Below are positions 1 through 64,000 of a stretch of DNA of 64,000 bases, one piece after another. The DNA lies in the NCBI RefSeq assembly GCF_900129765.1, contig NZ_FQWU01000002.1, positions 1,364,001-1,428,000 of the forward strand, written 5' to 3'. Positions within the stretch are counted from its first letter, which is position 1, and each line of letters starts with the position of its first letter. The position numbers were made by a program, and so were the translations under genes. The notes under the pieces are model-generated. The model searched no databases, was not told the DNA's origin, and was given only the letters and a program-made list of their open reading frames with translations. This stretch comes from Massilia sp. CF038 (GTDB lineage: Bacteria > Pseudomonadota > Gammaproteobacteria > Burkholderiales > Burkholderiaceae_D).

Positions 1-2
1 TG

Positions 3-311
3 CAGCTCAACGATAAATTGCAACGATCGACTGCCATGCCCGCCCGGCTCGTCGCGCTGGATGACCCCGCAGCCATTAACGCGTATAAACAAGGGCACGG
101 TGAACTGACTGGCGCCCTGTTTGTGCTGACGACCCGCGCCACTGTCTCCACCGGGCCGCTGGAACAACTGCGTACGCAACTGCCGCGTGAAGAAGCAGCA
201 TTGGCGGACGCACGTGAACGCTATCGCGAGGCAAGTGCCGCATTTAATGCACGCAATAGGGGTGCGCTTGCCGCCCTGCTGCGCTATCGGCCGCTGGAAC
301 AGACACTTTAA
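3..311 (+). CDS. LemA-like protein, C-terminal part (truncated by window edge)
   Basis: The frame is open to the left edge, so only the last ~103 residues are visible. They are mostly helical, with a segment (AYKQGHGELTGAL) followed by an amphipathic helix ending YREASAAFNARNRGALAALL. This resembles the last helices of LemA proteins, which end with an FN-containing helix before a short tail. LemA proteins are membrane-anchored with a long periplasmic helical bundle, and their role is poorly defined. The stop lies 21 bp before the cellulase start. The family call rests on the pattern of the C-terminus only; an unrelated helical protein is possible. Confidence 0.45.
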   Translation, partial: QLNDKLQRSTAMPARLVALDDPAAINAYKQGHGELTGALFVLTTRATVSTGPLEQLRTQLPREEAALADARERYREASAAFNARNRGALAALLRYRPLEQTL

Positions 312-332
312 CTTTAACGACAAGGACATCTC

Positions 333-1892
333 ATGACAATCCAACACCTTCGCCTGCGCCGCGTTGCGCTTGCCGTGGCCCTGACCCTCGCGGCCGCTGC
401 GCCACTGCAGGCCCATACCGTTTCGGGCACAAAAATACTGAATGACAACGGACAGCAAATCGTGCTGCGCGGCGTTAACTGGTTCGGCTTCGAGACCACA
501 GACAACTCCGTGCACGGCTTATGGGCGCGCAACTGGAAGGACATGCTGACCCAGATGCAGAACAACGGCTTCAACGCCATCCGCGTGCCGTTGTGCCCTG
601 CGGCGTTTCGCGGCAATGGCAAGCCCAACTTCGACGCGACGCTCAATCCCGACCTAGTCGGACTCAATACAAGTCAGTGGCTGGATGTTTTCCTGAAGGA
701 GGTGGACCGCCGCGGCATGTACATCCTGCTGGACCATCACCGCCCAGACTGCCAGGCGATTTCGGAACTGTGGTACACGCCCGCCTATAGCGAGGCGCAA
801 TGGCTCACCGATCTGGAATACCTGGCACAGCACTTCTCCGGTCTGCAGAACCTGATCGGCATCGATATCAAGAACGAGCCGCATGGTGGTGCCACTTGGG
901 GCACGGGCAATACCGCAACAGATTGGAACCTGGCGGCGGAACGCGCTTCGGCACGCATTCTGGCAGTCAATCCACGCTTGCTGATCTTTGTCGAAGGCAT
1001 TGAACGCAACCCTAGTTGCCAGGGGAACGCCGGCCACTTCTGGGGCGGCAATCTGGAACCACTGGCTTGCAAGCCGTTGAACATTCCGCGTAACAAGCTG
1101 GTGCTGTCGCCGCACGTGTATGGACCCGACGTGTACAACATGGATTATTTCAACGCGTCCAACTTCCCCGCGAACCTCCCTGCAATCTGGGATGCCCATT
1201 TCGGCCGCTATGCCGCTAGCTATCCGGTCGTCATTGGCGAATTCGGCGGCAAGTACGGCCATGGCGGCAACGCGAAAGACAAGATCTGGCAGGACGCCCT
1301 GGTGACCTACATGAAGCAGCGCGGCATGACCAGTTCCTTCTACTGGACCTGGAACCCGAACAGCGGTGATACCGGGGGAATTTTGCAGGATGACTGGAAG
1401 ACGGTATGGGCGGATAAAGTGTCGCTGTTGAAGCGACTGTGGGATACCACGCCAACGCCGACACCGACACCGACGCCAACTCCGACTCCAACGCCGACTC
1501 CGACTCCGACGCCTACGCCTACGCCTACTCCAACGCCTACGCCTACGCCAACGCCGACGCCTACGCCTACGCCAACGCCGACGCCGACACCGACACCGAC
1601 CCCGACACCAACGCCCACGCCAACGCCAACGCCAACGCCACCAGGCATCTCCACTACCCTGCGCGTCAGTTCGGAATGGAACAGTGGCTACTGCGCCGAC
1701 GTCACGGTCAAGAACAGCGGCACCACGCCGGTCGACTGGAAAGTCCAGCTGACTGTGCGAGGCGCCGTCAACAACCTGTGGAATGCCGACTGGACGCAGA
1801 CCGGCAGCACCCTGAAGGCGTCCGGCAAGGACTACAACAGGACCGTGCAGCCAAATGGCACCCAGGCGTTCGGGTTCTGTGCGGTAAAGTAG
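333..1892 (+). CDS. Secreted GH5 cellulase with Pro-Thr linker and CBM2-like domain
   Basis: Endo-1,4-beta-glucanase, 519 residues, predicted to be exported and to cut cellulose or related beta-glucans. Residues 1-27 form a signal peptide ending PLQA. Residues 28-373 are a GH5 catalytic domain: [11 protein letters not shown] near the start, the acid/base Glu182 in IKNEPHG and the nucleophile Glu303 in VIGEFGG, both present. Residues 374-436 are an almost pure Pro-Thr linker. Residues 437-519 look like a family 2 carbohydrate-binding module, with an internal Cys pair (SGYCADV and FGFCAVK) in place of the usual terminal pair. AAGGA stands before the ATG. It converges on the aldehyde oxidoreductase operon with 4 bp between stops. 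The subfamily and the true substrate are not resolved. Confidence 0.9.
1452..1640 (+). repeat. Pro-Thr codon repeat (linker of GH5 cellulase)
   Basis: The 189 bp are built of 6-bp units encoding Pro-Thr, about 31 dipeptides. The third codon positions vary (CCA/CCG/CCT/CCC and ACG/ACT/ACA/ACC), so it is a protein-level repeat kept by selection or by slippage followed by drift, not a pure microsatellite. It joins the catalytic and binding modules. Long antisense Gly-Val frames across it are artefacts. Confidence 0.95.
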
Positions 1893-1896
1893 TCGT

Positions 1897-4191
1897 CTAG
1901 CGCCGATCGCCCGGCAGCATTACCTTGTCGGGCGTCATCGGCGTACTGCGCACCCGGCGGCCAGTCGCATGAAAGATGGCATTGCTGACGGCCGCCGCCA
2001 CGCCGACCTGTCCTATTTCCCCCACGCCTTTTGCGCCGATACTGCTGACGATACGGTCGTCCTCATCCACAAAAATAACGTCGATATCGTGGATGTCGGC
2101 ATTGACCGGCACGTGGTATTCGCTCAGGTTATGATTCATGAAGCGGCCCAGACGAAGATCGTCGTGGGATTCCTCGTGCAAGGCCTGGCTGATGCCCCAC
2201 ACAACGCCACCCACAATCTGGCTGCGCGCCGCCTTGGCGTTGATGATACGACCAGCTGCAACGGCACTGACCACCCGCGTCACCCGTACGGTGCCAAATT
2301 GCTCGTCCACACGCACCTCACAGAAGACGGCGCTGTGCGTGGCGCGCTGGAACTTGCGCTTTTTTAAAGCCGCAGGAATCAACATGTATTTGTCTTCGAT
2401 GCTGGTCATTGCATTGCCTTGCAGCAGCGCCGTCAACGATATCGCCTGGGCTGGATTCGCGAGCAGGCGGATCGTGCCGGCCGAAAACTCCACCTGCTTG
2501 AAATGGGCCTTGGCCAGCGGCGAGTCCGGCATCGCCTTGGCCATGCGGAACAAGCACCACTTCAGTTTGTCGCACACACCTTGCACCGCGGAGCCGACGG
2601 TCGCCACATGGGAAGAGCCGCCCTCCACGGGCGCCACCGGCAGGGTCGAGTCGCCCAGCTGGAAGCGCACTTGTTCCAGCGGCAGACCAAGTGCCGCACT
2701 GGCGATCATTGCCATTGCCGTATAAGTGCCGGTGCCGATATCGCTGGCCGCGCTGCTGACCACCAGACTGCCGTCCGCATGCAGCACGGCATGCGCCCGC
2801 GCAAACATTTGCAATGCGTCCCACATACCAGTTGCCATGCCCCAGCCGACCAGCTCATTGCCGACGCGCATCGAACGCGGCGCAGGTGAACGCATGGCCC
2901 AGCCGAAACGCTCCGCGGCTTGCGCGTAGCAGTCGCGCAAGGCCTTGCTGGAATACGGCAAACCGCTGGACGGATCCGTCTCGGCATAATTTTTCAAGCG
3001 CAGGGCTAGCGGGTCCATCTGCAGCTCGTAGGCCAGCTCGTCCATGGCAACTTCAAGGGCATGCACGCCGTGCGCCGCGCCGGGCGCGCGCATATCGATG
3101 GGTGTAAAACGGTCGAGTTCGACGATATGATAGCCAAGTCGAATATTGTCGCAGGCGTACAACTGACCGGACCAGTTGACCACGGTCTCGACAAATTCTT
3201 CATTCTGCGACGTTTCAGCGACAGCCTCATGAATGATGGCGCGCAAGGTGCCGTCCGCATCCGCGCCCAGACGCACCCGCTGCAACGTTTCTGGGCGATG
3301 GCCGAAGGTGAACATTTGCTGGCGCGACAGCACCACACGGACCGGGCGCTGCAAATGCAAGGCCGCCATCACCGCCAGCGGCAATTGATATTGCGGCCGC
3401 AGACCCGCACCAAAGGCGCCGCCCACATACGGATTGCGCACTGTCACCTTGTCCTTTGGCAGCCCAAAAACATGGGACACGTACCAGCGGCTGTTCTGTG
3501 CGCTTTGCGTCTTGTCGTAAATCGTCAGATGCCCATCGGGACCTGGAATGACGGTGCTGGCAAACAGCTCCATTGGATTGTGATGCTCCACCCCGGCGTA
3601 GTAGTCACCCTGGATCTTGCGCGGCGCATCGTCCCATGCCTGGTCAGCATTACCTTTTGGTGCCGGCGGTGGTGAATAGCCCGGGCGCTTCTTTTTCGGT
3701 TCGTGACTGCGCGCCAGGTTGGCACGCAAGTTCGTATCGTGCGCGGCGCTGTCGTAACGCACTTCGACCAGGCTGGCGGCATGGCGCGCGGCTTCAAATG
3801 TGTCCGCGACGACCAGGGCGACGGGCTGACCGTGGCTGAGGATTCTATCGTCACGCAAAGGTTTGAACGGTGCGCCACCCGGCGCGGTCATATCTTTGTA
3901 AAACAGATTGAGCGCGCTGATGGCGGGCCGGTTCATGTGCGTCAGCACGGCATGCACACCCGGCACTGCGAGCGCCGCTGCGTCATCAATGGCCGCAATA
4001 CGTCCCTTGGTAATGGTGGCGCTGACCACCACGCCGAACAGCAAGCCGTCAGCGGGGAATTCCGCCGCATACCTTGCTGCGCCGGTGACTTTGTCGCGTC
4101 CATCCACGCGCGACACCGCCATGCCAATAGCAACCTGGCCAGTGCCCGGTTCGGCTGCCGGCGTGCGCAGGGCATCGATCAACTGGCTCAT
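1897..4191 (-). CDS. paoC: Aldehyde oxidoreductase, molybdenum cofactor-binding subunit (PaoC-like)
   Basis: Large subunit (764 residues) of a xanthine dehydrogenase family enzyme that oxidises aldehydes or hydroxylates heterocycles. The N-terminal part (GRDKVTGAARYAAEFP) is the typical first Mo-binding segment; YVGGAFGAGLRPQYQLPLA and the C-terminal GAKGVGEIGQVG motif carry the cofactor loops, the latter with the catalytic Glu. It is the last gene of a three-gene operon and overlaps the FAD subunit by 4 bp. The length matches the split-subunit PaoC/YagR type rather than fused xanthine dehydrogenase. No PaoD/XdhC cofactor chaperone lies in the window. The substrate cannot be read from sequence. 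Confidence 0.9.
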   Translation of the reverse strand: MSQLIDALRTPAAEPGTGQVAIGMAVSRVDGRDKVTGAARYAAEFPADGLLFGVVVSATITKGRIAAIDDAAALAVPGVHAVLTHMNRPAISALNLFYKDMTAPGGAPFKPLRDDRILSHGQPVALVVADTFEAARHAASLVEVRYDSAAHDTNLRANLARSHEPKKKRPGYSPPPAPKGNADQAWDDAPRKIQGDYYAGVEHHNPMELFASTVIPGPDGHLTIYDKTQSAQNSRWYVSHVFGLPKDKVTVRNPYVGGAFGAGLRPQYQLPLAVMAALHLQRPVRVVLSRQQMFTFGHRPETLQRVRLGADADGTLRAIIHEAVAETSQNEEFVETVVNWSGQLYACDNIRLGYHIVELDRFTPIDMRAPGAAHGVHALEVAMDELAYELQMDPLALRLKNYAETDPSSGLPYSSKALRDCYAQAAERFGWAMRSPAPRSMRVGNELVGWGMATGMWDALQMFARAHAVLHADGSLVVSSAASDIGTGTYTAMAMIASAALGLPLEQVRFQLGDSTLPVAPVEGGSSHVATVGSAVQGVCDKLKWCLFRMAKAMPDSPLAKAHFKQVEFSAGTIRLLANPAQAISLTALLQGNAMTSIEDKYMLIPAALKKRKFQRATHSAVFCEVRVDEQFGTVRVTRVVSAVAAGRIINAKAARSQIVGGVVWGISQALHEESHDDLRLGRFMNHNLSEYHVPVNADIHDIDVIFVDEDDRIVSSIGAKGVGEIGQVGVAAAVSNAIFHATGRRVRSTPMTPDKVMLPGDRR

Positions 4192-5177
4192 GTCAGCCCT
4201 CCCGCTTGCATTAGCGCGCGCACCACGGCGCGATGCGCCATGGGAATCTTGAAGTCATTGCCGCCCTGCCCGACCGCTTCGGCCAGGATGAGGTCCGCGG
4301 CCGCACTGAACAAGGCCGGGCTTGCGGCCTGTCCTGCCAGAACTTGCTCCGCCGCAGGCACGCGCCATGGCTTGTGCGCCACGCCGCCCAGGGCGATGCG
4401 CGCTTCGCGCACAGTGCCATCGTCGGCCAGGTCGAGCATGGCCGCGACGGACACCAGCGCAAACGCGTAGGAAGCCCGATCGCGAAATTTCAGATAGACC
4501 GAGCGCGCCGCAAACTGCGGGGCAGGCGGCAAGGCAATATGGGTAATCAGTTCACCGGGGGCAAGCGTCGTGTCCTGCTCGGGCTGGTCGCCAGGCAGCC
4601 GATGAAAATCGGCAAAGGCAATGACGCGCTCACCGTCTGCACCACTGACATGCACGCGCGCTTCAAGCGCCGCCAGCGCCACGCACATATCCGATGGATG
4701 CGTGGCGATGCAATGGCGACTGGCGCCGAGAATGGCGTGCTGGCGCGTGACCCCGCCAATGGCCGCGCAGCCGCTGCCCGGATTGCGCTTGTTGCACGCG
4801 AGGTCGACATCGTAAAAATAGTGGCAGCGCGTACGCTGCAGCAAATTGCCGCCATTGCTGGCCATGTTGCGGATCTGGGGCGAGGCGCCTGCCAGAATCG
4901 CCTGCGACAGCAAAGGATACTCGGTCCGCACGCGGGGGTGATAAGCGGTATCGGCATTGCGCATCAACGCGCCAAGCAGCACACCGCCATCGGGCCCATC
5001 TTCCACCTGTGCCAGCGCAAGCTGATTCAGGTCGACCAAGGTACCCGGCTGCGTAACCCGCTCCTTCATCAGGTCAATCAAATTGGTGCCGCCGGCAATC
5101 GGCATGCACCCCGCGCCTGCACTCGCGCCCAAGGCGCTGGGCAAGTCGGCGGGAAATTCATAGCGCAGCGGATTCAT
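4188..5177 (-). CDS. paoB: Aldehyde oxidoreductase, FAD-binding subunit (PaoB-like)
   Basis: Middle subunit of 329 residues, passing electrons from the Fe-S subunit to FAD. The FAD-binding N-terminus contains AGGTNLIDLMKERV, and the second nucleotide loop reads IRNMASNGGNLLQRTRC. It also contains CHYFYDVDLACNKRNPGSGC, a three-Cys loop that in the E. coli PaoABC family binds an extra [4Fe-4S] cluster absent from ordinary xanthine dehydrogenases. This is the best evidence that the operon is of the Pao type. It overlaps both neighbours by 4 bp, which implies translational coupling. Confidence 0.9.
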   Translation of the reverse strand: MNPLRYEFPADLPSALGASAGAGCMPIAGGTNLIDLMKERVTQPGTLVDLNQLALAQVEDGPDGGVLLGALMRNADTAYHPRVRTEYPLLSQAILAGASPQIRNMASNGGNLLQRTRCHYFYDVDLACNKRNPGSGCAAIGGVTRQHAILGASRHCIATHPSDMCVALAALEARVHVSGADGERVIAFADFHRLPGDQPEQDTTLAPGELITHIALPPAPQFAARSVYLKFRDRASYAFALVSVAAMLDLADDGTVREARIALGGVAHKPWRVPAAEQVLAGQAASPALFSAAADLILAEAVGQGGNDFKIPMAHRAVVRALMQAGGLT

Positions 5178-5710
5178 GCGGGCACCGTGCCGGGCGCATA
5201 GTGCCGGTCCGAATCATCTTCGTCTTCCGGCAGGCCCATCACTTCACTGACGGCCGCCACAATCTGCGGATAGGCGCCACAGCGGCAAATGTTCCCGCTC
5301 ATCAGCTCGCGAATCTCGGCCACGCTGCCAGCCTCGCCTTCCGCGATCAAGCCAACTGCCGAGCACAACTGCCCGGGCGTGCAATAGCCGCATTGGAAGG
5401 CGTCGTGATGGATAAATGCTTGCTGCAGCGGATGCAAGCTTTCCCCCTGCGCCAGCCCTTCCACAGTGGTGATGTTTTTTCCGTTCTGCATCACGCCCAG
5501 GGTCAGGCAGGCATTGATGCGCTTTCCTTCGACCAAAACCGTGCAAGCGCCGCATTGCCCGTGGTCGCAGCCCTTCTTGGTGCCCGTCAGGCCAAGGCGG
5601 TCTCTGAGCAGATCAAGCAGGGAAACCCAGGCCGGCAGCGCCAGCTGATGCGCCTGCCCATTGACAACAATGCGGATCGGGTAAGTTGGTATCTCGGCAG
5701 ATGCGCCCAT
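5174..5710 (-). CDS. paoA: Aldehyde oxidoreductase, [2Fe-2S] subunit (PaoA-like)
   Basis: First gene of the operon, 178 residues, carrying two [2Fe-2S] clusters. The plant-type ferredoxin motif is CDHGQCGACTVLV plus a downstream Cys (INACLTL), and the second cluster motif is QCGYCTPGQ with GNICRCGAY. E. coli PaoA has a Tat signal that exports the whole complex; here the N-terminus (MGASAEIPTYPIRI) has none. A stop codon four codons upstream of the ATG rules out a longer version, so the complex is probably cytoplasmic. No clear promoter was identified upstream. Confidence 0.9.
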   Translation of the reverse strand: MGASAEIPTYPIRIVVNGQAHQLALPAWVSLLDLLRDRLGLTGTKKGCDHGQCGACTVLVEGKRINACLTLGVMQNGKNITTVEGLAQGESLHPLQQAFIHHDAFQCGYCTPGQLCSAVGLIAEGEAGSVAEIRELMSGNICRCGAYPQIVAAVSEVMGLPEDEDDSDRHYAPGTVPA

Positions 5711-5765
5711 GGATGACTTTCAGAAGGTGGTGCCGGAAGAGTAATTACAAACGCCATTTCTGACT

Positions 5766-5897
5766 GTGCGCTCGCGAACTTATAAATACGGCTTCACAAC
5801 CAATGGCACGAACGGCAAGGCGGCGTTCACGACCGTCAAGCTCAGCCTGGTCGATATCAAGGGCGGCAGCCACGAAATAGCGCTTGATCAGATCTAG
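5766..5897 (+). pseudogene. Possible C-terminal gene remnant
   Basis: A 43-codon frame beginning at a GTG and ending in TAG reads as coherent protein (KYGFTTNGTNGKAAFTTVKL followed by SLVDIKGGSHEIALDQI). A stop lies eight codons above the GTG and there is no ribosome binding site, so it looks like the surviving tail of a larger gene. The family is not recognised. It sits between the divergent aldehyde oxidoreductase operon and the DUF885 gene. Confidence 0.3.
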
Positions 5898-5951
5898 GCG
5901 GCGGGCGCCGTGGAATACGCTACACTTTGTGATCCAACAAGGAGCCCGACC

Positions 5952-7700
5952 ATGCGACGTGTCTTAGTAGCCCTGGCCTTCCTGGCCGCCAGCCCTGTAT
6001 TTGCAGCCCCGCAAGATCACCCTGCCCTGCACCAATTGTTTGCGGACGAGTGGGAGCGTGGTCTGCGTGACAGTCCCGAAAATGCCAGCTACCAGGGCGA
6101 TGCCCGCTTCAATGACCGCTGGTCGGACATGAGCCTGCAAGCCATCGCCAAGCGCGATGCCGCGGACCGCGACGCGCTTGCTCGCCTGCACAAGATTGAT
6201 CGCAAGACGCTGTCCAAAATCGACAAGCTCAACTACGACACCTTCGAGTGGCAGCTCAAGCAGTCCGTGGCCCGCCAGCGCTTCCACGAATACTTGCAGC
6301 CCATTGGCATGTCGGGCGGCGTGCAGACACTGGACGGCATGGTCGAAGTCCTGCCCTTCAGTACAGAAAAAGATTACAAGGATTGGCTTGTGCGTCTGGC
6401 TGCGCTGCCGGCGCTGATCGATCAGAACATTATTTTGATGCAGCAAGGGATCAAGGAAGGCATCATGCCGCCGGCCGTCCTGATGCAGCGCGTCAGCAAG
6501 CAGATCGCGCGCCAGGCTGGCGCCAAGCCGCTCGAAAGCGCTTTCTACAAGCCCTTCACCAAGATGCCGGACAGCTTGAGCGAAGCACAAAAATCAGCGT
6601 TGCGCAGCCAGGCCGGCAGGGTGATTGGCGAGCAGGTCGTGCCTGCCTACGCACGCCTGTCGAAGTTTTTCGACAGCACTTATTTGCCCAAGTCGCGCAA
6701 TACCATTGCCGCCTCTGCCCTGCCCAATGGCAAGGCTTATTATGACTTGCTCGCTTCTTACTACACGACAACCGACCTGAGCGCAGACGCGATTCACGCC
6801 ACCGGTCTGGCGGAAGTGGCGCGCATCCGCGCCCGCATGGAAGAGGTGAAAAACGAAACCGGCTTCAAAGGCACGCTGGAGCAATTCTTTACCTTCCTGC
6901 GCAGCGACCCGCAGTTCTTCCACAAGAACGGCGCCGACTTGCTGCTGTCGTACCAGGCAATGAGCAAGCGCATCGATCCAGAACTGGTCAAGGTGTTTTC
7001 TGTCTTGCCGCGCCTGACCTACGGCGTGCGCGCCATTCCAGACAACATCGCGCCGGACACCACCACCGCCTATTACCAGCCAGCAGCGGCGGACGGCACC
7101 CGCGCCGGCTTCTACTACGTCAATCTGTACAAGCCGGAAGTACGTCCCACCTGGGAAATGCTGGCACTGACACTGCACGAAGCCGTACCTGGCCACCATT
7201 TCCAGTTTGCCCGCGGCCTGGAACTGGACGCCTTGCCAATGTTCCGCAAAACCGCCTATTTCGTTGCCTACGGTGAGGGCTGGGGCCTGTATGCCGAGCA
7301 ACTGGGTTACGACATGGGACTGTACGACAACCCATACGACAAGTTTGGCCAGCTGACCTACGAAATGTGGCGTGCCGTGCGCCTGGTGGTCGATACCGGC
7401 ATGCACGCAAAAGGCTGGAGCCGGCAGCAAGCCATCGATTACTTCAAGGCCAATGCGCCAAAAACCGAGCAGGACATCGTCAATGAGATCGACCGCTACA
7501 TCGGCTGGCCTGGCCAGGCACTGGCCTACAAAATCGGCCAGCTGAAGATTTCGGAACTGCGCAAACGCGCCAGCACGGCCCTGGGCCCGCGCTTTGACTT
7601 GCGTGCCTTCCACGATGAAATTCTGGGCACCGGCTCCATTCCGCTGGGCGCGCTGGAGACCCACATCGACGCGTGGATTGCCCGCCAACGTGCCAAGTAA
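5952..7700 (+). CDS. DUF885 family protein, putative secreted metallopeptidase
   Basis: 582 residues. The start was placed at the second possible ATG because it follows AAGGAGC and gives a clean signal peptide (MRRVLVALAFLAASPVFA); the upstream in-frame start would add 14 residues of non-signal sequence. The protein carries the DUF885 hallmark LHEAVPGHHFQ near residue 400, an HExxxGH-like zinc site, and a downstream GEGWGLYAEQLG segment with a further likely ligand Glu. Family members are periplasmic or lipoprotein peptidase-like enzymes of uncertain substrate. It stands alone between a gene remnant and the small secreted-protein pair. Confidence 0.88.
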   Translation: MRRVLVALAFLAASPVFAAPQDHPALHQLFADEWERGLRDSPENASYQGDARFNDRWSDMSLQAIAKRDAADRDALARLHKIDRKTLSKIDKLNYDTFEWQLKQSVARQRFHEYLQPIGMSGGVQTLDGMVEVLPFSTEKDYKDWLVRLAALPALIDQNIILMQQGIKEGIMPPAVLMQRVSKQIARQAGAKPLESAFYKPFTKMPDSLSEAQKSALRSQAGRVIGEQVVPAYARLSKFFDSTYLPKSRNTIAASALPNGKAYYDLLASYYTTTDLSADAIHATGLAEVARIRARMEEVKNETGFKGTLEQFFTFLRSDPQFFHKNGADLLLSYQAMSKRIDPELVKVFSVLPRLTYGVRAIPDNIAPDTTTAYYQPAAADGTRAGFYYVNLYKPEVRPTWEMLALTLHEAVPGHHFQFARGLELDALPMFRKTAYFVAYGEGWGLYAEQLGYDMGLYDNPYDKFGQLTYEMWRAVRLVVDTGMHAKGWSRQQAIDYFKANAPKTEQDIVNEIDRYIGWPGQALAYKIGQLKISELRKRASTALGPRFDLRAFHDEILGTGSIPLGALETHIDAWIARQRAK

Positions 7701-7822
7701 GCGGCACGCGCGCGCCATACATACATTGCTGTTGCTGAGGGCGCTTGCCAAACAAATCAGCACAGCAATGCGGTTTGCTACTAAAATATGAGCAATTCAA
7801 ATCACGACATGCTTATTTGTCA

Positions 7823-8161
7823 ATGAATCGCAACCTGTTCCTTCGTGTCCTGTTATCGCTTCTGCTGCTCGTCTCGCAGCAGTCGGCGATGAGTCACGCC
7901 GTGTCCCATTGGACCGGCAGTGCGGACCAGACGGCGCAAGTGCAGGTCAGCGGCAACAGCAGCACGTCGAACAATACCGCCGACGATGCTGGCTGTGTTC
8001 AATGTTTAACGTATGCACAAATGGCGTCGGCCATCGGCAGCCCAAGCTATCTGCTGCCAGCGCTGGACACCGCCGCCGTGCATCAGATTGCTGCCATTCC
8101 CACGACTGACTGTGTTCGTACAGTCTGCGTCTTCCAGTCCCGCGCCCCGCCTCTAGTCTGA
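7823..8161 (+). CDS. Small secreted cysteine-containing protein (paralogue 1)
   Basis: 112 residues starting MNRNLFLRVLLSLLLLVSQQ, a signal peptide. A shorter start than the longest frame was chosen because it alone begins with the signal sequence. The mature part has two Cys pairs, CVQCLTYAQ and DCVRTVCVFQSRAPP. The next gene has the same plan and the same C-terminus, so the two are paralogues. Small proteins of this kind often precede metal-linked TonB-dependent receptors in proteobacteria, and a receptor follows here. The function is not known; a periplasmic metal-related role is inference. Confidence 0.6.
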   Translation: MNRNLFLRVLLSLLLLVSQQSAMSHAVSHWTGSADQTAQVQVSGNSSTSNNTADDAGCVQCLTYAQMASAIGSPSYLLPALDTAAVHQIAAIPTTDCVRTVCVFQSRAPPLV

Positions 8162-8245
8162 CAACGCTCGCTCCTTGATCAGGCCAGCATGCGCGCACGC
8201 GCCATGCATGGTTTGGTCGGTTCCGCTATTTGTCTGAGGTAATCC

Positions 8246-8593
8246 ATGTTTTCACGACGCACACATGTTGTTGCGGCGATCCCGGCCATCAACCGGCGCG
8301 TTATCCGCCGCTTGCTGCTCGCTTTTGTGCTGCTATGGTCGCAGCACGCTGCGTTCGCCCACGCAGTCACCCATTTTTCGCCCGTGCAGCGCACGGCGAC
8401 AAAAGCGTTGCTCCAGGACCTCGGCTGTGCCGACTGCCTGGCGCACGCACAGTTTTCCTCCGCGCTCGCCAGTCCCTCACGGGAACTGGCGGCAACGAAT
8501 CCCGTGCCGCTGGCCGTACTGACGCCAGCAACACAAACCCGCTGCCTCTCCACCGTGTGCGTATTCCAGTCGCGCGCGCCACCTCAATATTGA
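8246..8593 (+). CDS. Small secreted cysteine-containing protein (paralogue 2)
   Basis: 115 residues with a hydrophobic export segment (LLLAFVLLWSQHAAFAHA), then HAVTHF, CADCLAHAQ and CLSTVCVFQSRAPP. Order and spacing match the upstream gene, which also has HAVSHW, CVQCLTYAQ and a C...CVFQSRAPP tail. The two are a tandem duplication that has diverged. It lies 85 bp before the TonB-dependent receptor and may be co-transcribed with it. It may belong with small His/Cys proteins such as DUF2946, but that assignment is uncertain. Confidence 0.6.
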   Translation: MFSRRTHVVAAIPAINRRVIRRLLLAFVLLWSQHAAFAHAVTHFSPVQRTATKALLQDLGCADCLAHAQFSSALASPSRELAATNPVPLAVLTPATQTRCLSTVCVFQSRAPPQY

Positions 8594-8678
8594 CAGCGTC
8601 ACCCACACCAAAGTTCGCATGCACGCCTGGCGTCGTCTGAACTGTTTCGCACGTCACTATTGATTGTTTGAGGTTTCC

Positions 8679-10664
8679 ATGAATTTCCAACGCACGCTGC
8701 TTGCCAGCGCCATCCTGTCTGTCATCGCACCTTTGTCCCATGCGGAAAGCGCCGATGAACCCATTGCCAAAGTGGTGGTCACGGCTTCCCCGTTCAAAAA
8801 CACCGAGGGCGACCAGATCCTGACACCGGCCAAAATTTTGTCGGGCGACGAGTTGCGCGACAAGGTCGGCAGTTCGCTGGGCGAAACGTTGTCGCAGGAA
8901 CTCGGTGTTTCCGCCTCTGCATTTGGCGCTGGCGCATCCCGGCCCATCATTCGCGGTCTGGAAGGCGCCCGCGTCAAGATGCTCGAAAACGGCATGGCCG
9001 TCAGCGACGTATCCGGCTTGTCAAATGACCATGCCGTCGCTGCCGAAGGCGCCATTGCGCAGCAGATCGAAATTCTGCGCGGGCCTGCCGCACTGCTGTA
9101 TGGCTCGGGCGCAATCGGCGGCCTGGTCAACGTCGTTAATGAACGCATTCCCACCGCGCTGGAACCGAAGCCAATTGGTCAGGTCGAAGCACGTTACAGC
9201 AGCGTGGACAAAGGCCGCGGCGCATCCGGCACCGCCGACGCCGCCTTTGGCCATATTGCCGTGCACGTGGACGCCAATGTGCGCGACACCGACGACTACA
9301 AGATCCCCGACAACCGCGTGCTGGGCGATCCCGCTTCCGCCAGCGGCCGCCTGCCCCATTCCGATACCCGTCAGCGCAGCGGCGGTTTCGGCGGCGCCTT
9401 GATTGAAGACTGGGGCCACTTCGGCGCGTCGGTGTCGACGCTGAAAAATCTGTACGGCATCCCCAGTGACGAAGGTTCCAAGATTGATCAGAAGCAGACC
9501 CGCTACGACATCGACAACCTGATCAACACCCCGTTTGCCGGCTTTGAAACCTTCAAGTTCAAGCTCGGCTACACAGATTATGAGCATGCCGAACTGGGTG
9601 CAGACAATGCCCCCGAAGTCCTGTTCAAGAATCGCTCGCTGGAATCGCGCTGGGAACTGACGCACAAGCCACTAGCCGGCTGGCACGGCACCTTCGGCAT
9701 GCAAACCGAAAACACCCACTTCTCCGCACTGAGCGCGGAAGGCGGACCGGACACTGTGCCAGTGACCCATTCCACTTCCACCGCGGGTTTCCTGGTAGAA
9801 GAAACCGACATCGGCGTGGTGCGTGTGAACGCCGGCGCGCGTCTGGAATCGGTCAAGCGGGAGCCCGTCACCGGCCAGGACCGCAGCTTCCACCTGGGTT
9901 CGTACTCGCTGGGCGGCCAGTGGCCGTTCATGCCAGGCTACGCCTTTGGCGTGACCGCTTCGGTCGCCCAGCGCGCGCCGGCCACGGAAGAACTGTATTC
10001 CTCCGGCCCGCACGATGCGACCGTGACTTTTGACGTCGGCAATCCCGACTTCAAAAAGGAAACCTCGCGCAATATCGAGCTGACGTTGCAGAAGAACAGC
10101 GGCCTGGTTCAGTGGAAATTGAACCTGTTCCAGAACAACGTGAAGGACTTCATTTACGGCCACATCACCGGCAACCTGGTGGACGAAGAAGGCAACCCGG
10201 GCGACGAACTGCGTCAGCGCATCTTCGAACAAGCCGATGCCAAGCTGCATGGGGCAGAAGCAGAGCTGACCTTCAATCACACCGGCCAGGGCTGGTCCGG
10301 CCGCGTCTTCGGCGACACCTCGCGCGGCTCGCTCGACAGCGGCGGCAACTTGCCGTTGCAGCCTGCGACGCGCTTTGGCGCCAGCGTGGGTTACCGTCAA
10401 GGTGAATTGCGCGCCGGCCTGTCGCTGATACACGCGCTGGAACAAGATCGTCTTGCCTCCTTTGAAAATACCAGCACGCCGTCGTACAACCAGCTCAACG
10501 CCAACCTGGCTTTCACCACGCATGCAGGCGAAACCGACCTGACCTGGTTCTTGATTGCGAAGAACTTGCTTAACGAAGACATCCGCGCATCGACCTCGGT
10601 GCTCAAGGACATTTCGCCACTGCCAGGCCGTAACCTGGTGTTTGGCGTGCGCGCTAAGTTCTAA
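8679..10664 (+). CDS. TonB-dependent outer-membrane receptor (ZnuD-like)
   Basis: 661 residues. The ATG at this position gives the signal peptide MNFQRTLLASAILSVIAPLSHA; a longer frame from an upstream TTG would spoil it. The plug domain follows, with VVVTASPF, RPIIRGLEGARVKMLENG and ILRGPAALLYGSGAIGG, then a 22-strand type barrel ending in a terminal aromatic strand (LVFGVRAKF). The plug sequence and modest length resemble ZnuD-type zinc receptors, but the ligand cannot be proven. The two small secreted proteins directly upstream are probable partners. A rho-independent terminator follows 20 bp after the stop. Confidence 0.85.
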   Translation: MNFQRTLLASAILSVIAPLSHAESADEPIAKVVVTASPFKNTEGDQILTPAKILSGDELRDKVGSSLGETLSQELGVSASAFGAGASRPIIRGLEGARVKMLENGMAVSDVSGLSNDHAVAAEGAIAQQIEILRGPAALLYGSGAIGGLVNVVNERIPTALEPKPIGQVEARYSSVDKGRGASGTADAAFGHIAVHVDANVRDTDDYKIPDNRVLGDPASASGRLPHSDTRQRSGGFGGALIEDWGHFGASVSTLKNLYGIPSDEGSKIDQKQTRYDIDNLINTPFAGFETFKFKLGYTDYEHAELGADNAPEVLFKNRSLESRWELTHKPLAGWHGTFGMQTENTHFSALSAEGGPDTVPVTHSTSTAGFLVEETDIGVVRVNAGARLESVKREPVTGQDRSFHLGSYSLGGQWPFMPGYAFGVTASVAQRAPATEELYSSGPHDATVTFDVGNPDFKKETSRNIELTLQKNSGLVQWKLNLFQNNVKDFIYGHITGNLVDEEGNPGDELRQRIFEQADAKLHGAEAELTFNHTGQGWSGRVFGDTSRGSLDSGGNLPLQPATRFGASVGYRQGELRAGLSLIHALEQDRLASFENTSTPSYNQLNANLAFTTHAGETDLTWFLIAKNLLNEDIRASTSVLKDISPLPGRNLVFGVRAKF

Positions 10665-10683
10665 TCCGTCTGCTCTCCCGTTT

Positions 10684-10717
10684 GCCCTGCGCCGAGTGAT
10701 CGCCGCAGGGCTTTTTT
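10684..10717 (+). terminator. Rho-independent terminator of the TonB receptor gene
   Basis: An 8-bp stem GCCCTGCG / CGCAGGGC with a 12-nt loop is followed by six T. It begins 20 bp after the receptor stop codon. Confidence 0.85.
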
Positions 10718-10803
10718 ACGTCCGGCAACGCTGCGCACGCTTTTGACTTGCGTGACTAAAATAAATGCGTCGGCGACATTGCCGCAGCAAAAAGGAGAAC
10801 GCC

Positions 10804-11016
10804 ATGACCCAAAACGAGCAGAAAGCCAACCCAACGATTCCCACCCATCCGGCGGACCCGGCAGTAAAAGGCGAGCAGGCAAAAGTTGTCGGCAAACCTG
10901 GCGCCGTGCATGACAAGGACTACAACGATCCGCCACCACAGGGCGCCGCTAAATCGACTGGCAAGGCGCTGGACGAGGTTGGCGGTGCGGGCCTGGGCAA
11001 GCCACCTGGCCAATAG
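10804..11016 (+). CDS. Small disordered hydrophilic protein
   Basis: 70 residues, start chosen at the ATG after AAGGAG. Rich in Pro, Gly, Lys and Ala with no hydrophobic core and no Cys (PADPAVKGEQAKVV, AVHDKDYNDPPPQGAA). It resembles intrinsically disordered stress-type proteins, but no family is recognised. It stands between a terminator and the DUF4253 gene. Confidence 0.6.
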   Translation: MTQNEQKANPTIPTHPADPAVKGEQAKVVGKPGAVHDKDYNDPPPQGAAKSTGKALDEVGGAGLGKPPGQ

Positions 11017-11103
11017 CCCTAAGAGGAATACGGCAATTCCTCAAGCAATTATCAATATGATAAAGTTGCCTTCATATTTACGCGCATTTCAATTGGAGGC
11101 AGC

Positions 11104-11772
11104 ATGTCGTTCCCATTCAAGATTCACCAGGTCGCCGGCAGCGAAGCACTCGCCGAATTCAGCGCATTGCAAAAGGCCGGCGGCGGCCATCCCGTCATCC
11201 TGGGCGATGCCGACAGTTTCGACCGCATCAAGGAAGCGTACGAAGGCAATGCCGACCAATCTGCGGAAGAATTGATCGCGGTGGCACGCACGATCGATCC
11301 TGCCAACTGGTTCGTCCAACGGCAGGCGGAGGACCCCGAATATTATGATATGGAAGAAGACGAATGGCCGGGGGAGGAATCTGCCAACGACCATGGCCTG
11401 TCTTCGCACCGTGACGTGTTAACCGGCCAGCCCTATCCGGTGGTGAACATTGCTGTCATTCCCGCGCCCTATGTGTGGATGGTGCCGTGCTATTTGCGCA
11501 TCGGTGGCTGGAACGAATGCCCGGACGCACCCGTGCACGCGGCCCTGTTTAAATACTGGGGTGAGAAATACGGCGCCACTGTGGCCTGCGTCACCAGTGA
11601 TGTGATCGAGATGCAGGTCACCAAGCCGCCCACATCCAAGGAAGCGGCACTCGAGCTGGCCAAAGAGCAGTATCTGTACTGCCCCGACATTGTGGATCAG
11701 GGGACCGAATCGATTGAAGCGCTGGCCGCGGGGCTGATCGATTCGAAGGTGTGGTTCTTCTGGTGGGATTAA
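11104..11772 (+). CDS. DUF4253 domain protein
   Basis: 222 residues. The C-terminal half is a typical DUF4253 domain: YLRIGGWNECPDAPVHAAL, then KYWGEKYGATVACVTSDVIE, and the conserved ending with YLYCPDIVDQG and VWFFWWD. The N-terminal half is acidic and less conserved. DUF4253 proteins are common in soil bacteria, have no known activity and resemble SMI1/KNR4-type cytosolic proteins found among immunity and housekeeping genes. No toxin is next to it. The last codons overlap the end of the convergent cupin gene by 4 bp. Confidence 0.85.
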   Translation: MSFPFKIHQVAGSEALAEFSALQKAGGGHPVILGDADSFDRIKEAYEGNADQSAEELIAVARTIDPANWFVQRQAEDPEYYDMEEDEWPGEESANDHGLSSHRDVLTGQPYPVVNIAVIPAPYVWMVPCYLRIGGWNECPDAPVHAALFKYWGEKYGATVACVTSDVIEMQVTKPPTSKEAALELAKEQYLYCPDIVDQGTESIEALAAGLIDSKVWFFWWD

Positions 11773-12707
11773 GCGTCCGTCAATCGCTGCAACGCTGGAT
11801 CACCCTTCAATGCCAGCGGCATCGCCCGCGCCCAGCGATTGGCCGACAATGAAAACGTCAACGCCCGCACCTGGTGATACCAGCCCGCGGGCACGTACAG
11901 CATGTCACCAGCATTGACGATACATTCAATCGTCGTTGCCTGCCGGGCCAGCGGAAACTTCTCGTAATCCGGCGCTTCCGGGTCGAACGGTGAGCCGAAC
12001 AAAATCGCATTCGCTTCGCTGGGATACAAGAATGCATCGTGATGCGGCGGTGCCAGGAAGATGCGCTTGGTGCCCCAGATCTGCGCGAAGATATTGTCGT
12101 CATAATCGCAGTGCAATGGCGTGACCGTGCCCGACGGCCCCAGCCAGAAACGCGGCGGCCCCATTTTGTCAAAGTACGTCGGCCAGTGGCACAGGCTGTT
12201 CAATTCGCGCAATTCCAGATTCCCCAGATACGGCGGCAAATCATGCTCGCCGGTCTCGACCAGCTCGAGATATTCAAGCATTGACATATCCTGCATCGCC
12301 CGGTCAGGGGCGAATGCGGTGTTGATGTAGTCGCCTACCCGGGCCCGCACGTGCAGGTGGGAATAACGTTCACGTAAGGCTTGCGGCGTCAATGCGCAGA
12401 GCGGCCAGCCCTTTGCCATGCCACTGATAATAAACGGCAGCCCTTGCGCCGCACGCGCGCGAAACGTCGCCGCATCGATGCGGCCAATCCGGGGCACGGC
12501 CGTCATCGCCGGCAGCGAACGCGCCGCTTGCTTGATGGCTTCCCGCATTGCTTCGATCGACGTCACCCCGCGCACCAGTGCGTCGCGTTGATCACGCGCG
12601 ATTTTTTTGGCGATCACATCTTCGGGCGAGATCGGACGTGAGGCCGCCAAAGGCGGTAGCGTACTGCCTGCCGGTGGCGGGTTGGATGGATTCTTCTTCA
12701 GCGACAT
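11769..12707 (-). CDS. Cupin-like/JmjC family 2-oxoglutarate oxygenase
   Basis: 312 residues. The cupin_8/JmjC core starts at PRIGRIDAATFRARAAQGLP and carries the iron ligands His and Asp in TPLHCDYDDN and the distal His in YVPAGWYHQVRAL; GTKRIFLAPP holds the usual 2-oxoglutarate-binding region. The enzyme type (FIH-like) hydroxylates proteins or small molecules using Fe(II) and 2-oxoglutarate. The N-terminal ~80 residues are a separate basic helical segment. No operon partner; the substrate is unknown. Confidence 0.85.
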   Translation of the reverse strand: MSLKKNPSNPPPAGSTLPPLAASRPISPEDVIAKKIARDQRDALVRGVTSIEAMREAIKQAARSLPAMTAVPRIGRIDAATFRARAAQGLPFIISGMAKGWPLCALTPQALRERYSHLHVRARVGDYINTAFAPDRAMQDMSMLEYLELVETGEHDLPPYLGNLELRELNSLCHWPTYFDKMGPPRFWLGPSGTVTPLHCDYDDNIFAQIWGTKRIFLAPPHHDAFLYPSEANAILFGSPFDPEAPDYEKFPLARQATTIECIVNAGDMLYVPAGWYHQVRALTFSLSANRWARAMPLALKGDPALQRLTDA

Positions 12708-12764
12708 ACACTAACTTCATTGAATTGAGTTGCAAGCATATACCACGGGCGCAGCCCTTGCAGA

Positions 12765-12830
12765 TTTTACGCGGCGTTTACCAAGGGCCGCCGTCTTTTT
12801 AGAAAATCTTTACGTGGCAATCGATAAGCT
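12765..12830 (+). promoter_or_regulatory. TTTAC repeats upstream of TorF-like gene, possible KdpE-type operator
   Basis: The motif TTTAC occurs on this strand within TTTTAC (12765), GTTTAC (12776) and CTTTAC (12808), 11 and 32 bp apart, i.e. near one and three helical turns. It is followed by TAAGCTGGAT from 12825. The kdp promoter region has the same hexamers, also phased, followed by TAAGCTTGAT. The similarity suggests one OmpR-type regulator for both; this is inference. Confidence 0.35.
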
Positions 12831-12903
12831 GGATGAATCGATTTTTCGATTTTGACAGCCGGGCCAGCGCCCCTTATCCCACCATCAATTCAAGAGCCCA
12901 CCA

Positions 12904-13653
12904 ATGAACAAGACCATCCTTGCCATCATCACCTTCGCGGTGCTGGCAACCAAGCACGCCCACGCGGACGAAAACAACACAGCGCACGCCTTCAGTGCGA
13001 ATGCCGCCATCTCGTCGGATTACCGCTATCGTGGCATCTCGCAAACACGTCTGCGGCCGGCCTTGTCGGGCGGCGTCGACTACAACAACGCAAGCAGCGG
13101 TGTCTATGCTGGCGCTTGGGCGTCAAGCATCACCTGGACCAAAGATGCCGGCGGTGGTGGACAGGTCGAACTGGACCTGTATGCAGGTCAGCGCGGCAAA
13201 CTGGGCGGCGCGATCAGCTACGACATTGGTGCGCTGACGTATATCTATCCTTCCAACGGCTTGCAACATGTCGCCGGCTTTGCCGGTGCCGACACCACCG
13301 AAATATACGGCCAGCTTGGCTACGGTGTGGCCTATCTCAAATACGCGCACGCCGTGACGAATCTGTTCGGCTTTATCGACAGCAAAAACAGCAGCTACAT
13401 CGACCTGGGTGCGAACATCGATATGACCTCCACCACTGTGCTCAATTTACACGCCGGTCTTCAAAACGTCGAACACAACCCAACAGCCAGCTACCGCGAC
13501 TGGAAGATCGGGCTGACGCACGACTTGGGTTTTGCCTCCGCCACCCTGGCGCTGGTCGGCACCAATGCGAACAAAACCGCGTACGCATCTCCGATTAACG
13601 GCAAATTTACAGGCAAGCGCGCCCTGGTACTTGGCCTGGGAAAGACCTTCTGA
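12904..13653 (+). CDS. TorF family putative outer-membrane porin (Gcw_chp)
   Basis: 249 residues with signal peptide MNKTILAIITFAVLATKHAHA. The mature protein opens FSANAAISSDYRYRGISQT, the signature of the Gcw_chp/TorF family, followed by alternating beta-strand segments (GGVDYNNASSGVYAGAWASS) and the final strand KRALVLGLGKTF. Members are predicted outer-membrane beta-barrels of unknown substrate, sometimes tied to transport or osmotic genes. Here the gene lies 121 bp upstream of the kdp operon and shares repeat motifs with its promoter, hinting at a role in ion stress. Confidence 0.85.
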   Translation: MNKTILAIITFAVLATKHAHADENNTAHAFSANAAISSDYRYRGISQTRLRPALSGGVDYNNASSGVYAGAWASSITWTKDAGGGGQVELDLYAGQRGKLGGAISYDIGALTYIYPSNGLQHVAGFAGADTTEIYGQLGYGVAYLKYAHAVTNLFGFIDSKNSSYIDLGANIDMTSTTVLNLHAGLQNVEHNPTASYRDWKIGLTHDLGFASATLALVGTNANKTAYASPINGKFTGKRALVLGLGKTF

Positions 13654-13663
13654 AGCAAGGCCT

Positions 13664-13739
13664 GTTTACACACGTTTACGGCTTGTTTACAGCGAAGCGC
13701 CAAGTCTTTACGAAATTTTTAGTTCGTATTGGCTAAGCT
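13664..13739 (+). promoter_or_regulatory. kdp control region with phased GTTTAC repeats
   Basis: GTTTAC occurs at 13664, 13674 and 13685 and CTTTAC at 13706. The spacings of 10, 11 and 21 bp keep all four on one face of the helix, as expected for direct-repeat binding by an OmpR-family regulator. A -10-like TAAGCT lies at 13734, 36 bp before the first small ORF. KdpE, encoded at the end of the operon, is the natural candidate. No strong -35 box is visible, as is usual for activated promoters. Confidence 0.45.
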
Positions 13740-13774
13740 TGATTTCATCAAACATCGCATAAAAAGAGGGTGGT

Positions 13775-13867
13775 ATGGACATCATTTTCATTGGCGGGCT
13801 ATTGCTCGCCGCGGGGCTGAGCATGGCATTGGCCAAAGGCTGCGCCAAACTCGGAGGCGAGCAATGA
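13775..13867 (+). CDS. Small membrane protein upstream of kdpF
   Basis: A 30-codon ORF with one hydrophobic helix ([20 protein letters not shown]) and a short basic, Cys-containing tail ([10 protein letters not shown]). AGAGGG lies upstream. Its stop overlaps the kdpF start (ATGA), so it is translationally coupled. Similar short one-helix ORFs occur ahead of kdpF in other proteobacteria. It may be an extra Kdp peptide or a leader that sets kdpF translation; neither has been shown. Confidence 0.65.
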
Positions 13868-13953
13868 GCCTCTTTTACTTCATTGGCGCCACTGCAGCCG
13901 CCGCGCTGCTCGTGTATTTGCTTGTCGCCCTCCTCAAAGCGGAGCAATTGTAA
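13864..13953 (+). CDS. kdpF: KdpF, small subunit of K+-transporting ATPase
   Basis: 29 residues, one transmembrane helix ([20 protein letters not shown]) ending in a short acidic tail, which is the standard KdpF size and plan. KdpF stabilises the KdpABC complex in the inner membrane. The start overlaps the upstream small ORF (ATGA), and its stop overlaps the kdpA start by one base (TAATG). Confidence 0.9.
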
Positions 13954-15758
13954 TGAGCGCCCAATCGATCCTGTTACTCACCGTATTCATGGGCACACTG
14001 CTACTGGCCGCCTATCCGCTTGGCATTCTGGTCGCACATATCGGCGCCAACAAATCCGTGCCTGGTTTCGGCTGGCTGCAAGGCCTGGAAAAAATGCTCT
14101 ACCGCGCCGCCGGCATCGACCCAAGCCACGGCATGGGTTGGCAAGCCTATGCCACCGCGCTGCTGGTCTTTAATGGCTTCGGCGCGCTGTTCGTGTACGG
14201 CATTCAGCGACTGCAAGACCGACTGCCTTTCAATCCCCAGGCCTTGCCCGCTGTATCACCCGATTCTGCCTTTAACACGGCCGTCAGTTTCGTCAGCAAT
14301 ACCAACTGGCAAGGCTACAGCGGCGAGCAAACCATGAGCTACCTGAGCCAGATGCTGGCCCTGACTGGCCAGAACTTCTTCTCGGCAGCCACGGGCATTG
14401 CCGTTGCCTTTGCGCTGATCCGCGGCTTCAGTTCGCGCTCGGTCAAGTCGATCGGCAACTTCTGGGTCGATCTGACCCGTTCCACCTTGTACTTGCTGCT
14501 GCCGCTATCGCTGCTGTTCGCGGTATTTTTGACCGGGCAAGGCGTGGTGCAAACCTTTGTATCATCGCAGGAAGTCACGCTGATTGATCCCGTGACCTAC
14601 ACGCAAGCCGTCCTCACTGCCGATGGCAAGCCCGTACTGGACGCCAAAGGCGCCGCTGTGACTGAGACCCTGGTGGCCACAAAGCAAACCATCGCCGTCG
14701 GGCCCGTCGCCTCGCAGGAAGCGATCAAAATGCTGGGCACCAACGGTGGCGGCTTCTTCAACGCCAATTCGGCCCATCCTTTCGAGAACCCGAATGCGCT
14801 GGTCAATTTCATGCAAATGCTGGCCATCTTCCTGATTCCCGCAGCGCTGTGCTTTGCCTTTGGGCGCATGGTCGGCGACCTGCGTCAGGGCTGGGCCGTG
14901 CTGGGCGCGATGAGCCTGATCTTTGTCGCGGCCACGGCGGTGGTGATGGTGGCCGAGCAGCAAGCACACCCTGGCCTGGCAGCCATGGGCGTGGACCAGG
15001 CCGCCAGCGCCTGGCAAGCGGGCGGCAACATGGAGGGCAAGGAAACCCGCTTTGGTATCAGCGCTTCTGCCTTGTTCGCGGCCGTCACTACCGCGGCTTC
15101 CTGCGGCGCAGTCAATGCCATGCACGACGCCTTCACACCGCTGGGCGGGATGATGCCGATGATACTGATGCAACTCGGTGAAGTGGTGTTTGGCGGCGTT
15201 GGCTCCGGTCTGTACGGCATGCTGGTATTTGCCATCCTGGCTGTCTTCATTGCCGGCCTGATGATCGGGCGCACTCCGGAATATCTGGGCAAAAAAATCC
15301 AGGCCTATGAAATGAAGATGGTGTCGCTGGCGATCCTGGCAACCCCGATTCTGGCCTTGTCCGGTACGGCGCTTGCGGTCGTATTGAACCCCGGTACGAG
15401 CGGCATGGCCAATCCCGGCGCCCATGGTTTCTCCGAGGTGTTGTATGCCTTCAGCTCGGCGGCCAACAACAATGGCAGCGCTTTCGCAGGCTTGTCCGCC
15501 AACACGCCGTTCTACAACAGCCTGCTCGCAATGGCCATGTGGTTCGGCCGCTTTGCCGTGATCGTGCCGGTGCTGGCCGTCGCCGGTTCCCTCGCGGGCA
15601 AACAAAGACTGGAAGCAAATGCCGGCACCATGCCGACCCACGGCGGCATGTTCATCGGACTGCTGATCGGTGTGGTCGTGCTGGTTGGCGTGCTCAATTA
15701 CGTGCCCGCACTGGCATTGGGCCCCGTGATCGAGCATCTGCAGCTGTTCGCCAACTAA
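13953..15758 (+). CDS. kdpA: KdpA, K+-binding channel-like subunit
   Basis: 601 residues, about ten transmembrane helices. It contains selectivity-filter loops of the KtrB/TrkH-like fold: [46 protein letters not shown] and [13 protein letters not shown]. It selects and passes K+ in the high-affinity, ATP-driven Kdp pump. Length and motif order match the E. coli protein. Second long gene of a tight operon with kdpB 21 bp downstream. Confidence 0.97.
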
Positions 15759-15779
15759 CCGAAGATCCAGGAGTCCACG

Positions 15780-17861
15780 ATGTCTGAAACAAATACGTCA
15801 CGCAGCAAGCTGACGCTGTTCGATCCCGCCCTGATCGTGCCCGCCGTCGCTCACGCGTTCAGGAAATTATCGCCCCGCACGCAACTGCGCAGCCCGGTCA
15901 TGTTCGTGGTCTATGTCGGCAGCATCATCACGACCCTGCTCTACCTGCAAGCCCAGTTTGGGCAGGGCGAAGCGCCCGCCGGCTTCATTCTGGCCACCGC
16001 GATCTGGCTGTGGTTCACGGTCTTGTTTGCCAACTTTGCCGAAGCACTGGCCGAAGGCCGCAGCAAGGCCCAGGCGGCATCGCTGCGCAGTCTCAAGCAA
16101 ACCGTCATGGCCAAAAAATTGGCCGCGCCCCAGCACGGCACCAGCTGGTTACCCGCCCAGGCAAGCGACTTGCGCAAGGGCCATTACCTGTTGGTCGAAG
16201 CGGGCGACGTGATTCCGATTGATGCCGAAGTCATGGAAGGTGTGGCCTCGGTCGATGAAAGCGCCATCACCGGTGAATCGGCGCCCGTGATCCGCGAGTC
16301 CGGCGGCGACTTCAATACCGTGACTGGCGGCACGCGCATTCTTTCTGACTGGCTGGTGCTGCGCGTGTCGGTTGATCCCGGGCAAACCTTCCTCGACCGC
16401 ATGATTGCCATGGTCGAAGGCGCGCGCCGCCAAAAGACGCCCAACGAAATTGCCCTCACCATTTTGCTGGTGGCCTTGACCATCGTCTTTCTTGTGGTGA
16501 CGGTGACGCTGCTGCCGTTCTCCTGGTACGCCGTGGACGCCGCCGGCGTTGGCACGCCCGTCACCATCACAGTGCTGATTGCCTTGCTCGTGTGCCTGAT
16601 TCCCACCACCATCGGGGGCTTGCTGTCGGCCATAGGCGTGGCCGGCATGAGTCGCATGATGCAGGCCAATGTGATTGCCACTTCCGGCCGTGCAGTGGAA
16701 GCGGCAGGCGACGTCGATGTCCTGTTGCTCGACAAGACAGGCACTATCACCCTGGGCAACCGCCAGGCCTCGCGCTTTGTGCCGGCCCCAGGGGTGACAG
16801 AACAGCAACTGGCCGATTCGGCGCAGCTCGCTTCGCTGGCGGACGAGACGCCCGAGGGCCGCAGCATTGCCGTGCTGGCCAAGCAGCGCTTCAATATCCG
16901 CGAACGCGAAATGGCCGGCCTTGCGCTGCAGTTCGTGCCGTTCACGGCGCAAACCCGCATGAGTGGCATCGACCTTGGCGACCGAGCAGTGCGCAAGGGC
17001 GCTGCCGATTCGGTGCGCAAGTATGTGATCGCCCTCGGCAAGGTGTTTCCATCCGAAGTAGGCCAGGTCGTCGATAAGGTGGCAAGGGCGGGCAGTACGC
17101 CGCTGGTGGTGGTCGACGCTGGCCGCGTCATGGGCGTGGTGGAACTGAAGGATATCGTCAAGGGTGGCATCAAGGAACGCTTTGCCGAATTGCGGCGCAT
17201 GGGCATCAAAACGGTCATGATTACCGGCGATAACAAGCTGACCGCCGCTGCGATTGCGGCTGAGGCCGGCGTTGACGATTTCCTCGCCGAAGCCACCCCC
17301 GAAGACAAGCTGGCCTTGATTCGCAGTTACCAGGCCGAGGGGCGCCTGGTCGCCATGACAGGTGACGGCACCAATGATGCGCCGGCGCTGGCCCAGGCCG
17401 ACGTGGCCGTGGCAATGAATTCAGGCACCCAGGCTGCCAAGGAGGCGGGCAATATGGTCGACCTGGATTCCAATCCCACCAAGCTGCTCGAGATCGTGGA
17501 AATCGGCAAGCAGATGCTGATGACCCGCGGCTCGCTGACCACGTTTTCGATTTCGAATGATATCGCCAAGTACTTCGCCATTATTCCTGCTGCGTTTGTG
17601 GGCACTTACCCCCAGCTCGAGGCGCTCGACGTCATGCACTTGAGCAGCCCGGCCTCGGCCATCATGGCGGCGCTGATCTTCAATGCCTTGATCATTGTGG
17701 TGCTCATTCCATTGGCACTCAAAGGCGTGCAATACCGCGCGATTGGTGCCGCCGCGCTGCTGCGCCGCAACCTGTTGCTGTATGGCCTGGGCGGCATCCT
17801 GCTGCCCTTTGCCGGCATCAAACTGATCGACATGCTGCTGACCGCGCTCCACCTTGTCTAA
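15780..17861 (+). CDS. kdpB: KdpB, P-type ATPase subunit
   Basis: 693 residues. It shows all P-type ATPase motifs: TGES in the actuator domain (AITGESAPV), the phosphorylated Asp in [13 protein letters not shown], and the hinge [11 protein letters not shown], with four N-terminal and three C-terminal membrane helices. It drives K+ uptake with KdpA. The regulatory TGES serine, phosphorylated in E. coli at high K+, is retained. AGGAG precedes the start. Confidence 0.97.
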
Positions 17862-17880
17862 ACTGCCCCAAAGGACCATC

Positions 17881-18465
17881 ATGATTTCCACGTTCCGCCC
17901 TGCGCTGGTGCTGTTCGGTGCGCTGACGCTGCTTTGCTGCGGCATTTATCCTGCTGCCGTGACCGGCATTGCCCAGGCCGCCTTTGCCGCGCCCGCCAAT
18001 GGCAGCCTGATCACACGTCAGGGCGTGCCAGTCGGTTCCCGCCTGATCGGCCAGTCGTTCAGCGCACCCCAGTTTTTCTGGGGGCGCCCATCGGCCACCA
18101 GCCCCATGCCCAATAACGCCAGCGCCTCCAGCGGCGCCAATCAAGGGCCGACCAATCCGGCGCTGCTGGCGGCGGTACAGGGCCGCATTGCCGCGCTCAA
18201 AGCAGTTGATCCCGATAATCGCGCGCCCATTCCCGTCGACCTGGTCACCACGTCGGCCAGCGGTCTTGATCCGGACATCAGTGTTGCCGGGGCGATGTAT
18301 CAGGCTGGCCGCGTGGCCAGGGTGCGCCAACTGGCCTTGGCGGACGTACTGACGCTCGTAAAAGAACACACCGAGCCACAATATTTCGGCTTTTTTGGCG
18401 AGGCCAGGGTGAACGTACTGGCGCTGAATCTGGCGCTGGAAGCGAAAACTGCGCATACTCGCTAA
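17881..18465 (+). CDS. kdpC: KdpC subunit of K+-transporting ATPase
   Basis: 194 residues with one N-terminal membrane helix (LVLFGALTLLCCGIYPAAVT), then a periplasmic domain with FSAPQFFWGRPSAT and GLDPDISVAGAMYQAGRVA, the standard KdpC motifs. The ATG at this position was chosen over an in-frame TTG nine codons earlier because it gives the normal N-terminus and follows AAAGGA. It assists ATP binding and assembly of the pump. Confidence 0.95.
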   Translation: MISTFRPALVLFGALTLLCCGIYPAAVTGIAQAAFAAPANGSLITRQGVPVGSRLIGQSFSAPQFFWGRPSATSPMPNNASASSGANQGPTNPALLAAVQGRIAALKAVDPDNRAPIPVDLVTTSASGLDPDISVAGAMYQAGRVARVRQLALADVLTLVKEHTEPQYFGFFGEARVNVLALNLALEAKTAHTR

Positions 18466-18488
18466 TATCATGACCACACGGCAATTAC

Positions 18489-21219
18489 ATGCTTGCGCCT
18501 GAGGGCAAGCGCCCCGATCCCGACGCCCTGCTTGCGCAGATGGAAGCGCAACAGCGGCTGGCCGGGCGCGGCCGCCTGCGCGTCTACTTCGGCGCCTCGG
18601 CCGGGGTTGGCAAGACATACGCCATGCTGGCAGCGGCGCGCAAACTGCACGCCGATGGGGTATTTGTGCTGGCAGGTGTGGTCGAAACCCATGGCCGCAG
18701 TGAGACCGCTGCCCTGCTGGACGGTCTGCCGCAGCTGCCGCTCAGACCGGTGGCCTACCGTGGCAAAACGCTGTCCGAGTTCGATCTGGATGCGGCGCTG
18801 GCGCGCCAGCCTGCCCTGATTCTGATGGATGAACTGGCCCATACCAATGCGCCCGGTTCGCGCCACCCCAAGCGCTGGCAGGACGTCGAAGAGTTGCTGG
18901 AACGCGGCATCGACGTGTTTACCACCGTGAACGTGCAGCACCTCGACAGTTTGAACGACGTGGTGGGCGGCATCACGGGCATCCGGGTTGCCGAAACCGT
19001 GCCTGACACCGTGTTCGACGGCGCGGCGGAAGTGGTGCTGGTCGACTTGCCCGCCGACGAATTGCTGGCGCGTTTAAAAAGCGGCAAGGTATACCAGCCG
19101 CAGCAGGCAGCGCACGCCTCGCTGCATTTTTTCCGCAAAGGCAATCTGATCGCCTTGCGCGAATTGGCCTTGCGCCGTACTGCCGACCGGATCGAAGACG
19201 ATGTCCGCGCCTACCGCGTCGAGCAATCGATTGACACGCTGTGGAAGACCGGCGCCGCACTGCTGGCCCTGGTGGGACCGCGGACCGACTGCGAACACGT
19301 GGTGCGCAACACGGCGCGCCTGGCCAGCCAGCTGGGCACCGGCTGGCATGCCATCTATATTGAAACGCCAGCCCTGCAACGCCTGCCCGCAGCGCGGCGC
19401 GAGCAAATTCTGCGCACCTTGAAGCTGGCGCAAGACTTGGGCGCCAGCACTGCCGTGCTTGCCGCCAACGACATCGCGCAGGCAGCGATCGACTATGCAC
19501 GCAGCCACAATCTGTCGCGCATCACCATGGGACGCGGGCACCGTACCTGGCCGTGGCGGCATCCGCATATTCGCGCACTGGCGCTGCATGCGCCGGACAT
19601 TGACCTGATCGAGTTTGGCGATGCCGCGTACAGCACGGCAACAGGCAAGCCAGGCGCGCCGGGCCTGGGCGAGCAGTTCAATCGGTCTAACCATCGGCAC
19701 CGTTGGGCTTACCTGTGGGCCGCCGTCGCCAGCGTGGCGACGGCGCTCATGACCACTCCCCTGCAGCCCTATCTTGACCTGCCGAATATCGCCATGCTGT
19801 TTCTGCTGGTGGTGGTACTGGTGGCCGTGCGCTTCGGCCGCGGGCCGTCCGTGCTTGCCACATGCTTATGCGTGGCAAGCTTTGACTTCTTTTTTGTGTC
19901 ACCGCGCTTTTCCTTTGCCGTCAGCGATGTGCAATACATTGTCACCTTTGGCGTGATGCTGGTGGTCGGTCTGATCACCGGGCACTTGACGGCCGGCCTG
20001 CGTTTCCAGGCGCGGGTTGCGGCGCAACGCGAGCGGCGCGCGCGCGCCCTGTATGAATTTGCGCGTGAACTGTCCGGCGCCTTGCAGACCGAACAAATCG
20101 TCGACACGACCCGCAACGTTGTGGGCAGCGCCTTCCGGGCACGGCTCACGCTGCTGGTGCCCGATGCGCACGGGCGGCTACACCAGCCATCCACCAGCGT
20201 CGTGTCCGGGCCGGGTGCGCCGATTGTGCCCGATCTGGGCATTGCGCAGTGGGCCTTCGAACGGGCCGAAGCAGCCGGATTGGGCACCGACACGCTGCCG
20301 GCCAGCCGCATTTACTATCTGCCACTGGTTGCGCCCATGCGCACCAGGGGCGTGCTGGCCATTGAACCAGAGACGCGCCACTGGATTCTGATTCCGGAAC
20401 AGCGCCAGCAGCTCGACACCTTCGCGGCCCTGGCAGCCATTGCCCTTGAGCGTGTGCACTACATCGAAGTGGCACAGGGCGCGCTGGTCAACATGGAGTC
20501 CGAGCGCTTGCGCAATTCCTTGCTGGCGGCGTTGTCGCACGACTTGCGCACACCGCTGACGTCCCTGGTAGGACTGTCCGAATCGCTGGCCGCATCGCAG
20601 CCGCCACTGACTGCGCCACAGCTGGATCTGGCCCATAGCTTGCACGACGAGTCGCTGCGCATGAGCGCGCTGGTCGCCAATTTGCTGGACATGGCACGCA
20701 TTCAGAGTGGGCAGATTCAGTTCAAGCTGCAATGGCAGGCACTGGAAGAAGTGGTGGGGACCGCATTGCGGATCAGTGCTGGCGCGCTGGCAGGGCACCA
20801 CGTGCGCACCCACCTGCCGCCCGATCTGCCACTGCTGCAATTTGACGCGACGCTATTTGAACGGGTGCTCTGCAACCTGCTGGAGAATGCCGCAAAATAC
20901 ACCCCGCCGGGCTCGACAATCAGCATCGCCGTCGGCCTGTCCTCGACAATGGCAACCGTCACCGTGAGCGACGACGGGCCGGGATTGCCGCCAGGCGACC
21001 CGGATGCCTTGTTCGAGAAATTTGCGCGCGGCGAACGTGAGTCGGCCAAGCCTGGCGTCGGGCTGGGTCTGGCCATTTGCCGCGCGATTGTCGACGCCCA
21101 CGGCGGCCGGATCGAGGCGCAGCGCCTGCCCCAGGGCGGCGCCGCCTTTATCGTCGCACTCCCATTGGGAACGCCGCCCGTCATACCCGAGCTCGAACAC
21201 ACGCGAATGGATCCTGCTG

Positions 21220-21227
<8 letters not shown>
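18489..21227 (+). CDS. kdpD: KdpD, osmosensitive K+ sensor histidine kinase
   Basis: 912 residues. Order: KdpD domain with Walker A (GASAGVGKTY) near residue 37 and DELAHTNAPGSRHPKRWQD; a universal-stress-like domain to ~residue 370; four helices of DUF4118 around 405-500; a GAF-like region; HisKA with the phosphorylated His in SHDLRTPLTSL; HATPase with LLENAAKYTPPG, DDGPGL and GLGLAICRAIVDAHGG. It senses low K+ and turgor and phosphorylates KdpE. It starts 23 bp after kdpC and overlaps kdpE by 8 bp. Confidence 0.97.
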
Positions 21228-21918
<691 letters not shown>

Positions 21919-21927
21919 CGGCGCGCC

Positions 21928-22599
21928 TTATCGCAGCGCCGGCTTCATCATCTCGGCCGCGTCTGCATTCCGCGCATCGCTAACGGTACGCGCTTCCAGC
22001 GACAAGAAACCGCCAATGGTCGCCTGCACCATGCTCTCCACAATTTGGTCGTGACTCAAGCGATTATCCCTGAGCAGAAACTCCACGGTCGGATCACAGG
22101 CGCGCGAATACAGGGTGTACACCAGCACATCATCCGGCACCAGAGGATTGAGAGCGCCTTGCGCGCGCGCCGCAGCCACCAGCTGATAGAAGCGCTTGTT
22201 GACACGCAACGCCACCGCAACGTAATCGAGATTGAGCATCAGGTTGCGCTGCAAGGTGCGGCTGGTGGACGGCAGGTGCGGCACCCCGCCCTGCAGGCGC
22301 AGGCGCAAGGACCAGGCAAGAATGCGCTGAATCTTTTCGATTGCCGGCAGCGCGTCCGGGTACGCCTCCAGCTCGGCCATCGTCAATTTCAACAGGCGGA
22401 CCATGGCGGCACCAGCGAGTTTCTCTTTCGATGAAAAGTGCTTGTACAGGCTGCCCTTGGCAATACCCACCCGATCGGCCACGTCATCCATGGTCATCAG
22501 ATCGAAGCCTTTTTCGGACAAAAGCGTATTGACAGCATCGATGATCGCTTCTTCACGTGCGTCAAATTGCTGTTTTTTAAAGGGAATTCGAATTTCCAT
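21928..22599 (-). CDS. TetR/AcrR family transcriptional repressor
   Basis: 223 residues from the ATG that begins MEIRIPFKKQQFD; a longer frame would run through the operator. The helix-turn-helix is TMDDVADRVGIAKGSLYKHF, typical of TetR. The C-terminal ligand domain has no recognisable specificity. The gene is divergent from the FAS1 lipoprotein gene, with a perfect palindrome 34 bp upstream of its start, which should be its binding site. It converges on kdpE with only 9 bp between stops. Confidence 0.9.
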   Translation of the reverse strand: MEIRIPFKKQQFDAREEAIIDAVNTLLSEKGFDLMTMDDVADRVGIAKGSLYKHFSSKEKLAGAAMVRLLKLTMAELEAYPDALPAIEKIQRILAWSLRLRLQGGVPHLPSTSRTLQRNLMLNLDYVAVALRVNKRFYQLVAAARAQGALNPLVPDDVLVYTLYSRACDPTVEFLLRDNRLSHDQIVESMVQATIGGFLSLEARTVSDARNADAAEMMKPALR

Positions 22600-22632
22600 A
22601 ACGTTTTTGCACTTCTGTAAACTATGTAGTAT

Positions 22633-22658
22633 ATTTCGTGACTCGTTAGTCACGAAAT
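22633..22658. promoter_or_regulatory. Palindromic operator, probably of the TetR regulator
   Basis: Perfect 11-bp inverted repeat ATTTCGTGACT / AGTCACGAAAT around a 4-bp spacer CGTT. It lies between the divergent TetR and FAS1 genes. Size and symmetry fit a TetR-family homodimer site; a TATA-rich stretch directly next to it could be the -10 region of the repressor gene. Confidence 0.7.
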
Positions 22659-22772
22659 GCATTGGTCAGTCAATTGTAGCTCGTGCGAGTGTTTCCCGGC
22701 GCCATTAACGTGGCATTTTTTCTAATAAGTAGCGCTACCGCAACGCACTATCGCTTAATCAGGAGAAATAAC

Positions 22773-23723
22773 ATGCAAATTAGAAACTTTATAAAAGTAA
22801 GCCTGGCCGCCATCGCAATGATTGCCACCTTAGCTGCGTGCGGCGGCGATGATGATCCTGTCGTTCCTCAGCCAAATATCGCCGACGTCGCCAAAGCGCA
22901 AGGGTTCAATGCCTTGCTCGCAGCCGTCACCAAGGCCGGGATCGGCAGCACCTTCACCAACGCCAACGCCCAACTGACCGTATTCGCACCGACCGACGCC
23001 GCCTTCACCGACCTGGCCAAAAAACTCGGCTTTGCCGACGCGACTGCCATGGTAAACGCCCTGCCCGCGAGCGCCCTGCAAAGCATTTTGACATACCACG
23101 TCCTGGGTTCGAAAAAGCTGGCAGCCGACCTGATCGCCGGCGGCGCAACCCAGGACACGGCATACACCTTCGCCAATGCCCCGGCAAAACTGCGCTTTGA
23201 TTTTACCAACGGCGTCAAGATCACCGATGCCGCGCTGACAGTCGCCACCGTTGTCACCGCCAACGTGCCAGCCAGTAATGGCGTGATTCACGCCGTCGAC
23301 AAAGTATTGGTGCCGCCAGGCGTGCTGAACATTGTGCAGATGGCCCAGGTCAATCCACAATTCACTTCGCTCGTGAGCGCCGTCGTTGCTGCCAACCTGC
23401 AAGGAACACTGAGCGGCACCGGTCCGTTCACCGTGTTTGCGCCCACCAACGCCGCCTTCGCCGCCGCGCCGCAGAACCTGACCATTCCACAGCTGACCAC
23501 GGTGCTGACTTACCACGTGCTGGGCAGCCAGGTCTTGTCGACGCAAATCCCGTTTGGCACACCAGTGGCCACCGTTGCCGGTCAGAACATCACCATCAAT
23601 ACCGGCACGCCACCCACGATCAAGGACACCACCTCGGTGGCCGCCAAAATCGTCGCTGTTGATGTGCGCGCCAGCAACGGGGTGATTCACGTGATTGATA
23701 AAGTGCTGATCCCGGCTTTGTAA
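22773..23723 (+). CDS. Lipoprotein with two fasciclin (FAS1) domains
   Basis: 316 residues. The start after AGGAGA gives a lipoprotein signal with lipobox TLAAC (Cys ~25), followed by a Gly-Asp linker. Two FAS1 repeats follow, each with the H1 box (LTVFAPTDAAF; FTVFAPTNAAF) and the H2 box ending in NGVIHAVDKVLVPP and NGVIHVIDKVLIP. FAS1 proteins act in adhesion and matrix contact. It should be anchored to the envelope. It is divergent from the TetR gene and likely under its operator. After the stop the DNA holds a hairpin without a T tract. Confidence 0.92.
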   Translation: MQIRNFIKVSLAAIAMIATLAACGGDDDPVVPQPNIADVAKAQGFNALLAAVTKAGIGSTFTNANAQLTVFAPTDAAFTDLAKKLGFADATAMVNALPASALQSILTYHVLGSKKLAADLIAGGATQDTAYTFANAPAKLRFDFTNGVKITDAALTVATVVTANVPASNGVIHAVDKVLVPPGVLNIVQMAQVNPQFTSLVSAVVAANLQGTLSGTGPFTVFAPTNAAFAAAPQNLTIPQLTTVLTYHVLGSQVLSTQIPFGTPVATVAGQNITINTGTPPTIKDTTSVAAKIVAVDVRASNGVIHVIDKVLIPAL

Positions 23724-23730
23724 TCGGAAA

Positions 23731-23787
23731 CGATGCGGCAGGCGCCGGCAGGCGCCCCGCATCGACGCCACCAGGCCTCGGTGGCGC
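23731..23787 (+). other. Two adjacent GC hairpins after the FAS1 gene
   Basis: The first has perfect 8-bp arms CGATGCGG / CCGCATCG with further internal GGCGCC pairing; the second pairs CGCCACC with GGTGGCG. Neither is followed by a T run, so they are not classic terminators. They may stabilise the transcript end. Confidence 0.5.
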
Positions 23788-23853
23788 CATCACATTGAAG
23801 AGCTCGCTAGAGTTGCATCTCCAACGAATGCAATTGCACAGGAGTCCCTTCAG

Positions 23854-24360
23854 ATGAACATCCTCAGCCTGCTCTCTTCCGCCCTGATTGGCGCCGTGGC
23901 CAGCGCCCGCTCCATGACCCCGATGGCCACCATCGCCACCGCACGCTTCATCGGCCGCCAGACCAGCGGCCGATTGATGCTGCTGGACCGGCCCGTCTTC
24001 AAATATGGCGCCATGGCCATGGGCGTCGGTGAATTGTTCGGCGACAAAATGAAGACCGCGCCGGACCGCACGGTATTCCTGGGCTTGCTCGCCCGCGTGA
24101 TGAGCGCAGGGATTGCCGGCGCTGCACTGGCACCCCAGGGACGCGAACGCGCCGGCGCTGCTGTTGCCGTCGCGACCGCCGTGCCACTGGCTTACGTCAC
24201 ACTCGCGGGGCGCAAGCGCGCCATGGAAAGCATGGGGCAAACCAGAAGCGGACTGATTGAAGACTTGCTTGTCGTTGCGGCAGGCGTGGCCATCGTGGCG
24301 CTGGCCACGCGCCAGGAAAACGCGGCAACGCTCAGCCAACTTTCGCACCATACGCTATAG
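23854..24360 (+). CDS. DUF4126-like membrane protein
   Basis: 168 residues, about four hydrophobic stretches ([59 protein letters not shown]). The pattern of a short helical membrane protein with SARSMTP and [14 protein letters not shown] resembles DUF4126 proteins of unknown role. AGGAG precedes the ATG. It is followed by msrA at 43 bp and may be co-transcribed with it. Confidence 0.65.
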
Positions 24361-24403
24361 TGGACCGATCCATCGATTTCTACCTACCGAAAAAGAGCAC
24401 GCA

Positions 24404-24910
24404 ATGAAAAAAGAAACCGCAATCCTCGCAGGCGGATGTTTCTGGGGCATGCAAGATTTGCTGCGCAAAATGCCAGGCATCATTTCCACGCGCGTAGGCT
24501 ACACCGGCGGCGACGTGGCCAATGCAACGTACAAAAATCATGGCACCCATGCCGAAGCCATTGAACTGGTGTTCGATCCAGACACCATCAGCTTCCGCAG
24601 GCTGCTTGAATTTTTCTTCCAGATTCACGATCCAAGCACAGTCAACCGACAGGGCAACGATCTGGGCACCAGCTACCGCTCTGCCATTTACACCACCAGC
24701 GAAGCCCAGCGTGTGACGGCACTGGAAACGATCGAAGACGTTGACGCTTCCGGTTTATGGCCAGGCAAGGTGGTCACTGAGGTGGTGCCCTCCGGCCCGT
24801 TTTGGGAAGCAGAAGAGAACCATCAGGATTACCTGGTCAAGCATCCGCAAGGCTACACCTGCCATTTCATTCGCAAGGACTGGCACTTGCCGTCGAAAGC
24901 GCGCGCCTGA
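24404..24910 (+). CDS. msrA: Peptide methionine (S)-S-oxide reductase MsrA
   Basis: 168 residues, start chosen at [15 protein letters not shown]. The catalytic Cys is in [16 protein letters not shown], followed by [10 protein letters not shown], and the substrate pocket residues in [14 protein letters not shown] and EENHQDYL. It repairs oxidised methionine in proteins using thioredoxin. No signal peptide, so it acts in the cytoplasm. The Cys that resolves the disulfide in many family members is not obvious in the short C-terminus. Confidence 0.96.
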
Positions 24911-24916
24911 GGCACC

Positions 24917-25885
24917 TCATTCAGATGGCCGCGATGGCGTCCCCGGCACGGCGAAATGCTGCCATGCGCGGCGCAGCTGCGTATCGGAGCTGAATCCGGC
25001 AGCGGCAGCCGCCGCCGTGACGCTGTCGCCCGAAGCGAGCGCCGTCTGCGCCACGGCCAGGCGGATCCGCCGCAAATACTGTAACGGCGCAATCTGCGCA
25101 TATTCCAGAAACAAGCGCGTCAGATGGCGCGGCGAGGTATGCGCCACTGCCGCCATACCGGGAACCGACCAATCCGATTGCGGCGACTGGCTGACCGCAT
25201 CTTGCACGCGGTGCAGCGCCGGATGCACATGGTTGCGGTATGCAAGAAACGGCGACAATTCCGGATCGTGCGGGCCGCGCCGCAACGCCACCACCATGGT
25301 CTGCGCCACCTGCGCTGCCAGCGCCGGCCCGCAAATGGCTTCGATGCGGTGAAGAATCAAGTCAATCCCGGTCGTCACGCCGGCGCTGCTGTAGACCGGA
25401 CTGTCTTCCACGAACACGCGATTACGAACCACCTCGCACGCAGGGGCGACGCTCTGGAGCTCATCGAGGTGATGGTGATGGGTGGTCACGCGCCGCCCGG
25501 CCAGCAGGCCGGCATGCGCGGCCAGCACGGTACCTGCGCAGATGGTCAGCAGTTCAAGCTGGCCCGAGGCCAGACGCAATGGCCGCAGCCAGTTGAGCAA
25601 GGTGCGGTTATCGGGCGTATCGACAGGCACAGGCGTGTGCATCTGCCCCACCAGCACGACCCAGCTGGGGCGTGCAGCTAGTGTTGCGGGTAACATTTCC
25701 AGCTCGGCCAGACGGACCCCGACCGAGCTGACCGAATCCGCGCGCGGGGCGCAAAAGCGCAAGGCAAACGGTTCTGGTTTTCCCTGTTTCGCCATCAAGG
25801 CATTGGCAATACGCAGCGCCTCGGCCGGACCGGCCCAATCCAGGATCAGGCTGCCCGGCAGCAGCAGAAACAGCACGTCGATCAT
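24917..25885 (-). CDS. GlxA-type AraC family regulator
   Basis: 322 residues. The N-terminal half is a DJ-1/PfpI-like domain (MIDVLFLLLPGSLILDWAGP; TICAGTVLAAHAGLLAGRRV). The C-terminal half is an AraC helix-turn-helix pair (HTSPRHLTRLFLEYAQIAPL; AAAAGFSSDTQLRRAWQHF). Such regulators often control amine or amide metabolism. It overlaps the upstream cysteine hydrolase gene by 4 bp (ATGA), so the two form one operon and probably one pathway. Confidence 0.9.
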   Translation of the reverse strand: MIDVLFLLLPGSLILDWAGPAEALRIANALMAKQGKPEPFALRFCAPRADSVSSVGVRLAELEMLPATLAARPSWVVLVGQMHTPVPVDTPDNRTLLNWLRPLRLASGQLELLTICAGTVLAAHAGLLAGRRVTTHHHHLDELQSVAPACEVVRNRVFVEDSPVYSSAGVTTGIDLILHRIEAICGPALAAQVAQTMVVALRRGPHDPELSPFLAYRNHVHPALHRVQDAVSQSPQSDWSVPGMAAVAHTSPRHLTRLFLEYAQIAPLQYLRRIRLAVAQTALASGDSVTAAAAAAGFSSDTQLRRAWQHFAVPGTPSRPSE

Positions 25886-26439
25886 GCGCCGCGCGCCAAA
25901 GCTTGCTCGACCGTGCACAAGGTGGCAAAGCGCCCGCTCAGCACCGTGGCTGTGCGCGCCTTGATCGCGGCTGCGCTCAAGGGGCTCCCATCGGGTTGTG
26001 CCATATCGTAAGTGTGGGTGGCGTCGGTCACGTAATCGATGCTCCAGCCCAGGTCGGACGCATGGCGGGTTGTCGTCTCGCAGCACTGTTCGGTGCGGAT
26101 GCCGCTGATGATCAGGCGGCCGATGCCTTGTTCAGTCAGCCAGACATCGAGCCCGGTACCGACCAGCGCACTATGGCGGCGCTTGTAATACGTGGCGGCA
26201 GGGCTGAAAGCGCGCAGCCCCTGGATCGGCACGACCATGCCCGATTCGCGGGCGAATGGATTATCTGCTTGGGCGGGGCCGTCCGAATGCAGCACGCGCA
26301 CGATGGGAATGCCGCGTTCCTCGCAGCCCGCGATCAAGGCGTTTTGGTGTTCCAGATAGGCAGCGCTGTCGCGCTCCGAGGAGAACGGCATGTGGCGGAA
26401 GGATTCCTGAGCATCGATCACAATCAGACAGGTTTTCAT
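25882..26439 (-). CDS. Isochorismatase-like cysteine hydrolase
   Basis: 185 residues, start at MKTCLIVIDAQESF. The catalytic triad of the family is visible: Asp in VIDAQES, Lys in YYKRRHSAL and Cys in GIRTEQCCETT. Members hydrolyse amides, carbamates or ureido compounds, not only isochorismate. The overlapping GlxA-type regulator gene suggests induction by its substrate. The substrate is unknown. Confidence 0.88.
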   Translation of the reverse strand: MKTCLIVIDAQESFRHMPFSSERDSAAYLEHQNALIAGCEERGIPIVRVLHSDGPAQADNPFARESGMVVPIQGLRAFSPAATYYKRRHSALVGTGLDVWLTEQGIGRLIISGIRTEQCCETTTRHASDLGWSIDYVTDATHTYDMAQPDGSPLSAAAIKARTATVLSGRFATLCTVEQALARGA

Positions 26440-26557
26440 GAGGCATTTCCTTTTCAGGTGAAGTATAAGGCCTCTATGATGACTGGCAAAGTGCAATGGC
26501 GCCGCTCGCAGGCGGACCAGTTTCGATCATTTCAGGACATCGTGAACCAGATATTGC

Positions 26558-26791
26558 CTAAGCATCGGAGGAAGCGTGCGGCGCCCCGAAATGGGCCTGG
26601 AACCGCCGGTGCGCAGCATCCATGATTTCGTCGAAAGCGAGCTCGAACGACTCGAGCATATCGCGCCTGCGTGCGCCATCCGCGACAACGTTGCACCCGC
26701 GCTCAATAGCGTGTTTCGAAACACCTTGCGCACGGCCTGGACACCCTGACCCGGCTTGCCTGAAGTGCGTCCAGCCGCGCCGGCAACTCGC
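26558..26791 (-). pseudogene. Possible decayed gene in the 26440-26873 gap
   Basis: The 434-bp stretch between the cysteine hydrolase and the giant TPR gene holds no intact gene. On this strand a 77-codon frame ending in TAG reads as plausible protein towards its end (GVSKHAIERGCNVVADGARR, then DMLESFELAFDEIMDAAHRR). It has no start codon with a ribosome binding site, and a stop above it is followed by coding-like sequence in another frame, which suggests frameshift decay. The family is not recognised. Confidence 0.3.
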
Positions 26792-26873
26792 TCAGCAAGG
26801 CAGCGCATGCCGGACGCCTGCCTTGCATCGAGTACCACGCGCACAAACCGCCGTCCGCACATTTCGATGTTTC

Positions 26874-29800
26874 CTATTTACTCCCCCCCGCCACAGGCGC
26901 CTGCGCGCCGCGCACTGTGCCTTGGGCCACTGCCAGCGTCGTGCGCGTCAGCTTGCTGTCCGGGTGATCCGCACCGAGCACCTTGTTCCTCACTGTCAGC
27001 GCACGCATCAGCACCGGCTGGGCGGCATCGAAACGGCCCATGCTGTTATACAGATCGCCAAGCGCCTGCAACGATTCAGCCACCTCAATCGCATCCGGGC
27101 CGCGCCAGTGCTCACGCACCTTCAGCGCATGTTGGAATTGCAGTTCTGCGTCGGCAAAGCGTTTCTGCCTGGCGTATAGTTCGCCCAAAACCTGGTAACT
27201 CAGCGCCAGCTGAATATGCTCCGCATCGTGCGCCTTGCGTCGAAGCATCTGCGCCTGGCGTATCAATTTCTCCGCCGCCTCGAACTTGTCGAGGTGAACC
27301 AGATTACGGGCCACGGTGACCAGATAATTGGCATACCAAACGTTGTCGTCATCGCTGGCGCTCTCCAGAAAGGCCATCCCGCGCGTAAACAACGCCTCGG
27401 CCTGCGCATATTTCCCCACGCGGTCATGCAGCGTGCCGAGCTGCATCAGAGTATCCATGGTGGCCCAGCGCGCGCGCTCGCCGTCGTTCTCCCAATGCTG
27501 CAAGGTCCTTTGCAAGGTATTCTCGGCCTCCTGGTAGCGGCCGGTAGCGAAATAGAGCTTGCCCTGGCTGCTGAGCGTTCTGACAGTTTTTCCATCTTTC
27601 TCGCCAAACAGGGTCACCTGCATGGCATAGGCTTGCTTGTAAAGGTCCTCGGCCTTTGCAAACTGTTCCATGTTCACATAGGCCTCGGCCACGGTCCAAC
27701 GGCTCTCCGCCGCTTCGCGCGATGTGCTGCCGTGGGCTTTGTCGATCATGGCCAGGAACTGCAGATACTGTGCTTCCGCCTTCTCCGGCTGGCGCGACTT
27801 GATGTACAGGCTGCCCAGCCCTGCGACCTGGTCGGTCAGCCATGGGTCACTCGCATCAACGACCGTGTGAGTGAGCGCCAGGGCTCGCTGCAAATAGGGC
27901 AATGCAGCGTCAAACCTGCCCGCCCACACATGGAAATTACCGACCGCCCTCAATGATTCAACCAGGGAGACGGATTGTTCGCCCGGCGTCTTCTCAGCCA
28001 GTTCCAGGGAACGCAGATAGGCTTTCTCGGCGCGAACGAAGTCGTCCGCTTCCATGTAGTACTGCGCCACGGTTCGCTGGCCCGCGCTGCTCAAGGTCTT
28101 ATTGGCTTCGGCGAACGCGGCTTCCGCTTTGCTGTCCTGTTTCAGGCGCAGGTATAACTCAGCCAGTCTCACCCGCGCCGCGTACACCCCCTCGTTGGCG
28201 GCCTTCTGGTACCAGACCAGCGCTTGCGTGGTGTCCTTTTCAACGCCCAACCCTCGCTCGTAGCAATACCCCAGCGCATTCTGCGCCATCTCTTCGTCTT
28301 TATCGGCCGCCTTGCGCAGCAGCGCGACTGCCTTCTTGAAGTCGCGGCCAACGCCGTGGCCAGACATGTACATTTGTCCAAATTCCGACTGTCCTTGCGG
28401 ATGCCCTTGCGCGGCAGCCATGCCGAACCATTTGGCGGCAGCGTTGCGGTCCACCCGGACACCGTCGCCGCCCTTGTACATCGCGCCGACATACAATTGG
28501 GCGTCAACGTCACCATGTTCAGCCGCGCGCAAATACCAGTAGCGCGCGCGCTCCAGATCCACTGCAACGCCCCTGCCGTGCACATACATCAGCGCGAGAT
28601 TGAATTCGGCGATCGCATTGTTTTGCTGTGCCGCAAGTTCATACAGACGTTTGGCCTCGACATATTGTTTCCCGCCGTCGATTTCGTTTTCGTACAGGTA
28701 GCCCAGGCCAGCCATGGACTTTGAATTCCCCGCCGCAATGGCCCGGCGATATAGGGCAATCGCTTTCTGAGGGTCTTTTCCCACACCTTTGCCATACCAG
28801 TAGGACGCTGCCAGATTGTGCAAGCCCTCCGGATTTCCAGCCTCCGCCGCCTTGGCGTACCAGTCATTGGCCTCGGCCATGCTGAGCTTGACCCCCGTGC
28901 CGTTTTCATAAACATAGCCAAGCACTACTTGCGCGTTGGAATTGCCCTTCTGCGCCGCCAGCCGATACAGGGTCGCCGCGCGTGCCTCATCTTTTTCACC
29001 CCACGCGCCGCTTTCATAAGCCTGCCCCAGGCTTAACAAGGCCAGATCATTGCCTTTGTAGGCCGCGCGCCGGGTCCAATATTCGGCCAGATGCTGATCC
29101 GCTGGCACGCCCTTGCCATCCAGGTAGAGCTCACCCAATGCAGCCATGGCGCTGGCGTGGCCCTGGCCGGCGGCGGCACGGTACCAGCGCAATGCCTGGG
29201 CCATATCCATCTCGACGCCGAACCCGTAACGGTAGTGCGCTGCCAGTTGTGCCTGCGCTTCCGGCTGGTCCAGTACGGCAGCCTTGCGATACCATTCCAC
29301 GGCGTCTTTCGGCGAAGCCGCCGTTCCTGCACCGTCGTCATGCATCGCCCCCAGCGTCGTCATCGCCTCTGGCAGATCCTGGGCAGCAGCCAGACCAATC
29401 CAGTGCCATGCCTGGGTCAGATCTTTGCCAACGCCGCTGCCCGTGGCATACGCCATGCCAAGGGCCAGTTGATTCTCGGCCGTGCCAGCGACAGCGCCTG
29501 GTCGCCAGGCAGCAACGGCGGCAGTCCAATCGTTGTCGCGCAAGGCCCGGCGGGCGGCGTCCATGCCAGGGTTAGGTGCCTTCAGGCGCCGCAGTTCTGC
29601 CATGGCCTGCGCGGGCATGCCGGAACTGCGTATCCCGCCGCTGCGATACCAGCGAAATGCCCGCGCGGCGCCAACCTGGTCCTGCGCAGCCAGGCGCGCC
29701 TGGCCAATGTAAAACCAGGCCTCGTTCAGGGCCAGCTCGCTTGCATCGCCCGACAAGGCTTCTGCCTGCTGAATCAACTGGTCGGCGTTGATCAGGCCAA

Positions 29801-32339
29801 TCTGCATGGCTAACACCGGGCGCGGCCATGGTCCATCGGGAATGGCGCGTGCGAACTGTGCCAGTTCAGCTGGCAGCGCTTGCTGTGCGCGCTGCAGCAG
29901 CGCAATGTGGCTGGCAATATCGGCGGCTGAGCGCGAATTGCCCTGGGCTTTGCGGCGTGCTTCCTGGTAGCGCGCCATGGTGGCCAGTGCGGCGCTGCTG
30001 TCGCCGCTGTAAAACTGCGACCAGGCCAGCTGCTGCGTGAGTGGGCTGTCGTCGGCGATGCCGCTTTCGCCCATCCATGCCTTGGTGCTGCTGTCGAAGT
30101 CACCGGCGGCGAAGGCAAGTTGCCCCATGCATGTGCCGACGCCGGCGCGCTTGCCCATGGCCGTCAAACGCTTGACCAGGTCGGCAGAAAACTGTTTCAG
30201 GTCGGAGCCCGCGATGTCATCGCGGTCCAGTACGCCAAATACGAATTCGCAAGCCTTGTCAGGCAACAGCGCCTCGCCCTTGCTTGCTTTCAGGTCCGGC
30301 ATGGCGCGCATGGCTTCGCCGACCTGGCGCAGATCATCCAGGTCGCGGTAGGAATGTCCCTTCAACCCATCGGCGACAACCGCGTCGTCCTCGAAGCGCA
30401 GTGTGCCGCTGGCAAACGGCAGCAGCTTCTTGGCTTCGGCTTGCAGCGGCACCAGGTCGGCAGCGGGGATCACGTCCTGCTTGACCTTGTAGTCGATCAG
30501 ATGGTCGATCTGGTTGCCGCGCATGGAAAATTCTTCGCGCAATTGAAAGAATGGATTGTCGAGTGTCTCACTCACATTTGGCAAAGAGGTCCGCACGGAA
30601 TCGGGCCAGCGCACGCGCAGCCGGTAACGGCCGTGGAATTTTCCTCCGCTCAGCGCGAAGGGATACTGGCGAACCAGCTTGTCGGGCAAGCCAATGCTCC
30701 CGGCAATGATCTTGCTATCGAACGCGATGGCGTAGCGGCCGTCCGTATGGCTGACCGCGTCGGGCACCTGATAGTAGCTGACAACGTCAACGCGGTTGTT
30801 GGCGCTGTCGTCCAGGTACTTCGGTGCGCCGGTCATGCGCACACCGGGAAAATTCTTTTCGTAGTCAGCCAGCAGTTCATTTTTCTGTTCGCTGGCCGAC
30901 AGGCTGGTGAAATGGGCACGCATGGCGTCGGCATATGTGCCGCGATAGACGTCGCGAGTCTCCAGCGTGGCCGCGCCGCTGAAATCGGCAACGACGATGT
31001 TTTCGTTGTGTTCGTAGAGCGGCCCAACGTCATCGCGCGCCGGCAGCGTGGTCAGGCCGCTGGTGCCCTTGTCGACCACCAGCACAGCCGCGCCGGGGAA
31101 TGCGGCTGGCATGGTCGCCAGCGGTTCCGGCTGATTGGTTCTGGTGGGGTCGACGTAATAGTCGCGCCCGTCGAGCGTGATTTGCACGATGACATGGTTG
31201 AACCAGTTTGACGTGGCCAGCAACTTGGCTGGCAAACGTGGGGCATCGGCCGACAGCAGCACGGGCCGCGCTGTCACGCCCAGTTCACGCAGCAGGCTGA
31301 TCAGCAGATAGCTCTTGTCCTTGCAATCGCCATAGCGGCGCTTGAGCACCTCGTCCGGCGCATGGGGCCGCTGCGCATTTTCGCCAATGGAGACGCTGAA
31401 ATAGCGGATATCATTTTGCACCCAGTGCAGCGCCGCCGCGGCCCGTGCCATCTGGTCGGGCTGCTTGCGCAGCTCCAGCGCCAAAGCCTTGAGCCTTGGC
31501 GTCGCCGGCACCGGGGGGAACAGCCCGTTGGCCCAGGTCGCCACGGCTTGCCAGTCCGCGTACTCGCTGAACTGGAGTACGCGTCCGGGAAAATAGTCGG
31601 ACGGCGTTGACGCTTCACCCAGCGTCGCCTCGAGGCCGCGGCCTTCAAAGCGGATGCGTTCCATGCCATCAACAATATCGATCTGCGGCACCAGTTTGTC
31701 AGTCTGGAAGTCGCCCAGTTGACGCCAGTGCAGCGGGCGCTGGCGCGGATGCAGGACGGTCAGCCGCTTCAGTTCAATGGGCGCACTGATATCCCAGCTG
31801 AAGTCGTCCGACCAGGTTTTCCCGCGCACGGGATTCTCGCCCTCGATCGTGTAATTGATCCACAGCGTATCGCCAATACGCACATCGTCGAGCAACAGCT
31901 GCAGGGTCGTCGCGCCGCCCAGCACACCGCTCTCCATCTCGGTTTCGCGCTGCAGAGGACGGATACTGACGCTTGCCGTGCGGTCCATGCGCTGTTCGCC
32001 GCGCAGGATCATCACCTTGTGCAGCGCCAGTTTCTGATACTGCGGGAAATAGTCGATCCCGAATTGCCCAATGACGCCGAGCGCGCTCGAATCGTTGACC
32101 TGAATGGCGCGCTGATAGTTGGTCGCCGGTATCGGACCGACCCAGGCTTGCGTGTCATGCGCACGGATCACAAACGGATCGGTGCGCTCGGTGCGCGGCA
32201 CCTCGGTCAGCAGCGCGACCCATTTGGGCAGCGCCGCGCCACGGGTAAAGCCGGCCGCGACCTGCGTTAGCTGGGCGGGCGGGGCGGCAAGAACGACGGC
32301 GGGCAAAACGGCGAGAGCGGTAACGAAAGCGGTACGCAT
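26874..32339 (-). CDS. Giant secreted DUF3857 / transglutaminase / Sel1 / TPR protein
   Basis: 1821 residues. Signal peptide MRTAFVTALAVLPAVVLA. Residues ~50-230 are a DUF3857 beta-domain. Residues ~280-420 are a transglutaminase-like domain with Cys ~338 in YGDCKDKSYLL and the His and Asp in NHVIVQITLDGRDYYVDPT, so the triad is intact. A beta-rich region follows, then helical repeats. Twelve Sel1-like repeats of about 36 residues (e.g. LGELYLDGKGV; LALMYVHGRGV) lie near residues 945-1380, and TPR repeats of the kinesin-light-chain type fill ~1440-1800. DUF3857-transglutaminase proteins are usually 600-1000 residues; the Sel1 plus TPR tail is unusual. Probably a periplasmic scaffold or cross-linking/cleavage protein. 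It stands alone. Confidence 0.85.
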   Translation of the reverse strand: MRTAFVTALAVLPAVVLAAPPAQLTQVAAGFTRGAALPKWVALLTEVPRTERTDPFVIRAHDTQAWVGPIPATNYQRAIQVNDSSALGVIGQFGIDYFPQYQKLALHKVMILRGEQRMDRTASVSIRPLQRETEMESGVLGGATTLQLLLDDVRIGDTLWINYTIEGENPVRGKTWSDDFSWDISAPIELKRLTVLHPRQRPLHWRQLGDFQTDKLVPQIDIVDGMERIRFEGRGLEATLGEASTPSDYFPGRVLQFSEYADWQAVATWANGLFPPVPATPRLKALALELRKQPDQMARAAAALHWVQNDIRYFSVSIGENAQRPHAPDEVLKRRYGDCKDKSYLLISLLRELGVTARPVLLSADAPRLPAKLLATSNWFNHVIVQITLDGRDYYVDPTRTNQPEPLATMPAAFPGAAVLVVDKGTSGLTTLPARDDVGPLYEHNENIVVADFSGAATLETRDVYRGTYADAMRAHFTSLSASEQKNELLADYEKNFPGVRMTGAPKYLDDSANNRVDVVSYYQVPDAVSHTDGRYAIAFDSKIIAGSIGLPDKLVRQYPFALSGGKFHGRYRLRVRWPDSVRTSLPNVSETLDNPFFQLREEFSMRGNQIDHLIDYKVKQDVIPAADLVPLQAEAKKLLPFASGTLRFEDDAVVADGLKGHSYRDLDDLRQVGEAMRAMPDLKASKGEALLPDKACEFVFGVLDRDDIAGSDLKQFSADLVKRLTAMGKRAGVGTCMGQLAFAAGDFDSSTKAWMGESGIADDSPLTQQLAWSQFYSGDSSAALATMARYQEARRKAQGNSRSAADIASHIALLQRAQQALPAELAQFARAIPDGPWPRPVLAMQIGLINADQLIQQAEALSGDASELALNEAWFYIGQARLAAQDQVGAARAFRWYRSGGIRSSGMPAQAMAELRRLKAPNPGMDAARRALRDNDWTAAVAAWRPGAVAGTAENQLALGMAYATGSGVGKDLTQAWHWIGLAAAQDLPEAMTTLGAMHDDGAGTAASPKDAVEWYRKAAVLDQPEAQAQLAAHYRYGFGVEMDMAQALRWYRAAAGQGHASAMAALGELYLDGKGVPADQHLAEYWTRRAAYKGNDLALLSLGQAYESGAWGEKDEARAATLYRLAAQKGNSNAQVVLGYVYENGTGVKLSMAEANDWYAKAAEAGNPEGLHNLAASYWYGKGVGKDPQKAIALYRRAIAAGNSKSMAGLGYLYENEIDGGKQYVEAKRLYELAAQQNNAIAEFNLALMYVHGRGVAVDLERARYWYLRAAEHGDVDAQLYVGAMYKGGDGVRVDRNAAAKWFGMAAAQGHPQGQSEFGQMYMSGHGVGRDFKKAVALLRKAADKDEEMAQNALGYCYERGLGVEKDTTQALVWYQKAANEGVYAARVRLAELYLRLKQDSKAEAAFAEANKTLSSAGQRTVAQYYMEADDFVRAEKAYLRSLELAEKTPGEQSVSLVESLRAVGNFHVWAGRFDAALPYLQRALALTHTVVDASDPWLTDQVAGLGSLYIKSRQPEKAEAQYLQFLAMIDKAHGSTSREAAESRWTVAEAYVNMEQFAKAEDLYKQAYAMQVTLFGEKDGKTVRTLSSQGKLYFATGRYQEAENTLQRTLQHWENDGERARWATMDTLMQLGTLHDRVGKYAQAEALFTRGMAFLESASDDDNVWYANYLVTVARNLVHLDKFEAAEKLIRQAQMLRRKAHDAEHIQLALSYQVLGELYARQKRFADAELQFQHALKVREHWRGPDAIEVAESLQALGDLYNSMGRFDAAQPVLMRALTVRNKVLGADHPDSKLTRTTLAVAQGTVRGAQAPVAGGSK

Positions 32340-32628
32340 GGGCGATAGATGGGCTTCTTGGTAGGGACGCGGTTGCAGGCTTGGCCGTCATGCCCCCAGG
32401 CGCGTGGCAGGCGTTTCAAGACAGGAGGTGTGGCGAGAACTCTCAACGAACCACGGTACCGCTCCGCATCCGAAGCGCAGGGCACGCGGTGGCGGCAAGG
32501 CGACAAATCGTTGCACATATTATCACGTCATTTCACTCAATCAACATTGCAGCGTGATAATTTTTGCGACGATTTTTTACTGGGCCTGTCTGCGGGGCAG
32601 CGTTTGCGCTGTCGATCGGAGGGCGAAC

Positions 32629-34425
32629 CTACAGCCTATCGAGCTGCGGCGGCAAATCGCGCAGCATGGCCGCACGGGCGCGCGCGCCGCCCATCGCATC
32701 GGCCTGCTTTGCATCAAGCACGAGTCGTGCAAACACCACCGTGCGGCGGCCTTTTTTTGCCCACCCTACATACCAACCATACTGGCGCGTAGCGTCGTCG
32801 CCGCCGTCTGGCAGCAGCGCCGACGCCGTGCCCGTCTTGCCCACAACGTGCCAGCCATTGCCCAGGGTTTGCTGCGGCAAGATGCGTTCGGTCTTGGCGT
32901 ACGCCTGTGGGGACAGCGGCAGTTCGCGGTTCGCTACCTTGCGCAGAAAGTTCACTTGCTCGCTTGGCGAGATGCGCAAACTCGAGCTGACCCACGATTG
33001 CACGAGGCCGTTGTCCTTGCCCGGGTCGCCGCCCAGGTCCTGATTGCCGTAACTGAAGCCTTGCACATAGTCCTGGAAACGCTTGGCGCCCAGACGGGTC
33101 GTGATCTGCTGGGCGTACCAGAGCACCGAGTTCTGCAACCAGGTGCTGGGATCGGTATCGGCTTGCCACGACGGTATATAAGCGGGGTAGCCGGTCTTGA
33201 ACGGCAGCATCGGAGCGTGCTCGTCTTGCAGAATGCCACTATCAAAGCCCATCAGCGCCACTGGAATGTTGAACGTTGACGCTGGCGTGACCTGCTCGTC
33301 GCAGTGGCCGTCGCGCACCAACTGCGCGCCACTGGCGGCATCGACCAGCAAGGTACAGCTGAATGCCGCCTGCGCGACAGACGGATCGCTGCGCCAGGCC
33401 AGCGCAGGCTGGAAAGCCAGGCTGGCACCAAACAGGCTTGCCAGCGCGGCGATTGAAAAAATGCGCGCCGCGTCCGCACCGCGGCTACGCCCGTTGGAGG
33501 GCTCGCGGATCAGCGCGATGCGCGCAGCCAGGGTGCCGGCGCAAACGGCGCCAAATGCCAACGCCGTCTGGCGCGCATCCCGCTGCAGACGCAGTTGGGC
33601 CACCAAAGCTGCGGCATAGGCTTTGCGCTGCGCAGGTGCGCGCGAACGAAGCACATCCCGGTCGCACCCAAGTTCCTGCGCCCAGGACAGGCGGTTGCGC
33701 AGCATGCGCATGAACGGATTGAACCAGAGCAGCGATTGCAGCGCGATACCCACGCTCATCCAATGCAGGTCGCGACGGCGCCAGTGCATCAGTTCGTGCT
33801 CGATGATCAGTTGTTGTTGCTTGGCGTCGAAGCCGCGCAGATGGCGCGGCAGCAGCAAGCGCGGGTTCAGCAGGCCGAACAGCATGGGCGAAATCGGCGC
33901 GTCCACTTCGATGATGCTTGGCAGCGAAGTCGGCGCGGTCTCGGTGCCTGGCTGGGCCGGAAGTCGGACGCCGCTTGCGGCCAGGTGATCAAGCAGGCGA
34001 CGCGCGTACAGTAAGCGGAGCACGGTGTAGCCCAGGCCAAGCAGGTAGACCAGCAGCCACACTTGCGCGGCACGCGTCAGCCAGATCGCGGGGCGCAGCG
34101 CATCGCCAGTGGCAGCGCTCGGCCTGCCAGGGCCCGGCAGCGCGCTGCCGCCATCCGTCGCTGTGGCATGGCTGAGCGCAACTTCCGGCAGGTCAATGGG
34201 AGGGACCAGGCGCAAGTGTTCGCTATGCGGCAGTAAAACGACCAGAAACGCCGCCATCACCGTAACCTGGCCCAGCAGCCAGGTGGAGCGGCGAAGCGCC
34301 ACGCCCGGCAAGCGGCCAAACATCGCAGTGACGCCCCACGCGCCCATGCCGACGGCCACACAAGCCGCGCTGGCGAGCAAGAACCGCAACGGCAACTGGT
34401 CCAGCAGTGCAGACAATCCTGTCAT
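32629..34425 (-). CDS. blaR1: BlaR1-type sensor: M56 metalloprotease + OXA-like sensor domain
   Basis: 598 residues. N-terminal membrane helices, an M56 zinc protease loop with IIEHELMHWRRRDLHW and QELGCDRDVL, another helix near residue 330, then an extracellular penicillin-binding domain like class D beta-lactamases. In BlaR1 the sensor Ser is acylated by beta-lactam and the protease destroys BlaI. Here the sensor motif is ASTFNIP: Ser383 is kept but the Lys that is carboxylated in class D enzymes is Asn386 (AAC). The YGN and KTGT motifs are present. The sensor domain is close to the class D half of the divergent beta-lactamase. It overlaps blaI by 4 bp. Confidence 0.88.
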   Translation of the reverse strand: MTGLSALLDQLPLRFLLASAACVAVGMGAWGVTAMFGRLPGVALRRSTWLLGQVTVMAAFLVVLLPHSEHLRLVPPIDLPEVALSHATATDGGSALPGPGRPSAATGDALRPAIWLTRAAQVWLLVYLLGLGYTVLRLLYARRLLDHLAASGVRLPAQPGTETAPTSLPSIIEVDAPISPMLFGLLNPRLLLPRHLRGFDAKQQQLIIEHELMHWRRRDLHWMSVGIALQSLLWFNPFMRMLRNRLSWAQELGCDRDVLRSRAPAQRKAYAAALVAQLRLQRDARQTALAFGAVCAGTLAARIALIREPSNGRSRGADAARIFSIAALASLFGASLAFQPALAWRSDPSVAQAAFSCTLLVDAASGAQLVRDGHCDEQVTPASTFNIPVALMGFDSGILQDEHAPMLPFKTGYPAYIPSWQADTDPSTWLQNSVLWYAQQITTRLGAKRFQDYVQGFSYGNQDLGGDPGKDNGLVQSWVSSSLRISPSEQVNFLRKVANRELPLSPQAYAKTERILPQQTLGNGWHVVGKTGTASALLPDGGDDATRQYGWYVGWAKKGRRTVVFARLVLDAKQADAMGGARARAAMLRDLPPQLDRL

Positions 34426-34802
34426 GCCCCGCCCTGCTCGTCCGGCCAGGCTTGCAGCAATTGCTCCAGTTGCTCGAGCTCGGCTTCGTCCACCAGCTTG
34501 CTACCCGTGAACATATTGACCGGCAAAGGCGCATCCATCTCCATGACCCGCTTGCCAAAGTCGTGCGCAAACGCCGCCAGCGTACCCACCTTTTCCAGCG
34601 CCGCTTCGTACACCTGCACGCCGTGCCGGGTTTGCTGGCTGACAGAGCCTTTGTCCAGCATGCGTTCCAGTGTTTTGCGGGTGGAAGAATAGGACCAGCC
34701 CAGTTCTGCCTCAACCTGGTCATGGATTTCACGTGCGCTCAAGGGTTGCTGCTTCCACAGCGCTTTGAGAATGGAGAGTTCAGAGATAGAAGGAATGGCC
34801 AT
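34422..34802 (-). CDS. blaI: BlaI/MecI family repressor
   Basis: 126 residues from MAIPSISELSILKALW. It has the BlaI winged helix (LSAREIHDQVEAELGWSYSS then TRKTLERMLDKG) and a helical dimerisation tail. It should bind as a dimer to GACA-N2-TGTC sites and be cleaved when BlaR1 is activated. It is transcribed away from the beta-lactamase gene, with two such sites in the 120-bp gap. It is the first gene of the blaI-blaR1 operon (ATGA overlap). Confidence 0.93.
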   Translation of the reverse strand: MAIPSISELSILKALWKQQPLSAREIHDQVEAELGWSYSSTRKTLERMLDKGSVSQQTRHGVQVYEAALEKVGTLAAFAHDFGKRVMEMDAPLPVNMFTGSKLVDEAELEQLEQLLQAWPDEQGGA

Positions 34803-34826
34803 GGCGCCTAGTATGCAGGACCGTGC

Positions 34827-34836
34827 GACAGTTGTC
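34827..34836. promoter_or_regulatory. BlaI-type operator site 1
   Basis: GACAGTTGTC, a GACA-N2-TGTC palindrome centred about 30 bp upstream of blaI. It would place a BlaI dimer on the blaI promoter. Confidence 0.6.
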
Positions 34837-34852
34837 ACCACAAATAAAACCT

Positions 34853-34858
34853 TTGACA
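34853..34858 (+). promoter_or_regulatory. -35 element of the beta-lactamase promoter
   Basis: TTGACA, with a -10-like CATCAT 18 bp downstream at 34877. Operator site 2 lies inside the spacer, so repressor binding would block polymerase directly. Confidence 0.5.
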
Positions 34859-34861
34859 TGA

Positions 34862-34879
34862 ATGCGACATTTGTCGCAT
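34862..34879. promoter_or_regulatory. BlaI-type operator site 2
   Basis: Perfect 8-bp inverted repeat ATGCGACA-TT-TGTCGCAT containing GACATTTGTC, the same core as site 1. A third half-site TGTCGCA follows at 34892. It overlaps the beta-lactamase promoter. Confidence 0.75.
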
Positions 34880-34922
34880 CATAGCCCCGTCTGTCGCATT
34901 TCGCGGCATTGAAAGGATACGT

Positions 34923-36767
34923 ATGACATTCCGCATGACTGCCATGGCCGTTGTGGGCGCCGTGGCTGCGCTGGTAGCGGCGCCTGCCCTGCACGCAGCC
35001 GAAATCTGTACGGCAATTGCCGACGCTGCCACTGGCAAGGTATTGATGCAGCGCGGCGACTGCCAGCGCCAGGTCACACCCGCGTCCACATTCAAGATCC
35101 CCTTGAGCCTGATGGGGTATGACGCAGGCTTTCTGAAAGACACGCAAACGCCCGAGCTGCCTTTTCGCCAGGGTTACGTCGACTGGCGCCCCAGCTGGCG
35201 CAGCGCAACCGCGCCAGCCAAGTGGATGAGCGAGTCGGTGGTCTGGTATTCGCAGCAAATCACGCAGTCACTGGGTAAAAAGCGGTTTGCCGAGTACACC
35301 ACCCGCTTCAACTATGGCAATGCCGACGTGTCGGGCGATGCCGGGCACGAGGGCTTGACTGCCGCCTGGCTGGAGTCCTCGCTGCGCATTTCTCCGCTCG
35401 AGCAACTGTCTTTCCTGGGCAAGGTGGTGAACCGCCAGCTGGGGGTGAGCGAGCACGCCTACGCGATGACGGCGCAGCTGACGCAATGGGGCCAGTCGCC
35501 GGACGGCTGGCGCATCCATGGCAAGACTGGCAGTGGTGACGGTTACGGCTGGTATGTCGGCTGGGCGTCGAAGGGTGCGCGCGCTTATGTTTTTGCGCGC
35601 CTGATTCAAAAAGATAAATCGGACGCTGCCGACGTACCGGGCGGCATGCTGGCGCGAGACAGCTTGATGGAAGAGTTTCCGGCTTTGGTCAACGGCATCG
35701 CGGTGGATCAGACCATGCGTCCACTCATGCAAGAGAACGACATTCCCGGCATGGCGGTGGCAGTCAGTGTGAACGGCAAGCACTACTTCTATCACTACGG
35801 GGTGGCGTCAAAGGAGACGGGGCAGCCGGTGACCAACGCAACCCTGTTCGAAATCGGCTCGCTCAGCAAAACCTTCACAGCCACGCTGGCCACCTATGCC
35901 CAAGCGCAAGGCAAGCTGGCCATGACAGATGCGGTCAGCCAGCACGTGCCGCAACTGCGTGGCAGCAACTTTGACCACATCCAGCTGCTGCATTTGGGCA
36001 CGCATACGGTGGGCGATTTCCCGATGCAGGTGCCGCTGGACATCAAGACCTACGATCAACTGATGGATTACTACAAGCGTTGGCAGCCTGGCCATGGCGC
36101 TGGCACGCATCGCACGTATTCCAACCTTGGCATCGGCCTGCTTTCCATTGCCACGGCCCACAGTCTGGGCATGCCGTATGTGGACGCGGTCGAGCAGACG
36201 CTGCTGCCCGCACTGGGCCTCAAGCACACCTGGATCAAGGTGCCCGCAGACGAGATGGCACAGTACGCGCAGGGGTATAATAGCAAAGGCGCACCGGTGC
36301 GCGTGAACCCGGGCGTGCTTGCCGATGAAGCCTATGGCGTCAAAAGCACAGCAGCGGACCTGATCCACTTTTTGGATGCGAACATGGGCTTGATCACGCT
36401 CGATGCCAACCTGGCGCGCGCCATTCGCGATACCCACGCGGGCTATTTCAAGGCTGGGCCGATGACGCAAGATCTGGTGTGGGAACAATATCCCTCCCAG
36501 GCGGCACTGGAACAACTGCTCGTTAGCACATCGGAAAAGATGACGCGTGAATCGAACCCGGTCAGCACGATCGCCCCACCCCTGCCACCGCAAGCGCACG
36601 CCTGGCTGCACAAAACAGGTTCTACAGGCGGCTTCAGCGCCTACGCCCTGTTCAATCCTGCGCGCAAGGTCGGCATCGTCATTCTGGCAAACCGCGTCCT
36701 TCCGGGCGACCAGCGGGTGCGTGCGGCGTATGGGCTGCTCAATCAGCTGGGACCGGACGCACCATAG
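34923..36767 (+). CDS. Bifunctional class D + class C fusion beta-lactamase
   Basis: 614 residues, signal peptide ending LHAA. Residues ~25-260 are a class D domain with Ser55 and Lys58 in ASTFKIP, the YGN motif (RFNYGNAD) and GKTGSGDGYGW. Residues ~262-614 are a class C domain with Ser313 and Lys316 in GSLSKTF, the YSN motif (RTYSNLGIG) and HKTGSTGGF. All catalytic residues of both halves are present, so both may be active in the periplasm. A natural enzyme of this plan, LRA-13, was described from Alaskan soil metagenomic DNA. Control by the divergent blaI-blaR1 pair is supported by two palindromes in the promoter. Confidence 0.93.
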   Translation: MTFRMTAMAVVGAVAALVAAPALHAAEICTAIADAATGKVLMQRGDCQRQVTPASTFKIPLSLMGYDAGFLKDTQTPELPFRQGYVDWRPSWRSATAPAKWMSESVVWYSQQITQSLGKKRFAEYTTRFNYGNADVSGDAGHEGLTAAWLESSLRISPLEQLSFLGKVVNRQLGVSEHAYAMTAQLTQWGQSPDGWRIHGKTGSGDGYGWYVGWASKGARAYVFARLIQKDKSDAADVPGGMLARDSLMEEFPALVNGIAVDQTMRPLMQENDIPGMAVAVSVNGKHYFYHYGVASKETGQPVTNATLFEIGSLSKTFTATLATYAQAQGKLAMTDAVSQHVPQLRGSNFDHIQLLHLGTHTVGDFPMQVPLDIKTYDQLMDYYKRWQPGHGAGTHRTYSNLGIGLLSIATAHSLGMPYVDAVEQTLLPALGLKHTWIKVPADEMAQYAQGYNSKGAPVRVNPGVLADEAYGVKSTAADLIHFLDANMGLITLDANLARAIRDTHAGYFKAGPMTQDLVWEQYPSQAALEQLLVSTSEKMTRESNPVSTIAPPLPPQAHAWLHKTGSTGGFSAYALFNPARKVGIVILANRVLPGDQRVRAAYGLLNQLGPDAP

Positions 36768-36796
36768 ACAATCGGCACGCAGATCCTATCGCAAGG

Positions 36797-37135
36797 CTAC
36801 ATCCAGAGCGGCCAAAATAAGGCGCCCAGCAACAGGCCTGTCACCAGGCCCGCGATGCCGAGAAAAGCCCAAAGTAATGGGCCCAATGTGATTTCCCCGT
36901 TACGCGAAGGCAGCCAGAGTGCTTCCAGGATCAAAGCGGCGGCCACTGGCGGCCGCTTTTCATTCTTCACATTGAAGATCGCGAGCGCCGCCAAAATCAC
37001 GGCAATACCCATGCTCCAGGCCAGAAGGGGCAGGAAGCAATCGTAAGGAATCCAGATGACGCATAGAGCACCGGTCAACACGGTACATGATAGAACGATA
37101 GCAGGTACGTGCGCTTGTTTTGTATTCGCTGTCAT
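36797..37135 (-). CDS. Small membrane protein, hypothetical
   Basis: 112 residues from MTANTKQAHVP, chosen because it leads directly into the first helix. Three hydrophobic helices (IVLSCTVLTGALCVIWIPYD; LLAWSMGIAVILAALAIF; LLWAFLGIAGLVTGLLLGAL). Family not recognised. It lies 25 bp after the YCII gene on the same strand and may be in one transcript with it. Confidence 0.65.
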   Translation of the reverse strand: MTANTKQAHVPAIVLSCTVLTGALCVIWIPYDCFLPLLAWSMGIAVILAALAIFNVKNEKRPPVAAALILEALWLPSRNGEITLGPLLWAFLGIAGLVTGLLLGALFWPLWM

Positions 37136-37160
37136 TGACGTCAGCTTCTGCCTGGTGGTT

Positions 37161-37502
37161 TCAAGACTGCGGATCGTATCCGAAGGCACGCAGCTCCTGA
37201 TCGCAGCGGCAAGCCTTGCCGATGCGCGCTGCCCATGCAATGGCGTCGTCGCGTGAGGGCACTTCCAGCACCAGGAAGCCGCCATTCAGGGTCGGCCCCC
37301 AAGCATAGCCGCCTGCTGTCACGGTCCCCTCGGCAGAGACCAGGACCGGCGGCACGCTTTCATCGATGCCGCCGCCGAAGACGTAAACGCCAGCCACTTT
37401 TGCCTCTTCAATCACAGCGTGAGAATCGCGGGAGACGGCGTCCCAATCGCCATCTGGGACGACCATCGCGGCGCTGGGAAACGAGATAAGGTACTTGGCC
37501 AT
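37161..37502 (-). CDS. YCII-related (DGPF) domain protein
   Basis: 113 residues, a ferredoxin-like fold of the YCII/DGPF family: VAGVYVFGGGIDES, then the strand-turn GGYAWGPTLNGGFLVLEVPS and DDAIAWAARIGKAC. Family members are small cytosolic proteins, often beside ECF sigma factors; none is adjacent here. GAAGGAGCACC precedes the start. The role is unknown. Confidence 0.8.
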   Translation of the reverse strand: MAKYLISFPSAAMVVPDGDWDAVSRDSHAVIEEAKVAGVYVFGGGIDESVPPVLVSAEGTVTAGGYAWGPTLNGGFLVLEVPSRDDAIAWAARIGKACRCDQELRAFGYDPQS

Positions 37503-37537
37503 GGTGCTCCTTCCGTGTAGGGGTACAGGTGACGAAT

Positions 37538-38212
37538 CTACATATAGGTATGTACTCCGACGTGCTCGTCGAACGCCGCCTTTTCGATATCGCTCATTCT
37601 GGCGCGCGCATAGCGCAACGAGAAACCGCCGTGCAGCCTGCCCTCGTCATTGATCATCCAATCCTGGATTTCATCATTGCGTACATTGACCCGGGCAGCG
37701 AGGGAGTATGTCTTAAATTCGCGAGGCAGTTCGAAAATCTCGCCGACGAAGCCGTCGTTATCATGCGCGACCACTGATAGCCATATATATGCCCGGTGAT
37801 CCGGCTCTTCCAGGAGCACCTTCACTGACGGGTATTTTGTGGTCGACGTATCGGCCAACATTTGCCGGAAGCTGCCCAGGGAACCGCGCGCGGCGACGAT
37901 TGTTGCTTGATAATCGTCATCTTCCCTACTCACGTACGCAACGCGAATGCCGGGATCCAGATCGGGCTTTCGATCCAGTTCTCGTCTCAGCATCTGCCAG
38001 TCATACCAGCAATTTTCGGGATCAAGATCGTTGTAGCCGCGACTTTCGGCCATTGTTTCGATGCGATCTTGCGCGACCATCATGACACCAGCACCATCCC
38101 GGACCTTCAGGACCTCCGCCTCGGTCAATGGACTTCCCTTCGCGTCCTCTGCCGAAATCAGGAGCACGCAAAGTGCGGGTATAAACAGCGGAACCAGCGC
38201 TTCATCACTCAT
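37538..38212 (-). CDS. DUF2314-like domain protein
   Basis: 224 residues without a signal peptide. The C-terminal ~80 residues (DGFVGEIFELPREFKTYSLA; NVRNDEIQDWMINDEGRLHG; DIEKAAFDE) match the pattern of DUF2314 proteins, which bind neither known cofactor nor nucleic acid. The N-terminal 140 residues form a separate mixed alpha/beta region with no known match. It is 36 bp from the YCII gene on the same strand. Confidence 0.6.
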   Translation of the reverse strand: MSDEALVPLFIPALCVLLISAEDAKGSPLTEAEVLKVRDGAGVMMVAQDRIETMAESRGYNDLDPENCWYDWQMLRRELDRKPDLDPGIRVAYVSREDDDYQATIVAARGSLGSFRQMLADTSTTKYPSVKVLLEEPDHRAYIWLSVVAHDNDGFVGEIFELPREFKTYSLAARVNVRNDEIQDWMINDEGRLHGGFSLRYARARMSDIEKAAFDEHVGVHTYM

Positions 38213-38416
38213 GTTGCCTGTCCTGGGAGAGTTTGTTCGGATCGTTGCTTCGCGGGTTTACAGTGTCGGCTGCAGTGTCGGACTGACGGCGACCGTATAT
38301 TGGCGCATCTAGCCATCATACCCGACGGGCTCGAACCAAACGCAAAATCAGGATCAGCCTGCATACTCGCGGGGCGGATCCCGAAATGGCTGCGGCCAAG
38401 GGCCGCCAGCACGACG

Positions 38417-39496
38417 TCAGGCAGTTGCTTGCAGCACGCCGCGGCGCAGCTGGTCGCGCTCGATCGACTGGAATAAAGCCTTGAAGTTGCCTTCGCCGAA
38501 GCCTTCGTCGCCCTTGCGCTGGATGAATTCGAAGAACACGGGACCGAGAACCGTGCCCGAGAAGATCTGCAACAGCAAGCGTGTATGACCATCGGCGGTA
38601 CTGCCATCGAGCAGAATGCCGCGCGTTTGCAAGGCACTGACATCTTCACCGTGACCGGGGATGCGTTCCTCGATCATTTCGTAATATGTCGCTGGCGGCG
38701 CCACCATGAACGGCACGCCGCTCATTTTCAGCTCGTCCAGCGTCGACTGCAGATCGTCCGTGAACAAGGCAATGTGCTGAATGCCTTCGCCATTGAACTG
38801 CATGAGGAATTCTTCGATTTGGCCTGAACCGCGCGACGATTCTTCGTTCAGCGGAATACGGATTTTGCCATCTGGTGCACTCATGGCCTTGGAGGTCAGT
38901 CCCGTATATTCGCCCTGAATGTCGAAGTAGCGGATTTCCTTGAAGTTGAACAGCTTCTCGTAAAAGCCGGCCCAATACGCCATGCGGCCGCGATACACAT
39001 TGTGCGTCAGGTGGTCGATCGTGTGCAGACCGAAGCCTTTCGGATTGCGGTCGACGCCTTCGATGAATTCGAAGTCGATGTCATAGATCGATTTGCCTTC
39101 TTCAAAGCGGTCGATCAGATACAGCGGCGCGCCGCCAATGCCGCGAATGGCAGGCAGGCGCAATTCCATCGGGCCTGTGGGAATGTCGACCGGTTGCGCA
39201 CCAAGTTCCAGGGCGCGCGCGTACGCCTTGTGTGCATCTTTGACGCGGAACGCCATGCCGCAGGCGGACGGGCCGTGTTCGGCGGCGAAATACGCAGCCG
39301 CGCTGCCAGGCTCGTTATTGACGATAAAGTTAATGCCACCCTGACGGAACAGCTGCACGTTCTTGGAGCGGTGCGTCGCGACTTTGGTGAAACCCATTTT
39401 CTCGAATACGGCTTCCAGCATCCCTGGTGTGGGCGAGGCGAATTCAACGAATTCGAATCCCATTAGTTCCATTGGATTTTCCCAAACGTTTGACAT
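38417..39496 (-). CDS. hppD: 4-hydroxyphenylpyruvate dioxygenase
   Basis: 359 residues, the usual size, starting [20 protein letters not shown]. Two vicinal oxygen chelate domains. Iron ligands: His in TIDHLTHNV, His in [11 protein letters not shown] and Glu in [11 protein letters not shown]. It converts 4-hydroxyphenylpyruvate to homogentisate in tyrosine breakdown. Homogentisate dioxygenase genes are not in the window. An Lrp-type regulator gene is divergent from it, as is common for this gene. Confidence 0.96.
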
Positions 39497-39636
39497 GTGC
39501 GCTCCTGAATATGGGTGTTGTGTGGACCTTGCAGGGCTGGGTTGCCACTGCCTACAATCAACCAAGTTTAGTGCGTTGAACGTGCACAAGGTACTTATAA
39601 TGTCGGCTTCACACGCTGAAAAATGCGAATAAACGC

Positions 39637-39666
39637 CACGAAATGAAGGATTGGTGCACGAAATGA
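39637..39666 (+). repeat. 10-bp direct repeat across the Lrp gene start
   Basis: CACGAAATGA occurs at 39637 and 39657, spaced 20 bp, with the second copy spanning the start codon of the regulator gene. It could be a binding site for the regulator, but two short copies may also be chance. Confidence 0.3.
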
Positions 39667-40184
39667 CTTCGATAGTGATCGACCGGTACGACCTGGAGCT
39701 GCTGGCGGCCCTGCAGGAAGATGGCCACGCCACCAACGCCGCGATTGGGCAGAAGATCCATTTGTCCGCCTCGCAGGTGAGCCGCCGCATTCAGAATCTG
39801 CAAGAATCACACGTGATCGCGCGCTACGTGGCCGTGCTCAATCCCGACATTCTCGGGCTGGGCGTGATGGCTTATACCTTCGTGACGATTGAGCGGCAAA
39901 GCGAACAGGGACACTTGTTTGAACAAGCGGTGAAAGATCTGGCGCCGGTACTGGAATGCCACTCCGTATCCGGCGAGGCAGATTACATTCTGCGCATCGC
40001 GGCGCCCGATCTGGCTGCGTTCTCCGAATTCATGAGCAGCCAGTTGCTGCGCTTGCCCGGGGTGGCGAACGTCAAGTCGATTATTGCGCTGAAAACCATC
40101 AAGCACGCATCCGCGCTACCCCTTGATCATTTAACGCAGCCAACCAAAATCAAGCGCCAAGTCACCTTTGCTGCTGGCCGTTAG
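39663..40184 (+). CDS. Lrp/AsnC family transcriptional regulator
   Basis: 173 residues. N-terminal helix-turn-helix ([20 protein letters not shown], then [14 protein letters not shown]) and a C-terminal RAM effector domain with [19 protein letters not shown] and [17 protein letters not shown]. Divergent from hppD, it is the likely controller of tyrosine catabolism in response to an amino acid. The start ATG was preferred over an upstream TTG because of better N-terminal fit. Confidence 0.92.
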
Positions 40185-40220
40185 CGTGCGTGCGGCTTCG
40201 ATCCAAATTCGTTGACAAGC

Positions 40221-40313
40221 ATGAATGATCTCGATAAGCTGCGCGCATATTTTCAGAAAACCGCTGCTCTCAAGGAGCCAAAAGTGCCTCGTTTCCACAT
40301 CATCACCCGCTAA
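40221..40313 (+). CDS. Small ORF in the 40185-40536 gap
   Basis: The 352-bp gap ahead of the RNA ligase gene holds one notable frame: 30 codons beginning MNDLDKLRAYFQKTAALKEP and ending KVPRFHIITR, then TAA. The composition is like a real basic peptide and TTGACA stands 10 bp before it, but there is no strong ribosome binding site. The rest of the gap has no recognisable gene. It may be a leader peptide, an antisense-free small protein or a remnant. Confidence 0.3.
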   Translation: MNDLDKLRAYFQKTAALKEPKVPRFHIITR

Positions 40314-40536
40314 TGCCGACGACTGCTTCCTGCAGTCATATCGCTCTACGCGTCTGCGCCTGAATTCCTGCCGCCATCCCTGCTGCAGAAGCGCCTGACC
40401 ACGTTGCCGCGCATGTCAAACCTGTTGCAATCTCCAGAATGAAGCGCAGCAGACACATCGCACTCCAGTTGAAATCCGTCGTCGGTCACCAAACATCCTG
40501 TTAAGGAGACGTGCGTCAACACGCACGGGACCACGA

Positions 40537-41439
40537 ATGAATATCAACAGCATCACCTTGCTGAAATACCCGCGCACTGCGCACTTGGCCGGTTCACGCC
40601 TGCAACTTAACGATAGCGCTACGGATCAGATTGCGCTGTCCTCGCTGGCTGGCCGCTACGTTGTCATCGAAGAAAAACTCGATGGCGCCAATACCGGCAT
40701 CTCGTTTTCCGATGCTGCCGAAGTGATGCTGCAATCGCGCGGCCATTACCTGGCTGGCGGTGGCAGCGAGCGCCAGTTCAACCTGCTCAAACCATGGGCT
40801 CGCGCCCACGAAGCGTGGCTGCTGGAACGTCTGGACGATCGATTTGTCATGTATGGCGAATGGACGTACGCCAAGCACTCGGTTTTTTACGACAATTTGC
40901 CGCATTTTTTTCATGAGTTCGACATATTTGATCGGCAGACCAGGCAGTTTCTGTCGACCAAGCGGCGCCATACTTTGCTTGCAGAGGGGCCGGTGCTATC
41001 GGTCCCGGTTCTTTACGCCGGATTGATGCCGACCAATCCCAAGCATTTATGGAAATTGGTTTATCGCTCCTTGGCAAAAACGCGCGACTGGAAAGCAGCA
41101 TTCGAAGCAGCCGTCAGGCGCGAGGGCCAGCCTCTTGATCTGAGCTGGAGGCAGACCGACAAGTCTGACCGGTCGGAGGGCCTGTACCTGAAGGTGGAAG
41201 ACGACGAGCAAGTACTGGCGCGTTACAAGTTGGTGCGATCGGATTTTACGCAGACGATTCTCGATTCTGGTTCGCACCATGCGCGCCGGCCCGTGCTGCC
41301 AAACGCGCTGGCCGCGGGCGTGGATCTGTATACGCCGCAGCTGCTGGTGAACTGGGACTGCCTGGGGCTCAAGACTTTGCACACGGTCGATGAACTTGCG
41401 GCAGCCTCGTCTGCATGGTTCGACGCCGAGCGCATGTGA
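40537..41439 (+). CDS. ATP-dependent RNA ligase
   Basis: 300 residues, nucleotidyltransferase superfamily. Motif I is EEKLDGANTGISF with the adenylated Lys47; motif III-like segment is RFVMYGEWTYAKHSV; motif IV is EGLYLKVED; motif V is LARYKLVRSDF. The C-terminal extension is specific to this ligase group. Its neighbour encodes an HD-Pnk end-healing enzyme, which makes ends that this ligase can join, so the pair is an RNA repair module. DNA substrates cannot be excluded. Confidence 0.85.
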   Translation: MNINSITLLKYPRTAHLAGSRLQLNDSATDQIALSSLAGRYVVIEEKLDGANTGISFSDAAEVMLQSRGHYLAGGGSERQFNLLKPWARAHEAWLLERLDDRFVMYGEWTYAKHSVFYDNLPHFFHEFDIFDRQTRQFLSTKRRHTLLAEGPVLSVPVLYAGLMPTNPKHLWKLVYRSLAKTRDWKAAFEAAVRREGQPLDLSWRQTDKSDRSEGLYLKVEDDEQVLARYKLVRSDFTQTILDSGSHHARRPVLPNALAAGVDLYTPQLLVNWDCLGLKTLHTVDELAAASSAWFDAERM

Positions 41440-41502
41440 TTGCTGTCGCGCCCCGCATGCGCGCAGCAGCGACAAAAATAAGATGAAGAAATGGAGTAAT
41501 GT

Positions 41503-42639
41503 ATGGACTGGAAAACAATTGAAGGCCTGGTACCGGGCCCGGGACAAGCGCCCGATTTCGCCGCATGCCTGCAAGCCTTTCCGCAGCTTGAACTGGCCAA
41601 AACCACACCCCAGTCGCCGCTCTACCACGGAGAAGGCGACGTGTGGACCCACACGATGATGGTTGTAAATGCGCTGCTGGCCATGCCCGACTATCAGGGC
41701 GCGCCCAGGTGCGAGCAGGTCACGGTCTTTCTGGCTGCACTGTTGCATGACATTTCGAAATGCAGCACGACTGTGATCGACCCGGTCACCGGGGCGATCG
41801 GTCAGCCGGGGCACTCCAAAAAAGGCGCCATCGATGCGCGTATCGCGCTCTGGGATGCGGCGGCACCGTTTGCGGTGCGCGAGGAAATCTGCAGGCTGAT
41901 CGCTGTGCACCAGAAGCCATTTTACGTCATGGCCGATGCGCGGCGCGCTGTCACACCTGAATACGCGGTACGGGAATTGTCGTGGCAAGTCAGCATTCCC
42001 TTGCTTGCGATGCTGGCCGAAGCGGACATGCGTGGCCGCATCTGCGCAGACCAGGCAAAGGTCCTCGACAATATCGAATTGTTCCGGGAAATGGCGCGTG
42101 ACGAAGGCTGCTACGGGCAACCACGGTCATTTGCCGACGCGCATACACGACTGGCATATTTCCGTGGCGCCGACGTGCATCCCGACTACGCCCTGTTCCA
42201 GGAGCCGGGTTCAAAGGTGGTGGTCATGTGCGGTCTGCCGGCATCTGGAAAAAATACCTGGGTGTCCGAACATCACGCAGACCTGCCAGTGATCTCCTTC
42301 GATGACGCACGTGACGAACTGGGACTCAAGCACGGAAAAAATGAGGGCCTGGTGGCGCACCGGGCCACGGACAAGGCCAAAGCGCTGCTGCGGGCAAAAG
42401 CGCCCTTTGTGTGGAACGCCACCCATTTGAGTCAGCAGATGCGGGACAAAACGCTCGACCTCCTTTTCGCCTATCACGCAGAGGTTGAACTGGTGTATCT
42501 GGAGCGTTCCAGGTCAGAGCTGTTGCGCCGCAATACCCGGCGCGATACCTCGCTGTCGAACAAAGCGTTGCAGGCCATGCTGTTCAAGTGGGAGTTGCCA
42601 CTGCCGGCGGAAGCGCACCGGGTGACCTACGCTTTGTGA
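41503..42639 (+). CDS. HD-Pnk: HD phosphoesterase + polynucleotide 5'-kinase
   Basis: 378 residues. The N-terminal HD domain has His at WTHTMMVV and His82-Asp83 in LLHDISK. The C-terminal kinase domain has the P-loop GLPASGKNTW (~244-253), VISFDDARDELG and a lid with RRNTRR. This matches Runella slithyformis HD-Pnk, where the HD part removes 2',3'-phosphates and the kinase phosphorylates 5'-OH ends. The Asn after the P-loop Lys replaces the usual Ser/Thr; relatives have Asp there. It follows the RNA ligase by 63 bp in the same direction. The two act together on broken RNA (probably tRNA). Confidence 0.88.
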   Translation: MDWKTIEGLVPGPGQAPDFAACLQAFPQLELAKTTPQSPLYHGEGDVWTHTMMVVNALLAMPDYQGAPRCEQVTVFLAALLHDISKCSTTVIDPVTGAIGQPGHSKKGAIDARIALWDAAAPFAVREEICRLIAVHQKPFYVMADARRAVTPEYAVRELSWQVSIPLLAMLAEADMRGRICADQAKVLDNIELFREMARDEGCYGQPRSFADAHTRLAYFRGADVHPDYALFQEPGSKVVVMCGLPASGKNTWVSEHHADLPVISFDDARDELGLKHGKNEGLVAHRATDKAKALLRAKAPFVWNATHLSQQMRDKTLDLLFAYHAEVELVYLERSRSELLRRNTRRDTSLSNKALQAMLFKWELPLPAEAHRVTYAL

Positions 42640-42816
42640 AAATTCTCGCGGAAGATTGCCCATTTTCAATGCAACGCCCGCGAGACCGGAATTTTTGTCC
42701 GTCAGGCTGGCTGAGATATAATCCCGGATACTTGTTTCTCAGAAATAAGGCATAAGCCCAATGCCGGCGGCTGCCCTGCGCTACCGGCCTCCGATTCGAC
42801 CCTGACTCCCTGCAAC

Positions 42817-43569
42817 ATGACGCGAGTCCTTCCGCCTACTCATTTCCACAGTTCCCTCCTTCTCCGTTGCCTTGCCGAAATCGACCTTCTGGAAAGCAGA
42901 GAGCTCGCTGGCGATTTCGCGGAGCAGCTGGGACAGTGGATGCACTTTACCGACGCGATCGCCTTGTCCTCCGTGCTGGACAGTGGCGTGGCGAAGATCG
43001 CGCCACAGAATCCGGCGCAGCGCGCCGCAGCCGCTGCGCTTCACGCAACGGAATTCGAGCGCATTCAGGCATTCATGCTGAGCTCAATTAAAAAGAGCTG
43101 CGCCGCGAAAGGTGGCTCGCATATCAAGCTGCCTCTGCCGCTTGATGCCGAGGTGTCGTATTTGCCATACAAGCAGTTTTATGAAGCACACCAGCGCGAC
43201 ATGGAGCTCAGCGTCGAGCCCCTGCGCGTGAACCTGCGCGCGGCACTGGCCAAAGCTTCGCCCGAGCTCCGAAAGCTGGCCGAGCTCGACGTTGTGATGG
43301 GAAAAATCCTGCGCGAGCGCGAAAGCCGGCTCTTAAGCAGGGTACCGGTGCTGCTGAAAAAACGCTTCGACGCCCTCTACGCCGCGCATTTGGAACAACT
43401 GACCGCGCAAGGCCAGGACGACAACCCAGCTGCCTGGATGCAAGCCGGAGGCTGGCTGGCGCGCTTCTGCCAGAGCCTGCAAACACTGCTGCTGGCCGAA
43501 GCCGATCTGCGTCTGCAGCCAAGCGCCGGACTCCTTGAAGCACTTAAACAACAAGAACACGATGCGTAA
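42817..43569 (+). CDS. DUF3348 family protein, first gene of the DUF802 operon
   Basis: 250 residues, mostly helical and cytosolic, opening LPPTHFHSSLLLRCLAEIDL. It contains FAEQLGQWMHFTDAIALSSV and YKQFYEAHQRDMELSVEPLR, the pattern of DUF3348 proteins from Burkholderiales. These genes sit next to DUF802, OmpA-like and DUF2894 genes, as here. The last 8 bp overlap the start of the DUF802 gene, so the proteins are made together. No enzymatic motif; it may be a cytosolic partner of the membrane complex. Confidence 0.85.
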   Translation: MTRVLPPTHFHSSLLLRCLAEIDLLESRELAGDFAEQLGQWMHFTDAIALSSVLDSGVAKIAPQNPAQRAAAAALHATEFERIQAFMLSSIKKSCAAKGGSHIKLPLPLDAEVSYLPYKQFYEAHQRDMELSVEPLRVNLRAALAKASPELRKLAELDVVMGKILRERESRLLSRVPVLLKKRFDALYAAHLEQLTAQGQDDNPAAWMQAGGWLARFCQSLQTLLLAEADLRLQPSAGLLEALKQQEHDA

Positions 43570-46093
43570 ATATTTCTTCCCCCTCGCCTTCCTCACAGGC
43601 GCCATCGCCGTCATCTGGGTCGGCTTCGGCTTTATCGATTCGAGCCCGCTGGCCATGGCGATGACGGCACTGATCTTCGCCGTCTATCTTGCAGGTGCAA
43701 GCGAGCTGCACCGCTTCCGCCAGGCCACCGCCACCCTGACGAGCGCACTCAAAGCCATTGCAACAGACGCGCCCGACCTGAACCAGTTCCTTTCCGGTCT
43801 GGCCGGCTCGCTGCAGCATCCCGTGCGCCTGCGCATCGAAGGCACACGGTCAGCCCTGCCTGGCCCATCTATGACGCCCTACCTGGTCGGCTTGCTGGTC
43901 ATGCTGGGGATGCTTGGCACCTTCCTTGGCATGGTTGTGACGCTCAAGGGCGCCGTCTTCACGCTGGAAAAAACCGCCGACCTGGCCGCCATGCGCTCGG
44001 CGCTGGCCGTGCCGGTGAAGGGCCTGGGTCTGGCATTCGGCACCTCGGTCGCCGGTGTGGCGGCGTCTGCCGTGCTGGGCCTGATGTCGGCGCTGTGCCG
44101 TCACGAACGGATGCTGGCTGGTCAGCTCCTCGACAGCAAGGCTGCCACCGTCCTGAGCGGGTTCTCGCATGCGCGCCAGCAAGAGCAGACGTTCCGGGCC
44201 TTGCAGTCGCAGTCCGAGGCGCTGCCCCAGGTGGTCGACAAACTGCAGGCGATGATGCTGCAAATTGAGGCAATGAACGACCGCCTGAACCAGAGCCTGC
44301 TCACCAATCAAGAACAGTTCCACAACAACGCCACCGCGACATACACGGAACTGGCGCGCTCAGTTGACAAATCGTTGCGCGAGAGCCTGACCAATAGTGC
44401 GCAGACCGCCGGTGAAGGCATCCGGCCGATATTCGAAGCAGCAATGCAAGGCATCGCGCAGGAAGCCAGGGCCATGCACGAGCGTACGGCCGGCACAGTG
44501 CAGCAACAACTCGACGGCCTGGCCGCGCGCTTTGGCGTGGCAACGGAGGGCGTCGCCCAAACGTGGAACGCGGCCCTGGAGAACCAGGCACAGACCAATC
44601 GCAGCATGGCCAGCGAGATGGCACGCGCCTTGACCGCCTTCAGCGCCGCGTTCGACACGCGCGCCGGCGCGCTGGTTGCCACAGTCGGCGCTACCTATGC
44701 CAATCTGCAAGCCGGCCAGGCAGCACACGATGCGCAGCGCCAACAGGCCTGGACCCAGTCGCTTGAGGCAATGGCAGCCACGCTGACCAGCGAACTACGG
44801 GACAGTGGCGCCCAGGTGCTTGCACAGCAGCAGGAAATTTGCACTGCCGTCACCCGGGCCGTGCGGGAAGCTGGCGACGTATATGTTGGCTTGCAGACCG
44901 GGCAAGCCGCCCAGGACGCGCAACGGCAGCAGGCCTGGACGCAGTCTCTGGAAGCAATGGCGGCAACGCTCTCGCAAGAATTGCAGGAAAGTGGCGCGCA
45001 AGTGCTTGCCCAGCAGCGGGAAATCTGTACCGCCGTCACGCATGCCGTGCAGGAGACCGGCCAGGCCTACGCGAACTTGCAGACAGGACAGGCCGCCCAG
45101 GATGCGCAGCGCCTGCAAGCCTGGACCCAGTCCCTGGAAGCAATGGCAGCAACACTCACGCGTGAACTGCAGGAAAGCGGCGCGCAGGTACTGACCCAAC
45201 AGCGCGACGTCTGCGCAGCAGTGACGCACGCCGTCGGTACGCTGGCTGAGCAAGTGCAGGCGGATGCGGGCAAGTCGCTCGCTCAAGCTAGGCACCTGGT
45301 GACCACGGCCGAAGAATTGATGCGTTCGCGCATTGCGGCGGAAGCGCAGTGGCTGGACCAGCACAGCGCGCGCATGAACCAGCTTGCAGGCCTGCTGCAG
45401 ACCGAACTGGGCGCACTGCGCGACCAGGAAGCGGCGCGCGGCGACGCAGCCGTAGCGCACCTGGGTCACTTGCAATCAGTCGTGAGCACCCATTTAACCA
45501 CGCTGGGTACCGCCCTGGAAGAACCGATCTCGCGTTTGATCGAGACTGCCGCCGAAGCACCGCGCGCGGCCGCAGAAGTGATTGGCCAGCTGCGCCAGGA
45601 AATCTCAAACAGCGTGGCACGCGACAACGTTGTGCTGGAAGAACGCAGCCGCATCATGGAAACGCTCAATTCCTTGCTGGGGGTAATCAACCATGCATCG
45701 CACGAACAGCGCGCCGTGATTGATGCGCTGGTCGCTTCCTCGTCCGACAAGCTGGACGCTGCCAGCACCGCGTTCTCTGCCAACGTTGCCGGCGAATCGG
45801 CCAAGCTGGCAGAAATTGCCGCCAATGTCACCACCAGCGCGGTGGACGTGGCCAGCCTGGCCGATGCCTTTGGGGTGGCGGTCCGCGCCTTCAATGAGGC
45901 CAATGAAAAGCTCGCCTCCAACCTGGACCGCATCGAGACCGCACTCGACAAATCCATGTCGCGCAGTGACGGCCAGCTGGCCTACTACGTTGCCCAGGCG
46001 CGCGAGATCATCGACCTTTCCATGAGTTCGCAAAAGGAAATCGTCGACGAACTGCGTCAGTTGCCGGCCATGCTGGCGGTCGAGGGCAAGTGA
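43562..46093 (+). CDS. DUF802 protein: MotA/ZorA-like membrane stator with long coiled-coil tail
   Basis: 843 residues from MRKYFFPLAFLTGAIAVIWV. Helices lie at about 5-23 and 28-46, then 101-124 (TPYLVGLLVMLGMLGTFLGM) and 150-180 (GLGLAFGTSVAGVAASAVLG). The glycine-rich GTFLG helix and the following AFGTSVAG helix are the signature of MotA/TolQ/ExbB/ZorA channel subunits. The remaining ~650 residues are a long helical tail with three 62-residue tandem repeats, longer than in MotA and like ZorA. With the OmpA-like neighbour it should form an ion-driven motor in the inner membrane. Start chosen at the first helix; it overlaps DUF3348 by 8 bp. Confidence 0.8.
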   Translation: MRKYFFPLAFLTGAIAVIWVGFGFIDSSPLAMAMTALIFAVYLAGASELHRFRQATATLTSALKAIATDAPDLNQFLSGLAGSLQHPVRLRIEGTRSALPGPSMTPYLVGLLVMLGMLGTFLGMVVTLKGAVFTLEKTADLAAMRSALAVPVKGLGLAFGTSVAGVAASAVLGLMSALCRHERMLAGQLLDSKAATVLSGFSHARQQEQTFRALQSQSEALPQVVDKLQAMMLQIEAMNDRLNQSLLTNQEQFHNNATATYTELARSVDKSLRESLTNSAQTAGEGIRPIFEAAMQGIAQEARAMHERTAGTVQQQLDGLAARFGVATEGVAQTWNAALENQAQTNRSMASEMARALTAFSAAFDTRAGALVATVGATYANLQAGQAAHDAQRQQAWTQSLEAMAATLTSELRDSGAQVLAQQQEICTAVTRAVREAGDVYVGLQTGQAAQDAQRQQAWTQSLEAMAATLSQELQESGAQVLAQQREICTAVTHAVQETGQAYANLQTGQAAQDAQRLQAWTQSLEAMAATLTRELQESGAQVLTQQRDVCAAVTHAVGTLAEQVQADAGKSLAQARHLVTTAEELMRSRIAAEAQWLDQHSARMNQLAGLLQTELGALRDQEAARGDAAVAHLGHLQSVVSTHLTTLGTALEEPISRLIETAAEAPRAAAEVIGQLRQEISNSVARDNVVLEERSRIMETLNSLLGVINHASHEQRAVIDALVASSSDKLDAASTAFSANVAGESAKLAEIAANVTTSAVDVASLADAFGVAVRAFNEANEKLASNLDRIETALDKSMSRSDGQLAYYVAQAREIIDLSMSSQKEIVDELRQLPAMLAVEGK
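44687..45244 (+). repeat. Three tandem 186-bp repeats within the DUF802 gene
   Basis: Units start at 44687, 44873 and 45059. Each encodes 62 residues with a shared core: QAWTQSLEAMAATL, then ELQESGAQVLAQQREIC and AVTHAV. The nucleotide copies are closely alike, so the expansion is recent or maintained by recombination. The repeats lie in the coiled-coil tail, and their number could set its length. Confidence 0.9.
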
Positions 46094-46728
46094 TGGAAGA
46101 AATGGACGCATCGGAACACAGCGCACCAACCTGGGCCGTGTTTGGCGACCTGATGTCCGGTCTGCTGGGCGCCTTTGTCCTGCTGCTGGTGGCGGTAGTG
46201 GGTGTGCAAATGGAATTGACCTCCAGCCTGCAGGAAGAAGTGAAGAAGCGTCAAGCCGAGGAGCAACGCCGCCTGACGCTGGAAAAAGCCCTGGCAGTAC
46301 CGCTGGCAAGCGGCCGTATTACGCTCAACAATGGCCGCATCGGCATTAGTGGACAAGTCTTGTTTGCGCAAAATTCGGACAAGTTGCAACCGGACGGACG
46401 CCAGTTGCTGAGCAGCCTGGTGCTGCCCTTGCAGGCTTACCTGTCAGCGCGCGATGAAATGCTGATGGTCAGCGGCTTTACCGATGACAAGGCGATCCGC
46501 AACGGTCCGTTTGCCGACAACTGGGAACTGTCGGCGCAACGCGCCTTGACGGTGACGCGCACGCTGGTCGAGCAAGGCATGCCATCGTCCATGGTGTTTG
46601 CTGCGGCATTCGGCGCCGAGCAGCCAGTCAAGCCGAATACCGACGACGCTTCGCGCGCCCTGAACCGGCGCGTGGAAATGGCGCCCGTGCCCAAGTCGGC
46701 GCCAGCCAAAATGCGACCCAATGAGTGA
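46093..46728 (+). CDS. OmpA-family protein, MotB/ZorB-like stator subunit
   Basis: 211 residues. A single N-terminal helix with an acidic residue at its start (TWAVFGDLMSGLLGAFVLLL, Asp19) matches the proton-carrying helix of MotB/ZorB/ExbD proteins. A short coiled coil follows, then an OmpA/MotB peptidoglycan-binding domain (VLFAQNSDKLQPDG; VSGFTDDKAIR; ALNRRVEM). It overlaps the DUF802 stop by one base (TGATG). The pair has the plan of a peptidoglycan-anchored rotary motor. Confidence 0.88.
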   Translation: MEEMDASEHSAPTWAVFGDLMSGLLGAFVLLLVAVVGVQMELTSSLQEEVKKRQAEEQRRLTLEKALAVPLASGRITLNNGRIGISGQVLFAQNSDKLQPDGRQLLSSLVLPLQAYLSARDEMLMVSGFTDDKAIRNGPFADNWELSAQRALTVTRTLVEQGMPSSMVFAAAFGAEQPVKPNTDDASRALNRRVEMAPVPKSAPAKMRPNE

Positions 46729-47473
46729 CGGCGCGACAATCAATGCAGTTGCGCTGCTGGCACGCCTGAAGGATGCGGACAGCGAACGCTTTGATACTGC
46801 CGGCTGGCACTACATCGACAGCTTGGCCCGGCGTGCGGCCGCGCATGAAGGAAGCGTGCGACGCTTGCTTGACGCAAAACTTGAGGTCGCAGTGACAGCA
46901 TTTGCCGCGCGTTTCGATCAGGCACGAAGTAATGCGGCAGACGTGTTGGAACGTGCCTGCAAGGCGCATCCGCACGCGGCCGCCGAACTGCAAACCCTGT
47001 ATGCGTGCAGCGACTTCAAGGGCTTGCGGCGCCTGCGCGCCACGCTGGACGCACGCCTGCACTGTGCGGCCCTGGATGCGCTGGTGGCGCAACTTGAACC
47101 TGCCCTGGCCCAAGCACCCCAACATTCGCCCGCGCAAGGTGTTGCATCGCCGCCGACCGGGCCTGCCGCCCCCGCCCTGGAATTGAAGACGATTCGTGAA
47201 TCGCGCGACACCTGGGCCCGCTTAAGCGTCGACAAACAGCTGGCGTTGGCCATGAAACAGGCGCCGCAAAATGCCGGGCCGATCAATTCGCACATGCTGG
47301 TACTGCGCTCGCTGGCGAAAATGCAGGCCATGTCGCCCGACTACTTGAACCGCATGGTTTCTTACGTTGATACGCTGCTGTGCCTGGATCCGGGTGAAGT
47401 GCTTGTCCCTGCCAAGAAGAAAAAGCCCGCCGCCGCAAAATCGGGCAAACCGACAAAGGCAATGAGAAAGTAA
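46721..47473 (+). CDS. DUF2894 family protein, last gene of the DUF802 operon
   Basis: 250 residues, soluble and helical. It contains WHYIDSLARRAAAHEGSVRR and a later segment with IRESRDTWARLSVDKQLALA and INSHMLVLRSLAKMQAMSPD, as in DUF2894 proteins. A Pro/Ala hinge lies in the middle, and the C-terminus is a Lys-rich tail (KKKKPAAAKSG) that could bind nucleic acid or membrane. It overlaps the OmpA-like gene by 8 bp. Function unknown. Confidence 0.83.
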   Translation: MSDGATINAVALLARLKDADSERFDTAGWHYIDSLARRAAAHEGSVRRLLDAKLEVAVTAFAARFDQARSNAADVLERACKAHPHAAAELQTLYACSDFKGLRRLRATLDARLHCAALDALVAQLEPALAQAPQHSPAQGVASPPTGPAAPALELKTIRESRDTWARLSVDKQLALAMKQAPQNAGPINSHMLVLRSLAKMQAMSPDYLNRMVSYVDTLLCLDPGEVLVPAKKKKPAAAKSGKPTKAMRK

Positions 47474-47524
47474 GCAAAAGACGCGCGGGTGTCGGCGTGG
47501 AACGTGGGCACTGGAACACCAAGT

Positions 47525-47608
47525 CTTTTTCCGCTTTCGACCTAAGACCTTGCCCCGATGACGACGAAAGTCGAAAAAGTTTGCGCCAGGTCGTAAAATC
47601 GACGACCT
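47525..47608 (+). promoter_or_regulatory. Inverted repeats upstream of the ECF sigma gene
   Basis: Two structures: CTTTTTC-n2-CTTTCG (47525-47539) pairs with CGAAAG-n2-GAAAAAG (47565-47579), and AGGTCGT (47588-47594) pairs with ACGACCT (47602-47608). Both lie 60-140 bp before the GTG start. GGAAC at 47513 resembles an ECF -35 box, which would allow autoregulation, but the -10 is unclear. Confidence 0.4.
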
Positions 47609-47665
47609 CCCCCCGATATCTTTGCCCTCTTTGCTTATGGCACGAATGCCATCAAAGGAGGCGCA

Positions 47666-48265
47666 GTGAGAGAAACTTTAGTCGATGCATTGTTGGTGGA
47701 AAAAGCACAGGCCGGAGAACGCTACGCGTTCGATTGTCTGGTCGTGAAGTATCAGCGGCGACTTGTCCAAATGGTTGCAACCATGACCTTCAACATGGAC
47801 GACGCCGAGGACGTTGTGCAAGATTCGTTTATCAAAGCGTTCCGGGCGCTTTCGAGCTTTCGCGGCGAAGCGAGCTTTTACACATGGATTTTCCGCATCA
47901 CGCTCAACACAGCAAAAAACTTCCTGACCACCAAGCGGTCGCGTGCCATCATCTCGATGGAATTGACGACCAACGAGGACGGCACGCCCGTTGACCACGC
48001 GCTCGCGGACGAAAGTCAGTCGCCCTCGGCATCGTTGCAAAACAGACAGCCGGTCGCAGTCTTGAACGAAACACTGCAACGCATGCCCACGCCGCTGTCG
48101 ACTGCCTTGGTGCTGTGCGAGATTGAAGGCCTGAGCTATCAAGAGATTGCCGACATGATGGGCACCCCAATTGGCACCGTTCGCAGCAGAATTTTCAGGG
48201 CAAGGGAACTGATTGCCGCGCGCCTTGAAGCGACAACGGATTGCCCACCCTTCCGCACCACTTGA
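47666..48265 (+). CDS. ECF RNA polymerase sigma factor (RpoE group)
   Basis: 199 residues with a GTG start after AAAGGAGG. Region 2 has FDCLVVKYQRRLVQMVATM and DDAEDVVQDSFIKAFRALSS, region 4 has LVLCEIEGLSYQEIADMMG and IGTVRSRIFRARE. It directs RNA polymerase to stress promoters. RpoE normally sits with RseA/RseB-type anti-sigma genes; none follows here. Instead the next sequence is a broken Crp/Fnr gene on the other strand, so its control is unknown. Confidence 0.93.
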   Translation: MRETLVDALLVEKAQAGERYAFDCLVVKYQRRLVQMVATMTFNMDDAEDVVQDSFIKAFRALSSFRGEASFYTWIFRITLNTAKNFLTTKRSRAIISMELTTNEDGTPVDHALADESQSPSASLQNRQPVAVLNETLQRMPTPLSTALVLCEIEGLSYQEIADMMGTPIGTVRSRIFRARELIAARLEATTDCPPFRTT

Positions 48266-48299
48266 AGCCCGGGCTGCCGTCGAGCGCGCCTTAGCTGCC

Positions 48300-48705
48300 G
48301 TCTATTGGACTTTAGTTGGCGCCCGCCACCGGACAGGGCGACGACTTCTGCCAGATGCAGCCCGCCATGGATGCCGTCCGCACCAATCACGTCGCCGCGC
48401 CGCGGGAAGCTCAGCACTTGCTCGTCTCCGCTGTCGTCCGTCAAGACCGTCTTCAGCCAGCCTGAATGCACGGCATAGAGTGTGTCAAATGGGGATCCTG
48501 CGCGAAGCACGCGCTGGCCAGCATGAAAGTGAAGGTGCTGAAACAAGCCCACCTCGGCGTCGTCCAGTGGTTGCGGCAGCCCGATCAGCGTACACACCTC
48601 GTAAAGGGTAGACCACAATTCACCTGCCCGCTGGACACCGGCCGCGGCCGTGCTGCCAAAATGGGATAACTGCGCGTGCTGCGCCGAAAAGAAGGTCGAA
48701 CTCAT
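48300..48705 (-). pseudogene. Truncated Crp/Fnr-family regulator
   Basis: Starting MSSTFFSAQHAQLSHFG, about 135 residues run with a cyclic-nucleotide-binding fold: LFQHLHFHAGQRVLRAGSPF, DTLYAVHSGWLKTVLTDDSG and QVLSFPRRGDVIGADGIHGG. After AEVVAL the homology stops, and the C-terminal helix-turn-helix is missing; the frame instead runs antisense into the sigma factor gene. The N-terminal CxxC-type iron-sulphur cysteines of FNR are not evident. Probably inactive. Together with 48706-48865, which shows no gene, it fills the gap between the sigma factor and the GGDEF-EAL gene. Confidence 0.75.
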
Positions 48706-48865
48706 GAGCAACTCCTGGCCAATGGACCGATCGCAATAACGGTCGGAAAGAGGCTCAGTTTGCCAATGCTGAGGCTGCAAGAATATAGGCGGACGCCCAA
48801 GCTGCCATAGGAATTGTCCAATCAAGGAACGCGTCCTGCTGCTGCAGCGACCAGCTTCCGTGCAG

Positions 48866-50629
48866 TCAGCCCGAACTTCCCGCGCCGCTCGCCAACCACA
48901 GGCTGGCCTCATCCACCGACATGGGCATGCCGAATAAAAATCCCTGGAAGGCATTGCAGCCGGCATGTCGCAAGAAATGCGCTTGCAGCTCATGCTCGAC
49001 ACCTTCGGCAATGACGACCAGCCGCAAGTCGCGCGCCAAACTGATCACTGCACGGGCGATCGCATTGGCATCTTCCTGCTCTGGTACGCCCATCAAGAAG
49101 CTTCTGTCGAGCTTGAGCCCGCCGACCGGCAATTCACGCAGGTAACTGAGCGATGAGTAACCGGTACCGAAATCGTCAAGAACAAGGCCGTATCCCGCTG
49201 CTGACAGCGATTGCAATATTGATGCCGATGACTGTCCCAGATGAATTGCGTCGCGCTCGGTCAGCTCCAGATCGAAGTCCGAAGGAAGCAGGCCGTATTC
49301 ATCGAGCAAACGGGTCAGCGTTGGCACATACTCAGGATTGAGCAATTCTTGCGAACAGGTATTGATCGCTATTTTCAGCGGTGCGATACCCGCTGCCCGC
49401 CATTGCGCCAGTTGCGCACAGGCCTGCGCAAATACCCACTTGCCAACGTCGGCAATTAAGCCGATCTCTTTCGCCAACTCCACCACGTAATCGACGCTGA
49501 CCTTTTCCAGAACCGGTCCGGGAAACCGCAGCAATGCTTCCATTGCCAGCGTCCGGCCGGATTCTGCATCCACGATGGGCTGATAAACAAGCTGGAACGC
49601 CTTGTTATGCTCAAGCCGCCTTAGCTCGGCCTGATCGAGGTTGCGTTGGTGGGCGATCGTATCGAGCGCGTCGGTGAAATAGTGATAGCAGTTCCGGCCT
49701 TGTGCCTTTGCGGCGTACAGGGCCAGATCGGCACATTTCAACAACCCATCGGGATTATTTGCATCGTCCGGATAGACGGCAATGCCGACACTGCCACTGA
49801 TGTGTACTTCGCGGCCATCAATCTGAAACGGGCTGTTGAGTGCTTCCAAAACCTTGGTCGCGCTGGTGGCCCCCAGCAGGGGTGACGCTGGATTCACCTG
49901 GAGCATGGCAAACTCATCGCCACCTATCCTTGCCACGACATCACTTTCGCGGCTGATGGCGCTGAGCCGTGCACTCGCTTCAGTCAGCAGCTGATCGCCC
50001 GCATGATGGCCACATGTGTCGTTGATTTCCTTGAAGCGATCCAGGTCTATCATGAATAGCATGAGCTTGTGCCCGTTTCGCAACGCCGCTGCGGTGAGCT
50101 CCTTGCGGCGAATGTCGAACGCGGCCCGATTGTAGAGCCCGGTAAGAGCATCGGTCCTTGCAAGACGGCCTATCTCGTCTTCGGCAATCTTTCGCTCTGT
50201 GATATCGCGCAAGATCTTGAGAAACCCGATGGTGTGACCCTCCTCGCTTCGCACTGGCGTGAGCACGCCATCGGCCCAGAACGGTGAGCCATCCTTGCGC
50301 ACGTGCCAACGAAAATCGGCAGCACGTCCGTCCTGTGTGGCCGTGTGCATTTCCCCCGCCGGCTGTCCGCTCCGCACGTCTTCGTCTGTAAAGAGGATTG
50401 CCGAGTTCATGCCGAGCGCCTCGTCGTTGGCATAACCGAAGATCTTCAAAGCACCCGCGTTCCAGCTTGTGACATGTGCATCGAGATCGATCGTGTAAAT
50501 GGCAAAATCAGTGACGGACTCATACATCTGCTTCAGCAACAAATCTGCGCTGATCATCATCTGCAAACCGGTGCCGGCAGAATCGGGCGCGCTTTTGGGG
50601 GAGGAACCTTGATCGTGAGATAGCGTCAT
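48866..50629 (-). CDS. PAS-GGDEF-EAL cyclic-di-GMP protein
   Basis: 587 residues. PAS domain (~25-150: ITSWNAGALKIFGY-like VTSWNAGALKIFGYANDEAL), GGDEF domain with an intact RIGGDEFAML and DLDRFKEINDTCGHHAGD, then an EAL domain with AMEALLRF, ELTERDAI, DDFGTGYSSLSYL, KLDRSF and EGVE all conserved. Both diguanylate cyclase and phosphodiesterase activities are therefore possible. No signal peptide or membrane helix; cytosolic. PAS may sense redox or light. It stands alone. Confidence 0.93.
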   Translation of the reverse strand: MTLSHDQGSSPKSAPDSAGTGLQMMISADLLLKQMYESVTDFAIYTIDLDAHVTSWNAGALKIFGYANDEALGMNSAILFTDEDVRSGQPAGEMHTATQDGRAADFRWHVRKDGSPFWADGVLTPVRSEEGHTIGFLKILRDITERKIAEDEIGRLARTDALTGLYNRAAFDIRRKELTAAALRNGHKLMLFMIDLDRFKEINDTCGHHAGDQLLTEASARLSAISRESDVVARIGGDEFAMLQVNPASPLLGATSATKVLEALNSPFQIDGREVHISGSVGIAVYPDDANNPDGLLKCADLALYAAKAQGRNCYHYFTDALDTIAHQRNLDQAELRRLEHNKAFQLVYQPIVDAESGRTLAMEALLRFPGPVLEKVSVDYVVELAKEIGLIADVGKWVFAQACAQLAQWRAAGIAPLKIAINTCSQELLNPEYVPTLTRLLDEYGLLPSDFDLELTERDAIHLGQSSASILQSLSAAGYGLVLDDFGTGYSSLSYLRELPVGGLKLDRSFLMGVPEQEDANAIARAVISLARDLRLVVIAEGVEHELQAHFLRHAGCNAFQGFLFGMPMSVDEASLWLASGAGSSG

Positions 50630-50763
50630 ATGCTTAGTCAGGCAGGAATGTGTCGTGCCATACTAAGGTCAAGGTTTTGTTCAAATATGCGGTGCATCAA
50701 CGCATGGAAACATTGACAGCAATGGATGCTACAGCGCGGCGACCTTGGCGTTCTTGCCTATCC

Positions 50764-50826
50764 TTATTCCGGACAAGCCGTATCGGTGAAGATGAGCTTC
50801 CCATCGGGCGACTTGCATAAACGGAA
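50764..50826 (-). pseudogene. Remnant resembling a DUF4124 domain tail
   Basis: On this strand, 20 codons before a TAA read FRLCKSPDGKLIFTDTACPE. This looks like the Cys-x-DGK-x(3)-D-x-CP pattern of DUF4124 and related small periplasmic proteins. No start codon or upstream sequence supports an intact gene. It lies downstream of the histidine kinase, same direction. Confidence 0.35.
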
Positions 50827-50860
50827 TGAAGCAAGAATGCACGATGGTGTTCCGCGCTCG

Positions 50861-52237
50861 CTACGGAATTACGCGCCGGGGAAAGCGTAACGTGAAGCAC
50901 GTGCCGCCCTGACCGCTGACAACGCCAGCTGAACCGCCGTGCAAGTCCATAATGGACCGCACAATCGCAAGCCCCAGGCCGCCTGAATCCGTTCCCTTGG
51001 TCCGTGCGGAATCACAGCGATAGAATCGCTCGAACAGATGCGGCAAATGCTTTTCATCGATTGCCACACCGGTGTTGTGCACCATAATTGCCACACTCTC
51101 CGCTTGCGCCTCTGCAGAGACCGTGACCGTGCTGTTTTGTGGCCCATGCTGCAACGCGTTCGCCATCAGGTTGGCCATGGCGCGCCGGACCAGGACACGG
51201 TCCGCGTGAAGGATGCCGCTTGCATGCACTGCAAACGCAACGCCGCGCTCCTCGGCCATGCCTTCAAAATAATCCACTAATTGGCCTGCCAACTCGGCCA
51301 GGTCAATCGCCTCGCGTTCGATCACCGCATCGGTGTGCTCGGATCGGGCTAGAAACAGCATGCTGTCGATCATTCTTGCCAGCCGTTCGTATTCCTCCTG
51401 GTTTGAGGCGAGCAGATCTTCATATTCTTGAATGGATCGCGCTTTGCCCAGGGTTTGCTGCGTATGGCCCATCAGGTTGCCGAGCGGCGTACGCATTTCA
51501 TGTGCCAGATCTTCAGAAAAACGCGACAGCTGTGCAAACCCGCCGGCAAGGCGTTGCAGCATCTGGTTCAGTGCAGCGCTGAGTGCCCGCAGTTCCCGCG
51601 GCTGGGTGTCCGCACCGTCCAGCCGCACGTGCAAACTGCGTACATCAATGGCTGCAGCACGGTCGGCAAGCTGCCGTACCGGGCGCAAACTTCGTTCGCC
51701 TATCAACCAACCGAGCGCGAAGGAAAGAATGGCGCCCACGGCCAATGCAATTAACAACGTGTTTCGATAGGATGCGAGGATCAGATTGCGTTCCGCCAGC
51801 ATCTTCCCCGCAACCAGTTGAAAGTGACGCCCGCCCTGCTCCACGTCCACCCAGGCCAGCCGTGTCGGCTTGCCCTCGGCCGCGTCGGCCAGATCGATCC
51901 GCTTACTGGCACGCAAGGACGGCAAAGGAAGCTGATCCGGGTTGATCTCGATGATGCGCTTCCCCTGGGCGTCGATCATCCACAGCACGCTGTCGCGGTT
52001 TCCCAGCATGTTGCCGTACAAGTTCGGCTTGCTGCGCAAGGCCTCAACGCTGGCGCTGTCGTCGACCAAGGCGCGCATACGGTCCACGCGTCCGATGAGC
52101 GCGGTATCATCACGCGATGCAATCTCCCGCTCCAGGGACTGATACAGGTAAGTTCCGATTGCACCTGAAACCAGCACGCTGGCCAGCGCAAACAGCCACG
52201 CCAGACGCATGCTGATGGAGCCTGGCCACAGTTTCAT
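50861..52237 (-). CDS. Heavy-metal/HprS-type sensor histidine kinase
   Basis: 458 residues. Two membrane helices ([40 protein letters not shown]) enclose a periplasmic sensor loop. HAMP follows, then HisKA with the phosphorylated His in [20 protein letters not shown] and HATPase with [24 protein letters not shown] and [17 protein letters not shown]. The arrangement is that of CusS, HprS (YedV) and CopS kinases. It overlaps the response regulator gene by 4 bp. The nearby hydroxyisourate hydrolase gene and HprR-like box make an oxidative-stress signal (HprS type) more likely than copper alone. Confidence 0.9.
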
Positions 52238-52905
52238 GGCGCCTCTCCCAGCACGTATCCCATGCCGCGGACCGTGTGGATCAGCTTAAGCGCATAGGGA
52301 TCGTCCACCTTGGCGCGCAGGCGGCGCACCGCGACATCCACGACATTGGTGTCGCTGTCAAAATTCATTTGCCACACGTGGGAAGCGATATAACTGCGCG
52401 ACAAAACTTCATCCACGCGGCTGATCAGCAAGTGCAGCAGGGCGAATTCCTTGTTCGTCAGTACGATCCGGTCGGTCTGCCTTGTGACGCGTCGGCGCAA
52501 TACATCCACCTGCAGATCTGCGACCAGGAAGGTTTCCGTATCGCGCGGCGGGCCGCGCCGCAACAAGGTGCGTACGCGCGCCAATAGCTCGGCGTACGAA
52601 AACGGCTTGACCAGATAGTCGTCGGCGCCAAGTTCGAGCCCCTTCACTCTATCCTCTACGCTGTCGCGCGCAGTCAGGAACATCACTGGCGTAGCGCCTT
52701 TGCTGCGAACCAGCTTCAGCAGTTCCCAACCATCGATGCCGGGCAGCATGACATCGAGAATGACCAGATCGAACTCGAACTCCTCGATCATGTAGCGGCC
52801 ATCAAAGCCATTGCCGGCCACTTCGACCACGTAGCCGGACTCCCGCAAGCCCTTCTGCAGGTAATCGGCAGTCTTGCTTTCGTCTTCCACGATCAGTATT
52901 CGCAT
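52234..52905 (-). CDS. CusR/HprR-like response regulator
   Basis: 223 residues, OmpR family, starting [19 protein letters not shown]. Phosphoacceptor Asp in [14 protein letters not shown], Lys in [14 protein letters not shown], and the winged helix ending [19 protein letters not shown]. The sequence follows the CusR/HprR subgroup closely. The box ATTACA-GAAT-TGTAAT lies 48 bp upstream of its start, the recognised site of that subgroup. It should autoregulate and control the divergent GlcG-like and hiuH genes. Confidence 0.93.
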
Positions 52906-52952
52906 GTGCCACCACCCCTTCTGCAGCCATCTTACCTTGCGCGGAAGCGACC

Positions 52953-52968
52953 ATTACAGAATTGTAAT
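52953..52968. promoter_or_regulatory. HprR/CusR-type box
   Basis: Inverted repeat ATTACA-GAAT-TGTAAT between the divergent regulator and GlcG-like genes. E. coli HprR and CusR share a palindrome of CATTACA-AAA-TTGTAATG type; this site matches all but one or two positions. Confidence 0.75.
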
Positions 52969-53040
52969 CTTCGCGCAATGCAACTGACGGGGTCGCGCCG
53001 CTACGATGATCACATCGAAATGCAACGACCAGGACACCGC

Positions 53041-53544
53041 ATGATTACCCGCTTCAATCGACTGATACCTTTCGGACTCGGCCTCTGCCTGGCCCAGGCC
53101 ACGGCGGCGCCTGCCGCACAAGTGCTGCGGCCAGACATCTCCGCCGATGGGGCAAGGCGCTTGCTGGACGCGACCATGCAGGCCTGCCACGCCAAGGGGA
53201 AGACGCTGGCAGCTGCCGTGGTGGACCGTAGCGGCAACCTGGTCACCTTGCAACGTGACGATGAGGTTGGACCGCACAACACGCTTGCGGCGCAGCGCAA
53301 GGCTTACACAGCGCTGTCTACGAAAACGGCAACGGCTCAGCTTTCCGACAACGCACGCGCGACGCCACAAACGACCAACCTCAACACCGTCGAGGAACTT
53401 CTGCTGCTTGGCGGTGGCGTACCGATCAAGTCGGGCACCGCGGTGATTGGCGCCATCGGCGTCGCCGGCGCAGGCGGCCCGGCAATGGACGAGTCCTGCG
53501 CGAACGCCGGTATCGACATCGTTTTTCCTTCCACACCCAACTAA
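53041..53544 (+). CDS. Secreted GlcG/HbpS-like heme-binding protein
   Basis: 167 residues; the ATG here gives the signal peptide ending ATAAPA. The mature domain shows the GlcG/HbpS fold: ACHAKGKTLAAAVVDRSGNL, DNARATPQTTNLN and GAIGVAGAGGPAMDESCANA. Related proteins bind heme or sense oxidative stress; in Streptomyces, HbpS works with a two-component system. Here it is under the box of a divergent two-component system, which makes a stress-related periplasmic role likely. Confidence 0.85.
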   Translation: MITRFNRLIPFGLGLCLAQATAAPAAQVLRPDISADGARRLLDATMQACHAKGKTLAAAVVDRSGNLVTLQRDDEVGPHNTLAAQRKAYTALSTKTATAQLSDNARATPQTTNLNTVEELLLLGGGVPIKSGTAVIGAIGVAGAGGPAMDESCANAGIDIVFPSTPN

Positions 53545-53558
53545 ACAGGAGTTTGAAA

Positions 53559-53969
53559 ATGCGTTTCTTGAAAAATTTTATCGTGACCGTTGTATTCGGC
53601 GGTCTTTGCCAGCTTGCCAGCGCGGCTGGTAATCCACTGAGCGTCCATGTACTCAATCTGCAAGATGGCTTGCCCTCGCAGGAGGTGGTGGTAACGCTGG
53701 AAAAACTGAGCGGAGATAAATGGACCCTGTTGAATACGGCTGCTACCAATGTTCAGGGCCGCATTCCTGCCCTATTTCCGCAAGACGCGGCGCTTGAGAA
53801 AGGAACGTATCGGGTGACGTTCAAGACCGGGAAATGGTTCTCTGATCGCAAACAGGCCACATTCTTCCCCGAAATTCCGGTGATCTTCGCCGTCGATGGC
53901 AGTGTGGATCATTACCACATTCCTTTATTATTGAGTCAGTTTGGGTATTCAACTTACCGCGGTAACTGA
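53559..53969 (+). CDS. hiuH: 5-hydroxyisourate hydrolase, periplasmic (transthyretin-like)
   Basis: 136 residues with signal peptide ending CQLASA. Motifs of the family: SVHVLNLQDGLP with the active His, NVQGRI with the Arg, DHYHIPLLLSQFGYSTYRG with the second His. The usual ending YRGS is YRGN. It hydrolyses 5-hydroxyisourate formed from urate. E. coli hiuH (yedX) lies next to the HprRS genes, and the same arrangement is seen here, 15 bp after the GlcG-like gene. Confidence 0.93.
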   Translation: MRFLKNFIVTVVFGGLCQLASAAGNPLSVHVLNLQDGLPSQEVVVTLEKLSGDKWTLLNTAATNVQGRIPALFPQDAALEKGTYRVTFKTGKWFSDRKQATFFPEIPVIFAVDGSVDHYHIPLLLSQFGYSTYRGN

Positions 53970-54154
53970 GGCGCCGAAATCCCATGAAGGATCGGTTCCA
54001 ACTTGACCTGGCAGACTATGTCAGGTCAAATCGAATGGTTCGTTTCTCGCTAATCCGTTCTTCACCCGTTATTTGATTTCATTCCACGAGGGCGGCTACT
54101 GCCTGACGCGCGAACTCCCATTCCCTTGCAGCAGTCAGGCCGGAAAAACAAAAC

Positions 54155-54682
54155 ATGACACGAGTGAGATTAATTGTGTTCGACCTGGATGAGACCTTGG
54201 TGCACGCGACCGAGGTCCCATTGGCTTACCCGCATGCGTTTCAAGTCGGCCCATATTTTGTCTACGTAAGACCGTTTGCGCACGAACTGATCACATTCAG
54301 TTCGTCGCACTTCGATGTCGCGGTCTGGTCTTCCTCGAGCGAAGCCTATGTGAAGGCCGTCACCGCAGAGCTGTTTGGCACGACTTTTCCCGTCACATTT
54401 TCGTGGGCCGTGTCGAAGTGCGTGCAGAAGGTCGATGCAAAAAGTAACGGCTACGTTTACATCAAGGATCTGCGCAAGGTGTTGAAGCATGGGTATGCGG
54501 CAGACGAAATCATCATGATCGACGACAGTCCCGAAAAATTGCAGAGGCAACCTGCGCGCCATCTTTGCCTGCCAGCCTTCACGGGTGATCCTGCAGACGC
54601 GGAACTTCCTCGCGTTATTGACCGCATCAAGATGATGGCTTCGTTGGAAACACAGTTCCGCTCCAGTCAGACCTCCCCTTGA
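54155..54682 (+). CDS. FCP1/NIF-type HAD phosphatase
   Basis: 175 residues. DxDxT catalytic motif in IVFDLDETLVHA, followed by VRPFAHELI, FDVAVWSSSS and IIMIDDSPEKL, the NIF/FCP1 pattern better known from eukaryotic RNA polymerase II phosphatases. Bacterial members exist but targets are unknown. No signal peptide. It stands alone, with no clear partner. Confidence 0.82.
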   Translation: MTRVRLIVFDLDETLVHATEVPLAYPHAFQVGPYFVYVRPFAHELITFSSSHFDVAVWSSSSEAYVKAVTAELFGTTFPVTFSWAVSKCVQKVDAKSNGYVYIKDLRKVLKHGYAADEIIMIDDSPEKLQRQPARHLCLPAFTGDPADAELPRVIDRIKMMASLETQFRSSQTSP

Positions 54683-54732
54683 TTGAGCAGGTCATTTGCC
54701 CGATGCACCCGACTGGGAGGCTAGTTCAGCTC

Positions 54733-55017
54733 TCATCCCTCGTTGCCCCAGCCATACCAGTGCGCTAAGGCACTAAATTGGTATTGTCGGCCTGGACCAG
54801 CCTTTACGGGCGCACGTTCTTGGTAAAAGCGTTTGATGAGGCTAGTGGTATGTTCAGGCCAACTACTTTTCAAAACCACTTGACCGTCCCTTTTTAGACT
54901 CCCATCCTCATAACGGCCGTTATTTTTTTGGCGACCGCGCAATGCAGTGGTGAACGCCACTTGGAGCACCGGTACTTGGCTTGTCCTGCCGTTCGCTCGT
55001 CTTATATATACCAACAT
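54733..55017 (-). CDS. Small hypothetical protein, weak evidence
   Basis: 94 codons starting MLVYIRRANGRTSQVPVLQV and ending QYQFSALAHWYGWGNEG. Codon use is more AT-rich than nearby genes. Basic and aromatic composition would fit a small DNA- or RNA-contacting protein, but there is no ribosome binding site and the frame starts 8 bp from the divergent chitinase gene. It is the only candidate in 54683-55024. Confidence 0.35.
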   Translation of the reverse strand: MLVYIRRANGRTSQVPVLQVAFTTALRGRQKNNGRYEDGSLKRDGQVVLKSSWPEHTTSLIKRFYQERAPVKAGPGRQYQFSALAHWYGWGNEG

Positions 55018-55024
55018 CTAGAAA

Positions 55025-56278
55025 ATGGAGACAGCTTTGAACCGAACTCTAACAAACAGTCTTATCGCAGGCCTGATGGGCGGCGCGCTCTTCGGTTGCG
55101 GCGGTGGCGACACGCCCCCGACAGCAACGCCCACCAAACTGCTTGCGACGACAGCCTCATGTTCTTCCGCCTGGTCGTCTACCACGGCCTACAATGGCGG
55201 CGCGACGGTGAGCTACAACGGCGCTAACTACACGGCCGCATATTGGACCCAAGGTAATAACCCATCGACGAATAATGGTCCTGCCGGCAGTGGCCAGCCA
55301 TGGATCAAAGGCGCTCTATGCGGCGGCACGACGCCAACGCCGACGCCGACTCCCACCCCAACGCCGACTCCGACTCCGACTCCAACGCCAACGCCGACAC
55401 CGACACCGACGCCGACGTGTTCATTCCAGACCTGGAGCGCAGGCGTGAACTACAGCTTGGGCACGGTGGTTCGCTTCCCGGCTAACGGCAATTTCTACAA
55501 AGTCGTCAATGTCGGCACCAACGGTTCCGACGGTACCGACCCGACCATCAGCACCTGGTATTGGCAGCCAACGACCTGCGGCGGTACGACGCCAACGCCA
55601 ACGCCGACCCCGACTCCTGACCCAGGTGGTACGTTTGCCGGCCTGTCGAAAGCGCAGTTCGAGGCGTGGTTCCCGGCCCGTAGTTCGTTCTACCAGTACG
55701 CCGACTTCGTCGCCGCAGCAGCTTACTATCCAAGCTTTGCCAAGTCGGGTAACGCGACTTTGGACAAACAGGAAGTGGCCGCGTTCTTCGCTAACCTGCA
55801 GCACGAGTCGGACAGCCTGAAGGCAGTCCGGGAATACAACACCGCCAACTGGCCTTTGTACTGCGACGTGAACTGGGTACGCGTCACCTGCAGAAGCACG
55901 AACGTGAACGACCAGTACTTCGGTCGCGGCCCAATCCAGATCAGCTGGACTTCGAACTATCGCAGTCTGGGCAACGCCATGGGCCTGGGCGAGCAGCTGG
56001 TGAACAATCCGGAACTGTTGGCAACCAACGCCACCATTGCCTGGAGAAGTGCGATCTGGTACTGGATGACGCAACCTGGCCGCGCTGGCAGGTCGGCGCA
56101 TGACGTGATGGTGGGTGGACTCGGTTTCGGCCAGACCATCAATGCCATTAACGGTAATCGCGAATGTGCAGGCGGTTCTGAGTATCAAGGGCCGGCACAG
56201 ATGCAGACGCGGGTAAATTACTACACGACGTTTACCCAAAACCTGGGGGTGCCTACTGGCCCGAATTTGACTTGCTGA
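55025..56278 (+). CDS. Exported GH19 chitinase with two chitin-binding modules
   Basis: 417 residues. The N-terminus has a hydrophobic stretch with LFGCGGG, so it may be a lipoprotein. Two CBM5/12-like modules follow (CSSAWSSTTAYNGGATVSY; CSFQTWSAGVNYSLGTVVRF), joined by Pro-Thr linkers. Residues ~205-417 are a GH19 domain with the catalytic Glu in FANLQHESDSLK, then YFGRGPIQISWTSNYR and INGNREC. It cleaves chitin. The linker type is the same as in the cellulase at the window start. Confidence 0.92.
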   Translation: METALNRTLTNSLIAGLMGGALFGCGGGDTPPTATPTKLLATTASCSSAWSSTTAYNGGATVSYNGANYTAAYWTQGNNPSTNNGPAGSGQPWIKGALCGGTTPTPTPTPTPTPTPTPTPTPTPTPTPTPTCSFQTWSAGVNYSLGTVVRFPANGNFYKVVNVGTNGSDGTDPTISTWYWQPTTCGGTTPTPTPTPTPDPGGTFAGLSKAQFEAWFPARSSFYQYADFVAAAAYYPSFAKSGNATLDKQEVAAFFANLQHESDSLKAVREYNTANWPLYCDVNWVRVTCRSTNVNDQYFGRGPIQISWTSNYRSLGNAMGLGEQLVNNPELLATNATIAWRSAIWYWMTQPGRAGRSAHDVMVGGLGFGQTINAINGNRECAGGSEYQGPAQMQTRVNYYTTFTQNLGVPTGPNLTC

Positions 56279-56311
56279 TAGGCCCTGGCTGAAGTTCGGG
56301 CCTGAAACGCA

Positions 56312-56345
56312 AAAGGCGGCATCGAAGTTCTGATGCCGCCTTTTT
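56312..56345 (+). terminator. Rho-independent terminator of the chitinase gene
   Basis: 12-bp stem AAAGGCGGCATC / GATGCCGCCTTT with an 8-nt loop and a T tract, 34 bp after the chitinase stop. Confidence 0.9.
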
Positions 56346-56367
56346 CATATTTACGAACAAGCCAGGA

Positions 56368-56517
56368 TGCGTACTCCAACCGAACAAACTCGCCACCGTT
56401 ATTGATCTCTCAGTGCTAGTTTTGAATGCGCTACTGCACAGCGGGCGACTCCCCTCGGCGCGTTTTCTCGAAGACGCAGAACACCTGAGTTCAGCGGTGC
56501 AAGACCTGGCCCGTTAG
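56368..56517 (+). pseudogene. Possible gene remnant after the chitinase terminator
   Basis: About 49 codons end in TAG with coherent helical sequence (LATVIDLSVLVLNALLHSGR, then ARFLEDAEHLSSAVQDLAR). No start codon with a ribosome binding site. Probably a fragment; family not recognised. Confidence 0.25.
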
Positions 56518-56910
56518 CTACACTTCGCGATTTTGTAAATTTTTAATAAGCAGAAATGCCCAGTAAGACGCATACTCTTGCGAGTCCACTGGCGGGCTTG
56601 ATCCACGTTCCAGGTGTGCTTCAATCGAAGGGCGGAACTCGCATTCTTCTGCCCATAAGTAAAGCATTGACGTTATTTCAGCATCTCTGGTGCTTCCCGT
56701 CTTCACCAGTGTGGCCGGATCACATGAGCCCTGTATTTCTGCACCGGCGTGTAAGTGTCGATACTTTGGCTGACCCAATGATACTTCCAACATAAGCGAG
56801 AGCATCGGACCGTCCGCGCAATAAAAGTCGGCAGTCAAGGAACCGCCATCCCGGCAAACCCCTGCCTCAGCAAGTCTTAGTTTGGAACTAGCCAATTTGG
56901 TCCCGTCCAT
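56518..56910 (-). CDS. Hypothetical protein
   Basis: 130 residues, no signal peptide or membrane helix, four Cys (GVCRDGG, FYCADG, GSCDPA, EECEF). The sequence is irregular but without stops, and ends FLLIKNLQNREV. No family recognised. It shares direction with the following small secreted protein gene. Confidence 0.5.
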   Translation of the reverse strand: MDGTKLASSKLRLAEAGVCRDGGSLTADFYCADGPMLSLMLEVSLGQPKYRHLHAGAEIQGSCDPATLVKTGSTRDAEITSMLYLWAEECEFRPSIEAHLERGSSPPVDSQEYASYWAFLLIKNLQNREV

Positions 56911-56997
56911 TTTATATCGAGGATCTGGCGGTTTGAAATCACGTATTCATGCGTCCGCGTTCTTTCTAGTGGCTCCCGCACTCCCCCTTTCAAGTCG

Positions 56998-57405
56998 TCA
57001 CGGTTTAGGGGCTGCGTTCGCTCTTTGATTAAGAGCTTTTCCTAAGAGCCCACCCGGCTTACACCTGCCCCCGGACATGGCCTCCTGAATCATCGGCATG
57101 GCGTCCACTTTAATTTTTGATTCGTCCAAGTGACTTGGGTTACTTTCTGCCAGTCGATCGGCTAAGCAGCCGCACATCGGTTCCACGGATTCTCGAAGTT
57201 GCGCTTCAGGAAACGGCCTGGGATTGGGGTTCTTTGCTCGCTCGGCTGCGGCTGCATAGTCGCGCTTTGCCGGATCAATGATTGCAAGGGAACAGTTTGC
57301 GACAAATGATGCACGCTCCTGATCTGGCCACACGGCGCCCGCATGCGCGGCGCTGCTAAGAACGGCAACAGCGATGCCAAGAAAGATAGTAGGTTTGTTT
57401 TTCAT
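56998..57405 (-). CDS. Small secreted cysteine-containing hypothetical protein
   Basis: 135 residues. The start at MKNKPTIFLGIAVAVLSSAAHA gives a signal peptide, which the longer frame would lose. The mature part has four Cys (VANCSLAI, MCGCLADRLAES, GRCKPGG), probably two disulfides. No family recognised. Confidence 0.65.
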   Translation of the reverse strand: MKNKPTIFLGIAVAVLSSAAHAGAVWPDQERASFVANCSLAIIDPAKRDYAAAAERAKNPNPRPFPEAQLRESVEPMCGCLADRLAESNPSHLDESKIKVDAMPMIQEAMSGGRCKPGGLLGKALNQRANAAPKP

Positions 57406-57556
57406 AGACCGCCGCAGATAGTTGAATATCGAGCCATGGGCTTCGATAGTCTGCATTGTACTTGCAAAGCGGCTTCTAGCCGGCGAGTGGATTGATGGCG
57501 CCGGTTCAATTGGACGCGCGTGAATGATTAAACGCTACTGCAGGAGCACCACCAAA

Positions 57557-58405
57557 TCAGGCTTTGCCAGTGCCGAGCGTACGCGCGAACGCGGCAAAAG
57601 TTCCATCGTTCTTCCGATCGAGAACGGCGAAACAAATCCGGGCAAAAGCGCCACGGTAGACAGGGTTGTGGACAAGGCATTTGGCAAACCATCCGGCCAT
57701 CTGGTCCGCGCGATGAGCGAACACCCCACAGCCCCAGGCCCCGAGCACCAGCGTGCTGTGGCCGCGATGCAGCGCAAGCGCCAGCAGCATCTCGATTCGA
57801 CGCTGCATCACAAATTCAACTTCGTCGAGGCGCTCGGGTTCATTACGAACCAGCGCACCCCGATTTACAGCGGGCGCCGAGATAAATGACGCCGCTAGTG
57901 GCTGATCGAGGAACGCATACGTATCGTCGCGAAACACAGGCACCGATGGGGAGTAAATCATGTCATCCAGGTACATGCTTGTGTGCAGATTGCGATTCGC
58001 TTCGTAGAGTTCCATCTTTTGTACGATACAAGCATACAAACCCGATGATTTTGCCAGGTTTTCTTCCTGTGCCTCGGAGCCGCCCAGGAAGCCTCCACCT
58101 GGATTTTTGGCAGAGGCAAAGTTCAGACACAGGATGTCGTCGTGCCCTTCCCTTGCAAGACGGCTGATCGCCGCCAGGCTCGATTCGTTGGATACCTCAA
58201 TATCCGTTGCATGGTGTTGTCCGACCATGGTCGCACTACGCAACACATCGAGTTGTGCTCCGGTGTAGTGGACGGTGCCGTCCTTCGCAAGCGCAAGCGC
58301 TCGCGCGATGCTGACCGTGTCACCCCTGCGGTTGACGTAGCTGCCAGCGGCCAATATATCCAGCGTCTCTTGCGCAATTTTTGCGCGGCTTTCCCGGTTT
58401 ATCAT
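57557..58405 (-). CDS. Bacterial PARG-type macrodomain protein (TIGR02452 family)
   Basis: 282 residues. The poly(ADP-ribose) glycohydrolase signature is intact: NFASAKNPGGGFLGGSEAQE with the catalytic GGG-x(n)-QEE ending in Glu-Glu, then LGAWGCGVFAHR and ICFAVLDRK. Bacterial PARGs remove ADP-ribose from proteins or degrade poly(ADP-ribose). No ADP-ribosyltransferase lies beside it in the window. The start follows AAGAAACGGATC. Confidence 0.88.
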   Translation of the reverse strand: MINRESRAKIAQETLDILAAGSYVNRRGDTVSIARALALAKDGTVHYTGAQLDVLRSATMVGQHHATDIEVSNESSLAAISRLAREGHDDILCLNFASAKNPGGGFLGGSEAQEENLAKSSGLYACIVQKMELYEANRNLHTSMYLDDMIYSPSVPVFRDDTYAFLDQPLAASFISAPAVNRGALVRNEPERLDEVEFVMQRRIEMLLALALHRGHSTLVLGAWGCGVFAHRADQMAGWFAKCLVHNPVYRGAFARICFAVLDRKNDGTFAAFARTLGTGKA

Positions 58406-58616
58406 GATGATCCGTTTCTTATTGTTAGTCGCGCCAACAGACGCGGTGCGCCATGATATATCAGTAAGTTTCGTTTTGCAACTAAGTGCATTCGTTGGAG
58501 ATTAGGCGTACATAGGTTTAGCGGATCGCGTGAAACGGATGCGCACGTTCTTTCTTGTCTGCGACGAGGATTGGGGAGTAGGTTAGGTGCGGCAAATGGG
58601 CATTAATGATTGCTGG

Positions 58617-58761
58617 AAATTTCGTGGCGCTGCGCGCTGCGCCTCCGGCGCGCCATCGCCATGCGATGGCAGATGGGCGATTCGGAGAGGCACGCGCGAG
58701 TACGCGCGAGGCCTTCGAATCCCCCTCGCAGAGCGCGCAGGCGCTCTGCTTCTCTCCGCCA
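58617..58761 (+). repeat. Hairpin-rich repeat containing a split tRNA-Ser 3' end
   Basis: The stretch TTCGAATCCCCCTC (58714-58727) plus TTCTCTCCGCCA (58750-58761) equals the T-arm and acceptor 3' end of the tRNA-Ser gene next door, but in inverse orientation and interrupted by a 22-nt hairpin (GCAGAGCGC / GCGCTCTGC, 58728-58749). Upstream are another hairpin (GCCATCGC / GCGATGGC, 58652-58670) and a 9-bp direct repeat ACGCGCGAG (58692, 58702). It looks like a tRNA-derived interspersed element. Protein-like frames over it are false. The rest of 58406-58616 shows no gene. Confidence 0.6.
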
Positions 58762-58774
58762 TGAAACAAATGCA

Positions 58775-58800
58775 AAAAGGCCACCCGAGGGTGGCCTTTT
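58775..58800 (-). terminator. Terminator downstream of tRNA-Ser
   Basis: Stem AAAAGGCCACCC / GGGTGGCCTTTT with a 2-nt loop, T-rich on both ends. It lies 15 bp past the tRNA 3' end on the tRNA strand. Confidence 0.85.
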
Positions 58801-58815
58801 CTACATTTGTGTTCC

Positions 58816-58906
58816 TGGCGGAGAGAGGGGGATTCGAACCCCCGATAGGCTATGAACCTATACACGCTTTCCAGGCGTGCGACTTCAACCACTCATCCAT
58901 CTCTCC
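58816..58906 (-). tRNA. tRNA-Ser (anticodon GGA)
   Basis: 91 nt including encoded CCA. Acceptor stem GGAGAGA pairs with TCTCTCC; anticodon stem-loop CACGC-CTGGAAA-GCGTG gives GGA; a long variable arm (TATAGGTTCATAGCCTATC) marks a class II tRNA; the T arm is GGGGG-TTCGAAT-CCCCC. Confidence 0.95.
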
Positions 58907-59093
58907 TGCATTACTTCTTCGACTGAACGAAGCCGCATAGTATAGCAGAGATTCAACTAACTGCAAAAGAATTGGGGTTGGGGCTATCGTTGCGGCGTGG
59001 CTGATCCAACGTGGTATGGGTCCCCGCCTTCGCGAGGACGATGTGCGGGGATGCCAATATAAGGGCGACTTCGCAGCCGCCCCTCCCCCACTC

Positions 59094-61091
59094 TTACGAT
59101 GCTTCTTTCAGCTGCTCCAGGATAGCTGGATTCTCAAGCGTGGAGATATCCTGCGTAATGGTCTCGCCCTTGGCCAGCACGCGCAGCAAACGCCGCATGA
59201 TCTTGCCCGAACGGGTCTTCGGCAAATTATCCCCAAACCGGATTTCCTTCGGCTTGGCAATCGGCCCAATTTCCTTGGCCACCCAGTTACGCAACTCCAG
59301 CGCCAGCTTCTTGGCTTCTTCACCCGTCGGCCGCGCCTGCTTCAGCACCACAAACGCACAAATCGATTCACCCGTCGTGTCGTCCGGCTTGCCCACCACT
59401 GCCGCCTCGGCCACGATCGGGTTGGCCACCAGCGCCGATTCGATTTCCATCGTGCCCATGCGGTGGCCGGACACGTTCAGCACGTCATCAATACGGCCGG
59501 TGATCGTGAAGTAGCCAGTTTCCTTGTTACGAATCGCGCCGTCGCCCGCCAGGTACATGCGGCCGCCCAGCTCCTCCGGGAAGTAGCTGCTCTTGAAACG
59601 GTCCGGGTTGTTCCAGATCGTGCGAATCATCGATGGCCATGGCCGCTTGACCACCAGAATGCCGCCCTGCCCGTTCGGCACGTCTACACCCGCCTCGTCC
59701 ACAATCGCGGTCATGATGCCTGGCAGCGGCAAGGTGCAGGAGCCCGGCACCATGGGGGTGGCGCCTGGCAATGGCGTGATCATGTGGCCGCCGGTTTCGG
59801 TCTGCCAGAAAGTATCCACGATCGGACAGCGGGTGCCGCCTACATTGTTGTAGTACCACATCCAGGCTTCGGGATTGATGGGCTCGCCCACCGAACCCAG
59901 CAAACGCAGGCTGGACAGGTCGTATTTTTTTGGATGCACGTCCGGGTTCACGTCCGCTGCCTTGATCAGCGAGCGGATCGCCGTCGGCGCAGTGTAGAAG
60001 ATGGTGGCTTTGTGCTTGGCAATGGTGTCCCAGAAGCGGCCGGCGTTGGGGTAGGTGGGAATGCCTTCGAACACGATTTCGGTGGCGCCCACTGCCAGCG
60101 GGCCGTAGGCAATGTAACTGTGGCCCGTAACCCAGCCAATGTCGGCCGTGCACCAGAACACGTCCGACGGCTTGATGTCGAAAGTCCATTTCATGGTCAG
60201 CGCGGCCCACAGCAGGTAGCCGCCGCTGGAATGCTGGACGCCCTTTGGCGTGCCGGTGGAGCCGGAGGTGTAAAGAATGAACAGAGGGTGCTCGGCGCTC
60301 ACCCACTCCGGCTCGCATTCTGCCGGCTGATTGTCGATCAAGTCGTGCAGCCACAGGTCGCGCCCTGCGGTGAAGGGAATCGCGCCGCCCGTGCGCTTGT
60401 AGACGATCACGTCCTTGATGGTGGTGCAGCCGCCCAGCGCCAGCGCTTCGTCAACAATGGTTTTCAGGGGCAGGTGTTTGCCGCCGCGCAGTTGTTCGTC
60501 GGCGGTGATCACGGCAACGGCGCCAGCGTCGATGATGCGCTCCTGCAGCGACTTGGCGGAGAAGCCGCCAAACACCACGGAGTGGGTGGCGCCAATGCGG
60601 GCGCAGGCTTGCATGGCGGCCACGCCTTCGACCGACATCGACATGTAGATAATGACGCGGTCGCCCTTTTTGATGCCGCGCGACTTCAGGCCATTCGCAA
60701 ATTTGCATACCTTTTCGTACAGCTCCTGGTAGGTCGCGCGCGTGACCGTGCCGTCGTCCGCTTCAAAAATGATGGCGGTTTTGTTGGCGTTGCCGTTTTT
60801 TAGGTTGCGGTCCAGGCAGTTGTACGAGACGTTCAGCTCGCCGTCGGGGAACCATTTGTAGAATGGCGCTTCCGATTCGTCCAGCGTGGTGGTGAAGGGC
60901 TTGTGCCATTCGATGTTCTCGCGCGCCAGGCGCGCCCAGAAACCTTCGTAGTCGCTTTCGGCTTCGGCACACAGCTTGTTGTAGGCGTCCATGCCCGGAA
61001 TGGCGGCGTTGGCGACAAACGCGGCCGGCGGCGCGAACACGCGGTTCTCCTGCATGCCGTGGTTTTCCTGACTGACTTCGGTGCTTGCCAT
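59094..61091 (-). CDS. acs: Acetyl-CoA synthetase
   Basis: 665 residues from [12 protein letters not shown]; a further upstream start is possible but this one follows GGAGACAAGC. ANL-superfamily motifs: [35 protein letters not shown]-like [14 protein letters not shown] and the C-terminal [13 protein letters not shown], whose Lys is acetylated for control in other bacteria. It makes acetyl-CoA from acetate in the cytoplasm. No acuC/pat genes are close. Confidence 0.97.
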
Positions 61092-61275
61092 GCTTGTCTC
61101 CAGTGAGTGTAATAATTTTGCTAACAAGATAGCGTGAGTCGCTTACTGCGCCCTTACATGGGCCATCGCCACCCGTTCGATAGTACACCTTCGGCCTTCG
61201 GGCAGGCATGTAGACCCTGATGATTCTACCAATGTTTCATAGGGAAAGTGGTCTTATGGCCCCGATCAAAAGGCG

Positions 61276-61333
61276 ACGATGCAGAGAGCATTGATCCGCC
61301 TAGAAAGAACTCTCAGGTAAAATGACGCATCGT
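61276..61333 (+). ncRNA. Probable glycine riboswitch, single aptamer
   Basis: The 3' half AACTCTCAGGTAAAATGAC closely follows the conserved glycine aptamer segment (AACTCTCAGGYAAAAGGAC). GAGAG (61284-61288) pairs with CTCTC, and a 7-bp closing stem ACGATGC / GCATCGT surrounds it. A T6 tract follows, so the closing stem may act as a terminator switch. The P3 region is short and only one aptamer is clear; the preceding 60 bases may be a ghost partner. It lies 32 bp before the YqhA-family gene. Confidence 0.6.
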
Positions 61334-61365
61334 AATTTTTTGCCTTTCTCTGGAGTTATATTTCA

Positions 61366-61983
61366 ATGTCCGAACCACGTTTTGAAGGTACCCCCCGCAA
61401 GCTGACGCCGCTCAATAATCTGATTTTCATGAGCCGCTGGCTGCAGCTGCCCTTGTATCTGGGTTTGATTCTGGCGCAGTGCGTTTATGTGTTCCATTTC
61501 TGGGTCGAATTGAAGGATCTGATTGGCGCCGCAATGGGCAACGAGGCAGCGCTCCAGCATATTTTCGATGCCGTCACGGTCCCTGGCGCACCGCGCCCGA
61601 ACAAACTCAATGAAGCAACCATCATGCTCGTCGTGCTGGGTCTGATTGACGTGGTCATGATTTCCAATCTGCTGATCATGGTCATCGTTGGTGGCTACGA
61701 AACCTTCGTCTCGCGCATGCATCTGGACGGCCATCCTGACCAGCCGGAATGGCTCTCGCACGTCAATGCCTCGGTACTGAAAACGAAACTTGCCATGGCG
61801 ATCATCGGCATTTCGTCCATCCATCTGCTGAAGACCTTCATCAATGCCAAGGCTTACGGCGAGAAGGAACTCATCGCGCAAACGGTTATCCACGTCGTCT
61901 TCCTTGCCTCGGCCATGGCCATCGCTTACACCGACCGCATCATGATCGGCACCCAAAACCAGTCGAAACCCAATCATCACTAA
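61366..61983 (+). CDS. UPF0114/YqhA family membrane protein
   Basis: 205 residues with four hydrophobic helices (SRWLQLPLYLGLILAQCVYV; ATIMLVVLGLIDVVMISNLL; LKTKLAMAIIGISSIHLLKT; LIAQTVIHVVFLASAMAIAY). The pattern PLYLGL...YETFVSR matches TIGR00645. Function unknown; in the inner membrane. The glycine-type riboswitch upstream suggests a role in glycine movement or amino-acid homeostasis. It lies 9 bp ahead of fumarase. Confidence 0.88.
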   Translation: MSEPRFEGTPRKLTPLNNLIFMSRWLQLPLYLGLILAQCVYVFHFWVELKDLIGAAMGNEAALQHIFDAVTVPGAPRPNKLNEATIMLVVLGLIDVVMISNLLIMVIVGGYETFVSRMHLDGHPDQPEWLSHVNASVLKTKLAMAIIGISSIHLLKTFINAKAYGEKELIAQTVIHVVFLASAMAIAYTDRIMIGTQNQSKPNHH

Positions 61984-61992
61984 GAGAACGCC

Positions 61993-63522
61993 ATGACCGT
62001 CATCAAGCAAGACGACCTGATCGAATCAGTCGCAGCCGCCCTTCAGTACATCAGCTATTACCACCCGGCCGATTACATCCAGCACCTGGCGCGCGCTTAC
62101 CAAACCGAGCAAAGCGCCGCCGCCAAGGATGCGATTGCCCAGATCCTGACCAACTCGCGCATGTGCGCCGAGGGCAAGCGCCCTATCTGTCAAGACACCG
62201 GGATCGTCAATGTGTTCCTCAAAATCGGCATGGGCGTGCGTTTTGAAGGCTTCAGCGGCACTGTCACCGACGCTGTCAACGAAGGCGTGCGGCGCGCGTA
62301 CAACTTCGATGACAATAAATTGCGCGCCTCCATCGTGGCCGACCCGCAATTCGAACGCAAGAACACCAAGGACAATACCCCTGCCGTGGTGCATGTGGAA
62401 CTGGTGGAAGGCAATACCGTCGACGTGCGCGTCGCTGCCAAGGGCGGCGGCTCGGAAAACAAGACCAAGTTCGTCATGCTCAACCCCTCCGATTCGCTGA
62501 TCGACTGGGTCATGAAGACCGTGCCGCTGATGGGCGCGGGCTGGTGTCCGCCGGGTATGCTCGGGATCGGTATCGGCGGCACGGCCGAGAAAGCCATGCT
62601 CATGGCCAAGGAAGTGCTGATGGACGACATCGACATGTACGAACTCAAGCAGCGCGGCCCGCAAAACAAGCTGGAAGAACTGCGGATCGAACTGTGCGAC
62701 CGCATCAATGCGCTGGGCATCGGCGCCCAGGGCCTGGGTGGCTTGACCACCGTGCTGGACGTGAAGATTATGATGCACCCAACCCACGCCGCGTCCAAGC
62801 CAGTGGCCATGATTCCGAACTGCGCGGCGACCCGCCACGGCCACTTTGTGCTGGACGGTTCGGGCCCGGCCTATATGGAGCCGCCGTCGCTGTCGACCTG
62901 GCCGGATGTGCACTGGACCGCGGACACCGAAAAATCGCGCCGCGTTGACCTGAACACGCTCACGAAGGAAGAAGTCGCTTCCTGGAAGCCAGGCCAGACC
63001 CTGCTGTTGAACGGCAAAATGCTCACCGGCCGCGATGCTGCGCACAAGCGCATCCAGGACATGCTGGCCAAGGGCGAGCCGCTGCCGGTCGACTTTACCA
63101 ATCGCGTCATTTATTACGTGGGCCCGGTCGATCCGGTGCGTGACGAAGCCGTCGGCCCGGCTGGTCCAACCACGGCCACGCGCATGGACAAGTTCACCGA
63201 CATGATGCTGGAAAAAACCGGCCTGATCGCCATGATCGGCAAGGCCGAACGCGGCCCGGCCGCCATCGAGTCGATTCAGAAGCACAAATCGGCTTACCTG
63301 ATGGCAGTGGGGGGCGCGGCGTATCTGGTCTCCAAGGCCATCAAGAGCGCCAAGGTGCTGGGCTTCCACGACATGGGCATGGAAGCGATCTACGAGTTCG
63401 ATGTGACCGACATGCCGGTCACCGTCGCGGTCGACGCCAACGGAACTTCGGTGCACACCACCGGTCCGAAGGAATGGGCTGCCAAGATCGAAGCGCTGAA
63501 CGTGCCAGTGATCTCTGCCTGA
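61993..63522 (+). CDS. fumA: Class I fumarate hydratase ([4Fe-4S])
   Basis: 509 residues. Three cluster Cys are visible in RPICQDTGIVNVF, GAGWCPPGMLGIGIGGT and MIPNCAATRHGHF. The C-terminal domain has TTATRMDKFTDMML and KAIKSAKVLGFHDMGMEAIY. It converts fumarate and malate in the TCA cycle, is oxygen-sensitive and acts in the cytosol. Length matches single-chain FumA. Its stop overlaps the murI start (TGATG). Confidence 0.96.
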   Translation: MTVIKQDDLIESVAAALQYISYYHPADYIQHLARAYQTEQSAAAKDAIAQILTNSRMCAEGKRPICQDTGIVNVFLKIGMGVRFEGFSGTVTDAVNEGVRRAYNFDDNKLRASIVADPQFERKNTKDNTPAVVHVELVEGNTVDVRVAAKGGGSENKTKFVMLNPSDSLIDWVMKTVPLMGAGWCPPGMLGIGIGGTAEKAMLMAKEVLMDDIDMYELKQRGPQNKLEELRIELCDRINALGIGAQGLGGLTTVLDVKIMMHPTHAASKPVAMIPNCAATRHGHFVLDGSGPAYMEPPSLSTWPDVHWTADTEKSRRVDLNTLTKEEVASWKPGQTLLLNGKMLTGRDAAHKRIQDMLAKGEPLPVDFTNRVIYYVGPVDPVRDEAVGPAGPTTATRMDKFTDMMLEKTGLIAMIGKAERGPAAIESIQKHKSAYLMAVGGAAYLVSKAIKSAKVLGFHDMGMEAIYEFDVTDMPVTVAVDANGTSVHTTGPKEWAAKIEALNVPVISA

Positions 63523-64000
63523 TGCTGGCAGCGTCCGTCAACGCCGATGCTCCTATCGGCGTGTTCGATTCCGGCGTCGGCGGCTTGTCGGTGCTGCGCC
63601 ATATCCAGGCGCAGCTGCCGCACGAGCATTTGCTGTACTTCGCGGACTCGGGCTTTGCGCCTTACGGCAACAAGCCGGAATCGGTCGTGGCCGAGCGGTC
63701 GCTGGCGGTCGCACAATTTCTTGTCGCGCAAGGCGCCAAGGCGCTGGTGGTGGCGTGTAACACGGCCACTGTGGCTGCCATCAAGCTGCTGCGCACGCAT
63801 TACCCGCTCATGCCCATTGTGGGTGTGGAGCCTGGCCTCAAACCCGCCGCGGCAGCCACGCGCAATGGCAAGGTCGGCGTCATCGCGACCAATGTCACCA
63901 TCGCCGGCGAAAAATTCCTCGTGCTGCGTGACCAGATCACGGCGGCCAGCCAGGCACAGTTCCTGCTGCAAGGTTGCCCTGGCCTGGTCGAACAGATCGA
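63522..64000 (+). CDS. murI: Glutamate racemase, N-terminal part (cut by window edge)
   Basis: 159 codons visible, with no stop before the edge. IGVFDSGVGGLSVLRHI, YFADSGFAPYG and VVACNTATVAAIKLL (first catalytic Cys) identify the family. It makes D-glutamate for peptidoglycan. The ATG overlaps the fumA stop by one base, so the two are translated from one message. Confidence 0.95.
   Translation, partial: MLAASVNADAPIGVFDSGVGGLSVLRHIQAQLPHEHLLYFADSGFAPYGNKPESVVAERSLAVAQFLVAQGAKALVVACNTATVAAIKLLRTHYPLMPIVGVEPGLKPAAAATRNGKVGVIATNVTIAGEKFLVLRDQITAASQAQFLLQGCPGLVEQI

What the first reader, a model, noticed from the sequence alone, without database searches (positions are those of the whole stretch)
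42817..47473. DUF3348-DUF802-OmpA-DUF2894 operon looks like a ZorAB/MotAB-type ion-driven motor
Seen: four overlapping genes. The DUF802 product has four N-terminal helices with GTFLG and AFGTSVAG signatures of MotA/TolQ/ZorA proteins and a ~650-residue helical tail. Its partner has the acidic first helix (Asp19) and a peptidoglycan-binding domain as in MotB/ZorB. Known: such pairs are rotary motors in motility, TonB/Tol energy transfer and Zorya defence. Inferred: a fifth kind of motor, with two cytosolic partners of unknown role, conserved in Burkholderiales.
Basis: partly seen in the sequence, partly recalled or inferred. Interest (0 to 1): 0.85.

Follow-up and report, generated by a model that had tools for sequence, protein, structure and literature searches.

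The report
Zorya type III anti-phage motor operon
These four genes encode a known bacterial anti-virus machine, Zorya type III, built on the same ion-driven motor plan as the flagellar stator; a less expected detail is that its long rod changes length between species mostly in whole turns of the helix.

Summary
In detail: four overlapping genes at 42817-47473 encode DUF3348, a MotA-like protein with a ~650-residue helical tail, a MotB-like OmpA protein with Asp19, and DUF2894. 'A fifth kind of motor' fails: all four match PADLOC type III Zorya models (E 6e-266 to 2.5e-57), and Zorya III was published in 2021 with phage protection shown in E. coli. Gene order holds wherever the contig has room. 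Asp19 is present in 26 of 26 and 80 of 80 aligned sequences that cover it; the sets overlap. DUF3348 is near-core in one genus (51 of 60); in the window's genus (6 of 17) no two loci share flanks (0 of 15 pairs). Not found in print by my searches: type III ZorA tails vary widely in length (60 distinct, 397-1058 residues between anchors), mostly in steps keeping alpha-helical phase (period 3.65; 0 of 5000 random sets as strong; 52 of 58 independent length differences within a quarter turn). The tip is as conserved as the core. The window's copy has two extra 62-residue modules, 17.0 turns each. How the two partner proteins act is open.

The parts
42817..43569 (+). DUF3348 component (PADLOC-DB label ZorG3; called ZorF in the text of the 2021 paper); all-helical in the AlphaFold2 model
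43562..46093 (+). ZorA type III: membrane motor core (residues about 1-190), tail shaft, conserved tail tip; overlaps the previous gene by 8 bases
44519..44677 (+). Pfam DUF802 stretch (ZorA residues 320-372), part of the tail shaft, not the motor domain
44732..45204 (+). tandem array of a 186-base (62-residue) tail module, 2.5 copies by TRF; three close relatives carry one copy
45761..46090 (+). ZorA tail tip (last 110 residues), about as conserved as the motor core; likely docking site (inferred)
46093..46728 (+). ZorB type III: one N-terminal membrane helix with Asp19 and a C-terminal OmpA/MotB peptidoglycan-binding domain
46721..47473 (+). DUF2894 component (PADLOC-DB label ZorF3; called ZorG in the 2021 paper): helical N-terminal domain, NAGP-containing C-terminal part, basic end
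42695..42722 (+). sigma-70-like promoter match (10 of 12) upstream of the first gene; a consensus match only

Best explanation
The locus is a complete Zorya type III anti-phage operon (ZorG-ZorA-ZorB-ZorF in PADLOC-DB labels). Five ZorA and two ZorB subunits most likely form an inner-membrane, ion-driven rotary motor; ion flow past ZorB Asp19 and the ZorA Thr/Ser ring turns or twists it, and ZorB anchors it to peptidoglycan (reported for types I and II; inferred here from conserved residues). The five ZorA C-termini form a long cytoplasmic coiled-coil rod ending in a conserved tip. When a phage attacks, the motor is triggered (trigger inferred) and the signal travels down the rod to the tip, which recruits or activates the two all-helical partners; these stop the phage by an unknown chemistry, since no nuclease domain is recognisable in the operon. 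Shown here: gene content, order, key residues, tip conservation, helical-phase constraint on tail length. Inferred: stoichiometry, triggering, tip as docking site, partner function.
For: PADLOC-DB type III models hit by all four proteins: ZorG3 1.3e-65, ZorA3 6e-266, ZorB3 4.8e-107, ZorF3 2.5e-57; the best type I and II hits are far weaker (9e-8 and 5e-6 for ZorA, 1e-20 and 2e-7 for ZorB). Zorya III defined by this gene set (6,401 loci) and a Stenotrophomonas nitritireducens system protected E. coli (passages read). Core homologous to solved type I ZorA 8vvn. Asp19 invariant where covered. Same four genes in the same order: in 80 named loci ZorB and ZorF in 80, ZorA in 78, ZorG in 72; all 8 loci without ZorG start at a contig edge. 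Tail tip 66% mean pairwise identity against 67% for the core and 47% for the first 100 shaft residues, 60 of 165 sequences sampled. Tail-length changes mostly keep helical phase. Published type I/II work shows that the ZorA tail, the ZorB Asp and peptidoglycan binding matter for defence (passages).
Against: No activity of this copy was or could be tested. In some groups the distribution is not typical of a mobile defence gene: 51 of 60 genomes of one genus, one copy each apart from one split hit; fixed location in Variovorax (10 of 10 pairs) and Limnohabitans (28 of 28 pairs; both sides shared in 21). No convincing second defence gene among 15 neighbouring window proteins scanned against PADLOC; the weak hits fall in the histidine-kinase and response-regulator proteins. 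No nuclease or other effector domain in ZorF or ZorG, unlike types I and II.
Confidence: 0.93

Rival explanations
1. A housekeeping ion-driven motor of Burkholderiales (envelope maintenance or division) whose phage protection in E. coli is a by-product.
For: Near-core presence of DUF3348 in some genera: 51 of 60, 5 of 5; fixed location in Variovorax and Limnohabitans; no match in 50,697 phage records; plasmid matches in 27 records, the 20 listed being 366 kb to 3.2 Mb.
Against: Patchy elsewhere: 6 of 17 in the window's genus, 35 of 76, 25 of 399 in the order sample, two of which showed no ZorA, ZorB or ZorF within the 20 kb fetched; no shared flanks in any of 15 pairs in the window's genus. 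A 2026 paper already shows type III Zorya in R. solanacearum as a highly conserved defence system, so core status does not exclude defence (passages). Direct phage protection published.
Confidence: 0.08
2. A flagellar or TolQR/ExbBD-type stator, not Zorya.
For: OmpA-like domain matches MotB/PomB structures; weak Pfam MotB_plug match (E 0.2).
Against: No MotA/ExbB Pfam domain at E up to 1 and no ExbD/TolR domain; the MotB-type NCBIfam models among the 25 of 42 shown are far below their cut-offs; no flagellar or Tol genes among the neighbours scanned; type III Zorya models fit decisively.
Confidence: 0.01
3. A new, fifth kind of motor of unknown role.
For: No published structure or mechanism of type III was found in the library searched; ZorF and ZorG have no confident structural relative.
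Against: ZorA and ZorB are homologous to type I Zorya proteins and the gene set is the published definition of Zorya III.
Confidence: 0.02

Closest known systems
Zorya type III (Payne et al. 2021, PMC8565338; passages seen)
   Same: Same four components; all PADLOC type III models hit
   Different: This ZorA has three copies of a 62-residue tail module where three genus relatives have one; the 2021 text calls DUF3348 ZorF and DUF2894 ZorG, PADLOC-DB labels them the other way round
Zorya types I and II (ZorABCD, ZorABE)
   Same: ZorA/ZorB motor core, long ZorA tail, ZorB Asp and peptidoglycan-binding domain
   Different: No ZorC/ZorD or ZorE among the proteins scanned; two all-helical DUF proteins instead. 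The 2025 paper (PMC11890865, passages) says component size is well conserved within a family, whereas type III ZorA here ran from 558 to 1193 aa among 99 sequences kept at 550 aa or more
Flagellar stator MotAB/PomAB
   Same: Motor plan, Asp in the B-subunit helix, OmpA-like domain
   Different: ZorA carries a ~650-residue tail; no flagellar gene among the neighbours scanned
SMC coiled-coil arms (PMC5344682; passages seen)
   Same: Natural coiled-coil lengths restricted to periodic values; force transmission proposed
   Different: SMC shows a ~91-100-residue super-helical period plus a minor 3.5; type III ZorA shows 3.65 only, no long period above chance

Membership tests
Zorya type III | ZorA-type protein with MotA/ExbB-like core and long helical C-terminal tail | tested here: met
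   PDLC00647 E 6e-266; core aligns to type I ZorA 8vvn
Zorya type III | ZorB with membrane Asp and OmpA-like peptidoglycan-binding domain | tested here: met
   PDLC00651 E 4.8e-107; Asp19 in 26 of 26 and in the 80 of 81 that have a residue there
Zorya type III | DUF3348 and DUF2894 genes flanking zorAB | tested here: met
   order conserved
Zorya type III | 5:2 ZorA:ZorB assembly | not testable with these tools
   no complex prediction available; 5:2 is reported for types I and II
Zorya type III | protection against phage | not testable with these tools
   published for another strain's system; this copy untested
Zorya type I or II | ZorC and ZorD, or ZorE, beside zorAB | tested here: not met
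   none among 15 neighbouring proteins scanned against PADLOC nor the four operon proteins; smaller neighbouring ORFs were not scanned
Flagellar MotAB stator | MotB family model over its curated cut-off | tested here: not met
   best MotB and MotD models 87.6 and 82.0 bits against cut-offs of 259 and 283; the only NCBIfam model over its cut-off among the 25 shown is NF006547, 'hypothetical protein' (346 against 194)
TolQR / ExbBD | ExbB/TolQ and ExbD/TolR domains | tested here: not met
   no such Pfam hit at E up to 1

The most novel reading that the evidence does not exclude
Type III ZorA tails are free in length but largely locked in helical phase. They behave as a continuous, register-preserving drive shaft (a coiled coil of period about 3.65, so right-handed or nearly straight) that carries torsion or rotation from the membrane motor to a strictly conserved tip where ZorF and ZorG dock; reach does not matter, continuous register does. 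If so, Zorya III is a torque-transmission device rather than a ruler, and tail mutants that shift phase by 1-2 residues should fail while changes of whole turns should work. The modest alternative, not excluded, is that any long coiled coil must keep register simply to fold.
Probability: 0.35. Interest if true: 0.6.

Novelty: already known. Interest (0 to 1): 0.36.

Why it matters
It settles that the operon is a described anti-phage system rather than a new motor. The added result, tail-length evolution mostly in whole helical turns with a conserved tip, gives a direct, cheap test of how Zorya motors pass a signal from membrane to cytoplasm, and makes type III (many natural tail lengths) a good system for that test. 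It also shows that Pfam 'DUF802' is here a piece of the ZorA tail shaft, not a name for the motor domain.

Tried and rejected
Fifth motor kind: rejected. A fifth operon component: 59 flanking ORF families occur in at least 6 of 126 loci; the call lists the 25 commonest (the top one in 26 loci) and prints 12 representatives, which I read by eye without a family scan. They look like common families or belong to groups of loci sharing one chromosomal site, so no candidate, but 34 families were not looked at. Structural relatives of ZorG and ZorF: Foldseek found nothing at E up to 0.001. The second look gave best Z 8.2 (ZorG, MxB stalk, rmsd 5.4, 161 aligned) and 10.1 (ZorF N-terminal part, Borrelia BB0323, rmsd 6.2, 133 aligned); both lie under the level the tool calls informative for helical bundles, so no claim is made. 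Profile search against PDB sequences: none for ZorG, best E 0.01 for ZorF to PscE over 51 residues, not believed. Tail tip against PDB: best E 0.13, nothing. ZorA alone against PDB: no match; only the profile reached 8vvn. ZorF basic tail as DNA binder: last 30 residues have median net charge +4 (78 of 104 at +3 or more), ZorG -2 (1 of 98), but ZorB's periplasmic end is also basic (+3, 59 of 105), so it is weak evidence. Modulo-7/11/18 counts on alignment gaps were set aside because the aligner itself could favour in-phase gaps; anchor-to-anchor lengths replaced them. First anchor patterns were too strict (103 of 187 loci, period 3.645); the relaxed ones gave 171 of 187, the 16 lost being contig ends, broken or masked copies or unmatched motifs. 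An earlier version on 110 tails (105 anchored, 45 lengths) gave 3.65. Results against the phase rule: 10 of 60 lengths lie more than a quarter turn from the common phase, and 6 of 58 independent differences (1, 118, 148, 261, 261, 345) do not fit. A long super-helical period: none above chance. Carriage by viruses: a scan with the single ZorB sequence, which reaches close relatives only, found none in viral contigs; ZorG none in phage records.

Full report
What is there. The four ORFs exist as described at 42817-47473 on the + strand, each overlapping the next by 1-8 bases. Pfam names them DUF3348, DUF802, OmpA and DUF2894. DUF802 is only 53 residues (ZorA residues 320-372) in the tail, so the name says nothing about the motor core. 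A sigma-70-like promoter match lies about 100 bases upstream (a consensus match only).

What it is. PADLOC-DB gives decisive type III Zorya hits for all four proteins (ZorG3 1.3e-65, ZorA3 6e-266, ZorB3 4.8e-107, ZorF3 2.5e-57). Payne et al. 2021 (PMC8565338, passages) defined Zorya III by this gene set in 6,401 loci and showed that one from Stenotrophomonas nitritireducens reduces phage plating on E. coli. In that text DUF3348 is ZorF and DUF2894 ZorG; PADLOC-DB labels are reversed, and I use PADLOC-DB labels. The 2025 structural paper on types I and II (PMC11890865, passages) reports 5:2 ZorA:ZorB complexes, a bundled ZorA tail, and that the tail, the ZorB Asp and peptidoglycan binding matter for defence. 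[quoted passage not shown] So the motor interpretation is right and the 'fifth kind' claim is wrong.

Key residues. ZorA's core profile matches solved type I ZorA 8vvn (E 2.3e-6), with GTF aligned to GTF and GTS to LTS. T120 and S162 are invariant in 37 sequences and T161 nearly so. Because the type I structure was reported with Na+ bound at conserved Ser/Thr residues, type III may also use Na+; this is inference. ZorB Asp19 is present in 26 of 26 sequences and in all 80 that have a residue there, of 81. The two sets overlap in part.

Operon stability and distribution. In all 8 loci without ZorG the first operon gene found lies within 145 bases of a contig edge. Some of these copies are incomplete (for example L071, masked inside ZorA, and L096, short ZorB). 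In 28 loci from the genus and order samples, 26 carry the operon. Two weak DUF3348 hits (L060, L061) do not; one locus is cut by a contig end (L044), one gave no ZorF by BLASTP (L056), and one (L038, from a genome 48% complete) is broken. DUF3348 prevalence: 6 of 17 in the window's genus; 25 of 399 in the order sample, 23 after removing L060 and L061; 51 of 60 in a genus that contains Cupriavidus metallidurans CH34 by matching contig length and coordinates; 5 of 5; 35 of 76. These tallies count DUF3348, not the whole operon. Flank sharing (a homologous ORF of at least 100 codons within 7 kb, both strands, a generous test): 0 of 15 pairs in the window's genus, 10 of 10 in Variovorax, 28 of 28 in Limnohabitans (21 on both sides), 90 of 231 in the Cupriavidus-containing genus, 3 of 15 in an Azoarcus/Aromatoleum set, 109 of 1540 among 56 named loci over 15 kb. 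So it seems to move in some lineages and to be settled in others. A 2026 paper (PMC13064858, passages) already shows type III Zorya in R. solanacearum as a highly conserved defence system, and a 2025 paper lists it in a Variovorax (PMC11953036, one passage). ZorG has no match in phage records and ZorB no close relative in viral contigs; ZorG matches 27 plasmid records, the 20 listed being 366 kb to 3.2 Mb.

The tail. The window's ZorA is 843 aa against 719 in three genus relatives. The difference of 124 equals two extra copies of a 62-residue module, seen as a 186-base tandem array of 2.5 copies. Another relative (759 aa) has a 40-residue insertion elsewhere that looks like a duplication by eye. 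Among 99 ZorA sequences of at least 550 aa the range is 558-1193; among 104 ZorB of at least 200 aa it is 208-233; some genomes are in both of the pooled sets. I measured the distance between a core motif and a tip motif in 171 of 187 loci (165 distinct sequences, 60 distinct lengths, 397-1058). These lengths cluster in phase at period 3.65: mean vector 0.549, against a null mean of 0.251 and maximum of 0.424, 0 of 5000 random sets as high; 50 of 60 lie within a quarter turn of the common phase. On 58 phylogenetically independent pairs from a tree of the core, the length differences give mean cosine 0.673 at 3.645, 0 of 10,000 jittered sets as high; 52 of 58 lie within a quarter turn of a whole number of turns and 44 within 0.15 turn, while 1, 118, 148, 261 (twice) and 345 do not fit. 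The recurrent differences 40, 51, 62, 73, 80, 87, 95, 124 and 146 are 10.97, 13.99, 17.01, 20.03, 21.95, 23.87, 26.06, 34.02 and 40.05 turns. The tail's own hydrophobic periodicity peaks at 3.64 in 60-residue windows and 3.67 in 200-residue windows. The same test on ZorG and ZorF lengths shows nothing; dropping 12 of 60 lengths at random, 500 times, leaves the vector at 0.450 or more. No longer period exceeds chance. A 104-residue tip segment has 66% mean pairwise identity, the core 67%, the first 100 shaft residues 47% (60 of 165 sequences sampled). The simplest reading is that the tail is a continuous coiled coil in which mostly register-preserving length changes survive. The bolder reading is that it is a torsion-transmitting shaft with a docking tip. 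SMC arms are a published precedent for periodic coiled-coil length limits and proposed force transmission (PMC5344682, passages). My searches listed no description of this for Zorya, but subscription papers, including the Nature paper on Zorya (not held), were not searched, and I did not open most of the 10 papers listed.

The partners. AlphaFold2 models are all-helical: ZorG mean pLDDT 88.5, pTM 0.84; ZorF mean pLDDT 80.7, pTM 0.54, with a confident N-terminal helical domain, a second, less confident helical part around the NAGP motif and a low-confidence basic end. No confident structural or sequence relative was found and no nuclease domain. Their role as sensors, adaptors or effectors is open; Payne et al. 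proposed that they regulate ZorAB.

Neighbourhood. Beside the operon lie an RNA ligase and an HD-AAA_33 protein upstream, and an ECF sigma factor, a PAS-GGDEF-EAL protein and a two-component system downstream. None of the 15 neighbours scanned against PADLOC gave a convincing defence hit. Operon GC is 0.625 against 0.600 for the window, within the spread of equal-sized windows (0.549-0.640), so composition gives no sign of recent arrival.

Noticed in passing
window 40537-42639: RNA ligase (PF09414) followed by an HD + AAA_33 (kinase-like) protein, same strand, just upstream of the operon: looks like an RNA end-repair pair. No homologue in the 7-kb flanks of the other type III loci compared.
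   Followed up: partly
window 34923-36767: One protein with an N-terminal penicillin-binding-transpeptidase domain (29-234) fused to a C-terminal beta-lactamase domain (261-603), divergent from a BlaR1-like M56 peptidase + transpeptidase protein at 32629-34425. Resembles known class D/class C fusion beta-lactamases (recalled).
   Followed up: no
window 57557-58405 and 54155-54682: Microbial-type PARG catalytic domain, and an NLI-interacting-factor-like phosphatase.
   Followed up: no
L038 (G014): Type III operon with split ZorG, truncated ZorA and shortened ZorB frames in a genome 48% complete; decay or sequencing errors cannot be told apart.
   Followed up: no
L060, L061 (G158, G025): Weak DUF3348 matches (E 5e-6, 4e-5) inside open frames of 460 and 453 aa without ZorA, ZorB or ZorF within the 20 kb fetched: possibly an unrelated or fused DUF3348 relative.
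   Followed up: no
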